Shown piece after piece: positions 1 to 47,850 of a DNA stretch of 47,850 nt. The notes beneath the pieces are model-generated. The model ran no database searches, had not been told where the DNA came from, and saw nothing but the letters and a program-made list of their open reading frames with translations. The translations under genes were made by a program, and so were the position numbers. Positions within the stretch are counted from its first letter, which is position 1; every line of letters starts with the position of its first letter. The stretch is from the NCBI GenBank assembly GCA_011390955.1, contig JAABRM010000056.1, forward strand, positions 1 to 47,850, read 5' to 3'. This DNA comes from Oscillatoriales cyanobacterium (GTDB lineage Bacteria > Cyanobacteriota > Cyanobacteriia > Cyanobacteriales > Laspinemataceae).

Positions 1-84
1 CAAGGGATGAATCAAATTAAAATCGGCATTCAAAAATTAAGCCATGCGGCTTTAGAGTTAAATGCGATTGTGCAGCCGGAGTAA
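1..84 (+). CDS. C-terminal fragment of a protein cut by the window start
   Basis: The first 84 bases are open in frame 1 and end in TAA, giving the last 27 residues of a gene that starts outside the window. The piece (GMNQIKIGIQKLSHAALEL and on) looks like an amphipathic helix. It vaguely recalls the end of a chemoreceptor or a coiled-coil sensor, but it is too short to assign. A heptad repeat begins six bases after the stop. Confidence 0.5.
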   Translation, partial: QGMNQIKIGIQKLSHAALELNAIVQPE

Positions 85-89
85 ATTTA

Positions 90-150
90 TTGCTTGTTGT
101 TTGTTGCTTGTTGCTTATTGCTTGTTGCTTGCTGCTTGTTGCTTGTTGTT
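90..150. repeat. Heptanucleotide tandem repeat (TTGCTTG/TTGTTGC type)
   Basis: About eight imperfect 7-bp units of the TTGCTTG/TTGTTGC kind follow the stop of the upstream gene. They belong to the short tandem heptamer class known from filamentous cyanobacteria. The ORF that reads through them is low-complexity and is not called as a gene. Confidence 0.8.
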
Positions 151-338
151 AATTTAATCTGTAACGATATTGTTCTACCATTTACAAAAATTATTGCTAC
201 GATTTCGAGGTTAATTTGGGCGCTTGTAGGGGCGATCCCCCAGTGGTCGCCCCGCGCCCCTGCAGATAAATCATCAGATATTGTAGGGGCGCTACGGAAA
301 AGCGCCCCCTACTGTTGCATAAATTTTTGCAAATGGTA

Positions 339-360
339 TTCCCAGGCTGGAGCCTGGGAA
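339..360. repeat. Perfect short palindrome (TTCCCAGGCT / AGCCTGGGAA)
   Basis: A 10-bp perfect inverted repeat with a 2-base centre lies in the 307-bp spacer before the small minus-strand gene. This spacer also holds GTAGGGGCG-type copies near 225 and 285. These are dispersed intergenic palindromes of the sort common in cyanobacteria. I see no other function. Confidence 0.6.
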
Positions 361-391
361 CGAGGGCTTAATCAGCAATAAATAAATTTAA

Positions 392-577
392 TTATTGACC
401 AAATTCTAAACGGGCTTTTTCTACCAGGTCTGGTGTCACCACCTGTAACTCTTCCTCTCTAGCCATTTGTTCAATGCGTTGACGGGCTTGCGATCGCACA
501 AAATAAGGAATATTTTTTAACTTGGTTTTTGCCTCTGTCGTCCATTCCAGTTCATCAGAAAAATCACGAGTCACCAT
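392..577 (-). CDS. Small protein with PCP-reductase-like domain
   Basis: The product resembles the PCP_red domain (PF08369) found at the C-terminus of the light-independent protochlorophyllide reductase B subunit and as free small proteins in cyanobacteria. The visible core is [20 protein letters not shown] followed by a charged helix and [10 protein letters not shown]. An upstream ATG at 610 has no ribosome site. The ATG at 577 has GAGG nine bases before it and is preferred, giving 61 residues ([12 protein letters not shown] start). The function of the free domain is not established. It stands alone on the minus strand. Confidence 0.75.
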
Positions 578-696
578 AAGAAATCCCTCATTCTGAATTA
601 CTTTAATCATTGTTTCCAGTGTAAATTTAGCGGGCAGCGCCGTGGCGATCTTTTAGGAAATCTTAAAATTTCACCTCAGCCCTTCAGCCCCAGGAT

Positions 697-3153
697 TTAT
701 GGTGAATTTGGGTGAGATGATTCCTGGTGGGAGATCCCCTGGAGCACTTCTGGGAACAGATTAATACTTTGTTCCAATCGCTCGATTTCAAAGTCGTTGT
801 AAAACACCGCTAATTTTTTGGCATAATTTAATAAATTCTGGGAGCGATATTCTACGGCCAATGTTTGCAAGTCCGCAATAAATTGATGAATTTCTTGCCA
901 AATCATCGTTTTGTGCAAAGTCGGCCAAACTTCTTCCTCCTGTTGCCTAAGTTTACTCAGCAATTCTGATAATCTTTCTGGATTCTCTAAGGGACTGAAG
1001 TCTTTATCTTCATCAATGGATAAGAATAAATTGATCTCGTTGCTACTGGTATGAAGCATAGAACTTTCACTGTCGCTTGGTTCCGGAGAATTGCTGACTG
1101 GTGAATCGGGCTTACTCCTAGTAGTTTTCGGGGCGATCGGAAAGATTTTGTTCATGGCCATAATTAATTGACTCCGACTCACGGGTTTAGAAACAAACCC
1201 ATTACATAAAGAGTTCAGATGCTTTTGTTGAATTTCAAATATGGCCGCACTGAGAAAAATAATCGGAATCTCTTGGGTCGCTGAATTAGATTTAAGCGAT
1301 CGCGCCACTTCTTCTCCATCCGCATTGGGCATCCGCAAATCCAAAAAAATTAAATCTGGACAAGATGCCTGCACCATTTCTAAGGCTTGAACCCCATCTT
1401 CGGCCAACCAAACGTGATGAATTGTATTATCAAAATATCCCTGAATCAAGAGTCTATTGGACAAAACATCATCCACCACCAAAATATTCAGGGGCGGAAA
1501 ACTATTCAGATCGAAATTTTCTTCCCCAGGGGCGATCGCTGGATTAAATAATTCAATTCCCGCCACTTCAGGAAAATTTAAAGTAAACTTAGAACCTTTA
1601 CCCAGGTCACTACTGATAGAAATCGTGCCACCGAGTAATTCAGTTAACCGCTGAGTAATAGTTAACCCTAAACCCGTCCCGCCGTACTTCCGCACATTTT
1701 GCCCTTTACTTTGGCGAAATTCTTGAAAAATCTCCGTTTGTTGACTCGGACTAATCCCAATTCCCGTATCTTCAACAATCACAGTTAAGTCACAAACTTT
1801 AGACGCCTCACTCTTCTCTAAGCCCGCTTTAGCAACCCCGATCGCTGAACTAAAAACTTGCACCTTCACCGACCCTTTTTCGGTAAATTTTATCGCATTG
1901 CCAATCAGATTTACCAAAATTTGTTGCAGTCTAAACTCATCAAAGATAATTCCTGAAGGGACAGACCGATCCAGCGCAAATACTAAAGATAATCCTTTGG
2001 CTTCAGCGGACTGAATAAACATACTTCCGATCTCATTCATAAAATTAACCAGATTGAAAGCTTGGTAGGTTAATTCCAGTCTACCGGATTCAATTTTAGA
2101 TAAATCTAGAATATCCTCGATTAACCGTTGTAAATTTTTGCCACTAGAAGTAATTCCCTGCAAATAAGACTGAGCCTTTTTGTCTTCAATAAAACTTTGG
2201 AGCAGTTCACTAAATCCCAAAATAGCATTCAGCGGCGTGCGAATTTCGTGACTCATATTCGCCAAAAATTCACTTTTCGCCCGGTTCGCCTCATCTGCCG
2301 CGATCTTGGCTTGTTTGAGATCATCTTCCATTTCCTTGCGCTGAGTAATATTCTGAATCTGCCAGATTAAATAAAGAGGTTGACCCTCCGCATTTCGCAT
2401 CAAAGATATACTCAACCAAACCCAAATGACTGATTGATTCTTATGGATTAATCGCCTTTCCATGTCATAATTAGAAATCTTCCCCGAACAGAGATCGGCT
2501 AATTCTAACTCATCTAAATTTACATCCTCTGGGTGGGTAATGTCTTTGACGTTTAATGGCAAAAATTCCGAGGCAGAATACCCCAACATTTGCTTTAGAG
2601 AAGCATTGACTTTTAAGAACTGCCCGGAGAGATCCACTAAGCACATCCCCACAGCAGCACTTTCAAAGATATTTCTAAACAGCCGTTCACTTTGTTCTCG
2701 CTGTTTAATTTCACCTTCTAACTGAGTTTTTTCTTCCTGAAGTTTTTGTTTGAGATATTTTAGGCTGAGTTGATGCTTAATTCGCACGATCGCCTCTTCA
2801 ATTTGAAAAGGTTTAGTAATATAATCAGCCCCACCCACCGTAAAGGCTTTGATTTTATCAATCGGTTCGTCGAGGGCACTGAGAAATATAATGGGAATTT
2901 CTTCAGTTTTGGGATCTGATTTTAACTGCTGGCAAACTTCATAGCCGTTGATTTCCGGCATCATAATGTCGAGCAAAATCAAATCTGGCCCGGTATTTTT
3001 CGCCACAGCAATGGCTAAACTGCTTTGGGTGGCAGGCCGAACTTTATACCCTTGTTGACTTAACATTTGCACCAACAAACGTAAATTCTCAGGATTATCG
3101 TCTACCAATAGAATATTAGTTTGGGGGTTAGATTCTGTGAGATTAATAGTCAT
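697..3153 (-). CDS. Hybrid sensor histidine kinase (REC-PAS-HisKA-HATPase-REC)
   Basis: Soluble two-component hybrid kinase of 818 residues with no membrane segment. Domains in order: receiver 1 (about 12-125, phospho-acceptor Asp62 in LLDIMMP, conserved Lys in YITKPF), a coiled linker (128-155), PAS (about 157-272), HisKA dimerisation domain (His302 in MSHEIRTPLNA), HATPase (N box around Asn419, EDTGIGIS, GGTGLGL), receiver 2 (about 555-675, Asp605 in FLDLRMP), and a helical tail of about 140 residues that may be a degenerate phosphotransfer module. A receiver at the N-terminus means it can itself be the target of another kinase. The gene lies 344 bp downstream of the giant kinase on the same strand, so the two may share a signalling pathway (inference). 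The signal is unknown. Confidence 0.93.
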   Translation of the reverse strand: MTINLTESNPQTNILLVDDNPENLRLLVQMLSQQGYKVRPATQSSLAIAVAKNTGPDLILLDIMMPEINGYEVCQQLKSDPKTEEIPIIFLSALDEPIDKIKAFTVGGADYITKPFQIEEAIVRIKHQLSLKYLKQKLQEEKTQLEGEIKQREQSERLFRNIFESAAVGMCLVDLSGQFLKVNASLKQMLGYSASEFLPLNVKDITHPEDVNLDELELADLCSGKISNYDMERRLIHKNQSVIWVWLSISLMRNAEGQPLYLIWQIQNITQRKEMEDDLKQAKIAADEANRAKSEFLANMSHEIRTPLNAILGFSELLQSFIEDKKAQSYLQGITSSGKNLQRLIEDILDLSKIESGRLELTYQAFNLVNFMNEIGSMFIQSAEAKGLSLVFALDRSVPSGIIFDEFRLQQILVNLIGNAIKFTEKGSVKVQVFSSAIGVAKAGLEKSEASKVCDLTVIVEDTGIGISPSQQTEIFQEFRQSKGQNVRKYGGTGLGLTITQRLTELLGGTISISSDLGKGSKFTLNFPEVAGIELFNPAIAPGEENFDLNSFPPLNILVVDDVLSNRLLIQGYFDNTIHHVWLAEDGVQALEMVQASCPDLIFLDLRMPNADGEEVARSLKSNSATQEIPIIFLSAAIFEIQQKHLNSLCNGFVSKPVSRSQLIMAMNKIFPIAPKTTRSKPDSPVSNSPEPSDSESSMLHTSSNEINLFLSIDEDKDFSPLENPERLSELLSKLRQQEEEVWPTLHKTMIWQEIHQFIADLQTLAVEYRSQNLLNYAKKLAVFYNDFEIERLEQSINLFPEVLQGISHQESSHPNSP

Positions 3154-3497
3154 TTTTAATTAATTTTTGATTTGCTTAAATCAGGGATTACAAATAATCA
3201 ACCAGTTAGTTATTAGTGATTGGTTATTAGTTATTTGGCTAATGAGCGAGGGTTAATGATTTCGGACTGATGGCAATCATTAACCGCTACTGTGATGAAG
3301 TGGCTTTCCGTTCTCTAATATCAGAAATGCGATCGCCGTTTGACTAAGGTTAATAAAATTATAGCTGAATTACCAGGCAGGACTTAGAAAAATGTTGTGA
3401 TTTAACTATGTAGGGGCAATTGATGAAGTCAGATCGGAGAAAAACCCCAATGAGAAAGTGTAAGTCCCCCCTTCTGGGAATTAGTCTTGACGGGATC
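3154..3497. other. Spacer between two kinase genes
   Basis: This 344-bp spacer holds short TTATTAG-type repeats near 3205-3235, one HIP1-like site near 3330 and a GTAGGGGCA fragment near 3411. I see no gene, no clear terminator and no recognisable promoter. Confidence 0.5.
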
Positions 3498-6400
3498 TTA
3501 TGTCTTTTTTTGGGCATCTTGAATTAATTGGAAAATTTCCACATAAGCAAAATTATTGGCTAAATCTGCGAGAGTTTCCGCTAGGGTGGGATTATGGTGG
3601 CGAATTTCTGCCAGAGTCGCCGCAATGTTTTCCATGTCACATTCTTGCACCGCTGAAGCCAATCGATCTAGTAATTCCGTCGGCTGCATACCGAGAGCCC
3701 CTAGGGTATTGCTAGAATCTGGGACTTCCGCAACGGTGACAGGTGTTCCTCGATCCCAAATAAAATTTACCCCCAGATGTTGTGCCAAAACGGTAAAAAT
3801 ATCGATTTCGCGGAAGGGTTTGCGAATAAAATCATCGCATCCTGCGGCTAAAACCAGGATCCGGTCTTGGTCAAAAACACTAGCAGTTAGGGCAACGATC
3901 GCTGTGGCTTGTCCTTTAATTGTAGATTTGATTTCTTTGGTGGCTTTGTAACCGTTCATTATCGGCATTCGCAAATCCATAAAAATTAAATGAGGTTCCC
4001 ACTGTTGCCAAATCGCGATCGCTTCTTGACCATTACTTGCTTCTCGGAGTGCAAACCCCAGGGGACTGAGTAATTTGATTAGCAATTGTCGATTATCAGC
4101 GCGATCGTCTACTAATAAGATCCGATAAGTGGGTTGGTTGGGGGTTAAAGCTACTACACGGCGATCCCTGGGTTTGGTTTCCCCTGTAACTGAATCTACC
4201 AGTTTGACATCAATTTCAAAGCGAAAACAACTGCCCCGATCTACTTGAGAGGAGACGGTAATCTCACCCCCCATCATTTGCACAAATTTTTGGCTAATAG
4301 CTAACCCTAACCCCGTCCCTTCTTGAGCTTTTTTGCCCGTTTCAGTTTGGACAAACGCTTGAAACAGGCGATCGCATTCTTCCGGATTAATTCCTGGTCC
4401 AGTATCTTCCACTTCAAAGAAAATTCGGCAGAACGGATCGAACAGACAAAACTGAGAATTATTTGAATTATCCTGGATTCCTCCTCTGACAGATATGCCG
4501 CCGGTTTCGGTAAATTTGATCGCATTATTCAACAAATTGATCAAAACTTGCTGTAACTTCATCGAATCTGCCTGCACATATTGCGGTAGGTCTGGACTCA
4601 TCGCCAAAGTTAAAATCAAACCTTTCTGTTTCGCCTTAAGATAAAATAGATTTTCCGTATCTTTAAGCAATTGATGTAAATCAAAATCTTGGAAATTTAA
4701 AGTTTCGCGGCCTGCTTCAATTTTGGCCAAATCCAAAACATCGTTAATCAGTTGCAGCAGATGTTCTCCACTGCGTTGAATAATCTGTAAATTTTCTAGG
4801 TCATTTCTCGCCAAATTAGCACTATGAGTCATCAATTGCGTGAAGCCTAAAATTGCATTCAATGGCGTGCGTAACTCGTGACTCATGTTCGCTAAAAATG
4901 TACTTTTGGCTTGATTGGCTTTTTCGGCCAATTCTGTGGCTTTGGCTAAATCTTCCGTGCGTTTTTGCACTTGATTTTCCAGGATCCGGTTGTAATCTGC
5001 CAGAAGTTTTTCCGCTTGTTTTCGTTCGGTAATATCTGTAAAAGAAGTCACCGCATAAGTAACATTTCCTCGAGGATCAAATATGGGATGCGATCGCACT
5101 TCTAAAAATCGGGAATCGCCCGATGAACCACGAACTTCCATATCATCAATCAGGACTATTTCCCCTTTAAGCGATCGTAAAGCCGGATTCTTAGCTTCTG
5201 GATAAGGCTCATCAGTTCCAGCCACATAAATCTGATAAACCTCAGCAATTTCGGCGGGAGAAACTTCCGGTTTAGCCTCTTGACCCATGAGTTTTTTGCC
5301 CGTTTCATTCAAATAAATCACTCGTCCGGTCATGTCATGGACTGACACCCCTACCGGCAGAGACTCTAAAATTTGATTTAACTTCGCTTCACTCCCTTGT
5401 ACCTCTGTATAAAGTTTAGCATTTTCTAGGGAAATTGCCGCTTGAGATGCCAATAAATTTAACACCGTCAATCTTTCTTTGGTAAATGCCCCCGTAGTCA
5501 GATCGTTCTCCAAATAAAGAATCGCCACTAACTTCCCTTGATTCAGCAAAGGCAAACACAAAATCGATTTAGACTGCCGTTTAATAAGATCGGGATCGCC
5601 GGTAAAATTTCCCTGATTCAGCGCATCATCTAAAACTACCGTTTCTTGACTGCGGATTGCATAGTTGACAATGGCTTGAGAAATATTTGCCGGAAAACTA
5701 ATTTGTTCTACTAAATCTAGAGGATTTGACGGCAAAATATCTCCATGTTTGGCCGAAAAACTGACAGCAGCAGAAACTACCCATTCGCCATTTTGTTCTA
5801 AAAGTAAATAACCTTGAGTGGCTCCAGCATTTTCCATTAAAATATTCAGCAGATTTTTTACCAAATTTGGCAAGATAATTTCTCCAGCCAAAGCTTGAGA
5901 AGCTTTAATAATACTGGTTAAATCAATTTGGCTACTTAAACTTTGACTAGATAACAGTGAATTTTCTTTAACCAAAACATCCTGATTAGTTCCTTTTTTC
6001 AGAAAAATTTCCGGCCAAAATCGAGCATACCGCCGATCTAAATCTGCCACCTTCGCCTCTGCCCCCCACCGCTGATAAGTATAGCGGGCTTCCTGTAAAT
6101 AATTTCTAGCAAAATTATCCATTCCCCGCGCCAAATAAAACTCACCGGCTAACTCGAATCCCAAAGCTTGTTCTTGGATATATTTGTGTTGAATTGCTCC
6201 TTTAATTGCCGCTTCATATAGTTCGGCTGCTTGCCAAGATTTACCGATCGCTTGTGATTTTTCTGCCTCGACTAACTGCCACTTATGTAAATAATTCATT
6301 GGCGCATGGTCAGCCCAATTTTTTAAATCAGCTTGATTCTGATTCACAATAGCTAAAATTTCTAACTGTGCCGCTGCTGACCGACTCGGATAAACCGCTA

Positions 6401-9400
6401 ATAGAGCCAAAGACTGATAAAATTGGTAGTAAGTAAATGGAAATAATCCCACAATTCCTTTAGCATTTTGCGCGGCTAAATCCGCATACGCGATCGCAGC
6501 TTCATAATCTTTGAATAAATAATTCAACATCGTTGAGGTGAGATAAAAACAATAAACAGAAGACAGATTTTGGATTTCGATCAACCGGGGCAAAGTTTGC
6601 TCGCGATCGAAAACTGCACCGTCTAGGTTTTTCGGATCCTTAGATTGCCCCCGCAAGTTGCACAGATATTGCAGCCAAATTTGAGTATAATAAAGTTGGA
6701 AATTTTGTTGCAGACTTTCGATTAATTGTAAATAAGGAGTAATTTTATCAGAGGCGATCGCTAAATTTTCTTCCAGTAAAGCCACATTGTGACAATAGTT
6801 AACCGCTGCATAACAAGTAAATTCTATTTCTCCAGTTTCTAATCCCACCGGGATAGTTTTCTGCCGTAACGGTTCCAGGGCTAAACTAGCGTGTTCTTTC
6901 CAATGGATAATAAAGGAGTAAAATTTATTCGTAACTCGACAATAAATTTCGCGGGCGCAAAATTTATCCAAAACTTTTAGGGCTAACTTGCCAAATTGAT
7001 AGCCTAATTCAATTTCTCCTAACACCCCACATAATAATAGCCCATACAATCCATAAGCATAAGCCGCCAGGGGATCGTTGCCATAAGTGACACATAAATC
7101 CACCATTGTATAAGCCAATGAAGGTAATAAACTAGGTTCCGTGACATAGATCGGCCCAAACAACATCATTAAAACCCGCATTCCCGCTTGGCTATAAGCA
7201 TCCGTCATTAGTGGCAGGTGATAAAGCGGTTCAACCTGCAAACCTACGGGAGGTTCTTTTTTTAAAGATATCTGTAACACATTGGTCAAGAAAAATATCC
7301 CAGTCTCTAAGGCTTTATTCATTTGATTTTGGGCACTGTAAGATAAAATCTTGATTAAATAACTTCTCACTTTATCCAAAGCAGAATTCGCTTCGATTTT
7401 GACAAGTTCCGCTAATTTATCTATTTGGGCATAGTTACCGAGTAAATATTCGGTTTCGGCTAATTCTGTATAGACTTCTAAAGTTAACTCATATTGCGTC
7501 TGCCAGCTATCTTCCGGTAACAGGTTCAAAGCAATATTGAGATACTGCACAGCGGAGTTGTAAGCATTGGCGGCTTTCGCCTTTTTCCCCGCCGCTAAAT
7601 TTAATTGGATTAACTCTAATTTTTCCGAAAAATTATCAATTAAATTTAAACCTTGATTAAACTGATAAACCACATCAAATATTACCGAGTCTAAACTTGC
7701 TGCTGGGGTGTTGGCTAAAAGTAATCGACCAATTTTTAAGTGAGTGGCTTGTTTTTGCTGCTCATCAATCAGTGAATAGGCAGCTTGTTGTACTCGGTCG
7801 TGGATAAAATCAAGTCTGATTTCGCGGGCGGTTTCGTGGAGGCTATCCCCTGAGTTTCCCGCAGTGATTAATTGATAGCTATCGCTCTCTGGGCAAATTA
7901 AACCCATATCCAAAGCCGGTGACAAGTCAGCGAAAACTTGAACAGGTAGGCTTTCTGCCACGATCGCTAAAGTTTCCAAATCAAAACTATTGCCAATACA
8001 AGCTGCCCATTGCAAAATTTGCTGAGTTTTAGCCGTTAATTTACTGATTTTTGCGGCCATTAATTCTACCACATTATCAGAAAAATTCTTCTTCTGAATT
8101 TGGGATATATCCCAAATCCACTCACTCTTAGCTTGGGAAAAAGTTACTAGATTCTCTGCAATCAAGGCTTGCAAAAACTGCCTGGTAAAAAAAGCATTGC
8201 CTTGGGTTTTTTGATAAACTAAATCAGTTAAACTTTCTATATTTTTCTGGTTTTGACGATGCAATGAATCGCGGATCAATGCCTTAACGTCATCCGGGCG
8301 TAAATTCTCTAAAGTAATCACCGAGATTTGACCGCCGTTTTTCTGAATATTGTCTAAAGTCAGCATCAAAGGATGAGTAGCATTAACTTCATTATCCCGA
8401 TAAGCCCCAATCACCATTAAATGATGCAAACGCTGATTGGTGACAATCATCTCTAGCAGCCTTAATGAGGCTCGATCTGACCATTGTAAATCATCAATAA
8501 ATAAAACTAACGGGCGATCGGGCTGACATAATGTCTGGATAAAATCGTTAAAGACTAATTCAAACCGATTTTGCGCTTCTTGAGTGCCTAAATGATCTAC
8601 GGGGGGTTGTTTACCGATGATTAATGCCAAATCAGGAATCACATCAATTAACACTTGACCATTTTTGCCCACCGCTTTCTGTAATCGCTGTTGCCATTGG
8701 TTAAAAATTTCCGTTTTTTCGGCGAGGATTTGCTCGCAAAGTTCGTAAAAAGCTTCGGTAAAAGCCAGATATGGCGTATGCCGCTGATATTGGTCAAATT
8801 TGCCCGCAATAAAATAACTTTGACGAGCCGTAATTGGTTTTTGGATTTCTCTGACTAAAGCAGATTTTCCAACGCCAGAATAGCCCGCAACTAAGCATAA
8901 TTCGACTTGAGATTCGGGGGTAGAATCGATCCGCTCGAAAGTATTCAGGATAACGGCTACTTCTTTTTCTCTGCCGTATAATTTTTGGGGTATTTGAAAT
9001 TTTTCATAAAAATCTGGCTGGCATAAAATAAAGGATGTAATGCAGCCTTGACTTTGATATTGCCGTAAACATTCGCCTAAATCGGCTTGAATTGCCTGAA
9101 CCGATTGATAGCGGTCTTCCGCATTTTTTTGCATCAATTTGAGAATAATCTCGGAAACCACTGGAGGAACTTGCGGGGCAATTTGTTGAGGGGGAATTGG
9201 TTCTTTGGCTATATGACTATGGATGATTTCTAAAGCATCTTCACTGGGAAATGGCAGTTGTCCGGTTAACAGGTGATAAAATGTGACCCCTAATGAATAA
9301 AAATCAGTCCGATAGTCGATATCTCGATTCATGCGTCCGGTTTGTTCCGGGGCCAGATATGGCAGGGTGCCTTTTAAGCGATTCGGATGTTGAAAACTGG

Positions 9401-9899
9401 CTCTTTCCTGTGACAAAAGGGTGGCTAACCCAAAATCAATCAGTTTAATTTCTTGGGTGTTGGGGTTGAGTACCAAGTTACTGGGGTTAATATCTTTGTG
9501 GATGATTTTTTGACTATGAACTGATTCAATGATTTGCGCGATCGCGATCGCTAATGAGAGAAACTTGTCTAAAGATAATTTCCCCAGGATGCCCAACTGG
9601 GTTAAATCCGTGCCGCCAAAATCTTCTAAAATCATCCCATAGCGATCGCTGAAAACCCCAGATTTTTGGCTTTCAAAGCGACCAAATTCATAAACTTTAA
9701 TCACCCCAGGGAGGTGTAAGCTTTTGGTGATTTCATAAGCCCGCTGAAACTGAGCAATTTTTTCCGGGACTGGGTAGCGATCGCTCAACAATTTCAGCAT
9801 AATCGGTCGTTCATCAGATATCCGCGTCCCCCGATAAACTTCCGAGTTACTACTTTGATAAATAATCTCTCTGAGATGGTAATTAGCAATTTTAAGCAT
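3498..9899 (-). CDS. HstK-type dual kinase: Ser/Thr kinase-ATPase-GAF-PAS-histidine kinase-receiver
   Basis: Giant soluble signalling protein of 2133 residues when started at 9899. Domains: eukaryotic-type Ser/Thr kinase (about 7-280; Lys36, HKDINPSN at 134-141, DFG at 155-157, APEQTGRM activation segment); AAA/STAND-type ATPase (YGREKE about 308; Walker A GYSGVGKS 339-346; Walker B LVLFIDDLQWSD); a long helical TPR-like region; GAF; PAS; HisKA (His1674 in MSHELRTPLNA); HATPase (about 1770-1900); receiver (Asp1975 in MDLRMP); helical tail. This matches the HstK family of cyanobacteria. The frame stays open upstream to 10202, but that extension only translates low-complexity repeat DNA rich in NNQQ, so MLKIANYHL is taken as the start. 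No ribosome site is visible there. Partners and signal are unknown. Confidence 0.92.
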   Translation of the reverse strand: MLKIANYHLREIIYQSSNSEVYRGTRISDERPIMLKLLSDRYPVPEKIAQFQRAYEITKSLHLPGVIKVYEFGRFESQKSGVFSDRYGMILEDFGGTDLTQLGILGKLSLDKFLSLAIAIAQIIESVHSQKIIHKDINPSNLVLNPNTQEIKLIDFGLATLLSQERASFQHPNRLKGTLPYLAPEQTGRMNRDIDYRTDFYSLGVTFYHLLTGQLPFPSEDALEIIHSHIAKEPIPPQQIAPQVPPVVSEIILKLMQKNAEDRYQSVQAIQADLGECLRQYQSQGCITSFILCQPDFYEKFQIPQKLYGREKEVAVILNTFERIDSTPESQVELCLVAGYSGVGKSALVREIQKPITARQSYFIAGKFDQYQRHTPYLAFTEAFYELCEQILAEKTEIFNQWQQRLQKAVGKNGQVLIDVIPDLALIIGKQPPVDHLGTQEAQNRFELVFNDFIQTLCQPDRPLVLFIDDLQWSDRASLRLLEMIVTNQRLHHLMVIGAYRDNEVNATHPLMLTLDNIQKNGGQISVITLENLRPDDVKALIRDSLHRQNQKNIESLTDLVYQKTQGNAFFTRQFLQALIAENLVTFSQAKSEWIWDISQIQKKNFSDNVVELMAAKISKLTAKTQQILQWAACIGNSFDLETLAIVAESLPVQVFADLSPALDMGLICPESDSYQLITAGNSGDSLHETAREIRLDFIHDRVQQAAYSLIDEQQKQATHLKIGRLLLANTPAASLDSVIFDVVYQFNQGLNLIDNFSEKLELIQLNLAAGKKAKAANAYNSAVQYLNIALNLLPEDSWQTQYELTLEVYTELAETEYLLGNYAQIDKLAELVKIEANSALDKVRSYLIKILSYSAQNQMNKALETGIFFLTNVLQISLKKEPPVGLQVEPLYHLPLMTDAYSQAGMRVLMMLFGPIYVTEPSLLPSLAYTMVDLCVTYGNDPLAAYAYGLYGLLLCGVLGEIELGYQFGKLALKVLDKFCAREIYCRVTNKFYSFIIHWKEHASLALEPLRQKTIPVGLETGEIEFTCYAAVNYCHNVALLEENLAIASDKITPYLQLIESLQQNFQLYYTQIWLQYLCNLRGQSKDPKNLDGAVFDREQTLPRLIEIQNLSSVYCFYLTSTMLNYLFKDYEAAIAYADLAAQNAKGIVGLFPFTYYQFYQSLALLAVYPSRSAAAQLEILAIVNQNQADLKNWADHAPMNYLHKWQLVEAEKSQAIGKSWQAAELYEAAIKGAIQHKYIQEQALGFELAGEFYLARGMDNFARNYLQEARYTYQRWGAEAKVADLDRRYARFWPEIFLKKGTNQDVLVKENSLLSSQSLSSQIDLTSIIKASQALAGEIILPNLVKNLLNILMENAGATQGYLLLEQNGEWVVSAAVSFSAKHGDILPSNPLDLVEQISFPANISQAIVNYAIRSQETVVLDDALNQGNFTGDPDLIKRQSKSILCLPLLNQGKLVAILYLENDLTTGAFTKERLTVLNLLASQAAISLENAKLYTEVQGSEAKLNQILESLPVGVSVHDMTGRVIYLNETGKKLMGQEAKPEVSPAEIAEVYQIYVAGTDEPYPEAKNPALRSLKGEIVLIDDMEVRGSSGDSRFLEVRSHPIFDPRGNVTYAVTSFTDITERKQAEKLLADYNRILENQVQKRTEDLAKATELAEKANQAKSTFLANMSHELRTPLNAILGFTQLMTHSANLARNDLENLQIIQRSGEHLLQLINDVLDLAKIEAGRETLNFQDFDLHQLLKDTENLFYLKAKQKGLILTLAMSPDLPQYVQADSMKLQQVLINLLNNAIKFTETGGISVRGGIQDNSNNSQFCLFDPFCRIFFEVEDTGPGINPEECDRLFQAFVQTETGKKAQEGTGLGLAISQKFVQMMGGEITVSSQVDRGSCFRFEIDVKLVDSVTGETKPRDRRVVALTPNQPTYRILLVDDRADNRQLLIKLLSPLGFALREASNGQEAIAIWQQWEPHLIFMDLRMPIMNGYKATKEIKSTIKGQATAIVALTASVFDQDRILVLAAGCDDFIRKPFREIDIFTVLAQHLGVNFIWDRGTPVTVAEVPDSSNTLGALGMQPTELLDRLASAVQECDMENIAATLAEIRHHNPTLAETLADLANNFAYVEIFQLIQDAQKKT

Positions 9900-9900
9900 A

Positions 9901-10245
9901 ATTGTTATTTGTTGGTTGTTGTTTGTTGGTTGTTGATTGTTGGTTGTTGGTTGTTCTTTGTTCTTTGTTGTTTGTTGTTTGTTGTTTGTTGCTTGTTGAT
10001 TGTTGATTGTTGATTGTTGATTGTTGATTGCTGCTTGTTGATTGCTCCTCTGCACCAGAAGCTCCTCTGCACCAGAAGCTCCTCTGCACCAGAAGCTCCC
10101 TACACTCCACACCCTCTTAGCAACCAACAAATAACAAATAACCAACAACCAAAGAATCCCTACCCAACAAATAACAAATAACCAACAACCAACAATCAAC
10201 AATCAACCAACAACAAATAACTAATAACTAATAACCAACAACAAA
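9901..10245. repeat. Heptad repeats in inverted arrangement at the kinase start
   Basis: From 9901 to about 10042 the plus strand is built of imperfect 7-bp units of the TTGTTGA/TTGTTGG kind. From about 10110 to 10245 it carries the complementary kind (CAACAAT, CAACAAA). The right half also has a near-exact direct repeat of about 30 bp (about 10121-10152 and 10161-10193). The two halves flank a 17-bp triplication and could pair into a long imperfect hairpin immediately upstream of the kinase ATG. Confidence 0.8.
10044..10094. repeat. Three exact copies of a 17-bp tandem repeat
   Basis: The unit GCTCCTCTGCACCAGAA is repeated three times without change (10044-10060, 10061-10077, 10078-10094) in the centre of the inverted heptad array. 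Exact identity suggests recent expansion. Confidence 0.95.
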
Positions 10246-10510
10246 TAAAGTTAAGTCATCAAACCTTGGAAAAATGGCGGAAAAGACTAGAAACGATCTA
10301 GACAAAATCCCTTAAAATGTGGTGGATTTAAAGAGTCACTGTCAAATGTCGATTTTAAATCACTATCGACCTTTACGGCACTTTCCGCCAATACAGGTCT
10401 AGATAGGACGGCTCGGCATTGACGAAATTAAACAAATAGAATCTTAGAATCTACAGCATTTTTACCAAATCTGGATCGAGGAAGCAACCAACCACCAACA
10501 GCTAACAGCT

Positions 10511-10620
10511 AACAGGCAACAGGCAACAGGCAACAGGCAACAGGCAACAGGCAACAGGCAACAGGCAACAGGCAATATTCCTTCTTCCTTCCCGTTCCCC
10601 GTTCCCCGTTCCCCGTTCCC
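10511..10620. repeat. Two heptamer tandem arrays: AACAGGC x9 and GTTCCCC x4
   Basis: Nine exact units of AACAGGC run from 10511 to 10573, preceded by AACAGCT variants. About four units of GTTCCCC follow at 10594-10620. Both have a 7-bp period but unrelated sequence. They fill the spacer upstream of carB, whose transcript may start downstream of them. The segment 10246-10500 shows no gene. Confidence 0.95.
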
Positions 10621-10710
10621 TAATAACTGATAGCTAACAAAAGATTTGCGTAAGTCCTGAAGAGCAAATAATTCTACTTAGTCAAAAATATTCCGTGGGA
10701 GTATATACTT

Positions 10711-13700
10711 ATGCCTCGTCGCGACGACATCAAAAAAATTCTCCTCATTGGTTCGGGCCCGATTATTATTGGTCAAGCTTGCGAGTTTGACTACAGCGGC
10801 ACCCAAGCGTGCAAAGCCTTGAGAGAAGAAGGATACGAGGTGGTGCTGGTCAACTCCAACCCAGCCACCATTATGACCGATCCGGAAACTGCCGACCGGA
10901 CTTATGTGGAGCCCCTGACCCCAGAGATGGTGGAAAAGGTGATCGCTAAAGAACGTCCCGATGCCATGCTACCCACAATGGGGGGTCAAACCGCTTTGAA
11001 CATAGCGGTTGACCTGTCTAAAAATGGCGTATTAGACAAGTATGGCGTTGAACTGATTGGGGCAAAGCTACCCGCGATCGAAAAAGCCGAAGACCGACAG
11101 CTTTTTAAAGAAGCAATGGACAAAATCGGTCTGCAAAGTTGCCCGTCAGGAATTGCCCATAATATTGATGATGCCAAGGCGGTGGCGCAACAAATTGGCA
11201 GTTATCCGCTAATTATCCGTCCGGCTTTTACCCTAGGGGGGACTGGTGGGGGCATTGCCTATAACCAAGAAGAATTTGAAGAAATGGCTCAAGCGGGGAT
11301 CGATGCTTCCCCGGTTTCCGAGATTTTGATTGAGCAATCTCTGCTGGGTTGGAAAGAGTTTGAGCTTGAGGTGATGCGGGATCTGGCGGACAATGTGGTG
11401 ATTATTTGCTCCATTGAAAACTTCGATCCGATGGGGGTGCATACGGGGGATTCGATTACGGTTGCCCCAGCCCAAACTCTGACGGATAAAGAATATCAGC
11501 GGTTGCGGGATGCTTCGATCGCGATTATTCGGGAAATTGGCGTAGAAACTGGGGGCTCAAATATTCAGTTTGGGGTCAATCCGGTGAATGGGGATGTGAT
11601 GGTGATTGAGATGAACCCACGGGTGTCTCGGTCTTCGGCATTAGCCTCCAAAGCTACGGGATTCCCGATCGCCAAATTTGCGGCTAAATTAGCGGTGGGC
11701 TACACTTTGCCGGAAATTTCTAACGATATTACCCAAAAAACCCCAGCCAGCTTTGAACCCACCATTGACTATGTGGTGACAAAAATTCCTCGGTTTGCCT
11801 TCGAGAAATTCCCCGGAAGCAAGCCCGTGTTAACTACCCAGATGAAGTCCGTGGGCGAAGCAATGGCGATCGGGCGGACGTTCCAAGAATCGTTACAAAA
11901 AGCCTTAAGGAGTTTGGAAATTGGTCGCTTTGGTTGGGGGTGCGATCGCGACGAAGTGCTCCCCAGCTTGGGACAAATTAGCGCCGGGTTGCGTACCCCC
12001 AACCCAGACCGCATTTTCACCGTGCGTCATGCGATGCTCATGGGCATGAGTAATCAAGAAATCTATGAAATCACCGGCATTGACCCGTGGTTCTTAGATA
12101 AAATGAGCGATTTACTGGAAACCGAAAAATTCCTCAAACGCACTCCCCTGAAAAATCTCACCCAAGAGCTTATGTTTGAGATTAAGCGTCAGGGATATAG
12201 CGATCGGCAAATTGCTTATGCCACCAAGACCACCGAGGACCAAGTGCGGGTTTACCGGAAACAAATCGGCGTCACCCCCGTGTACAAACTGGTAGACACC
12301 TGTGCCGCTGAATTTGAAGCTTACACGCCCTATTATTACTCCACCTACGAAGCGGAATCAGAAGTCAGAAGCTCCGACAAACCCAAGGTGATGATTCTCG
12401 GTGGTGGTCCTAACCGCATTGGTCAAGGGATTGAATTTGACTACTGCTGCTGTCATGCTTCTTATGCTCTGCGGGCTAATGGCTATGAAACCATCATGGT
12501 CAACTCCAACCCGGAAACCGTATCCACGGACTACGACACCTCAGACCGGCTTTACTTTGAACCCCTGACCAAAGAGGATGTGCTGAATATTATTGAAGCG
12601 GAAAATCCTCAAGGGATTATTATTCAGTTTGGCGGTCAAACCCCGTTGAAATTGGCGGTGCCCATTGAGAAGGCCCTGAACGATCCAGAAACCTACGGCT
12701 TAACCCCCGGACTCGATACGAAAATTTGGGGTACTTCTCCTGACTCGATTGATATTGCCGAAGACCGGGAGCGCTTTGAAAAAATTCTCCGAGAACTGAA
12801 TATTAAGCAGCCCCCCAACGGTCTTGCCCGCAGCTACGAAGAAGCCCTGGCGATCGCGCAAAAAATCGGCTATCCCGTGGTGGTGCGTCCGTCTTATGTG
12901 TTAGGGGGACGGGCAATGGAAATCGTTTACTCCGATAGTGAACTGGAACGGTACATGACCCTCGCGGTACAGGTGGAACCAGACCATCCGATTTTAATTG
13001 ATGGCTTCTTGGAAAATGCCATTGAGGTGGATGTGGATGCGATCGCTGATGCTACGGGCAATGTAGTCATTGGCGGCATCATGGAACATATCGAACAAGC
13101 CGGGGTTCACTCTGGGGACTCCGCTTGTTCCATTCCGGCGATCACCCTATCCCCCTCGGTGATGAATAAGATCCGCACTTGGACTTATCAAATTGCCAAA
13201 GCCCTCAAAGTGGTGGGGTTGATGAATATCCAATATGCCGTTGTCGGGACTAGCGGCTATGACCCGCAAGTTTATATCCTGGAAGCCAACCCCCGCGCTT
13301 CTCGGACCGTGCCCTTTGTCTCCAAGGCGATCGGCGTCCCCTTGGCGAAACTAGCCTCTCGGATCATGACTGGGGAAACCCTACAATCTCTCGGATTTAC
13401 CGCTGAAGTCATCCCCGAACATATTGCCGTGAAAGAAGCGGTGTTGCCCTTTAACAAATTCCCTGGTGCCGATACCCTGCTTGGCCCTGAAATGCGTTCT
13501 ACCGGCGAAGTAATGGGCATTGACATGGATTTTGGCAAAGCATTTGCTAAAGCAGAGATGGCCGCAAGTGTGAAACTAGCTACCGGAGGGACGGTGTTTG
13601 TTTCTATGAGCGATCGCGACAAAAATGCCGTTGTCCCCGTGGTCAAGGAGTTAGTCCAGTTAGGCTTTAAAGTAGTGGCCACCTCCGGGACGCGGCGAGT

Positions 13701-13983
13701 TTTACAGGAAAACGGCATTACTGATGTGGATTTAGTGTTGAAAATCTATGAAGGTCGCCCGAATGTGATCGACTGGATTAAGAATGAGAACATTCAATTT
13801 ATTATCAACACTCCCTCTGGGGAAGATGCCCAAGCGGAAGGACGACGCATTCGTCGCACTGCCCTGGATTATAAACTGCCGATTATTACCACCATTGCCG
13901 GTGCCAAGGCGACGGTAGCCGCCATTCGCACCTTGAAGTCTGCACCCCTAGAGGTGAAAGCACTTCAAGAATATATTGGTTAG
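10711..13983 (+). CDS. carB: Carbamoyl-phosphate synthase large subunit
   Basis: Makes carbamoyl phosphate from ammonia (supplied by CarA from glutamine), bicarbonate and two ATP, for arginine and pyrimidine synthesis in the cytoplasm. At 1090 residues it is close to the usual length (about 1070-1100). It shows the internal duplication: two preATP-grasp/ATP-grasp halves, starting at [20 protein letters not shown] and at [20 protein letters not shown] (about 560). Each half has the phosphate-loop motif ([18 protein letters not shown]) and a metal-binding EMNPR or EANPR segment. An oligomerisation domain lies between them and an MGS-like allosteric domain at about 940-1085. GGGAG lies upstream of the ATG. 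carA is not adjacent, as is usual in cyanobacteria. A terminator follows. Confidence 0.98.
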
Positions 13984-14018
13984 GTTAGTTGATTTTTTAA
14001 GGGTCTGAATTAAAGTAG

Positions 14019-14050
14019 AAACCCGGTTTTTCAAAGAAACCGGGTTTTTT
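14019..14050 (+). terminator. Rho-independent terminator after carB
   Basis: An 11-bp stem (AAACCCGGTTT / AAACCGGGTTT) with a 7-base loop is followed by a T run, 36 bp after the carB stop. The stem sequence is a dispersed cyanobacterial type; a relative lies behind thiC at 42516. Confidence 0.85.
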
Positions 14051-14825
14051 GTTTATTAATTTTTTCTAAAATTATTTTCCCTTTACTTCGTCACTTTTTT
14101 CTACACAAGATTTTTATCCAAATAATCAGTAATTCTTACGCAAATCATCAGAAAAACCAATGAATTTAGTCAGTTTTTCCCGGATTTTCTGCGGCGGAGA
14201 TATCCGAATTAGCATAAACTGATCTTTCTAAGTTCTCTAAAAAGCCAAGTTACTCAAAAATAACAGAGTATTCACTTGATATACACATCATTAGCAAATT
14301 TCCCGAAATCCCCCGGAAAACCCTGAGATAGCAAGCATAATCATGGCCGATCGCCCTCTCATTGATGGTGGGGGATCGGCCATGACGGATCCGGGTCACT
14401 GACAAAAAATCTTCAAAATGTTTCCCATGATGCATTTATCTGGCTGATTCCTGGGTAATCTCTAGCATAATTATGACGTTTCTGAGGGGAAAGGGCGCAG
14501 AGGACTAGACAATTTTTTAATAAATGTTACAATTGTTAACAAAGGAGCGATCGCTCAGACAAATCACGACATCCTCTGCCGAGAATATATGCAAACCTTG
14601 ACATTTTACTCACCAAACGTATCCCTAGGCAAAGGAAACCAAGCGGTACATCAGTTATTGCTCTCTTCCATTGAAATCCATTGTGCATCTACCGATCTTA
14701 GCACAAATTCCTCTAAAACAGACTCGTGACCGTTGTTTTTTCACCGGGAAAATTTTATTTTCCATTAATTCTCTTGTTTAACTTTTTAATTTATAGTTGT
14801 CAGGAAAAAGCTCAGGAAAATTATA
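14051..14825. other. Long spacer before the sigma-factor gene, with one strong hairpin
   Basis: About 775 bp without a convincing gene. The one clear structure is a perfect 12-bp inverted repeat (TCATGGCCGATC / GATCGGCCATGA) at 14341-14385 with a 21-base loop and no T run. A 46-codon ORF at 14588-14728 has no family resemblance. The spacer probably carries the promoter of the sigma-factor gene, which I cannot place with confidence. Confidence 0.5.
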
Positions 14826-14999
14826 GTGTCAATCCCTGAAAATCCTGATAGATTAATATTTTCCAACAGCGGCGATCGCGCTTGTATCGAGTTAATTTCG
14901 CTGGATTCGGTTAGGTTGTTAGACCAGTTGATTAAAATGCCTGATTTGCCTCCTAATTTGCCTAAATTGTCGTTAATCATAATTAATTTATTGCCATGA
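14826..14999 (+). CDS. Small ORF (57 aa) overlapping the sigma-factor start by ATGA
   Basis: A GTG at 14826 with AGGA eight bases upstream opens a 57-codon frame that ends in TGA at 14997-14999, overlapping the sigma-factor ATG (14996-14998) as ATGA. The peptide is mixed and protein-like ([20 protein letters not shown], then a PPNLP turn and a hydrophobic end). The sigma-factor ATG has no good ribosome site of its own, so translational coupling is plausible. I do not recognise a family. It could be a leader peptide, a small sigma regulator or chance; the opposite strand is also open here, which weakens the case. Confidence 0.4.
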
Positions 15000-15952
15000 A
15001 CATCCGTCAAACTTCTACAGACTTAGTACGCACCTATCTCCGAGAAATTGGTAAGGTTCCTTTGTTGACCCACGAACAAGAAATTGTTTTGGGTAAGCAG
15101 GTGCAGCGCTTAACTTCCCTGCAAGTTATTAAACAAGAACTGGCGGAAAAATTAGATCGCGAACCCACCGATGCAGAATGGGCGATCGCTGCCGAAATTA
15201 CCGAGGCCGACCTGTCTCAAGCGATCGCCCAAGGTAAAATTGCCAAGCGAAAAATGGTGGAAGCGAATTTGCGTTTAGTGGTTTCCGTGGCGAAAAAATA
15301 TATTAAACGCAATGTGGATTTGCTGGATTTAATTCAAGAAGGCACCATTGGAATGCAGCGCGGTGTGGAAAAGTTCGATCCCAGTAAAGGTTATCGCTTT
15401 TCCACTTACGCCTACTGGTGGATTCGCCAAGCCATTACCCGGGCGATCGCCGAAAAAGGTCGCACCATTCGTCTGCCAATTCACATTACGGAAAAACTGA
15501 ATAAAATTAAAAAAGCCCAACGGCAACTCTCCCAAAAACTGGGTCGGGCAGCCACCATTGATGAGTTGGCTACGGAACTGGAAATGACCGGCAAGCAAAT
15601 TCGGGAATACCTGGAACGAGCAAGACATCCTTTGTCCCTGGATTTACGAGTCGGTGATAACCAGGATACGGAACTGGGAGAACTGCTGGAAGATCGCGGC
15701 CAGTCTCCGGAAGATTATGCCACTCAAGCTTCTTTGCGATCGGACTTGGAAAACATGATGGCGGAATTAACTGCCCAACAAAGAGAAGTCCTCGCCTTGC
15801 GATTTGGCTTGGAAGACGGACAGAGCATGACTTTGGCCAAAATCGGCGATCGGCTAAAAATTAGTCGGGAACGGGTGCGGCAAATTGAGCGGGAAGCTCT
15901 GGCGAAATTACGCAAGCGCAAAGCGGATATGAACGAATATGTCGCCAGCTAA
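14996..15952 (+). CDS. Group 2 RNA polymerase sigma factor (SigB/SigD-like)
   Basis: Non-essential sigma-70-family factor of 318 residues that directs RNA polymerase to alternative promoter sets. Region 1.2 starts at [20 protein letters not shown]. Region 2 holds the core-binding [20 protein letters not shown] and the -10 recognition segment [13 protein letters not shown]. Region 3 follows [15 protein letters not shown], and region 4 ends in the -35 helix-turn-helix ([15 protein letters not shown]). The short N-terminus, lacking region 1.1, and the length match cyanobacterial group 2 factors rather than the principal SigA; telling SigB from SigD needs a tree. The start overlaps a small upstream ORF. 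Group 2 factors in cyanobacteria usually act in stress, dark or nutrient responses (family knowledge). Confidence 0.93.
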
Positions 15953-15989
15953 CTCTTGCATAAAATCCGGTAATTTCCGGTAATAGACT

Positions 15990-16019
15990 GTAGGGTGGGC
16001 AAAACTTTGCCCACCCTAC
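15990..16019. repeat. Perfect 14-bp palindrome (GTAGGGTGGGCAAA)
   Basis: GTAGGGTGGGCAAA and its exact complement are separated by two bases, 37 bp after the sigma-factor stop. This is a dispersed cyanobacterial palindrome type. It could also act as a weak terminator, but no T run follows. Confidence 0.75.
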
Positions 16020-16103
16020 TACATTAATGGGCAAAATTTTCTCAACCTACTGGTAGATTTAAAATAAAAAGTTAGAATATTAGTAGAAAACCCGTCTAGG
16101 GGA

Positions 16104-16136
16104 GATCGGTTACTCCTACCTGCGGAGTAACCGATC
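16104..16136. repeat. Perfect 13-bp stem, 7-base loop
   Basis: GATCGGTTACTCC pairs with GGAGTAACCGATC around TACCTGC, about 95 bp upstream of the DUF760 gene. There is no T run. It may be a dispersed palindrome or a structured 5' leader element. Confidence 0.6.
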
Positions 16137-16231
16137 GTTGCTAAATTAAAAATGAGCTTACTGAAAAGTCTTTGATAAGAATATCCTTTAGCAATTTGTC
16201 AGCAGGTCTTTGATCTCGGAGGTTATGCACC

Positions 16232-16582
16232 ATGAATAATTCGTCGAATCAATTTCCAGAATCGGCCAACCATGACCGTGAGGGCAATAATTTGCTCTGG
16301 CAATATGTCCAATCCATGAGTCCAGAAACCATTTCTCAGTTATCTCAACCCAGTACCAATGAAGTATTTCAAGTGATTGAGCGGAACATTATGGGACTGC
16401 TGGGAAATTTACCCCCAGAACATTTCGGGATGATGGTGACTACCAGTCGCGAACATTTGGGCAGATTATTGGCTTCGGCGATGATGAGCGGTTATTTCTT
16501 GAGGAATGCCGAACAACGGATGTCTTTTGAGCGATCGCTCCAAGTCAGCGATCCGAAATCCTCTCACGGGGATCGGTTTTAA
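16232..16582 (+). CDS. DUF760 family protein
   Basis: A 116-residue soluble protein of the DUF760 family, conserved in cyanobacteria and plastid-bearing plants. The diagnostic core is visible: LLWQYVQSMSPETISQLS, then ERNIMGLLGNLPPEHF, then TTSREHLGRLLASAMMSGYF and LRNAEQRMSFE. The start has a strong GGAGG nine bases before the ATG. No enzymatic motif is present and the molecular function is not established. It is monocistronic as far as spacing shows. Confidence 0.88.
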   Translation: MNNSSNQFPESANHDREGNNLLWQYVQSMSPETISQLSQPSTNEVFQVIERNIMGLLGNLPPEHFGMMVTTSREHLGRLLASAMMSGYFLRNAEQRMSFERSLQVSDPKSSHGDRF

Positions 16583-16800
16583 ACTGATTCGGTTGGATTG
16601 TGATTCCGTTGACTCTACGATCCCAGTCATTTATGTCCGGTAAACCCGCATTGTTGATATTCTCAACATCGCCACCAGCGAGCAAGGCAGGGGCAGGCTC
16701 CCAGAACAGTCTGCCTAATTTTGTTTTGGTCAATTGACGAAATCTGCTCACGAAATCTGCTAACTCAACCTGCTAACTCAAGCAAAAATCAGAAATACCC

Positions 16801-17208
16801 ATGAGTGAAACCCTGACAACGATTCCCCATAAATTTATTGGGGTTGCCGTGATTTGGAACGATCGCGGACAAATTTTAATTGACCGCCGCAAAGCATCTG
16901 GACTTCACGGCGGTTTATGGGAATTTCCCGGCGGCAAAATTGAACCGGGAGAAACGGTAGAAGCTTGTATTCAGCGAGAAATTCGGGAAGAGTTAGGAAT
17001 TGCGATCGCCGTAGAGGCGCACTTGATTACTGTAGAGCACGCTTATTCTCATTTTCGAGTTTCCCTGATGGTGCATCATTGCCGTCACTTGGCGGGGGAA
17101 CCGCAACTGTTAGAATGTGATGAAGTTCGCTGGGTCAACTTGGATCGGTTGGATCAATTTCCCTTTCCCGAAGCAAATGTAAAGATTATTGAGGCGTTGA
17201 AGGGCTAA
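16801..17208 (+). CDS. mutT: Nudix hydrolase, MutT-type 8-oxo-dGTP diphosphatase
   Basis: Sanitises the nucleotide pool by hydrolysing oxidised purine triphosphates. At 135 residues it is close to E. coli MutT (129). The Nudix box is complete (GGKIEPGE, then REIREELGI), placing the metal-binding glutamates. The N-terminal strand IGVAVIWNDRGQILIDRR and the FPGGKIEPGE context are MutT-typical. The 3' end overlaps the convergent cyclase gene by 23 bp, so the two transcripts must share antisense sequence. Substrate choice within the Nudix family is inferred. Confidence 0.88.
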   Translation: MSETLTTIPHKFIGVAVIWNDRGQILIDRRKASGLHGGLWEFPGGKIEPGETVEACIQREIREELGIAIAVEAHLITVEHAYSHFRVSLMVHHCRHLAGEPQLLECDEVRWVNLDRLDQFPFPEANVKIIEALKG

Positions 17209-19201
17209 CTAAAGCCAAAGATTTTTTGCCAACTAGCCAATAAGTGATCATTTCTCCCCGACCCTTGACCGAAATAGTTCCCCTGGGTTCTAAGATATAT
17301 TGGTTTTTTAAATGGGCATAAGTTGTTTCTGTCACCTGAATATAGCCCGGTTTGCCGTGAGATTCCATGCGAGAGGCCACATTCACCGCATCGCCCCACA
17401 GGTCATAAATAAATTTCTTGATGCCAATGACCCCGGCAATTACCGGGCCGGTGTTAATGCCAATGCGGATTTGCAGGTTATGGCCTAAATTGTTGGGTAC
17501 GTTGGCCATGTAAGCTTGCATTTCTAAGGCCATTTCCGCGATCGCGATCGCATGATCCCCACGGGCAATCGGTAATCCCCCGACCACCATATAAGCATCC
17601 CCAATGGTTTTAATTTTTTCTAAGCCATACTTTTCCGTCAACCCATCAAAGGCGGAGAAAATTTGATTTAGTCCGGCCACTAATTGCATCGGTTCCATCT
17701 CCGCCGAAAGACTGGTAAATCCGACAATATCCGCAAACAGAATGGTCACTTCTTCAAAATGTTCCGTGGGGGATTCATCTCTTTTTAAGCGATCGGCAAT
17801 TTCCACCGGCAAAATATTCAGTAAAAGTTCTTCCGATCGCTCTTTTTCTTGACTCAATTGCCGCGTGCGTTGTTCCACCCGGTTTTCTAATTCTTCATTC
17901 GCTAAACGTAAAGCTTCTACGGAATCTTTTAGTTGTGCGGTCATCCAATTAAAAGAACTGCCCAATCGATCCACTTCAATAATCGGACTAGGTTGAATAT
18001 ATTGATTCAAATCACCATCGGCCATCGCTTTTGAAGCTGTGGTAATTTGTTGGATGGGATCGGTAATCCATCTCACGGTCAACATCCCAAAAGCGATCGC
18101 CACAGCCAATGCCACCAAACACAACAAAAATGTATTGCGAGTATTCTCATTGATGCGATCCATAAAGTCCGCTTCCGGGACAACCACCACAATCAACCAA
18201 TTCAGCCCATATTCATCTCTCAGAGGAGAAACTTTCAGAAAATAGCGTTGATTTTCCAGTTGAAAAGCTAAAGGAATCGCCTTTTTAAGGTTGGGCAAAT
18301 CCTGAATTTGGCGGCGGAGAGACTCGATACTCGCACGCATAATGGGATCGCTACTTTCTTGGGCGGTCAGACGCTTTTGGGAACTATCTTTGCCCACAGT
18401 TAGGGGTTGGTCTGGCAAAGAACTAGCAATAAGTTCTCCCGAAGGTTCTATCACAAACACCTGACCGGACCGCCCCACCTGCAACGTCTGCAAAAAAACC
18501 TGAATTTGATCCAGTCCCATTTGACAAGTGAAAATCCCCAGCAAATTTCCCTGCTCATCGTAGTAGGGAGAACTGGCGTTAATTTGTAGTGAACCATAGC
18601 CAAAATTAATATAAACTTCACTCCAAGCGGCTCGATTATTTTGCCGCACCGTCTCATAAAGGGGACGCTTACGGACATCATAATTCGGAGTCTTTTTAGC
18701 CACCTCAGTGGGATTACCATTCTGGTCAAGTTGGTAATAAATTAAATCGCCGGTTCCCCATTCTAATTGTTCGGCCAGTTGGGGTTGTTCGTCCCCCACC
18801 GAACGGTTGACCCAGCCAATGCGTAAATATTGTCCATCCTCGTTCCCTATTCCCGCATGACCAATGGTGGGAAAACGCTGCACCTGGTTCCAAAAATAAC
18901 GCCGCAAATAGTCTCTATCGATGGCTAAGTCATAAAAATCTAGCAACCCTAACCGCGCCGCATCTTCATTGATTTGATTTACCAGGGGTGGTTTAGCCAG
19001 ATAGACTTGAACCCGCTCTCTAACTCGAGCACTAATTTCCCCTTGTAGCTGACCCACTAAGTCCGTGACAACCCGTTGACCGTTGCGGAAAGAAAGATAT
19101 CCCACTAAGCCAACGGTGGCGATAATTTGGAGCAGAAACGGGGCAATAAGAGTGGTGCGGAGCAAAAATTTGCCCGTACTGGCTGATTTGGGTAGGGTCA
19201 T
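17186..19201 (-). CDS. Membrane adenylate cyclase (dCache-HAMP-class III cyclase)
   Basis: Inner-membrane receptor cyclase of 671 residues making cAMP. It has one TM near 13-37, a large extracellular dCache-like sensor domain (to about 350), a second TM (about 355-378, LLCLVALAVAIAFGML), HAMP, a coiled coil, and a class III catalytic domain (about 481-655). Metal aspartates are Asp491 (FADIVGF) and Asp535 (TIGDAYM). The purine-selecting pair is Lys531 and Asp600 (IKTIGD, YDLWGD), which predicts ATP rather than GTP. The transition-state residues Asn607 and Arg611 (NVASRM) are present, so the domain should be active as a homodimer. The ligand is unknown. The 3' end overlaps mutT by 23 bp, and the ABC exporter gene ends 38 bp upstream of its start on the same strand. 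Confidence 0.93.
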   Translation of the reverse strand: MTLPKSASTGKFLLRTTLIAPFLLQIIATVGLVGYLSFRNGQRVVTDLVGQLQGEISARVRERVQVYLAKPPLVNQINEDAARLGLLDFYDLAIDRDYLRRYFWNQVQRFPTIGHAGIGNEDGQYLRIGWVNRSVGDEQPQLAEQLEWGTGDLIYYQLDQNGNPTEVAKKTPNYDVRKRPLYETVRQNNRAAWSEVYINFGYGSLQINASSPYYDEQGNLLGIFTCQMGLDQIQVFLQTLQVGRSGQVFVIEPSGELIASSLPDQPLTVGKDSSQKRLTAQESSDPIMRASIESLRRQIQDLPNLKKAIPLAFQLENQRYFLKVSPLRDEYGLNWLIVVVVPEADFMDRINENTRNTFLLCLVALAVAIAFGMLTVRWITDPIQQITTASKAMADGDLNQYIQPSPIIEVDRLGSSFNWMTAQLKDSVEALRLANEELENRVEQRTRQLSQEKERSEELLLNILPVEIADRLKRDESPTEHFEEVTILFADIVGFTSLSAEMEPMQLVAGLNQIFSAFDGLTEKYGLEKIKTIGDAYMVVGGLPIARGDHAIAIAEMALEMQAYMANVPNNLGHNLQIRIGINTGPVIAGVIGIKKFIYDLWGDAVNVASRMESHGKPGYIQVTETTYAHLKNQYILEPRGTISVKGRGEMITYWLVGKKSLALVSPSTPQ

Positions 19202-19239
19202 AAATTTGGCCGAGAAACATCTAACTTCTATCTAGTTTA

Positions 19240-21264
19240 TTAAGGATCGATCGACTCTTTGGCACTACTTTCGAGATATTCTAACGTGCCAAGCAGACGC
19301 ATGGCTGATTCATAAGCTTCTTGGGTTAATTCCCGCCGTTCTTCAGCGGAATCAGCAGCATTGTCCACCAGTAACCTGAGAAATCCAATCATCGGGTTTA
19401 AACGGGTGCGGATTTCATAAGAAGAATTCATTAAAGTTTCATTGCGAGCTCGTTTGAGCAACAGTTCTTGTGAGTCTTTGGAAAATTGCAGGGAGTACAA
19501 ATGAGTATAGCGACCACCTTTATTTAAGAGTTCTATATGAGTGCCGACTTCGATGATTTTTCCTTTTTCCAGGACGACTATTTGATCGGCTTTTTGGACG
19601 GTGGAGAGTCGGTGGGCAATGACGATGCTGGTGCGATCGTTGCTTAAACGTTCGATCGCTTGTTGGACTAAATGTTCGGAAACCGTATCCAGGGCGCTGG
19701 TGGCTTCATCTAAGACCAAAATATCGGGATTACTCAACAGGGCACGGGCGATCGCAATCCGTTGTCGTTGTCCCCCGGAAAGCATCACTCCGCGATCGCC
19801 AATTTCCGTATCAAACCCCTGGGGCAACTGCATAATAAAATCATAAGCATTCGCCTGCTTTGCCGCTTGAATAATTTCCGTTTCACTGGCAGTCGGACGG
19901 GGATAACCAATATTATTTCGCACCGAATCATTAAACAAAAAAGTTTCCTGGCTCACAATTCCCATTGATTTTCGCAGGGTGGTAAAGTCATAATCTCTTA
20001 AATCAATTCCATCAATGGTAATTTTTCCAGCGGTGGGATCGTAAAATCTGGGCACTAAATCCGCCAAAGTCGATTTTCCTGCCCCCGATCCCCCCACTAA
20101 AGCCAAAGTCGTGCCTCGGTGAATCGTTAAATTAATCTCATCTAACACCAATTCTGAACTATTCGGATAAGAAAAAGACACGCCCTCAAACCGAATTTCT
20201 TTTTGAATGCCCTGGTAGGGAATGTAACCATTTTGCATGATCGGCTTATCATCAAGGCGCAAAAATTCACTCACAATCACAGCCCCAGGGACGGCATTAG
20301 CAAATCGGCTACGGGTACTATTTAATTGTCCCACCACCACCATCATCCGATTCAGCACAAATAAATAAGTTAAGAGAACCGCAGATAATGAATCGATCTG
20401 ACTGGCAAACAGAAACCTACCGATCGCAATCATGGCTAACAAGGCACTCACGGCGGTAATTTCATTAATTGGCGCAGTTAGGGCATAGTTCATCTCAGAT
20501 TTTAATTCAGCATCTTCCCGATCCAGAATTCTTTGCACAATAATGTCATATTCTCTAGCTTCACTGCTAGTAGATTTCACCAGACGAATTCCATTTAATA
20601 TTTCGATAAACTTCCCCGAAAATGCTCTAGATGCTTGGGACAAAAATTCGCCATATTTTTGCGATCGATTAATTACAAATTGAGATAAAACAGGAACCCA
20701 AACTAAAATAAATGGAGCAACTAATGTTAGCTGCCATGAAATAGAAATGAGAATAAAAATAAATACTAAAATAGTAATGCCATGAACCACAACTTGAATT
20801 CCCAAGCGAATCGCACTAGCGGCGCGGCTTACTTCTTGGCCAATCGAGTTGATTACATCGCCAATTTTAGTTTTAGAGTAAAAATCTAGGTCTACATCTA
20901 ATAGTAACTTGATCGCCGAAAGGCGAATATCTCTCACCAATTGTTTGGAAACATAAGCAGAGGCCACGGTACTGGCATATATCGCACCATTTTTTAACAG
21001 AATACCTAACAGAATCACTCCCATCATGTAGAAGAGTCGATACTCAGCCGGGAGATTATCGAATAGGGATATAGTATAATAGAGAAAAGCTGGGGGGGAT
21101 TGTTCAAATTTTAATTCTTGTCCTAAAAACCCCAGTAACAAGGGTACAATCAGGGTTGTACTCACCCCATTGAACAAAGCACCTACCCAACCGAGGATAA
21201 TCGTGATGAGAATCCAACCGGGCTGTCTGCGAGCAAATTTTAGAAGAAATTTATATGGAGTCAT
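19240..21264 (-). CDS. ABC exporter (HepA/MsbA-like, fused TMD-NBD) with HisKA-like tail
   Basis: Half-transporter of 674 residues working as a dimer in the inner membrane. It has about six TM helices (residues 15-310), then a nucleotide-binding domain with Walker A GGSGAGKST (391-399), LSGGQ (495-499), Walker B ILVLDEATSALD and the H-loop His551. It resembles HepA-type exporters, which in Nostoc-like cyanobacteria serve envelope polysaccharide export. The neighbouring glycosyltransferases and galE support a glycan or glycolipid substrate (inference). Residues about 612-665 form an extra C-terminal segment with the look of a histidine-kinase dimerisation helix (SSYEIRTRLNPMIGFLRLL) in which the phospho-acceptor His is Tyr616. 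Confidence 0.92.
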   Translation of the reverse strand: MTPYKFLLKFARRQPGWILITIILGWVGALFNGVSTTLIVPLLLGFLGQELKFEQSPPAFLYYTISLFDNLPAEYRLFYMMGVILLGILLKNGAIYASTVASAYVSKQLVRDIRLSAIKLLLDVDLDFYSKTKIGDVINSIGQEVSRAASAIRLGIQVVVHGITILVFIFILISISWQLTLVAPFILVWVPVLSQFVINRSQKYGEFLSQASRAFSGKFIEILNGIRLVKSTSSEAREYDIIVQRILDREDAELKSEMNYALTAPINEITAVSALLAMIAIGRFLFASQIDSLSAVLLTYLFVLNRMMVVVGQLNSTRSRFANAVPGAVIVSEFLRLDDKPIMQNGYIPYQGIQKEIRFEGVSFSYPNSSELVLDEINLTIHRGTTLALVGGSGAGKSTLADLVPRFYDPTAGKITIDGIDLRDYDFTTLRKSMGIVSQETFLFNDSVRNNIGYPRPTASETEIIQAAKQANAYDFIMQLPQGFDTEIGDRGVMLSGGQRQRIAIARALLSNPDILVLDEATSALDTVSEHLVQQAIERLSNDRTSIVIAHRLSTVQKADQIVVLEKGKIIEVGTHIELLNKGGRYTHLYSLQFSKDSQELLLKRARNETLMNSSYEIRTRLNPMIGFLRLLVDNAADSAEERRELTQEAYESAMRLLGTLEYLESSAKESIDP

Positions 21265-21360
21265 TATTGCCTGCGAAGGGTTTCGATGGGTTAATCAATC
21301 CCCAATGAGCGGTGAAACATGGATATTCACCAATAACCTTAGCAAAATTACCGAACTTCG

Positions 21361-21486
21361 TCACTCGATCGCCTGAACTTTACAAATTCTCAGAGAGGCT
21401 GCTTCAATCCACTCTGGGAAGTTTTCCGCCAAAAAATCTTCAGGAAAATATCCGTAATGGTTTTGCCCGTTGAATGCGGAACGCAT
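21361..21486 (-). CDS. Possible small ORF (41 aa) between the glycosyltransferase and exporter genes
   Basis: The minus strand is open from just after the GT4 stop to a TGA at 21361. From the ATG at 21486 it would encode 41 residues with protein-like composition (YGYFPEDFLAENFPEWIEAA). No ribosome site is obvious and I recognise no family. It could be a small co-transcribed protein or a gene remnant. Confidence 0.3.
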   Translation of the reverse strand: MRSAFNGQNHYGYFPEDFLAENFPEWIEAASLRICKVQAIE

Positions 21487-21534
21487 TTCTGAGGGCGAGG
21501 GAATCGCTGGCTCTATTGGCTCACTTAATTCAGA

Positions 21535-22689
21535 TTATAAACCAGAGATTAACGATTCCAAAGATGCCGCCATTGCGTCTAAACTATAAAATTGAACGCA
21601 TTTTTTACGAGCATTCATACCTTTTTGAGTAGCCAACTCAAAGTCTTGGAAAATATTGGCAATAGCCCGGGCAATTTGTTCCGGGGAATTGGGTTCAACC
21701 AAATACCCAGTTTCGCCTAATATTTCGGGAATATCCCCAACTTTTGTCGATAAAACAGGTTTGGCCATCGCCATGCCATCGGTCAACTTCAGGGGAAACT
21801 GGGCTCTGGCGGTTAAAGTATCTCGTTGAGGCACCACCACCAGATGAGCGGCGGCCAAAATTTCCGGCATCTTCTCTACTGGACTCTTGGGAATTTTGAC
21901 AATCCAACGTCCCCATTTTTCCATGAGGCGATCGTCATAGTCATCATAAGGGCTGCCGCCGACAATGGCTAACCGGAAATCCGGCTGATTTAATCGATCT
22001 AAAGCCATTAAAACATCTTCTACTCCTTTGTGGGGTCGCGGGGCGCCGGGAAACATCAAAATTCGATAACCAGAAAGTCCATATTTTTCTCGACTCGCGG
22101 CGGGATGGTACTTTTCCGGGTCAAACATATCTGTGTCTTTGCCATTGGGAATATAAATTCCACCAAAACGGTCTTGTAAAAACTGCGTATCAATGGTGAT
22201 CGCATCAGCGAGGTGAACCCAGTTTTCGATCCACTTCACATACAAGGGATGATCGGGCGATCGCAATTGGCCATTTTCTTTAAAAATATCGCGATAAAAT
22301 TGCTTCAGAGAACCGGGGCGATATTGCCAATCATCCCCCCCATACCAACTCAATTCCCAGTCATCCATATCTAATAGTAAAGGACGACGGGTTTGCAGTT
22401 TCTTCAGCAAAGATAACCCAAAGCTGGTGGGCTTGGGTTTGACCGCATAAATAATATCTCCATCAATTTTTTGCAGCAGCTTTTGGGCAGCTTTCAGGAA
22501 ACCGGGATAAATTTCCCCTGCCACCTCATCCACGGAGAAACCCTGGGGGGGAATCGCGTAAATTTCTTTACCAAATTGAAAGCCAATTACTTGGACTTGA
22601 TAGTTCAGTTTTTTTAGCACTTGCCCCAGGAGAAAAGCCCGAATTGCTCCTCCCCCGGATAAATCGCTGACGACTAAAGATACTTTCAT
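21535..22689 (-). CDS. Glycosyltransferase, GT4-like (GT-B fold)
   Basis: Cytoplasmic sugar transferase of 384 residues using a nucleotide sugar. The N-terminal Rossmann half begins MKVSLVVSDLSGGGAIRA. The C-terminal donor-binding half shows LMFPGAPRPHKGVEDVLMAL, LAIVGGSPYDD, and the acidic-motif region around MAMAKPVLSTKVGDIPEILGETGYLVEP, all typical of family 4. A GTG five codons upstream (22704) keeps the frame, with GGA close before it. The ATG at 22689 fits the family N-terminus better. It lies upstream of the exporter gene on the same strand. Donor and acceptor are unknown. Confidence 0.88.
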   Translation of the reverse strand: MKVSLVVSDLSGGGAIRAFLLGQVLKKLNYQVQVIGFQFGKEIYAIPPQGFSVDEVAGEIYPGFLKAAQKLLQKIDGDIIYAVKPKPTSFGLSLLKKLQTRRPLLLDMDDWELSWYGGDDWQYRPGSLKQFYRDIFKENGQLRSPDHPLYVKWIENWVHLADAITIDTQFLQDRFGGIYIPNGKDTDMFDPEKYHPAASREKYGLSGYRILMFPGAPRPHKGVEDVLMALDRLNQPDFRLAIVGGSPYDDYDDRLMEKWGRWIVKIPKSPVEKMPEILAAAHLVVVPQRDTLTARAQFPLKLTDGMAMAKPVLSTKVGDIPEILGETGYLVEPNSPEQIARAIANIFQDFELATQKGMNARKKCVQFYSLDAMAASLESLISGL

Positions 22690-23350
22690 CAAGGCAAAAA
22701 TCACTCCATCGAGATTATATTTGCTAATAATATTTAAGGCAATTGATAGATTAAAGTTTTAATTAACTTAAGTAATTATTTTTAGTTATTAATAATTTAG
22801 TTTAAAACGATTTTGATTAATTACCTATGGCAATAATTGGCAATTTACCTGAAGCAATGGTCAGATTTAGATACCTAAAATAAAGCCATTGTATGCAAGC
22901 GACCGATCGCTCTATCTATCCCGCTCCGACTAGCAAAGATGAATGGGTCTAAGCCGGATCGCCCATCATTTGTTAATCTGGATAGCAAATGATTGATTTT
23001 TTATTCATCTAGCTTTCTAATTGTTCTAGAGAGTGGGATACCGCGTCTAAATCATTTTGCCATAGAGAAAGGGAGCATCTTGCTCGCACTACAATAGACA
23101 AAAAAGCTTTCCCAAGCCCCCAAGCCGTTAAAGGGGGTTGGGGGGATCGACATATGATGAAAGCGCTCTTGTCTATGATGAGCGGGCGCCGAATCCATTG
23201 TCAAAATGGTTTAGGGTCGCTATATAATGATAATTATAGCCTAATACTGACCATCGGCGGTAAATCCTTTTTATCCCGATTCAGGATCGCGATCCGGTTA
23301 TTTTTCAGTTGGAAATCATCTGACAATTCAATTAGTAATCAGACCTATAT
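22690..23350. other. AT-rich divergent spacer between two glycosyltransferase genes
   Basis: About 660 bp that must hold promoters for both directions. Visible structures are an imperfect palindrome around CCCCCAA/TTGGGGG (about 23117-23146), a HIP1-like GATCGC near 22905 and short repeats of CAAATGATTG. An open frame at 23154-23354 looks non-coding. No RNA gene was recognised. Confidence 0.5.
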
Positions 23351-24421
23351 ATGATGAGTAATAATTTAGAATTGCCGATATTTTTAGATGAGGTTTCATT
23401 GCCAGAAACGCTTCCTCCCCTCGTAGTAATTGCATTTACGCGCCCAGATTTGCTGTCACAAGTTTTAGCAGGAATTAGTCAGCAATCTTTGCTACCAAAA
23501 AACATCATTGCCTTTGTTGATGGGGTCAGGAAAGTAGATGACGAACCATTGATTCAGCAATGTGTTGAATTGTTCAAAGCATTTTCCACATCTGTGCCAG
23601 TTCAAATCGTCGCCCGAACAAAAAACTTAGGCGGCGATCGCAACGTAATTTTAGGTTTGACGGAGGTTTTTTCGGCTTACGATTCTCTGGTATATTTGGA
23701 AGATGATACGGTTCCCAATCCTCATTTTTATGAGCGAATGTGCCGACTTTTATCCGCCTATCGTGACTGCCAAAAAATTTGTTCAGTGAGTGCTTATGCC
23801 AACTTACCTCCAGGATGTGATGAACTGTTATCAAAAGATTTTATGATATCTAACCGCGTGTTTAGTTTGGGGTTTGGGACTTGGCGCGATCGCTGGAATG
23901 AACTCAATTTAGCCCATCAACCAGCACAATACAATCCGTTTGGGAGCTTTTATAAAATTCCCGCCAACCGACAGACAAAAATGACAATGGTTAATCAATT
24001 TTGGTTGGAAAAAAACCAGCAAACCGATTGGGTAATTACATTCACATTGGCGTCTTTGTACCATCAAAAAGTACATATAATTCCGACTAATTCCTTGGTT
24101 TACAATATCGGATTTGGACATCCTGAATCTAAAACCTATAGAGGAAAAGAAGCGGCTTGGGTGAATGCAAGATACGATGCCGAGTTTCGTCCGAATAGCC
24201 TGCCATCTAGTCTTGAATTATCTCCCTGTCTAAAATTAGATCGGAAAAATGTTGAACTAGCAGAACATTTTTGGAAAAATAATATATGGCTCACTCCAGG
24301 GGCTTTGCTTTATTTGTTGCGGAAGTATGGTAGCTTCAAGAGTATAGTTTTATTCCTAAAAATTTTCGTGACTCGTTTGCCGATTCTGTTGCGACGTTGG
24401 CGCAATGGAAGGCAGATATAG
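23351..24421 (+). CDS. Glycosyltransferase, GT-A/GT2-like
   Basis: A 356-residue transferase. The N-terminal strand LPPLVVIAFTRPDLLSQVL, the middle TKNLGGDRNVILGLTEVF and the acidic triplet in VYLEDDTVPNPHF (DxD-like metal site) give a GT-A fold. FGTWRDRW follows in the acceptor region. Unlike classic GT2 enzymes the first strand lacks the VSVIIP signature, so it may belong to a sugar-transferase subfamily. The start lies in ATGATG with no strong ribosome site; either ATG is possible. The gene is convergent with the next glycosyltransferase, 52 bp away. The glycan is unknown. Confidence 0.82.
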   Translation: MMSNNLELPIFLDEVSLPETLPPLVVIAFTRPDLLSQVLAGISQQSLLPKNIIAFVDGVRKVDDEPLIQQCVELFKAFSTSVPVQIVARTKNLGGDRNVILGLTEVFSAYDSLVYLEDDTVPNPHFYERMCRLLSAYRDCQKICSVSAYANLPPGCDELLSKDFMISNRVFSLGFGTWRDRWNELNLAHQPAQYNPFGSFYKIPANRQTKMTMVNQFWLEKNQQTDWVITFTLASLYHQKVHIIPTNSLVYNIGFGHPESKTYRGKEAAWVNARYDAEFRPNSLPSSLELSPCLKLDRKNVELAEHFWKNNIWLTPGALLYLLRKYGSFKSIVLFLKIFVTRLPILLRRWRNGRQI

Positions 24422-24473
24422 AAAGCCCGATCTAATTTTTCCAGACAGCAGACAACCAAATCTGGTTGTGAGT

Positions 24474-25475
24474 TCAAGGTTTTTTAAACCATGATAATAT
24501 TTGCTTCGATCGCGGTCCTTGGTATTTTTCATAAAGTAAAAAGCTGGGAATCAGCGATCGCAACCCATAAGCGAACCTCAGTCCAGTAGACCCGGAAATT
24601 TGCCAGCGCATATTCCAAATTTTGAGGGCGATCGGGACTTCGATGATATTGACTAAACGGTCAAAAGTTGCTGATTCTTTATCCCGAATCGCCTCATTTA
24701 CCAGAAACTCTAAGCCAATATTACCAAGTTGCCGTAAACTTGGCTGTTCTCGATAAACTTTTTCATAAAATAACAGATAATAATTCTGCATATAGTTCCA
24801 ACTGTTCGTGCGATTGCCCCGGTGTTTCGTATAGAATGCCCCCACCATCGGGGTGTAAACAAAAGTGACACCGTTCACCAGAATATCTATCCCAAAGTAT
24901 CGATCTCCCAGGGCTTTCATCTCTTCCGGAAACTGACAATTTTGGAAAATACTGCGTTTCATCAACATACATTGTTGCAGGGCAGGATGGGGTGAATTTG
25001 CCAAAAAATCTGGAATCAGTAACCGTTGAATTAATTGGTCGCGGTTCAATTTGCCGATGATATTTTGCTGTCTGTCCACAATCTTTTCATCCGCATCAAT
25101 AAACACTCGCTCGTAATCGCAATAAAAGACAATCTCTTGATTTTCCCAACCTTTTAAATGCTCTAACTGAAATCGAGTTTTATCTTCGTGGATCCAATCA
25201 TCTGCATCCAGACATTGAATCCATTCTCCTTGCGCTTGTTTTACCCCAAAATTGCGGGCTGCGGGTAAACCACCATTCTCTTTATAGCAATATCTGACTC
25301 GCGCATCTAGAGCCATTAAATTCTCCGCCACCTGCCGAGTATTATCCGTGGAACCATCATCCACAATCAAGCATTCTAGGTCAGTAAAAGTTTGAGCTAA
25401 AACACTTTTTACTGACCTTTCCAGGTAGTGAGATTGATTATAGCAATTGATAATGATTGATACTAGGGGAGCCAT
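24474..25475 (-). CDS. Glycosyltransferase family 2
   Basis: A 333-residue inverting transferase of the GT2 type. It opens with PLVSIIINCYNQSHYLERS and has the nucleotide-binding VDDGSTDNT, the NGGLPAARNFGV segment and the DxD motif in CLDADDW. No membrane segment is evident, so it acts in the cytoplasm or at the membrane face. It sits 57 bp downstream of galE on the same strand. Co-transcription with galE would couple UDP-sugar supply to transfer (inference). Donor and acceptor are unknown. Confidence 0.9.
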   Translation of the reverse strand: MAPLVSIIINCYNQSHYLERSVKSVLAQTFTDLECLIVDDGSTDNTRQVAENLMALDARVRYCYKENGGLPAARNFGVKQAQGEWIQCLDADDWIHEDKTRFQLEHLKGWENQEIVFYCDYERVFIDADEKIVDRQQNIIGKLNRDQLIQRLLIPDFLANSPHPALQQCMLMKRSIFQNCQFPEEMKALGDRYFGIDILVNGVTFVYTPMVGAFYTKHRGNRTNSWNYMQNYYLLFYEKVYREQPSLRQLGNIGLEFLVNEAIRDKESATFDRLVNIIEVPIALKIWNMRWQISGSTGLRFAYGLRSLIPSFLLYEKYQGPRSKQILSWFKKP

Positions 25476-25532
25476 CTGACCACCTGACTGAATTTAATGA
25501 CTTTTAATGCTGGCTATTAATGCTGCCTAGAC

Positions 25533-26531
25533 TTAACTATGCCGTTTTTGATGCCATTGCCAAGCATGAGTAATAATATCACTTAAATCTGAGTATTGGG
25601 GCGACCAACCTAAGATTGTTTTGGCTTTTTCGCTACTACCCACGAGCACCGGAGGATCTCCCGGACGGCGATCGCTTTCTACCACTTTAATCTTTTTCCC
25701 GGTAATGTTTTCCGCTTTGCAAATCACTTCTTTAACGGAAAAACCACCGCCATTGCCTAAGTTAAAAAAGTCTGTATTTCCTCCATTGAGCAGATATTCT
25801 AACCCTAAAATATGGGCGCTGGCCAAATCATTGACATGAATATAATCGCGGATACAAGTGCCATCGGCAGTCTCATAATCCGTGCCAAAAATTACAATAG
25901 AGTCTCGTTTGCCCAAAGCAGTTTGTAACACTAAAGGAATGAGATGAGTTTCTGGGTTATGATCTTCTCCCAGTTGGCCATTCGGGTCGGCCCCAGCCGC
26001 ATTAAAATAGCGAAAACTTACGGATTTGAAGTCATAAGCGGGGTCAAAATCTTGGAGAATTTTTTCCACCATTAATTTAGTCTGACCGTAAGGATTAATC
26101 GGATTTTGGGGATGGTCTTCGGTGAGAGGAATTCTGTGGGGAATGCCATAAGTAGCGCAAGTAGAAGAAAAGACAAATTTTTTCACGTTTGCCGCCACCA
26201 TCGCTTCTAAAAGAGTGAGAGTACCCACCACATTATTATGATAATATTTGGCTGGTTCTGTCACCGATTCTCCCACATAAGCGTAGGCCGCAAAATGCAT
26301 CACAGCGGCAATGTTATGGGTAGCAAAAAGGCGGTCTAACAAAGAGCGATCGCAGGTATCCCCGACCACCAATGGCACCTGCAAAACTTCCTCAACAATG
26401 TCTTGATGACCGTAGACCAAATTATCCAGAATCAGCACATCGTAACCGGCTTGTTTCAGGGCTAAAACTGCATGGGAGCCAATATATCCAGCGCCCCCAG
26501 TCACTAAAATCATTGGTTTTTCGTTACTCAC
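25533..26531 (-). CDS. galE: UDP-glucose 4-epimerase
   Basis: Interconverts UDP-glucose and UDP-galactose using bound NAD. The extended SDR signature is complete: GGAGYIGSH (NAD loop), FSSTCATYG (catalytic Ser/Thr), and NPYGQTKLMVEK (catalytic Tyr and Lys). Later segments FRYFNAAGADPNGQ and RDYIHVNDL are GalE-typical, as is the length (332). The frame also opens at a TTG (26537), but the GTG at 26531 has AGGA about nine bases upstream and is preferred. The neighbouring glycosyltransferases suggest it feeds galactose into an exopolysaccharide. Confidence 0.96.
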   Translation of the reverse strand: MSNEKPMILVTGGAGYIGSHAVLALKQAGYDVLILDNLVYGHQDIVEEVLQVPLVVGDTCDRSLLDRLFATHNIAAVMHFAAYAYVGESVTEPAKYYHNNVVGTLTLLEAMVAANVKKFVFSSTCATYGIPHRIPLTEDHPQNPINPYGQTKLMVEKILQDFDPAYDFKSVSFRYFNAAGADPNGQLGEDHNPETHLIPLVLQTALGKRDSIVIFGTDYETADGTCIRDYIHVNDLASAHILGLEYLLNGGNTDFFNLGNGGGFSVKEVICKAENITGKKIKVVESDRRPGDPPVLVGSSEKAKTILGWSPQYSDLSDIITHAWQWHQKRHS

Positions 26532-26621
26532 TGGCAAATTCCTTTTCTTGTTTCAATAGTTGAATATGAACCAAAATATGAATCAAATAATTCTGAAATA
26601 TCGATGCTGAGAAATCGAAAC

Positions 26622-26831
26622 TTAGAGATCGATAATTTTGATGCGCCCGCTTTGGATATGATCGAAGATGCGATTGATTTGTCGGCGATCTTCCTCGTTA
26701 ATATGTTTATCATTCAGCATAGCAGAGGTGAGTTGTAACTGTTCTCTTCTAGCAATTTCATTCGATTCGACAATTCGTGCAATCAGTTGATGAATGTTTA
26801 AACTTACGGGAATTGGATTTTGTCTAACCAT
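26622..26831 (-). CDS. Small conserved cyanobacterial protein of unknown function
   Basis: A 69-residue, mostly helical protein. The segment LQLTSAMLNDKHINEEDRRQ followed by INRIFDHIQSGRIKI resembles small proteins seen often in cyanobacterial genomes (family memory, no formal name). There is no membrane segment and no metal motif. No ribosome site is visible before the ATG. It lies 91 bp upstream of galE on the same strand and could share its transcript. Confidence 0.65.
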   Translation of the reverse strand: MVRQNPIPVSLNIHQLIARIVESNEIARREQLQLTSAMLNDKHINEEDRRQINRIFDHIQSGRIKIIDL

Positions 26832-26991
26832 AGGGAATGCTCAGGTGATGGATCTGACCCAGGCACTTTTGGGGTGCGTATTCATTGTACTACTTACAGC
26901 CTATTCAGAAATAATCCGCGCTTTGCCCTCACCCCGTACCCCTCTCTAATGCATGGGCCGCCGTCGATTTAGGGTGAGGGCAATGTGTTAA

Positions 26992-27020
26992 GTAGGGGGG
27001 AGCAAGCGAATCCCCCCTAC
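26992..27020. repeat. Perfect 10-bp palindrome (GTAGGGGGGA / TCCCCCCTAC)
   Basis: Inverted repeat with a 9-base loop upstream of gloB. An imperfect CCCTCACCC/GGGTGAGGG pair lies just before it (about 26928-26980). These are dispersed palindromes of the spacer with no clear regulatory reading. Confidence 0.6.
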
Positions 27021-27113
27021 TCGTGAACAAGCTGTAAGATTGATTTGCCTTTGTCCCCCGGAAGCAGATTAAAATTTAACTGGATAAATTTTCCCTCACG
27101 GAGGTATGGTTCT

Positions 27114-27914
27114 ATGCAAATTTATCGAATTCCGGCGCTGTCTGATAATTATATTTTCCTAATATACGACCCTGAGAAAAATATCGCGGCTGTGGTGGAT
27201 CCGGCGGTGGCTCCCCCCGTGTTAGAAAAATTGGCAGAACTAGGGGCTGAGTTGGTGGCAATTTTTAACACCCATCATCATAGCGATCATGTGGGGGGCA
27301 ACCGATCTCTGATGGAACGCTTCCCAAATGCGATCGTGTACGGGGGGGCAGAAGATCGGGGGCGAATTCCTGGTCAGCAAGTCTTTCTGGAGGAAGGCGA
27401 CACCGTGGAATTTGGCGATTCCCGCAAGGGATCCGCTTCGCGGAATCGCACGGGTCAAGTTTTCTTTGTCCCCGGACATACTCGCGGTCACATTGCCTAT
27501 TATTTTCCGCCCATGCAGGAAGAAGAAACCGGCAATTTATTCTGTGGCGATACCTTATTTGCTGGAGGTTGTGGCCGATTATTTGAAGGCACCCCCGCAC
27601 AAATGGTCAACTCCCTGAGCAAATTACGCAATTTACCGGACTCGACGCAAGTTTGGTGTGCCCATGAGTACACTCTCGGTAATCTGCAATTTGCCATCAC
27701 CGTCGATGGGGATAATCCAGATTTACAACAACGCTTTGCCGAAGTGAAAACCGCGCGATCGCTCTCCCAACCCACCGTTCCATCAACTTTGGGGCTGGAA
27801 AAACGCACCAACCCTTTCTTGCGCTGGGATCAACCGGCGTTACAGTCAGCGGTGGACAGCCAAGACCCAGTACAGACTTTTGCCCGCGTGCGCGGTCGTA
27901 AAGATATTTTTTAA
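27114..27914 (+). CDS. gloB: Hydroxyacylglutathione hydrolase (glyoxalase II) with internal insertion
   Basis: Metallo-beta-lactamase-fold hydrolase that completes methylglyoxal detoxification, turning S-lactoylglutathione into lactate and glutathione. The dinuclear metal motif [10 protein letters not shown] is intact, as are [26 protein letters not shown] and CAHEYT. The ATG at 27114 has GGAGG nine bases upstream and fits the family start [13 protein letters not shown], so longer upstream frames are rejected. Nine extra residues (SRKGSASRN) sit between EFGD and RTGQV; they come from a 27-nt palindromic insertion (see separate entry). They fall in a surface connection before the GHTRGH strand, so activity may survive. 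Confidence 0.94.
27415..27449. mobile_element. 27-nt palindromic small dispersed repeat inserted in gloB at a HIP1 site
   Basis: The segment from GCGATTCC (27415) to GGAATCGC (27449) is an imperfect palindrome with a GGATCC centre. Removing 27 bases restores GGCGATCGCACG, that is an intact HIP1 octamer and the uninterrupted protein segment FGDRTGQV. It looks like one of the very small dispersed repeats described in cyanobacteria. The length keeps the frame. Confidence 0.75.
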
Positions 27915-28003
27915 GCAGATGTTTTAAGCTGACCTAGACCCCGCAGTTCATTGTCAATTGTCAATTAGCAATAAGTTATTAAGCCTAATTGCGATCGCGG
28001 TCA

Positions 28004-28047
28004 AAATCGGGTATGCTGAGAGATTGTGGCCTCGGCATACCCGATTT
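28004..28047. repeat. 17-bp hairpin between gloB and rplI
   Basis: AAATCGGGTATGCTGAG pairs with CTCGGCATACCCGATTT (one G-U when transcribed) around a 10-base loop. It lies 90 bp after the gloB stop and about 180 bp before the rplI start. No T run follows, so it is either a weak terminator, an mRNA end stabiliser or a dispersed repeat. Confidence 0.65.
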
Positions 28048-28230
28048 GCTCACAACCGAAAGCACCAATAGTCGCCCCGCCAAAGAATTGGAGAGGCCAT
28101 ATTTTTAAACGTTCAACAAACGTTAAACAGAAGTTGTAGCAAGTTGTGTGGAGATTTCACCAAAATCTTGACACAGGCAGCGGTCAAATTATCACCCCTT
28201 AAAATTATTACCCATAGAGGAGAAACTATT

Positions 28231-28689
28231 GTGTCTAAACGAGTTCCATTAATCTTAAATAAAGATGTCAAAAAACTAGGAAAAGTCGGTGACTTAGTGG
28301 AAGTTGCCCCTGGATATGCTCGCAATTATTTATTGCCCCAAGGCATGGCTTATCGCGTCACTCCGGGAGTATTAAAACAAGTCGAAAGACGCAAAGAAGA
28401 AGAACGGAAACGGATTTTAGCGGAAAAAGAAGCCGCCAAAGCCCGGAAAACTGCCCTGGAAACTATTGGTCGCTTTACCATTGCCAAGCGCGTGGGAGAA
28501 GGAGAGGCAATTTTTGGCACCGTCACCGATCGCGAAGTGGCGGAAGTGATTCTCAAGATTACTTCTCAAGAAGTAGATCGCCGGGGCATTACTCTACCGG
28601 ATATCAGCAAATTGGGTTTCTACAAAGTCCAAATCAAACTACACCCAGAAGTCACCGCCGAAGTGGAAATTCAGGTGGTGGCTGAATAA
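28231..28689 (+). CDS. rplI: 50S ribosomal protein L9
   Basis: Large-subunit ribosomal protein of 152 residues, the standard size. The N-terminal RNA-binding domain has [21 protein letters not shown]. The long connecting helix is rich in Glu, Lys and Arg ([17 protein letters not shown]). The C-terminal domain starts at [14 protein letters not shown]. The GTG at 28231 is preceded by GAGGAG, and the protein then starts SKRVPLILN as in other cyanobacteria; the longer upstream frame is spurious. dnaB follows, a conserved bacterial pairing. Confidence 0.97.
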
Positions 28690-28706
28690 TTATATCAGCA
28701 ATCATT

Positions 28707-28752
28707 AGGGGTAATTCGCGAATTACCCCTGGGGTGATTCGCAAATCACCCC
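28707..28752. repeat. Two adjacent palindromes after rplI
   Basis: A 24-bp perfect palindrome (AGGGGTAATTCG and its complement, 28707-28730) is followed at once by a 22-bp relative (GGGGTGATT cgca AATCACCCC, 28731-28752). The first could end the rplI transcript, though no T run follows. The pair looks like a duplicated dispersed repeat. Confidence 0.7.
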
Positions 28753-28799
28753 TAGACTGAAGTCTAACCGTTCAAAGCTCAAAGCCGATCGCTATTATT

Positions 28800-30596
28800 A
28801 TGGTTGACCTAGTTAAGTTCCAAGGCAATAGCGGTAATCGCTTACCTCCACAAAATATCGAAGCGGAGGAATCAATTTTAGGCGCCATATTGCTCGACCC
28901 GGAAGCTATCAGTATGGTGGCAGATATTCTGCCCAAAGACGCCTTTTCTATCACTGCCCACCAAGAAATTTATCAAGCTTGTTTAACCCTCCAACTTCAA
29001 GGGAAACCTACGGATTTGATGACCGTCACCACTTGGTTATCCGATCGCAAGATTTTAGAAAAAATTGGCGGTCAAATTAAATTAGCCCAACTGATCGATC
29101 GCACCGTTTCCTCGGTGAATATTGACCTGTATGCTTTGTTAGTAGTTGATAAATGGATTCGCCGCAAATTAATCCATGCGGGTCACGAAATTGCCGAACT
29201 AGGATATGATACCGCTACGGAATTACCCCAAATCTTAGATAAAGCAGAACAAACCATCTTTGGACTGACCCAAGAACGCCCCCAACAAGGGCTAGTTTCT
29301 ATCTCCGAAACCCTGATTCAAACCTTTGAAACTATTGAAATTTATCAGCAAGGTTTAGCACTTCCGGGACTGCCTTGTGATTTTTATGATTTAGATGCCA
29401 TGACTGGCGGTTTTCAACGTTCAGATTTAATTATTGTCGCCGGTCGTCCTTCAATGGGCAAAACCGCATTTTCTATCGGCGTTGCTTATAATATTGCCTC
29501 AATTCATCAGTTGCCCGTGGCAATTTTTAGTTTAGAAATGTCCAAAGAACAGTTAGTACAACGGATGCTTTCAGGAGAGGCAGGAATTGAAAGTAATCGG
29601 CTGCGATCGGGTCGCATTAGCCAGAATGAATGGGAACCTTTAAGTCGGGCGATCGCTACTTTATCAGAACTGCCAATATTTATTGACGATAGCCCCAATC
29701 CTACGGTGACAGAAATTCGCTCCAAATGTCGGCGGCTTCAGTCAGAGCAAGGGGGAAAGTTAGGATTAATTTTGATCGATTATTTACAATTAATGGAGGG
29801 AAGTAGTCCAGATAATCGAGTTCAGGAATTATCCAGAATTACTCGCGGACTCAAAGGTTTAGCCCGGGAATTGAATGTGCCGATTATTACTTTATCTCAG
29901 CTTAGTCGTGGGGTTGAATCCCGCACGAATAAGCGACCGATGATGTCAGATTTGCGCGAGTCTGGTTGTTTAACCGGAGATACTTTAATTCCTTTAGTGA
30001 ATCATCGGCATCAGCAGCTACCGATTCGAGACTTTATCGACAAAATCGGTAAATCTCGGTTGAAAGTTTGGGCAGTGAATGAAGCAACGATGATGTTAGA
30101 ACCTGCCCTGGTTCATCATGCTTTTGCTACGGGAGTTAAACCCGTATTTAAACTAACTACCCATGATGGGCGATCGCTTCGGGCAACAGGAAATCACAAG
30201 TTTCTCACAATGGCTGGGTGGCAAAGGTTGGATGAATTGGCGATCGGCGATCGCATCGCCATTCCCATCGATCGATTCCAGGAATCCTTGCAGTATTTTA
30301 AAATTTATTGGGATGAAATCATCTCCATAGAGACAGATGGAGAAGCAGAAGTTTATGACCTAACCGTGGATATTCATCACAACTTTGTGGCTAATAATAT
30401 CATCGTTCACAACAGCATCGAGCAAGACGCGGATTTAGTGATTATGTTGTATCGAGAAGAGTATTACAATCCCGATACCCCCGATCGCGGCATTGCGGAG
30501 GTGATTATTACTAAACATAGAAATGGGCCAACAGGAACGGTGAAATTATTGTTTGATTCCCAGGTGACTAAATTTAGGAATTTAGCCAGAAGATAA
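28800..30596 (+). CDS. dnaB: Replicative DNA helicase DnaB containing an intein
   Basis: Hexameric helicase that unwinds the replication fork. The precursor is 598 residues; without the intein the mature protein is 449, the normal size. The N-terminal DnaB domain begins at PPQNIEAEESILGAILL. The RecA-like domain has Walker A GRPSMGKT (about 215-222), FSLEMSKEQL, and Walker B LILIDYLQLM. The intein interrupts the conserved DLRESG-SIEQDADLV segment between residues 389 and 539. No strong ribosome site is seen before the ATG. Correct splicing should be required for a working helicase. Confidence 0.97.
   Translation: MVDLVKFQGNSGNRLPPQNIEAEESILGAILLDPEAISMVADILPKDAFSITAHQEIYQACLTLQLQGKPTDLMTVTTWLSDRKILEKIGGQIKLAQLIDRTVSSVNIDLYALLVVDKWIRRKLIHAGHEIAELGYDTATELPQILDKAEQTIFGLTQERPQQGLVSISETLIQTFETIEIYQQGLALPGLPCDFYDLDAMTGGFQRSDLIIVAGRPSMGKTAFSIGVAYNIASIHQLPVAIFSLEMSKEQLVQRMLSGEAGIESNRLRSGRISQNEWEPLSRAIATLSELPIFIDDSPNPTVTEIRSKCRRLQSEQGGKLGLILIDYLQLMEGSSPDNRVQELSRITRGLKGLARELNVPIITLSQLSRGVESRTNKRPMMSDLRESGCLTGDTLIPLVNHRHQQLPIRDFIDKIGKSRLKVWAVNEATMMLEPALVHHAFATGVKPVFKLTTHDGRSLRATGNHKFLTMAGWQRLDELAIGDRIAIPIDRFQESLQYFKIYWDEIISIETDGEAEVYDLTVDIHHNFVANNIIVHNSIEQDADLVIMLYREEYYNPDTPDRGIAEVIITKHRNGPTGTVKLLFDSQVTKFRNLARR
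29967..30413 (+). other. DnaB mini-intein, 149 residues, no homing endonuclease
   Basis: Class 1 protein-splicing element at the site used by the well-known Synechocystis DnaB intein. Cys1 (CLTGDTLIPL) starts it, the block B TxxH is in RATGNHKFLT, block F is VYDLTVDIHHNFVANNIIVH, and the last residue is Asn after His. The next extein residue is Ser, giving the Cys/HN/Ser set needed for splicing. There are only about 30 residues between GWQRLDEL and IYWDEI, so no LAGLIDADG endonuclease is present. It is a naturally minimal intein. Confidence 0.95.
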
Positions 30597-30664
30597 GGGT
30601 CGATCAAATAAGCGGTGATAAAAATGATAAAATTAAATTGGCGGAACATAAAGTCAAATGAAAA

Positions 30665-31285
30665 ATGTCAGAGCCCCTGCCTAATATACAGTTTGAGCAA
30701 CTCAACCTTGACCAGACCAGTAGTCGGGCGATCGAACAGCTACTTGCTTATAGTCTGTCGCTAATCGATCCAGTAAAAGAACCAGAGGCGATTGCCTACT
30801 TATCCCAACTTCAAAAACAGATCGTCCAACTGAGAAGTCAGAAAGGCTACTTCGGTTCTAAGAAAATTCATGTCGGGGTGAGCGAGTTAAGGCAAGCTTT
30901 TCATGCTCATAGTCAATCGGCTGCTGCTGAACAAATTAAACAGATTTCGGCTTATTTACTCCTATTCTATGCCGTTGAATGTGGCCTCAAGAGTATTTGG
31001 CTGAAGCAAAACAAGTTGCAAACCACTGAACAGATTCCCGACCGAACCCTTTTATCTAAAGATGGTCATAATCTAGATAGATGGGTCAAAGAACTGAAAA
31101 TTTCCGCCAGCCAAGTGAGCGGAACTCCCGATTTTCATCTGGAAAAAGGGGGTTTCAGTTTAAACATAGAAAAGGCTCATCAAGCGTGGCGATATAACAT
31201 TCGCCTCAAAAGTGAAGATGAAAAGGTTTTAGTCGAGTGGTTAAACAGTATTTGTAATTGGATTAAGGAGAACATCAACCGATGA
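30665..31285 (+). CDS. Unknown protein with HEPN-like helical C-terminal half
   Basis: A 206-residue soluble protein. The segment ISAYLLLFYAVECGLKSIWL followed by a GHNLDRWVKEL motif resembles the paired helices of HEPN-like proteins, many of which are RNases or helpers in toxin and defence systems. A canonical C-terminal Rx4-6H RNase motif is not evident; the only near match (RQAFHAH, about residue 77) is outside the expected helix. Its last codons overlap the start of the 886-aa ATPase gene as ATGA (31282-31285), so the two are translated together and probably act together. The 68-bp gap from dnaB could allow read-through. I do not know the function. Confidence 0.7.
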   Translation: MSEPLPNIQFEQLNLDQTSSRAIEQLLAYSLSLIDPVKEPEAIAYLSQLQKQIVQLRSQKGYFGSKKIHVGVSELRQAFHAHSQSAAAEQIKQISAYLLLFYAVECGLKSIWLKQNKLQTTEQIPDRTLLSKDGHNLDRWVKELKISASQVSGTPDFHLEKGGFSLNIEKAHQAWRYNIRLKSEDEKVLVEWLNSICNWIKENINR

Positions 31286-33942
31286 TTCCATCAGATATTC
31301 GTCTTTATACTTGGGTTGACGTAGAAGAAGTTTTACTGCGGAAACAAAAGCAAAATGAATGGCCAAACTGGTTGGTTTGGGCGCGAACCTACTGGGACGG
31401 GTTAACGATGGGAATTCGTCCGGGAACTCAAGCAGAAGCCCAAAATTGGCTGAGGGAAATTTACGATCCTCGCTTCAGAAATAATTCTCAGTCGGACAGC
31501 CTAGATAGTTATATTATTTTAGAAAGTGTTGCTGATAATCAACGGATTTTGTCGATTTTGTTGGAGGAAACCGAGGAAGCCCCCCCAACTCCTAGACTTA
31601 CTCCCAGTTTATCCAGACCGGGTGTGCTTTGGCCTCCCACTGAAAATATCGAACCTCCGGCGATTATGCCATTAGATGTCCCCCCAGTGGTGGCATTTCA
31701 TTCTTTTAAAGGTGGGGTGGGACGGACTACTCATGCGATCGCTTTAGCAAAAGCTTTAACCGCGAAAAAACAAAAAGTTCTGTTAGTTGATGGGGATTTA
31801 GAAGCACCGGGAATTAGTTGGTTATTTGAGCGAAGATTGCCCAATCCCCCGGTTTCTTTTGCGGACTTTTTAGCCCTGGTTCATGGCGATCCATCTCCCC
31901 ATGCTGAAACCGCCATACAATTAGTGAGCGATCGCCTGCAAGATGCATTCATTGACGGGATATTTATCCTGCCCTCATTTCGGTCTACTTCAGGATTTAG
32001 CTCGTTAGAAATTCGACCAGAACATCTGATCCAAGGTTCTCAAAATGCGTTTGTCTTGACCGATATTTTAGCCAGTCTGGGAAAATCTCTAGGGGTCAAT
32101 GTGGTGCTAGTAGACCTGCGGGCTGGACTCTCAGAATTAGCCACAGGTTTAATTTTAGATCCGCGAGTTTATCGGATATTTGTTACTACCTTAACCGGAC
32201 AATCCATCGCCGGAACGGTGAGAGTTTTAGAACTGATTGGGGAGCGATCGCCTTCTACCAGAGAAGAAGATCCATTACCCGCCTTAATTTTCAGCCAAGT
32301 TCCTGAAGATAAAAAATTAACCGATTTGGTCATCAAACCTGAACAAAAACTGCTGGAAGCAGCCAGACCATTTTTAGGAGAAGATGGGGATATTCTGAGA
32401 GTAATTACCCCCTTTGCTGATAGTTTGCTGGTTTTACCTCCTACTTGGGAAGAGGTGATGAATAAGCTGGAGCGATCGGGGATGGTGGATGCAGTAATTC
32501 CCCTGTTGGATTGGTTGCCTAGTCAAAGTGGTGAATCGCTCCAAGAAAGTCTTTCTAGTTTTAAATCCCAACGACAACTGATTAAAGAATTGGCGGAAAA
32601 ATTAGTTTATGCCGAGACAGCAGAAATCGATAATTTTTTAGCTACGATTCCTTTAAAAAAATTGGCTTCCGACCATCGACGACAACTCCCTATTACAGTA
32701 GTCGTTGGTGCTAAAGGTTCAGGGAAAACTTATACATTTATGCAAATCGTTCGCCGGGAAAATTGGGAAAAATTTGTGCAGGAAACTGGGGCAGAAGTGC
32801 AAAATAATGCCTTAATAGCTCCTGTGTTAGCATCAAAAAATTTAGAGGATAATGCTAAAAAAATAGTTGAAAATGTGCAGAAAAAAACTGCTAAAAAATT
32901 AAATTTTGACCGGCCTCAATACTCTAACGATATTCGAGATGATATTAGAAAAAATCTGACCCAAAACCTCCATGAAGGGCAGTGGCGAGAATGTTGGCTA
33001 GATGTCATGGCTTGGGGGGTTGGTTTTCAACCTAAGCAAGCCGGGGCTGGGCGAGAATTAGCCGACCATTTATTTCAAGAAAAACAGCAGCTTATTGTCG
33101 TCATTGATGGGCTAGAAGACTTATTTCAGAACTTTGATAATGACGAAAATCAACAAAAAGCTTTACGGGCTTTACTTCAAGAAGTACCGGAATGGTTAGG
33201 ACAACAGCCCGGTCGTCCTTGGGGAATAATTATTTTTGTCCGGCGAGATATTGTCTTGGCGGCGGTGCGTCAAAATGCCGCTCAGATGATGGCTCGTTAT
33301 CAGCCTTATGCTTTAAAATGGAATCGGGAAGAAGCACTTAGATTAGTGGCTTGGGTGACAAAAAAAGCCATTTCTAATTTTAACATTAATCTTGACAAAC
33401 TGCAAGATATGAGTGAGGAGGAAATCACCGATACTTTAGTCCCACTGTGGGGGAAAAAATTGGGGGGTGAAAAATCTAAAGAAGCTCGTTCTGTGCAATT
33501 TGTCCTGGCTGCTCTTTCTGATTTCAATGGTCAAATTCAATCGCGAGATTTGGTCAGATTTTTAAAGATAGCCGCCGATAAATCTATGCATGATAATCGG
33601 TGGCAGGATCGAATTCTTATTCCTAAAGCAATTCGGGATGCTTTACCGGAATGTAGTCAGCGGAAAATCGAAGAAATTGAGATAGAAAATACTGCCTTAA
33701 AAAATATTTTTACTAAATTACGGGACTTGGCAGAGGCTAATCGGAAAATTCCTTTTACCCGCGAAGCTGCTCAGTTATCGATTGAGGAAATTAAAACCTT
33801 ATTAGATAATGGCGTATTGATTCAAGAAGAAGATGATTATTATATGCCGGAAATATTCCGTTACGGGTTAAATTTTGGACTGACAGGCAGGGCGCGTCCT
33901 CGGGTTTTATCTCTGGCTCGCCGTGCGGGACAGAGTTATTAA
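31282..33942 (+). CDS. Dual P-loop protein: KGGVGR-type ParA-like domain plus STAND-like NTPase
   Basis: An 886-residue protein. N-terminal domain of unknown type (1-95; RLYTWVDVEEVLLRKQKQ), a proline-rich linker (100-135), then a ParA/MinD-like domain (about 136-410) whose Walker A reads KGGVGRTT (143-150). The deviant first Lys is kept but the universal P-loop Lys is Arg. VDGDLEAPG (169-177) and VVLVDLRAG follow. A second P-loop domain (about 465-700) has an orthodox GAKGSGKT (476-483) and Walker B LIVVIDGLEDLF (604-615). A C-terminal winged-helix-like part (about 820-865) has an LSIEEIKTLLDNGVL helix. No transmembrane segment is seen. KGGVGR variants occur in accessory, conflict-type gene sets (family knowledge), and the coupling to the HEPN-like gene supports a role as sensor or switch (inference). 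Confidence 0.8.
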   Translation: MIPSDIRLYTWVDVEEVLLRKQKQNEWPNWLVWARTYWDGLTMGIRPGTQAEAQNWLREIYDPRFRNNSQSDSLDSYIILESVADNQRILSILLEETEEAPPTPRLTPSLSRPGVLWPPTENIEPPAIMPLDVPPVVAFHSFKGGVGRTTHAIALAKALTAKKQKVLLVDGDLEAPGISWLFERRLPNPPVSFADFLALVHGDPSPHAETAIQLVSDRLQDAFIDGIFILPSFRSTSGFSSLEIRPEHLIQGSQNAFVLTDILASLGKSLGVNVVLVDLRAGLSELATGLILDPRVYRIFVTTLTGQSIAGTVRVLELIGERSPSTREEDPLPALIFSQVPEDKKLTDLVIKPEQKLLEAARPFLGEDGDILRVITPFADSLLVLPPTWEEVMNKLERSGMVDAVIPLLDWLPSQSGESLQESLSSFKSQRQLIKELAEKLVYAETAEIDNFLATIPLKKLASDHRRQLPITVVVGAKGSGKTYTFMQIVRRENWEKFVQETGAEVQNNALIAPVLASKNLEDNAKKIVENVQKKTAKKLNFDRPQYSNDIRDDIRKNLTQNLHEGQWRECWLDVMAWGVGFQPKQAGAGRELADHLFQEKQQLIVVIDGLEDLFQNFDNDENQQKALRALLQEVPEWLGQQPGRPWGIIIFVRRDIVLAAVRQNAAQMMARYQPYALKWNREEALRLVAWVTKKAISNFNINLDKLQDMSEEEITDTLVPLWGKKLGGEKSKEARSVQFVLAALSDFNGQIQSRDLVRFLKIAADKSMHDNRWQDRILIPKAIRDALPECSQRKIEEIEIENTALKNIFTKLRDLAEANRKIPFTREAAQLSIEEIKTLLDNGVLIQEEDDYYMPEIFRYGLNFGLTGRARPRVLSLARRAGQSY

Positions 33943-33989
33943 TTAGTCCCCCGGATAACGATCTATTCCGGAATGAAAAATCGCTGTTT

Positions 33990-34144
33990 TAAGTAGGTGG
34001 GCAGAAATAAATGCACCAAAGACCATATCAGAAGAAAAACTGTCATTCCCGCCGATGGCGGCCTTCGCGGGGGTAAACTCCGACGGGAATCCAAAGCCTA
34101 TCGGCGGGGAACGAAAAGTGCAATTAATTATGTTCACCTACTTA
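33990..34144 (+). mobile_element. 155-bp MITE-like element, copy 1
   Basis: Bounded by perfect 10-bp terminal inverted repeats TAAGTAGGTG and CACCTACTTA, the outer TA being a likely target duplication as for IS630/Tc1-type elements. A second 155-bp copy with 11 mismatches and no gaps lies inverted at 46094-46248. It has no coding capacity. An internal ATTCCCGC/GGGAAT pair adds secondary structure. It sits between the ATPase gene and the Uma2 gene. Confidence 0.9.
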
Positions 34145-34211
34145 GACCGATATATGCCTGAGTTAATTAGGTTCGTTTACTTATTACTTTTGGATTAAGG
34201 AGTTTATGGTT

Positions 34212-34790
34212 ATGATAGCAGCACGAGATGAGGAGCGGTACTTTACACCTGAAGAGTATTTTATTTGGGAAGAGACGCAGCTAGAAAAACACGAACTGAT
34301 CGATGGTCGGGTTTATGCGATGAGTGGTGGCACTAGAAATCACAGCGATATCGCGGGAAACTTTTTAGCGATCGTCAAGCCCCATCTGCGGGGCAGTGGT
34401 TGTAAAACATACAATTCTGACTGTCGCGTAAATATCCTCAATACTCGCAACTATACTTATCCTGATTTAAGCGTTACTTGCGATTCGCGAGATAATTCTA
34501 GCCCCCAATATATTACTTATCCCTGTTTGATTGTGGAGGTTTTATCAGATAGTACCGAGGCTTACGATCGCGGCAAGAAGTTTGCCAAATATCGGCAAAA
34601 TCCTAATCTGGTTGATTATGTGTTGGTGAGTTCTGATGAGATGGCGGTGGATATCTATCATAAAAATGATGCGGGTGAATGGGTGATTCTTAGCTATCGA
34701 GAAGGCGATCGCGTGGAGTTGAAAAGTATTGATTTGAGTGTGGCGATCGAGGTGTTCTATGAAGAAATAATATTTGAGGCACAATCTTAA
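34212..34790 (+). CDS. Uma2 family (DUF820) PD-(D/E)XK nuclease-fold protein
   Basis: A 192-residue member of the Uma2 family, greatly expanded in cyanobacteria. Motifs: TPEEYFIWEE, the acidic HELIDGRVYAMSGG, YPDLSV (first metal Asp), and LIVEVLSDSTEAYDRGKKFAKY (Glu-x-Leu catalytic strand, then the helix). All nuclease-fold residues appear present. Two in-frame ATGs occur six bases apart; AAGGAG is nine bases from the second (34212), which is chosen. The biological role of these proteins is poorly known. It follows the MITE copy by 67 bp. Confidence 0.88.
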   Translation: MIAARDEERYFTPEEYFIWEETQLEKHELIDGRVYAMSGGTRNHSDIAGNFLAIVKPHLRGSGCKTYNSDCRVNILNTRNYTYPDLSVTCDSRDNSSPQYITYPCLIVEVLSDSTEAYDRGKKFAKYRQNPNLVDYVLVSSDEMAVDIYHKNDAGEWVILSYREGDRVELKSIDLSVAIEVFYEEIIFEAQS

Positions 34791-34910
34791 TTTATTATTT
34801 AGCATGACTGCTTACCAGAAGCCTAAATAAATTCCTAGATAGCCACGGGCTTAAACCCGTGGCACTTACTCCCCCGATCGCATTCTCGCCGTCACGGGGG
34901 AGGATTTACC

Positions 34911-35246
34911 CTAGCCAGCCAAACTCTCTTTACTGAGGGGTATCATTTCTCCGGTCACGGTAAGTCCGAGTAACATTGGTTCATTTGGTCGAATAATCTT
35001 GCCAGTAATCGCGCAACGCTCCTCATGTTGCGCTGTAGCATCAAAACTAGCTCGAATATCTGACGGCGAAAGGTGAGATGTCATGTCTCCAGATTTATGT
35101 TGCACGAACTTCCAGAGCACTTCCCGGATCAGTGCTTGATAGCCTTGATTCCCTGCGATCGCCTTCAATTGGTTCTTGAGCTCTCTCTCTAAGCGGATGC
35201 TGGTGACTTCCATTTCGGTGGTTGGAGTTTTGGTAATTGCGGGCAT
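34911..35246 (-). CDS. Ribbon-helix-helix-type DNA-binding protein
   Basis: A 111-residue protein. The segment EVTSIRLERELKNQLKAIAG followed by a second helix (GYQALIREVLWKFVQ) matches the beta-strand/helix/helix layout of MetJ/Arc-type repressors. The C-terminal part (CAITGKIIRPNEPMLLG) is a small extra domain of unknown role. An upstream ATG at 35273 exists, but ATGAGGA gives the ATG at 35246 a ribosome site nine bases away. It is divergent from a small ORF 93 bp off, so it may repress that promoter (inference). An antitoxin role is possible but unproven. Confidence 0.75.
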   Translation of the reverse strand: MPAITKTPTTEMEVTSIRLERELKNQLKAIAGNQGYQALIREVLWKFVQHKSGDMTSHLSPSDIRASFDATAQHEERCAITGKIIRPNEPMLLGLTVTGEMIPLSKESLAG

Positions 35247-35338
35247 AGCTTTTTTCCTCATAAAGGTGGACATATCTGTATTATTAGTGTAGTATGTTTT
35301 TTGTAGGATTCAAGTAGTAGCTTTCAACGAGGATACCT

Positions 35339-35617
35339 GTGAAATACTCACCCACCGATTCACTCACACGGCGTTTCGCCAGTAGCTTTGGCAGTGGTCT
35401 AGACGAAATCGATCGCATCTGGACAACCGCTATGCTGGGGATATGCCATTTTGAGGCAGGTGGGCAAACACAGGGAGCATCGTGTCTATTTACAGCAGTC
35501 AATGCTGTAGAAGAGATTAATGAAAATTTAGACTCCACCGGAGACTATCCGGAGGATAGACCACAACTGAATAGACGTAGCGGGAGGTACAGCCATAATC
35601 ATGGTGTACCAACATAG
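35339..35617 (+). CDS. Small protein (92 aa) of unknown function
   Basis: GTG start with GAGG about eight bases upstream. The product begins KYSPTDSLTRRFASSFGSGL and includes a plausible helix (LFTAVNAVEEINENLDS), then a polar tail. Composition is protein-like and the frame ends just before a good terminator, which supports it as a real gene. An opposite-strand frame (35284-35538) overlaps it but lacks such signals. I do not recognise a family. It lies between divergent and downstream DNA-binding or nuclease genes. Confidence 0.45.
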   Translation: MKYSPTDSLTRRFASSFGSGLDEIDRIWTTAMLGICHFEAGGQTQGASCLFTAVNAVEEINENLDSTGDYPEDRPQLNRRSGRYSHNHGVPT

Positions 35618-35640
35618 GCTCAAAAGACTTTAAATTCTCT

Positions 35641-35675
35641 AGCCCCCGCTTTCAAAGCTGAAGTGGGGGCTATTT
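35641..35675 (+). terminator. Rho-independent-type terminator before the HNH gene
   Basis: AGCCCCC pairs with GGGGGCT, with inner CTT/AAG pairing, followed by ATTTTAA. It ends the transcript of the 92-aa ORF, and lies right before the ribosome site of the HNH gene, so it may also attenuate that gene. Confidence 0.7.
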
Positions 35676-35693
35676 TAATGAGGAGTTCTCGTC

Positions 35694-36215
35694 GTGACCA
35701 GCATAACAGACATCTTAAATAAGTCGGTGGTGGTTTTTTCTAAAAATTATTTACCGATCAGTCGGGTCAATATTAAACGAGCGATCGCGCTTTTAATCAC
35801 CGGAAAAGCTGAACCCCTGGATTTCCGCACCGATGATATGGAGGACACCTGTATTGCCGTGCGATCGCCCAGTCTGGTGATGCAAGTACCCACTCAAATC
35901 CGTTTAACCTTTACCGGCAATGAACGGATCTGGAAAGTACCACCCGTTAACCGTCGGGAGGTACTGAGGCGCGATCGTCACCAATGCCAATATTGTGGCA
36001 GTCACAAAAATTTAACTTTAGATCACGTAATTCCCCGGTCTAAAGGGGGTAGTCATACATGGGATAACGTCGTCATTGCCTGCAACTCTTGCAACTCTCG
36101 CAAAGGCGATCGCACCCCGCAACAAGCAGCAATGCCACTGTTAACCAAACCACGCGCCCCGATCCACCCCGCTGTTGCTTTTGCCGAAAACTTTTGGCGG
36201 GAACAGCAGTTATAA
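35694..36215 (+). CDS. HNH endonuclease family protein
   Basis: A 173-residue protein of a type conserved across cyanobacteria. The N-terminal part (VVVFSKNYLPISRVNIKRAI) leads to WKVPPVNRREVLRRDRHQ, then the HNH core: a CQYC zinc pair, LDHVIPRSKGG (catalytic His and Asp), WDNVV (the N) and CNSCNSRKGDRTP (second zinc pair). All metal and catalytic positions are intact. It starts at GTG with GAGGAG eight bases upstream. It lacks IscB RuvC motifs, so it is not an RNA-guided nuclease. The physiological target is unknown. Confidence 0.92.
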   Translation: MTSITDILNKSVVVFSKNYLPISRVNIKRAIALLITGKAEPLDFRTDDMEDTCIAVRSPSLVMQVPTQIRLTFTGNERIWKVPPVNRREVLRRDRHQCQYCGSHKNLTLDHVIPRSKGGSHTWDNVVIACNSCNSRKGDRTPQQAAMPLLTKPRAPIHPAVAFAENFWREQQL

Positions 36216-36335
36216 GGCTGAGTTAGGACGAATTTTTTCCTCCTATTTTTAACCCCTAGGAAAGAAAATTTACCTCGGTTTTTTACCCTCAGCCAAGGGA
36301 TTAAGCACTCACAGGAAAAGAATCCTTACCCGGAA

Positions 36336-36731
36336 ATGTTAAAGATTACATATACAGAAACCGGCTTTAACCTAGAGCATCTGACTGACTCCCTAGAGCA
36401 GTTAGTGATGCGGCGAGTTATTTTGGCTATGCGAGTTGGCCAAAGCGTGCTCGTCGAACCCAGCAAAGCATCGTTTTTGCTGCCAGCAGATTTGCCTTTG
36501 TTGAATGTGCTTCATACAGAGGCCCTGCGTTATGACAGTGAAAAAATCGAATTGTCTGTTGCGGATGAAGATTACATCGAAGTCACTTTACAAGGGACTT
36601 GGATTGCTTCTAATTCCCATGCGGCTGAGGGTTTATTTTTCACGGCAATGAGCGATCGCACGGAATTATATCTGTTTAAATGCTGGGAACAGGCTCAAAC
36701 CGGCGCATCTTTGCTCAAAGAAGTCGATTAA
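36336..36731 (+). CDS. Conserved hypothetical protein (131 aa)
   Basis: A soluble alpha/beta protein of unknown function that resembles small conserved cyanobacterial proteins. Visible parts: an N-terminal strand MLKITYTETGFNLEHL, a helix with LVMRRVILAMRVG, and a strand-rich half (KIELSVADEDYIEVTLQGTW). No catalytic motif, signal peptide or membrane segment is present. The ribosome site is weak (CCGGAA). It lies 120 bp after the HNH gene and may be transcribed with it. Confidence 0.7.
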   Translation: MLKITYTETGFNLEHLTDSLEQLVMRRVILAMRVGQSVLVEPSKASFLLPADLPLLNVLHTEALRYDSEKIELSVADEDYIEVTLQGTWIASNSHAAEGLFFTAMSDRTELYLFKCWEQAQTGASLLKEVD

Positions 36732-36774
36732 TTCGCAATTGTAGTTATTTCAATTGTGATTTCGATAAAAAATC

Positions 36775-37074
36775 AGGGGCGCAAGCATTGCGCCCCTACA
36801 GCAAATCAACAGACTATACCGTTTCCAATTAAAAATGCAACTCTTTTGGGCGCGGGGGCGAAGCATGACCGTACATATGTTAATATTTTCACCGGATACG
36901 ATCTGCCGGAATGCTTCGCCCAAAGAAGTTGTATGAATTTTTGTAAATCTTATAGCTATTTCAATTAATATTAGTACAATTATTTAGGGGCGCAATGCTT
37001 GCGCCCCTACAGTAAATCAACATAATTAATATATATTGTAGGGGCGCATTGTAGGGGCGCAATGCTTGCGCCCT
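36775..37074. repeat. Cluster of GGGGCGCAA palindromes and a long bulged hairpin
   Basis: The spacer 36732-37118 holds three copies of the palindrome AGGGGCGCAA/TTGCGCCCCT (36775-36797, 36985-37009, about 37049-37074). The last is nested in or abutting a truncated copy. Between them, TTTGGGCG-AAGCAT (from 36845, with an 8-base internal bulge) pairs with ATGCTTCGCCCAAA (36911-36924). These are dispersed cyanobacterial palindromes. No gene is supported here. Confidence 0.8.
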
Positions 37075-37118
37075 TGGTGTTTTGTCTCAAACACAATTGA
37101 AATTACTATATATATCCC

Positions 37119-40100
37119 CTAACTGACATTTTCTGGTAAAGCTTCTTGCATTTTGCTGAACCAATCAATCAAATAGTCTAATTGTCGATCGCTCGCGAAA
37201 ACGCCCAAGCCGCGCACCGTCACTTTCCCCGAACTATAAACAAATCGATCGTGGACTGTTTTTGGTAAATTCTCTTTTAACAAGTTCCAAGCGGGTTCTA
37301 GCATGGGAGTTTCTAAAACCACGTGCTGTTTGCCTTCGGGAATAATCCGAGAAAAGCCAATTCTTTTGGCTAATTGTTTTAGTTCTACTACTCGAAAAAG
37401 TTGCTGGGCGCTGGGGGGAATTGGGCCATAGCGATCGCTCCATTCAGCGGCAATTAAACTCAGTTGTTTTTTAGATTCGGCGGAAGTTAATGCCCGATAA
37501 GCGCTAATTTTTTGCTCCAAATCTTGAATATAATCCGCCGGAATAAACGCCATCACGGGCAATTTAATTTCCGTATCTTCCACTTGGGGAATTTCTTGAC
37601 CGCGAATTTCCCGAATCGCTTCTTCCAACATTTCCATATATAAGTCAAAGCCAATCACATTCACTTGCCCTGACTGTTCTCCCCCTAATAAACTGCCGAC
37701 GCCGCGAATTTCCATATCGCGCATGGCTAACTGATAACCTGACCCTAACTGGGTAAATTCTTGAATCGCCCGCAAGCGTTTTGTCGCGGCTTCAGTGAGG
37801 GAACCAATGCCAGATTCGGGATAAAACATCCAGGCATGGGCTTGAATTCCAGAGCGTCCCACCCGACCCCGAAGTTGATATAATTGAGCCAGCCCAAAGC
37901 GGTGGGCATCTTCAATTAAGATGGTATTCACGCGGGTTATATCCAATCCCGATTCGATGATAGTCGTACAGACTAAAATATCCGCTTCTCCGGCACTGAA
38001 ACTGAGCATAATTGACTCTAATTCTTCTGCTTCCATTTGCCCATGCGCGATCGCAATTTTGGCACTGGGAACCATCAGCCGTAACTTTGCCCCCAGTTCC
38101 TCAATTCCTTCAATTCTGGGGACGACATAAAATATCTGTCCCCCTCGGTCTAATTCTTGCCGAATGGCCGATCGCACCGTTTCTAAATTATAAGGAGATA
38201 AATGAGTTTGAATTGGTCGGCGCGACGGAGGTGGCGTCATAATTAAGCTCATTTCTCGAATTCCCGATAAAGACATATATAATGTCCGGGGAATAGGAGT
38301 AGCGCTTAAAGTCAACACATCCACTTCAGTTTTTAGGGACTTAATTTTTTCTTTTTGGTTCACCCCAAAGCGCTGTTCTTCATCAATCACTAACAGTCCT
38401 AAATCCCGAAACTTCACGGATTTACTTAAAAGTTGCTGGGTGCCGACGATCGCATCTAATTGACCCGTTTTTAAGCGTTCGAGAATCTCTTTTTTTTCGG
38501 CATCGCTGCGAAAGCGATTGAGCAATCCTACATTAATCGGATAGGGAGCAAATCGTTCTTTTAAGGTATGATAATGTTGTTGCGTTAAAATCGTCGTGGG
38601 GGCTAACATCACCACTTGTTTACCCGCAGTCACCGCTTTAAAAATAGCGCGAATTGCTACCTCGGTTTTGCCAAATCCTACATCCCCACAAACTAGCCGA
38701 TCCATTGGGCGATCGCTTTCTAAATCGCGCTTCACATCTTGAATTGCTTTTAACTGATCCGGGGTAGGTTGATAAGCAAAAGAATCCTCTAACTCCGCTT
38801 GCCACGGCATATCGGGGGGATAAGCAAACCCTTTTTGCTCGGATCTTTTGGCATAAAGCTGTAATAAATCAACCGCCAGTTTTTTAATCGCCTTACGGAC
38901 TTTATTTCTGGTAGTTTCCCAAGCTTTACCCGTGAGTTTATTTAACTGCGGTTCCTTATTTTCGGTGGTTCTAAACCGAGACACGGATCCCATTTGATCC
39001 ACGGGAACTCGCAACAAACCATCGGCATATTTTACCACTAAATATTCCCGGTTTTCCAGGGTTTCTAATTTGAGAAATTTACCGATGCCATGATTGCGGT
39101 GAACCACATAATCTCCCGGACGGAGTTTATTCGGATCAACTTGCTTAGAAGTGGCTTGTCTGCGTTTTCTCACATAAGTAGAAGTGGCCAGACTATGTTG
39201 CCCATAAAATTCTCGGTCGGTAATCACCACTAGCCGAAAAGTAGGCAGTACAAATCCCGCCATTTCCGCTAATCCGCTATATTTTATACCCACAGGAATC
39301 CGGTGAGTTTCGATTAATTTCTCAATCGCCCGATAATCGCAAGGATTAGGAATAAATTGTCCCGGACAATCATGTTCTTGGAGTAAAGAGACGGAACGAG
39401 ACGGTTGGGCGGAAACCAGAAAAACGGCAAATTTCCGGCTAATTTCATCCCGTACCATTCCCGCTAGTTTAGCAAATTGGTGGGGTAACACGGGCACCGG
39501 ACGACTGGCTAAGTTGATGGCAGGAATTTCTGCGTTAGTTAGGTCTTTTTCTAGTTCTGAAAGGTGGAGAATATTCTGCCGTTGGGTATCCGCTAGGGAT
39601 TCGCTGAAAGACCGATGAATTTTGGGTATTTGGCTGGTTATTTGGCCGATATTTTTTAAGGCTTGATTTTGAATTTGCCAATGTTCTTCTACATGATCTA
39701 ACCAGCGATCGCTGTGGGCGGCACATTGTTCCGGTTCATCCAAGGCAACCAGGGTATTTTCTGGCAGATAATCTAGTAAAGAAGCGGGTTGGGGAAAGGC
39801 TAATCCTAAAAGCGAACGCCCCCGAGGAAGTTGATTTAAAGTTTTGAGGGTTTTGACATTTTCTTGGTCTGGTTCCCAGGTGGTGACAGGAAAATCTGGG
39901 GGTAAATTTCCTAGAATAATGCTACTAAAAGAAGTGGGGGTTAAAATTAGTTGGTCAATTTTATCTAAAGACCGTTGACTAGACGGGTCAAATTCCCGCA
40001 TTTTTTCTAATTCATCCCCAAACCACTCTAATCTAATTGGCAACTCTGCTGCCACGGGAAAAATATCTATAATATCTCCCCGTCTACTCCATTGTCCTTC

Positions 40101-40634
40101 GGTTTCTACTAAAGTTACCCGGTCATATCCGAGTTTGGCCAAAGTTTCATCGACGGTTTTTGATGACCAACTCATGCCTACCTGAAATGTTAGGCAATAT
40201 TCAGCTAACTTTTCTACTGGGGGCAAGTGAGTTTGCAGCGATCGCTCAGTGCTGACAATGGCGATTTTTTTTATCTGATTAGCATCCAGAGAATGCTTAA
40301 CTTTCAACAAATCCGACAACACTTGCATTTGTCCCCAAGTCAACTCCTCGGACTCAAAAGGCTCATAAGGAGAAGCTTCAGAAGTGGGATAAAAATGCAC
40401 CGTATCCCAACCCATTGCTTCCAGTTGGGTTGCCCAGCGTCCCGCTTCTTCCAAAGTAGCGGTAATTAAAAATAAATGTTGTTGCTGCTGTTGGGCAAAG
40501 GCTGAAGCGACCAAACCCTTGGGCAACCGACCGACTCCATTTAACTGGAGTTGGTGATGTCGTTGCAGTTTCGCCAGCAGTTCACTGGTGAGAGGCGATC
40601 GCGCGATCGTGCGAATAATCGAAGAAAATTGCAT
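37119..40634 (-). CDS. mfd: Transcription-repair coupling factor
   Basis: Removes RNA polymerase stalled at DNA damage and recruits UvrA for repair. It has 1171 residues from the ATG at 40634, whose start ([20 protein letters not shown]) matches cyanobacterial Mfd; an upstream in-frame start at 40688 adds 18 unlikely residues. Domains: UvrB-homology N-terminus, the polymerase-interacting CarD-like domain ([18 protein letters not shown]), the RecG-like translocase (Walker [10 protein letters not shown], Walker [10 protein letters not shown], motif [11 protein letters not shown], the TRG region with [10 protein letters not shown]), and the C-terminal inhibitory domain. All helicase motifs are intact. 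It stands alone, with spacers full of repeats on both sides. Confidence 0.97.
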
Positions 40635-40740
40635 AATTCTGAGAAACTTGATTAAGCGTCTTTGTTTATTCTGCATCTCTGCGGTCAAAATTTACAGCCA
40701 AAATTTAAACCACAGAGACACAGAGAACACCGAAATAGTA

Positions 40741-40832
40741 GCTTCTGTAGGGTGCGTTAGCGGCAGCGTAACGCACCAATTTGGTAGAATTAGCTTCTGT
40801 AGGGTGCGTTAGCGGCAGCGTAACGCACCAAT
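40741..40832. repeat. Direct repeat of a 40-bp hairpin unit upstream of mfd
   Basis: A 40-bp unit beginning GCTTCTGTAGGGTGCGTTAG occurs at 40741-40780 and again at 40793-40832 (52-bp period). Each copy contains the stem GGTGCGTTA/TAACGCACC. They are dispersed palindromic units, duplicated here between mfd and the FGE-fold gene. Confidence 0.9.
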
Positions 40833-40836
40833 ATAA

Positions 40837-40866
40837 TGTAGGGGCTGTTCGCGAACCGCCCCTACA
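40837..40866. repeat. Nearly perfect 30-bp palindrome downstream of the FGE-fold gene
   Basis: TGTAGGGGC...GCCCCTACA with GTTCGCGAAC in the centre and one mismatched pair. It lies 27 bp beyond the stop of the minus-strand FGE-fold gene. It may be a terminator-like stem, or the hairpin that often follows the variable region of retroelement target genes. Confidence 0.65.
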
Positions 40867-40893
40867 ATTGTGCTGCCAATCAGAAAATAGCGC

Positions 40894-42438
40894 TTAGGCA
40901 GTTTCCGGCAGCAAGCAGACTACCCGGAACCCGAAGAATTCATACTTACGGGCGGGGTTGCCTTGGCAGCGATAGGCGGAACGACAGTTTACCGGATAGT
41001 CGAACCACGAACCACCCCGTAGTACATTCCTGATTTTTTCCTGACGTTTTCCCGTACTTTCACTCGTCGGGGCAGCATCATAATTATGATAACTATCATG
41101 CCAAACATCTTGGCACCATTCCCAAATATTTCCATGCATATCGTAGAGTCCAAAAGCATTTGGCGGAAAAGTGCCAACCTCGCTAGTTTTGCCTCGATAA
41201 AGTCCTTTTGACCCGTCACCATAAGTGTAGTTGCCATTGTAATTGGCTAAATCGGTGGTAATAGTTTCCCCAAAATAAAATGGCGTGGTTGTTCCCGCCC
41301 GACAAGCGTATTCCCATTCGACTTCTGAGGGTAGGCGATAATTTTTGCCGGTGATTTGCGAGATTTTCTGGCAAAATATTATGGCCTCATTCCAGCTAAC
41401 ATTTTCCACCGGCAGATTTGCCCCTTTCACAGAGGAGGGATTATTTTTCATTACTACTTCCCATTGTGCTTGAGTTACGGGATATTTGCCCATAAAAAAA
41501 TCTGGCACTGTGACTAAATGCTGTGGCCCTTCGTTTTCCTGTCTCTGTTTCTCGGTTTCCGGCGAACCGATCGCAAATACACCCCCAGAAATCAGAACCA
41601 TATCAAGGGTGACACTATCGCCGATATTTTCTGACAAATATTGGGCTTTAAGTTTTTTCTGGTTGATTATTTTTCCGAGATGGCTAACTTCTACCGTAGT
41701 GAAAGAAAAAGTTGGTAAATAACCAGTTTTTCGGCTGTCTTGAAGACCGGAGACATGGGGATGAGAAATTGACGATGCTAAGTCTGATGCTAAGTCCGAT
41801 CCTAAGTCCGATTTTAAGTCCGATCCTAAGTCTATAGATGACGGTTGAGAAGTCTTAGGCAAGAAGGTTACAGGTGCTTCTGCTTCTAATGTAGCTATCC
41901 CCGAAATTAAAGGATCTTTGCGTTTATTAATAGTTTCCTGCTGAATTGTCGCAGATAAATTCGGTAATTGAGAGGCGATCGCTTCTACTCTTTGTTCTAG
42001 TTCAGAAATTCTTTCGGGCAAAGATTGCCGCTGTTTGTGGATTTTTTGCGCGATCGCCGCAGATAAATCTCGTTGTTGCGAGGCGATTTCCTCTAATCGT
42101 TCTTCCAACCGAGAAAACCTGGTGCATAAATTTCCCCCCACAACCTCGATTAACTTAAGCGACAATTGAGATTGAATGTCAATTAAATCCTCAACTTGTT
42201 TAGACAGGTGACGCAACGAACTTTCACCGGACATTTTCGCCGTTTTCGCCTGGGTCATCTCAGCCTGAGCATCTGCCCATAATTTCTTTGCCCAGGCGAT
42301 TCGCTGTCGCTCTTTTGCCATCAAAGCTGGAGAAATTCCCGGTAAAGTCAACAAATCTGGAGCAAGTTCGTAGCCGCAAGTGGGACAAAATTGGGCTGAT
42401 TCTTTAATATTGGTGGTTTCGCAAACAGGGCACTTCAT
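40894..42438 (-). CDS. Zinc-ribbon, coiled-coil, FGE-fold (SUMF1/C-type-lectin) protein
   Basis: A 514-residue protein. The N-terminal zinc ribbon has two CxxC pairs (KCPVC, FCPTC). Two coiled-coil stretches follow (about 85-170), then a linker of GSDLKSDL-type repeats encoded by a 12-bp tandem repeat near 41777-41830, and a C-terminal FGE-sulfatase domain (SGGVFAIGSPE, YPVTQAQWE, YRLPSEVEWEYACRAG, YDMHGNIWEWCQDVW, RGGSW, GFRVV). The catalytic cysteine pair of true formylglycine enzymes is not complete (WFDYP where the first Cys is expected), so it is more likely a ligand-binding fold. The extreme C-terminus resembles a variable region of a diversity-generating retroelement. The frame also opens at a GTG one codon earlier. 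Confidence 0.87.
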   Translation of the reverse strand: MKCPVCETTNIKESAQFCPTCGYELAPDLLTLPGISPALMAKERQRIAWAKKLWADAQAEMTQAKTAKMSGESSLRHLSKQVEDLIDIQSQLSLKLIEVVGGNLCTRFSRLEERLEEIASQQRDLSAAIAQKIHKQRQSLPERISELEQRVEAIASQLPNLSATIQQETINKRKDPLISGIATLEAEAPVTFLPKTSQPSSIDLGSDLKSDLGSDLASDLASSISHPHVSGLQDSRKTGYLPTFSFTTVEVSHLGKIINQKKLKAQYLSENIGDSVTLDMVLISGGVFAIGSPETEKQRQENEGPQHLVTVPDFFMGKYPVTQAQWEVVMKNNPSSVKGANLPVENVSWNEAIIFCQKISQITGKNYRLPSEVEWEYACRAGTTTPFYFGETITTDLANYNGNYTYGDGSKGLYRGKTSEVGTFPPNAFGLYDMHGNIWEWCQDVWHDSYHNYDAAPTSESTGKRQEKIRNVLRGGSWFDYPVNCRSAYRCQGNPARKYEFFGFRVVCLLPETA

Positions 42439-42515
42439 CACGTCATTCAGGTCAGGGCAGTTTCTATTCTACCCCTAAGCTTGGCGAATTTGTAAAGATG
42501 TGTAAATTGCCAAAA

Positions 42516-42549
42516 AGAAACCCGGTTTCTTCAAGAGACCGGGTTTCTT
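42516..42549 (-). terminator. Terminator after thiC
   Basis: AAGAAACCCGGT pairs with ACCGGGTTTCTT around an 11-base loop, and on the minus strand it is followed by a CTTTTT run. It lies 32 bp beyond the thiC stop and uses the same repeat-type stem as the carB terminator. Confidence 0.8.
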
Positions 42550-42580
42550 CGCCTCAAGCGGGTTGCTGCGGTCTAGCTAA

Positions 42581-44051
<1,471 letters not shown>

Positions 44052-44143
44052 TAATTTCGGATTGTAGCATCGACTGTGGACTAGATGAGAATCGCTCCCA
44101 ATATTTTCATATTTTGTTACGGTCTGGTGGGGAGCAGAGGGAA

Positions 44144-44253
44144 TAATTGATAATTGATAATTGATAATTGATAATTGATAATTGATAATTGATAATTGAT
44201 TTCCCCTGCCCCCCTGCACCCCTACACCCTACACCCTACACCCTACACCCTAC
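44144..44253. repeat. Two heptamer arrays: TAATTGA x8 and CCCTACA x4-5
   Basis: Eight exact TAATTGA units (44144-44199) are followed by a C-rich link and four CCCTACA units plus one variant (44220-44254). They occupy the spacer between the thiC riboswitch and the broken small membrane gene. The rest of 44052-44350 shows a short AAATTCTCTA duplication and no gene. Confidence 0.95.
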
Positions 44254-44350
44254 TTGATCTCCTAGCGGATTTGGCGATAAAATAAAGCTTTAGACTTATG
44301 CGATCGCACAAATTCTCTAAAATTCTCTAAAATGGGGTTAAATTTTAAGC

Positions 44351-44563
44351 GTGCTATTAACGGATAATTTGCCTTTAATCGTCTGTTTAACGGTGCTTCA
44401 CTGTGCGGTGGGTACGGCGGCGGGTTTGTTGGCCAAACGTAAGGGGAAAAATTTTCCTCTGTGGCTGTTGTAATGCCATCCGGCACGCTGCGCGAACGGT
44501 TTGATTGGCGGAACTTTTGCCTTAATTGCCGCTTTTTTAGTGCCAAGTAAACAGCCCCAATAA
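44351..44563 (+). pseudogene. Small membrane protein gene split by a 27-nt insertion
   Basis: From GTG at 44351 the frame reads VLLTDNLPLIVCLTVLHCAV, then GTAAGLLAKRKGKNFPLWLLL, and stops at TAA (44471). After exactly 27 bases the same frame resumes with GLIGGTFALIAAFLVPSKQPQ and stops at 44561-44563. Joined, the halves give a two-helix membrane protein of about 61 residues with a K/R-rich loop between helices, a common small cyanobacterial layout. The inserted bases add an in-frame stop, so only the first helix is now made. No good ribosome site is seen. The original function is unknown. Confidence 0.7.
44471..44497. mobile_element. 27-nt small dispersed repeat interrupting the membrane gene
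   Basis: The insert runs from TAATGCCATCC to GCTGCGCGAAC. Its reverse strand (GTTCGCGCAGCGTGCCGG) has the look of the small GTTCGCG..AGCGTGCC repeat frequent in Nostoc-like genomes. Its removal restores a continuous frame. It is the same length as the gloB insert but different in sequence. Confidence 0.65.
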
Positions 44564-44595
44564 AAATATTGAACAGTCATAAGAGAAATCTCTAA

Positions 44596-45093
44596 ATGTT
44601 TCACAAAGATTTAAACAGTATTACCGAACGTCTAGGCAATAGTCTCAAGCGAGATGTGCTGGTGCAAAAAACGTTATATGATATTCGCGATTTTTTGCAA
44701 GCCGATCGGATTGTTCTGTATTATTTTTATCGCCAGTGGAAAGGTCAAGTAACCGCTGAATCTTTGCGCGATCCAGAATTGTCTATTTTTGGCTCTACCG
44801 GCGCCGATGATTGTTTTAACGATCGATATGCTGCCTTATACCAAGCGGGAAGATATCGGGCGATCGCAGATGTTGACATCGAGCCAATTCACGAATGTCA
44901 TCGAGATTTTCTCATCAGTATTCAGGTGAAAGCGAATTTAGCAGTGCCGGTTTTGGTGCAGCAAAATCTTTGGGGTTTGCTAATTGCCCATGATTGCCAA
45001 AAATCCCATTATTGGTCAAATTCAGAGATAGAATTTATGCAAGTACAAGCGCAAATGTTGGCCATGAGTTCGGCACTGGTAAATCAGTCATAG
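44596..45093 (+). CDS. Stand-alone GAF protein, candidate DXCF-type cyanobacteriochrome
   Basis: A 165-residue protein that is one complete GAF domain and nothing else. It starts with the usual amphipathic helix (SITERLGNSLKRDVLVQKTL) and the strand ADRIVLYYF. It then has D71-x-C73-F74 (DDCF), YQAGRYRAIADVDI, the chromophore-type Cys101-His102 (ECHRDFL), VKANLAVPVL and LWGLLIAHDC. Both cysteines of DXCF cyanobacteriochromes are present, 28 residues apart, the spacing known for TePixJ. It should bind a bilin covalently and sense light (inference). There is no output domain, so it would act by binding a partner. It starts 32 bp after the broken membrane gene. Confidence 0.85.
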   Translation: MFHKDLNSITERLGNSLKRDVLVQKTLYDIRDFLQADRIVLYYFYRQWKGQVTAESLRDPELSIFGSTGADDCFNDRYAALYQAGRYRAIADVDIEPIHECHRDFLISIQVKANLAVPVLVQQNLWGLLIAHDCQKSHYWSNSEIEFMQVQAQMLAMSSALVNQS

Positions 45094-45139
45094 TTAGTCA
45101 TTAATAATAATTAACTATCGTGAATTAATCTATTACTTG

Positions 45140-46312
45140 CTATGGGAAATATTGGAAAAAATTAAACACATTGGGTAATTGTTGGCTGAGAAAATCCGCA
45201 TCATGTCCCGCTGAGGCGATCGCATGATATTCTATAGTAATATTCTCCCCATGATGCTGCACCAATGCCTCATAAAATAGACGACTTTGTTCCGGGGGAA
45301 CGATCGCATCATCGGCGCCATGAGCCAAATATAATGGCATGATCCATTCCGGCGATCGCTTTTGAGGATTATCTCGCCCCGTCCACCGTTCGGGAAACTG
45401 ATAAAATGAGCCATAAACCGCCGTCATTAAGTTATCATTGGGCAGATTTTCCTGACTAAAATCTCCAGCCAAACTCGCACCAGCCACAAATAATCCGGGA
45501 TTTTCTAAGGCAATTAAAGCCACCCCTCTGCCCCCGGTAGAAAATCCTAGCAAGGTATTATGAGAACCGGGTTTTAACAGGTGATGTCGCTGTTGGATTG
45601 TGGGAATAAACCGTTCTTGGATAAACTTGCCTCCGGGTAAAGAATTCCACCTCATTTCTGTTTCTGGATAATAGGCACTTTCATAAATAGTCATCAACAT
45701 TTCTGGTAAAATTAAGGCATATCCATATTGATTAGCATATTCCACCAACGGTGTATCTTCTACCCATCTAGTGCGGGGATAATTCCAACCGGGCAATACT
45801 AAAACCACGGGTAAAATTTGATGGCTATCAGAATTTTTGCTATAGTTGGGAGGAATATATAAATCATAAGGGACATCATCCACCATGAGATTTTTATTCC
45901 AGCCCGTTGTGGCTTCAGTTAGTTCTATTTTATGTAAATCTGCGGGATTTTCCCGGATGGGTTTTGGTGAATTTTCTCTGGTTGGCGAAATCATGGGCTG
46001 AATTTGTTGGTTACTGGTGGATGTGGGGGCATTTTTCGCCACCTCAAATTGCGAACAACCGGCGATCGCAAAAAAGCATAGCCAGCTAATTCCTAAGTAC
46101 GTGAACATAATTAATTGCACTTTTCGTTTCCCACCGTAAATCCTTGGATTCCCGCCGGAGTTTACCCCCGCGAAGGCCGCCATCGGCGGGAATGACAGTT
46201 TTTCTTCTGATATGGTCTGTAGTGCATTTATTTCTGCCCACCTACTTAAATAGTGAATTCCCTTGACCGAGAAATGTCTTAGAAGCGATCGCCGCTTTGA
46301 ATAGTGATTCAC
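45140..46312 (-). CDS. Lipoprotein alpha/beta-hydrolase (esterase-like) with MITE-altered N-terminus
   Basis: The mature part is an alpha/beta hydrolase of the esterase/PHB-depolymerase kind: LPVVLVLPGWNYPRTRW, nucleophile elbow GFSTGG (Ser), acid in AHGADDAIVP, and His in ASAGHDADF. Before it stands a hydrophobic stretch ISWLCFFAIAGC ending in a lipobox Cys, then a Ser/Pro-rich linker, as for an envelope lipoprotein. Residues 22-72 of the long form are encoded by a 155-bp MITE. Without it the protein would begin with a normal basic n-region (SKRRSLLRHFSVKG) joined to YLGISWLCFFAIAGC. Today translation could start at 46312 (88-residue leader) or at 46108 inside the element (MFTYLGISW). Neither makes an ideal signal peptide. 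The substrate is unknown. Confidence 0.82.
   Translation of the reverse strand: MNHYSKRRSLLRHFSVKGIHYLSRWAEINALQTISEEKLSFPPMAAFAGVNSGGNPRIYGGKRKVQLIMFTYLGISWLCFFAIAGCSQFEVAKNAPTSTSNQQIQPMISPTRENSPKPIRENPADLHKIELTEATTGWNKNLMVDDVPYDLYIPPNYSKNSDSHQILPVVLVLPGWNYPRTRWVEDTPLVEYANQYGYALILPEMLMTIYESAYYPETEMRWNSLPGGKFIQERFIPTIQQRHHLLKPGSHNTLLGFSTGGRGVALIALENPGLFVAGASLAGDFSQENLPNDNLMTAVYGSFYQFPERWTGRDNPQKRSPEWIMPLYLAHGADDAIVPPEQSRLFYEALVQHHGENITIEYHAIASAGHDADFLSQQLPNVFNFFQYFP
46094..46248 (-). mobile_element. 155-bp MITE-like element, copy 2, inside the lipoprotein gene
   Basis: On the minus strand it has the same TAAGTAGGTG and (with one change) CACGTACTTA ends as copy 1 at 33990. It is 144 of 155 bases identical without gaps. 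The net insertion, with a TA duplication, is 153 bp, or 51 codons, and no stop arises in the gene's frame. The single change in its terminal repeat (C to G) is synonymous in that frame. Confidence 0.9.
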
Positions 46313-46586
46313 AGTGGTTTAACCGTGGTTTTGTGACTGCTGACGAGACATGAGGAAAGAGAATAGAGGTTCTTAGGATAGAGAAAGATTCTCCACCTAT
46401 GCATCTCTAATTTTTCCACCTTTCTCGGTATCAAGCAATATTTTAGCTATTTTAGCGGTGTGATGCTACCATGCGATTTCCTTCGGGCGGATCCGTTTAG
46501 GCGATCGCCCCATTAAACCCACTAAAATTAACCCCTGAAACTCATTCTTAACCTTTTACCCTCCACCGTTTGACCATGCATCGTTT

Positions 46587-47459
46587 ATGATTGCTACAAA
46601 GGCTCATCTAGATATTCTGATTAAAATTATGCAAAATACCGAATCATCTTTGAACAATTTTACTAGCCGTCTCCAGGAACTCGGAGAACACCATTGGCTA
46701 GACTTAGCGGAATATGGTTCAATTGGGGCATCGGCGATCGGTTCTATCGTCGCTGGGTTATCTGGACAAATGTTATTTTCGGCCACGCCGATCGTTTTTG
46801 CCTTAACCTTGAATGTATTAAATCGTCATCGGGTTGAGTTGCAAACCAGAGTGCAAAATACCGCCACGATCGCGGAGATGAATCAAATCGTTGATTCTTT
46901 GCAAAATACGGTCTATTCCTTACCCCCTGCCCATAGATTTCAAGACTTAGAAGGAACGGTGACTAGAATTAGTGAAACCGTCGCCAATATCGAACAGTTT
47001 TTAGAGAAAACCTCTCCCCAAACTGGGCCAATGGATTTAATCACCATTCAGAAAGAATTTGCGATATTACGCCGGGGAATTATGCGCTTGCGAGACCATA
47101 CGGAAGCCACTTTAGGCAATGTCCAACAAAGCATGATCGATGATATTTATGGACTCCGGCAGGCGATCGCCTCCTTGCAAATTTCCCAAAAGCAGGCAGT
47201 TTCTTCCTTAGAAATTCAGACGGAAGTTGCCCAACTCACTCAGGGCTTTAGCGAGTTACAAACGCAACTGCAAAATATCGGCAATTTTACCGCAAACCCA
47301 ACGGTAGACATTGAACCATTGCAGCAACAAATCCTGGAACTTCAGCAACAAGTTTGCCAACTGCAACAACAAAATAAAGAAATTGTCAAACCCTATCTCA
47401 ATCGCTTAACTCGCGCCGTGAAACACTTAAATAAACAGACCGTTAACTCCCGTCCGTAA
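46587..47459 (+). CDS. Membrane-anchored coiled-coil protein of unknown function
   Basis: A 290-residue protein. After a helical N-terminus there is a glycine-rich hydrophobic stretch (SIGASAIGSIVAGLSGQMLF, then ATPIVFALTLNVL, about 45-80) that could form one or two membrane helices. The rest is predicted coiled coil (VQNTATIAEMNQIVDSL; later Q-rich heptads, QLQQQNKEIVK). No enzymatic motif is present. Such proteins are common in filamentous cyanobacteria, but no role is known to me. The first ATG at 46587 or the ATG at residue 15 could be the start. Confidence 0.72.
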   Translation: MIATKAHLDILIKIMQNTESSLNNFTSRLQELGEHHWLDLAEYGSIGASAIGSIVAGLSGQMLFSATPIVFALTLNVLNRHRVELQTRVQNTATIAEMNQIVDSLQNTVYSLPPAHRFQDLEGTVTRISETVANIEQFLEKTSPQTGPMDLITIQKEFAILRRGIMRLRDHTEATLGNVQQSMIDDIYGLRQAIASLQISQKQAVSSLEIQTEVAQLTQGFSELQTQLQNIGNFTANPTVDIEPLQQQILELQQQVCQLQQQNKEIVKPYLNRLTRAVKHLNKQTVNSRP

Positions 47460-47485
47460 TCTTTCCCAGATTACCTTTATTGACA

Positions 47486-47537
47486 AATCAAGCCAATTAA
47501 GCCAATAAATCAAGCCAATAAATCAAGCCAATAAATA
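47486..47537. repeat. 13-bp tandem repeat (AATCAAGCCAATA)
   Basis: About three to four units, the first degenerate, directly after the coiled-coil gene. The rest of 47538-47724 shows two HIP1-like GCGATCGC sites and no gene. Confidence 0.85.
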
Positions 47538-47724
47538 TTGAATTTTAACCAGTAAATTAACGGCGGTTTTATCTGGCAATTTAAGATATAGATAAATCCC
47601 TGGCGATCGCCCCTGAGTTGCAATTAATTCAAACTCCCAAAAAAATATCCGACAAAAATATCCCTGATATCAAATCCGCTTTTCAAATAGGAACGATTCG
47701 CGATCGCCCCTACGATAATTCCCT

Positions 47725-47850
47725 AAAATGCTGATGGATTCCCGCCCGAAGCGGGAATGACATCTAAATTACATCGCAAAATGCTGATGGATTCCCGCCC
47801 GAAGCGGGAATGACATCTAAATTACATCGCAAAATGCTGATGGATTCCCG
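47725..47850. repeat. 53-bp tandem repeat with a hairpin in each unit, truncated by the window end
   Basis: Two exact 53-bp units (47725-47777 and 47778-47830) and the first 20 bases of a third. Each holds ATTCCCGC-ccgaa-GCGGGAAT. The same ATTCCCGC/GCGGGAAT words occur inside the 155-bp MITE. The array may continue outside the window. Because the whole unit is repeated, with no variable part, it is not a CRISPR. Confidence 0.95.

Follow-up and report, generated by a model that had tools for sequence, protein, structure and literature searches.

A free-standing DXCF-type cyanobacteriochrome GAF protein from an Oscillatoriales cyanobacterium belongs to an old single-copy family

As a rule, a cyanobacteriochrome domain and its output share one polypeptide. 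A 165-aa open reading frame in the 47,850-nt stretch of Oscillatoriales DNA analyzed here (the window) raises the question of whether a photosensory domain on its own is a complete receptor and, if it is, what reads its signal. The first-pass annotation had described this gene as only a GAF domain, with the two cysteines of a DXCF cyanobacteriochrome in DDCF (Cys73) and ECH (Cys101), 28 residues apart. The features of the gene are as follows.

44596..45093, + strand: stand-alone DXCF-type cyanobacteriochrome GAF protein, 165 aa (open reading frame, Pfam GAF, AlphaFold2 model, Foldseek)
44722..44751, + strand: YFYRQWKGQV, residues 43 to 52, part of the stand-alone family signature, in which Y43, Y45, and Q51 are specific (60 stand-alone proteins versus 37 embedded DXCF domains)
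44794..44820, + strand: STGADDCFN, residues 67 to 75, the family-specific surroundings of the second Cys (S67, T68, G69, and N75 are unlike most embedded DXCF domains)
44806..44817, + strand: DDCF motif, residues 71 to 74, with C73 as the second Cys (aligns with DPCF of TePixJ, 3vv4)
44896..44901, + strand: Cys101-His102 (in ECH, residues 100 to 102), the canonical bilin-binding Cys and the following His (aligns with C-H of TePixJ; present in 60 of 60 stand-alone rows)

The frame starts with ATG, and an in-frame stop codon (taa) lies immediately 5' of it, so that an upstream extension of the frame is impossible. A Pfam scan of the protein finds GAF alone (66 bits against a cut-off of 22.4, residues 20 to 157), and the chain between the stops carries no output domain, which bears out the description of the gene as a GAF domain only. 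The residue positions agree with the two motifs and their 28-residue spacing, and the sequences YQAGRYRAI, VKANLAVPVL, and LWGLLIAH, also picked out at first pass, are all present in the translation.

The fold is that of a cyanobacteriochrome GAF domain by Pfam, by structure prediction, and by Foldseek. The best AlphaFold2 model, made from the query and 25 relatives, has a mean pLDDT of 89.4 and a pTM of 0.86 (the other four models have mean pLDDT values of 75 to 81). Cyanobacteriochromes are among the best solved matches both by sequence, where the best solved relative has an E value of 7.7e-28, far from anything that chance would give, and by fold. The top entries, 7lsc by sequence and 6mgh by fold, are the engineered single-GAF proteins miRFP670nano3 and miRFP670nano; these are fluorescent proteins that, in the alignments shown, lack a Cys where the 165-aa protein has C73. 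Foldseek ranks 1 to 16 are occupied by engineered single-GAF fluorescent proteins and a dual sensor histidine kinase, and TePixJ chain 3vv4_B is found at rank 17. With the blue/green DXCF domain of TePixJ (PDB 3vv4, 4fof, and 4glq), the protein shares the fold, both cysteines at the same 28-residue distance, and three pocket residues, Asp, Tyr, and His. In an ungapped alignment of residues 31 to 146 to 3vv4_A, D71, C73, F74, Y82, C101, H102, and N114 all match identical residues, which places the second Cys of Asp-Xaa-Cys-Phe and the canonical Cys-His pair at their TePixJ positions and upholds the comparison with TePixJ drawn at first pass, down to the pocket residues proposed for inspection. 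The two proteins differ in that the TePixJ GAF domain is part of a chemoreceptor, whereas the 165-aa protein is free-standing, and in that the family-specific residues Y43, Y45, and G69 are A, D, and I in TePixJ.

To see how far the gene extends beyond this genome, we searched 386 genomes of the phylum, source genome included, with profile A1, built from 27 members. In 57 genomes there is exactly one match of at least 212.9 bits each, in open frames of 165 to 213 aa, and 329 genomes have no match at this level, so the stand-alone GAF gene is widespread but patchy. The next match among those listed scores 176.3 bits and is in a 677-aa frame, and the lower ones are listed in frames of at least 383 aa. 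The gene is present in all 13 genomes of one genus, while in a genus of the source organism's own family, two of eight genomes (G012 and G013, 92 and 87% complete) have longer GAF proteins only. In family f27 (that of genome G075), 36 of 60 genomes have the gene, one copy each, in frames of 181 to 216 aa; this survey overlaps partly with the 386-genome survey. Among the matches listed in both surveys, we saw no fused member of the stand-alone family. In a tree with TePixJ and 42 embedded domains, the 60 stand-alone proteins make up one side of a branch with an SH-aLRT value of 100 and a length of 0.65; the tree was made by a quick method and is unrooted (its root is for drawing only), the embedded rows are well-scoring matches from a few genomes rather than a survey of all cyanobacteriochromes, and other cyanobacteriochrome lineages were not deliberately sampled. 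A single-GAF protein, one clade, and one copy per genome are also what would be expected of an orthologous group that includes the published protein Oscil6304_2705. Based on these results, we conclude that the stand-alone GAF is an old single-copy family and that the domain is truly free-standing here and in its orthologues, as the first reading had it. No description of the stand-alone family as such was found in the literature searched, to the extent that its texts were available and with most subscription journals outside its scope.

These data also dispose of the idea that the gene is a fragment of a broken multidomain receptor. GAF domains of longer proteins are indeed common in the source genome: there are 33 GAF matches in all, of which one, the 165-aa frame itself, is in a short frame, and the other 32 are in frames of at least 567 aa. 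Against a fragment stand the stop codon directly before the ATG, the presence in 57 of 386 genomes of one orthologue each, similar in length and all within one clade, and the pattern of substitution relative to Planktothricoides sp. SR001 (30 base differences, with a low simple dN/dS ratio of ~0.29). The SR001 protein is 92% identical, and the source genome is accordingly Planktothricoides-like. We reject this explanation and see practically no chance that it is correct.

Conservation within the family points the same way as the alignment to TePixJ. All 60 stand-alone proteins have C-F and C-H 28 residues apart and retain F74 and H102. The failure of close orthologues to conserve the cysteines, named at first pass as grounds for giving up the assignment, is thus not what the profile survey finds. 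D-x-C-F and C-H were also present in 46 of 46 loci of a first set, which is biased, as 25 of the 46 were found by peptide patterns that include the DDCF region, and in which a few genomes occur twice. Based on alignment, fold, and conservation, the identification of the 165-aa protein as a DXCF-type cyanobacteriochrome GAF is well supported. The Asp of DXCF is more variable. It is kept in 48 of 60 stand-alone rows and replaced in 12, by S (8 rows), E (2 rows), N (1 row), or R (1 row). The tree, in which many forks are weak, calls for at least four such changes. Counted over the 57-genome sample, D-x-C-F is present in 45 and absent in 12 (L101, L103, L108, L118, L122, L123, L127, L128, L129, L131, L136, and L139), all of which keep the Cys. 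The photocycle may therefore vary within the family, and it is possible that the orthologues without the Asp have a different one.

The supply of chromophore and the behavior of the closest published protein bear on the photocycle of the 165-aa protein. The same genome has three Fe_bilin_red genes, among them a PcyA gene (343 bits against a cut-off of 206) and a phycoerythrobilin:ferredoxin oxidoreductase gene (437 bits against 327), and a supply of phycocyanobilin is thus to be expected. Genome G007, which we take to be Oscillatoria acuminata PCC 6304, has 20 matches, and among these only L153 is a short protein with the DXCF Cys at residue 73; in the other 19, the match is further inside a longer frame or lacks D-x-C-F. 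The abstract of Sato et al. from 2019 reportedly names Asp-71, Cys-73, and His-102 of Oscil6304_2705. Going by these residue numbers and the presumed identity of G007, L153 is presumably the published Oscil6304_2705 and an orthologue of the 165-aa protein. In this one-domain protein (found as L024 and L153), D71, C73, C101, and H102 are numbered as in the 165-aa protein; the two are 47% identical, and about half of their residues differ.

According to the available text of a review, PMC10296107, Oscil6304_2705 is a blue/orange photoswitch in which the bond to the second Cys is lost on photoconversion. DXCF domains typically turn phycocyanobilin into phycoviolobilin and have a blue/green photocycle, as the accessible part of PMC11284453 states, and orange photoproducts are also known in the DXCF subfamily (PMC5578081, likewise in its available part). 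Because its presumed orthologue is blue/orange, a blue/orange photocycle appears more likely for the 165-aa protein than a blue/green one. The protein is of a known photoreceptor type, and the photocycle of the presumed orthologue is already published.

We think it probable that the product of the gene is a soluble DXCF cyanobacteriochrome, complete with its one domain, that has a two-Cys photocycle and signals in trans. In such a receptor, C101 would hold phycocyanobilin and C73 would add reversibly to C10 of the bilin in the dark state, so that a blue-absorbing dark state would interconvert with a photoproduct that absorbs at longer wavelengths, most likely in the orange, as that of Oscil6304_2705 does. 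Since the protein has no output domain and no fusion was seen in the family, the conformational change driven by light would have to be read by a separate protein, one that may dock on the receptor. No report of signalling by a one-domain cyanobacteriochrome of this kind was found in those texts of the literature searched that were available. A protein without an output domain or a recurrent partner might instead have no signalling role at all and be a bilin store, a quencher, or a scavenger, or might have lost bilin binding, and the repeated changes of the DXCF Asp on the tree would fit this. We consider it unlikely, given that all 60 rows retain both cysteines and His102 and that the presumed orthologue photoconverts (PMC10296107, from the text available).

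The 60 stand-alone proteins were compared with 37 embedded DXCF domains (5 of the 42 embedded domains lack D-x-C-F and were excluded). The positions that set the family apart are L13, R19, D20, L22, L41, Y43, Y45, Q51, T53, S67, T68, G69, and N75, together with a tail past the end of the GAF domain. The frequencies in stand-alone versus embedded DXCF proteins are 0.97 versus 0.00 for Y43, 1.00 versus 0.05 for Y45, and 0.90 versus 0.14 for Q51. R19 is in the N-terminal helix, at a position where 84% of the embedded domains have leucine. The N-terminal helix of phytochrome-type GAF domains helps in dimer contacts, so a changed mode of pairing is plausible in proteins with arginine for leucine in this presumed contact helix.

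A partner might be sought among neighboring genes. The first-pass annotation had looked to the many kinases and the cyclase nearby for a possible partner. The genes that actually flank the GAF gene are both on the opposite strand, and the GAF gene stands alone between them.

42581..43969, - strand: thiC, divergent neighbor, context only (open reading frame, named ThiC by eye from its sequence)
43962..44057, - strand: TPP riboswitch (RF00059) upstream of thiC (72.1 bits against 54.3)
45140..46312, - strand: esterase-like protein, convergent neighbor, context only (Pfam Esterase PF00756, 33.5 bits against 22)

The riboswitch is the only Rfam match above threshold in the window. Upstream of the GAF gene there are also an array of TTGATAA heptads (44147 to 44200, + strand) and a small frame (44342 to 44563, + strand) that resembles a short hydrophobic protein and has one in-frame stop, with the same stop in L038. 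We rejected the array as a regulatory array of the GAF gene, as its 33-base pattern is found throughout the genome (257 forward and 222 reverse matches, 479 overlapping exact matches in total). Elsewhere in the window, an open reading frame at 28800 to 30596 (+ strand) resembles the replicative helicase DnaB and, judged by eye from its translation, apparently contains a small intein.

The kinases and the cyclase of the window are at 697 to 3153, 3498 to 10202, and 17186 to 19201, which is 25 to 44 kb from the GAF gene and hardly nearby, with many unrelated genes between. We therefore screened 944 open reading frames of at least 70 aa around 86 orthologues (some genomes are represented twice), ~6 kb on each side. 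The query for the histidine kinase catalytic domain matched 6 frames in 4 loci, with a match beside the GAF gene only in L141 and L144; the receiver query matched 8 frames in 6 loci; and the cyclase query matched none of the 944. Apart from being encoded in the same window, a kinase or cyclase partner has in its favor that a receiver-domain protein and a histidine kinase adjoin the orthologue, on the opposite strand, in genus g53 (L141 and L144), and that an OmpR-type response regulator follows the GAF gene in genus g36 (L146 to L148). Despite these adjacent signalling genes, no kinase or cyclase neighbor recurs across the 86 orthologues. We reject a kinase or cyclase as neighbor and partner at this locus, and it is very unlikely that the partner is one of those encoded in the window.

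The same loci provide no universal conserved neighbor of any kind among the 86 (some genomes again twice), so that of the two things to be sought in other genomes, stand-alone orthologues and conserved neighbors, only the former was found, in 57 of 386. What recurs is confined to single lineages, and the neighbor families, ndhH included, were named on one member each. A Methyltransf_28 gene is downstream in 16 of 57 loci (directly in 10), and a GatD-like gene is at position -1 in 9 of 57, all in family f27. In 14 of 57 loci, the GAF gene is flanked on each side by a frame on the opposite strand (counting frames of at least 70 aa, of which some are probably spurious).

The most suggestive neighbor is ndhH, which immediately precedes the GAF gene, in the same orientation, in 13 of the 57 sampled loci, all in f27 (NdhH is confirmed by NCBIfam in L111 and assigned by clustering in the others). 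In Anabaena sp. PCC 7120, alr3355 is ndhH (PMC8147232 and PMC12923008, in the parts available). The available text of PMC4788461 describes Alr3356 as a cyanobacteriochrome that is a direct FurA target, positive by electrophoretic mobility shift assay (EMSA), and whose gene is 3.94-fold up on FurA depletion. Since the alr3356 tag follows that of ndhH and the order ndhH-GAF recurs in 13 loci, Alr3356 is likely an orthologue of the stand-alone GAF, as judged from gene order. The two loci differ in that the gene at 44596 to 45093 is not beside ndhH. In genus g36 only, petH (of the CpcD type by NCBIfam in L146) is upstream of the GAF gene, as the nearest frame in L146 and L148 and one frame further away in L147, and an ndhF-like frame, named by eye, is two or three frames upstream of the GAF gene in L146 to L148. 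We tentatively suggest that the iron link and the ndhH and petH neighbors are one place to look for a partner.

Taken further, these neighbors would make the protein a bilin photoreceptor that acts on photosynthetic electron flow through NDH-1 or FNR, as a light- and iron-gated regulator of cyclic electron flow. The position of ndhH in 13 loci, the petH and ndhF-like frames in L146 to L148, and the regulation of Alr3356 by FurA (PMC4788461, as above) are all consistent with this. However, the ndhH adjacency is limited to one family and that of petH to one genus; 232 to 654 bp separate ndhH from the GAF gene, which speaks against a single operon; different neighbors are found at the other loci, the one at 44596 to 45093 included; and the genes in question were chosen after the fact. 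Nor was a canonical Fur box found upstream of the orthologues: over 57 upstream regions the mean best match was 11.56 of 19, compared with 11.52 in first-order Markov shuffles, using a 19-base consensus from which real FurA sites may be too degenerate to be detected. We rejected a Fur box on this basis, and a role in electron flow seems to us improbable. A bolder version, to which we give slightly less credence still, is that the unfused single-copy family is a diffusible light messenger, raised at low iron and switched by blue and orange light, that docks via its N-terminal helix, the Y43/Y45 hairpin, and the C-terminal tail on NDH-1 or FNR. If this were true, a photoreceptor would control a metabolic complex with neither a two-component nor a cyclic-nucleotide step in between.

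The point of interest is the lack of an output domain throughout the family. The replacement of the Asp with retention of the Cys in 12 of 57 orthologues is a natural test of the role of the Asp. A widespread family that stays one-domain implies an undiscovered partner, and with a protein of 165 residues, signalling in trans by a bilin photoreceptor becomes testable.
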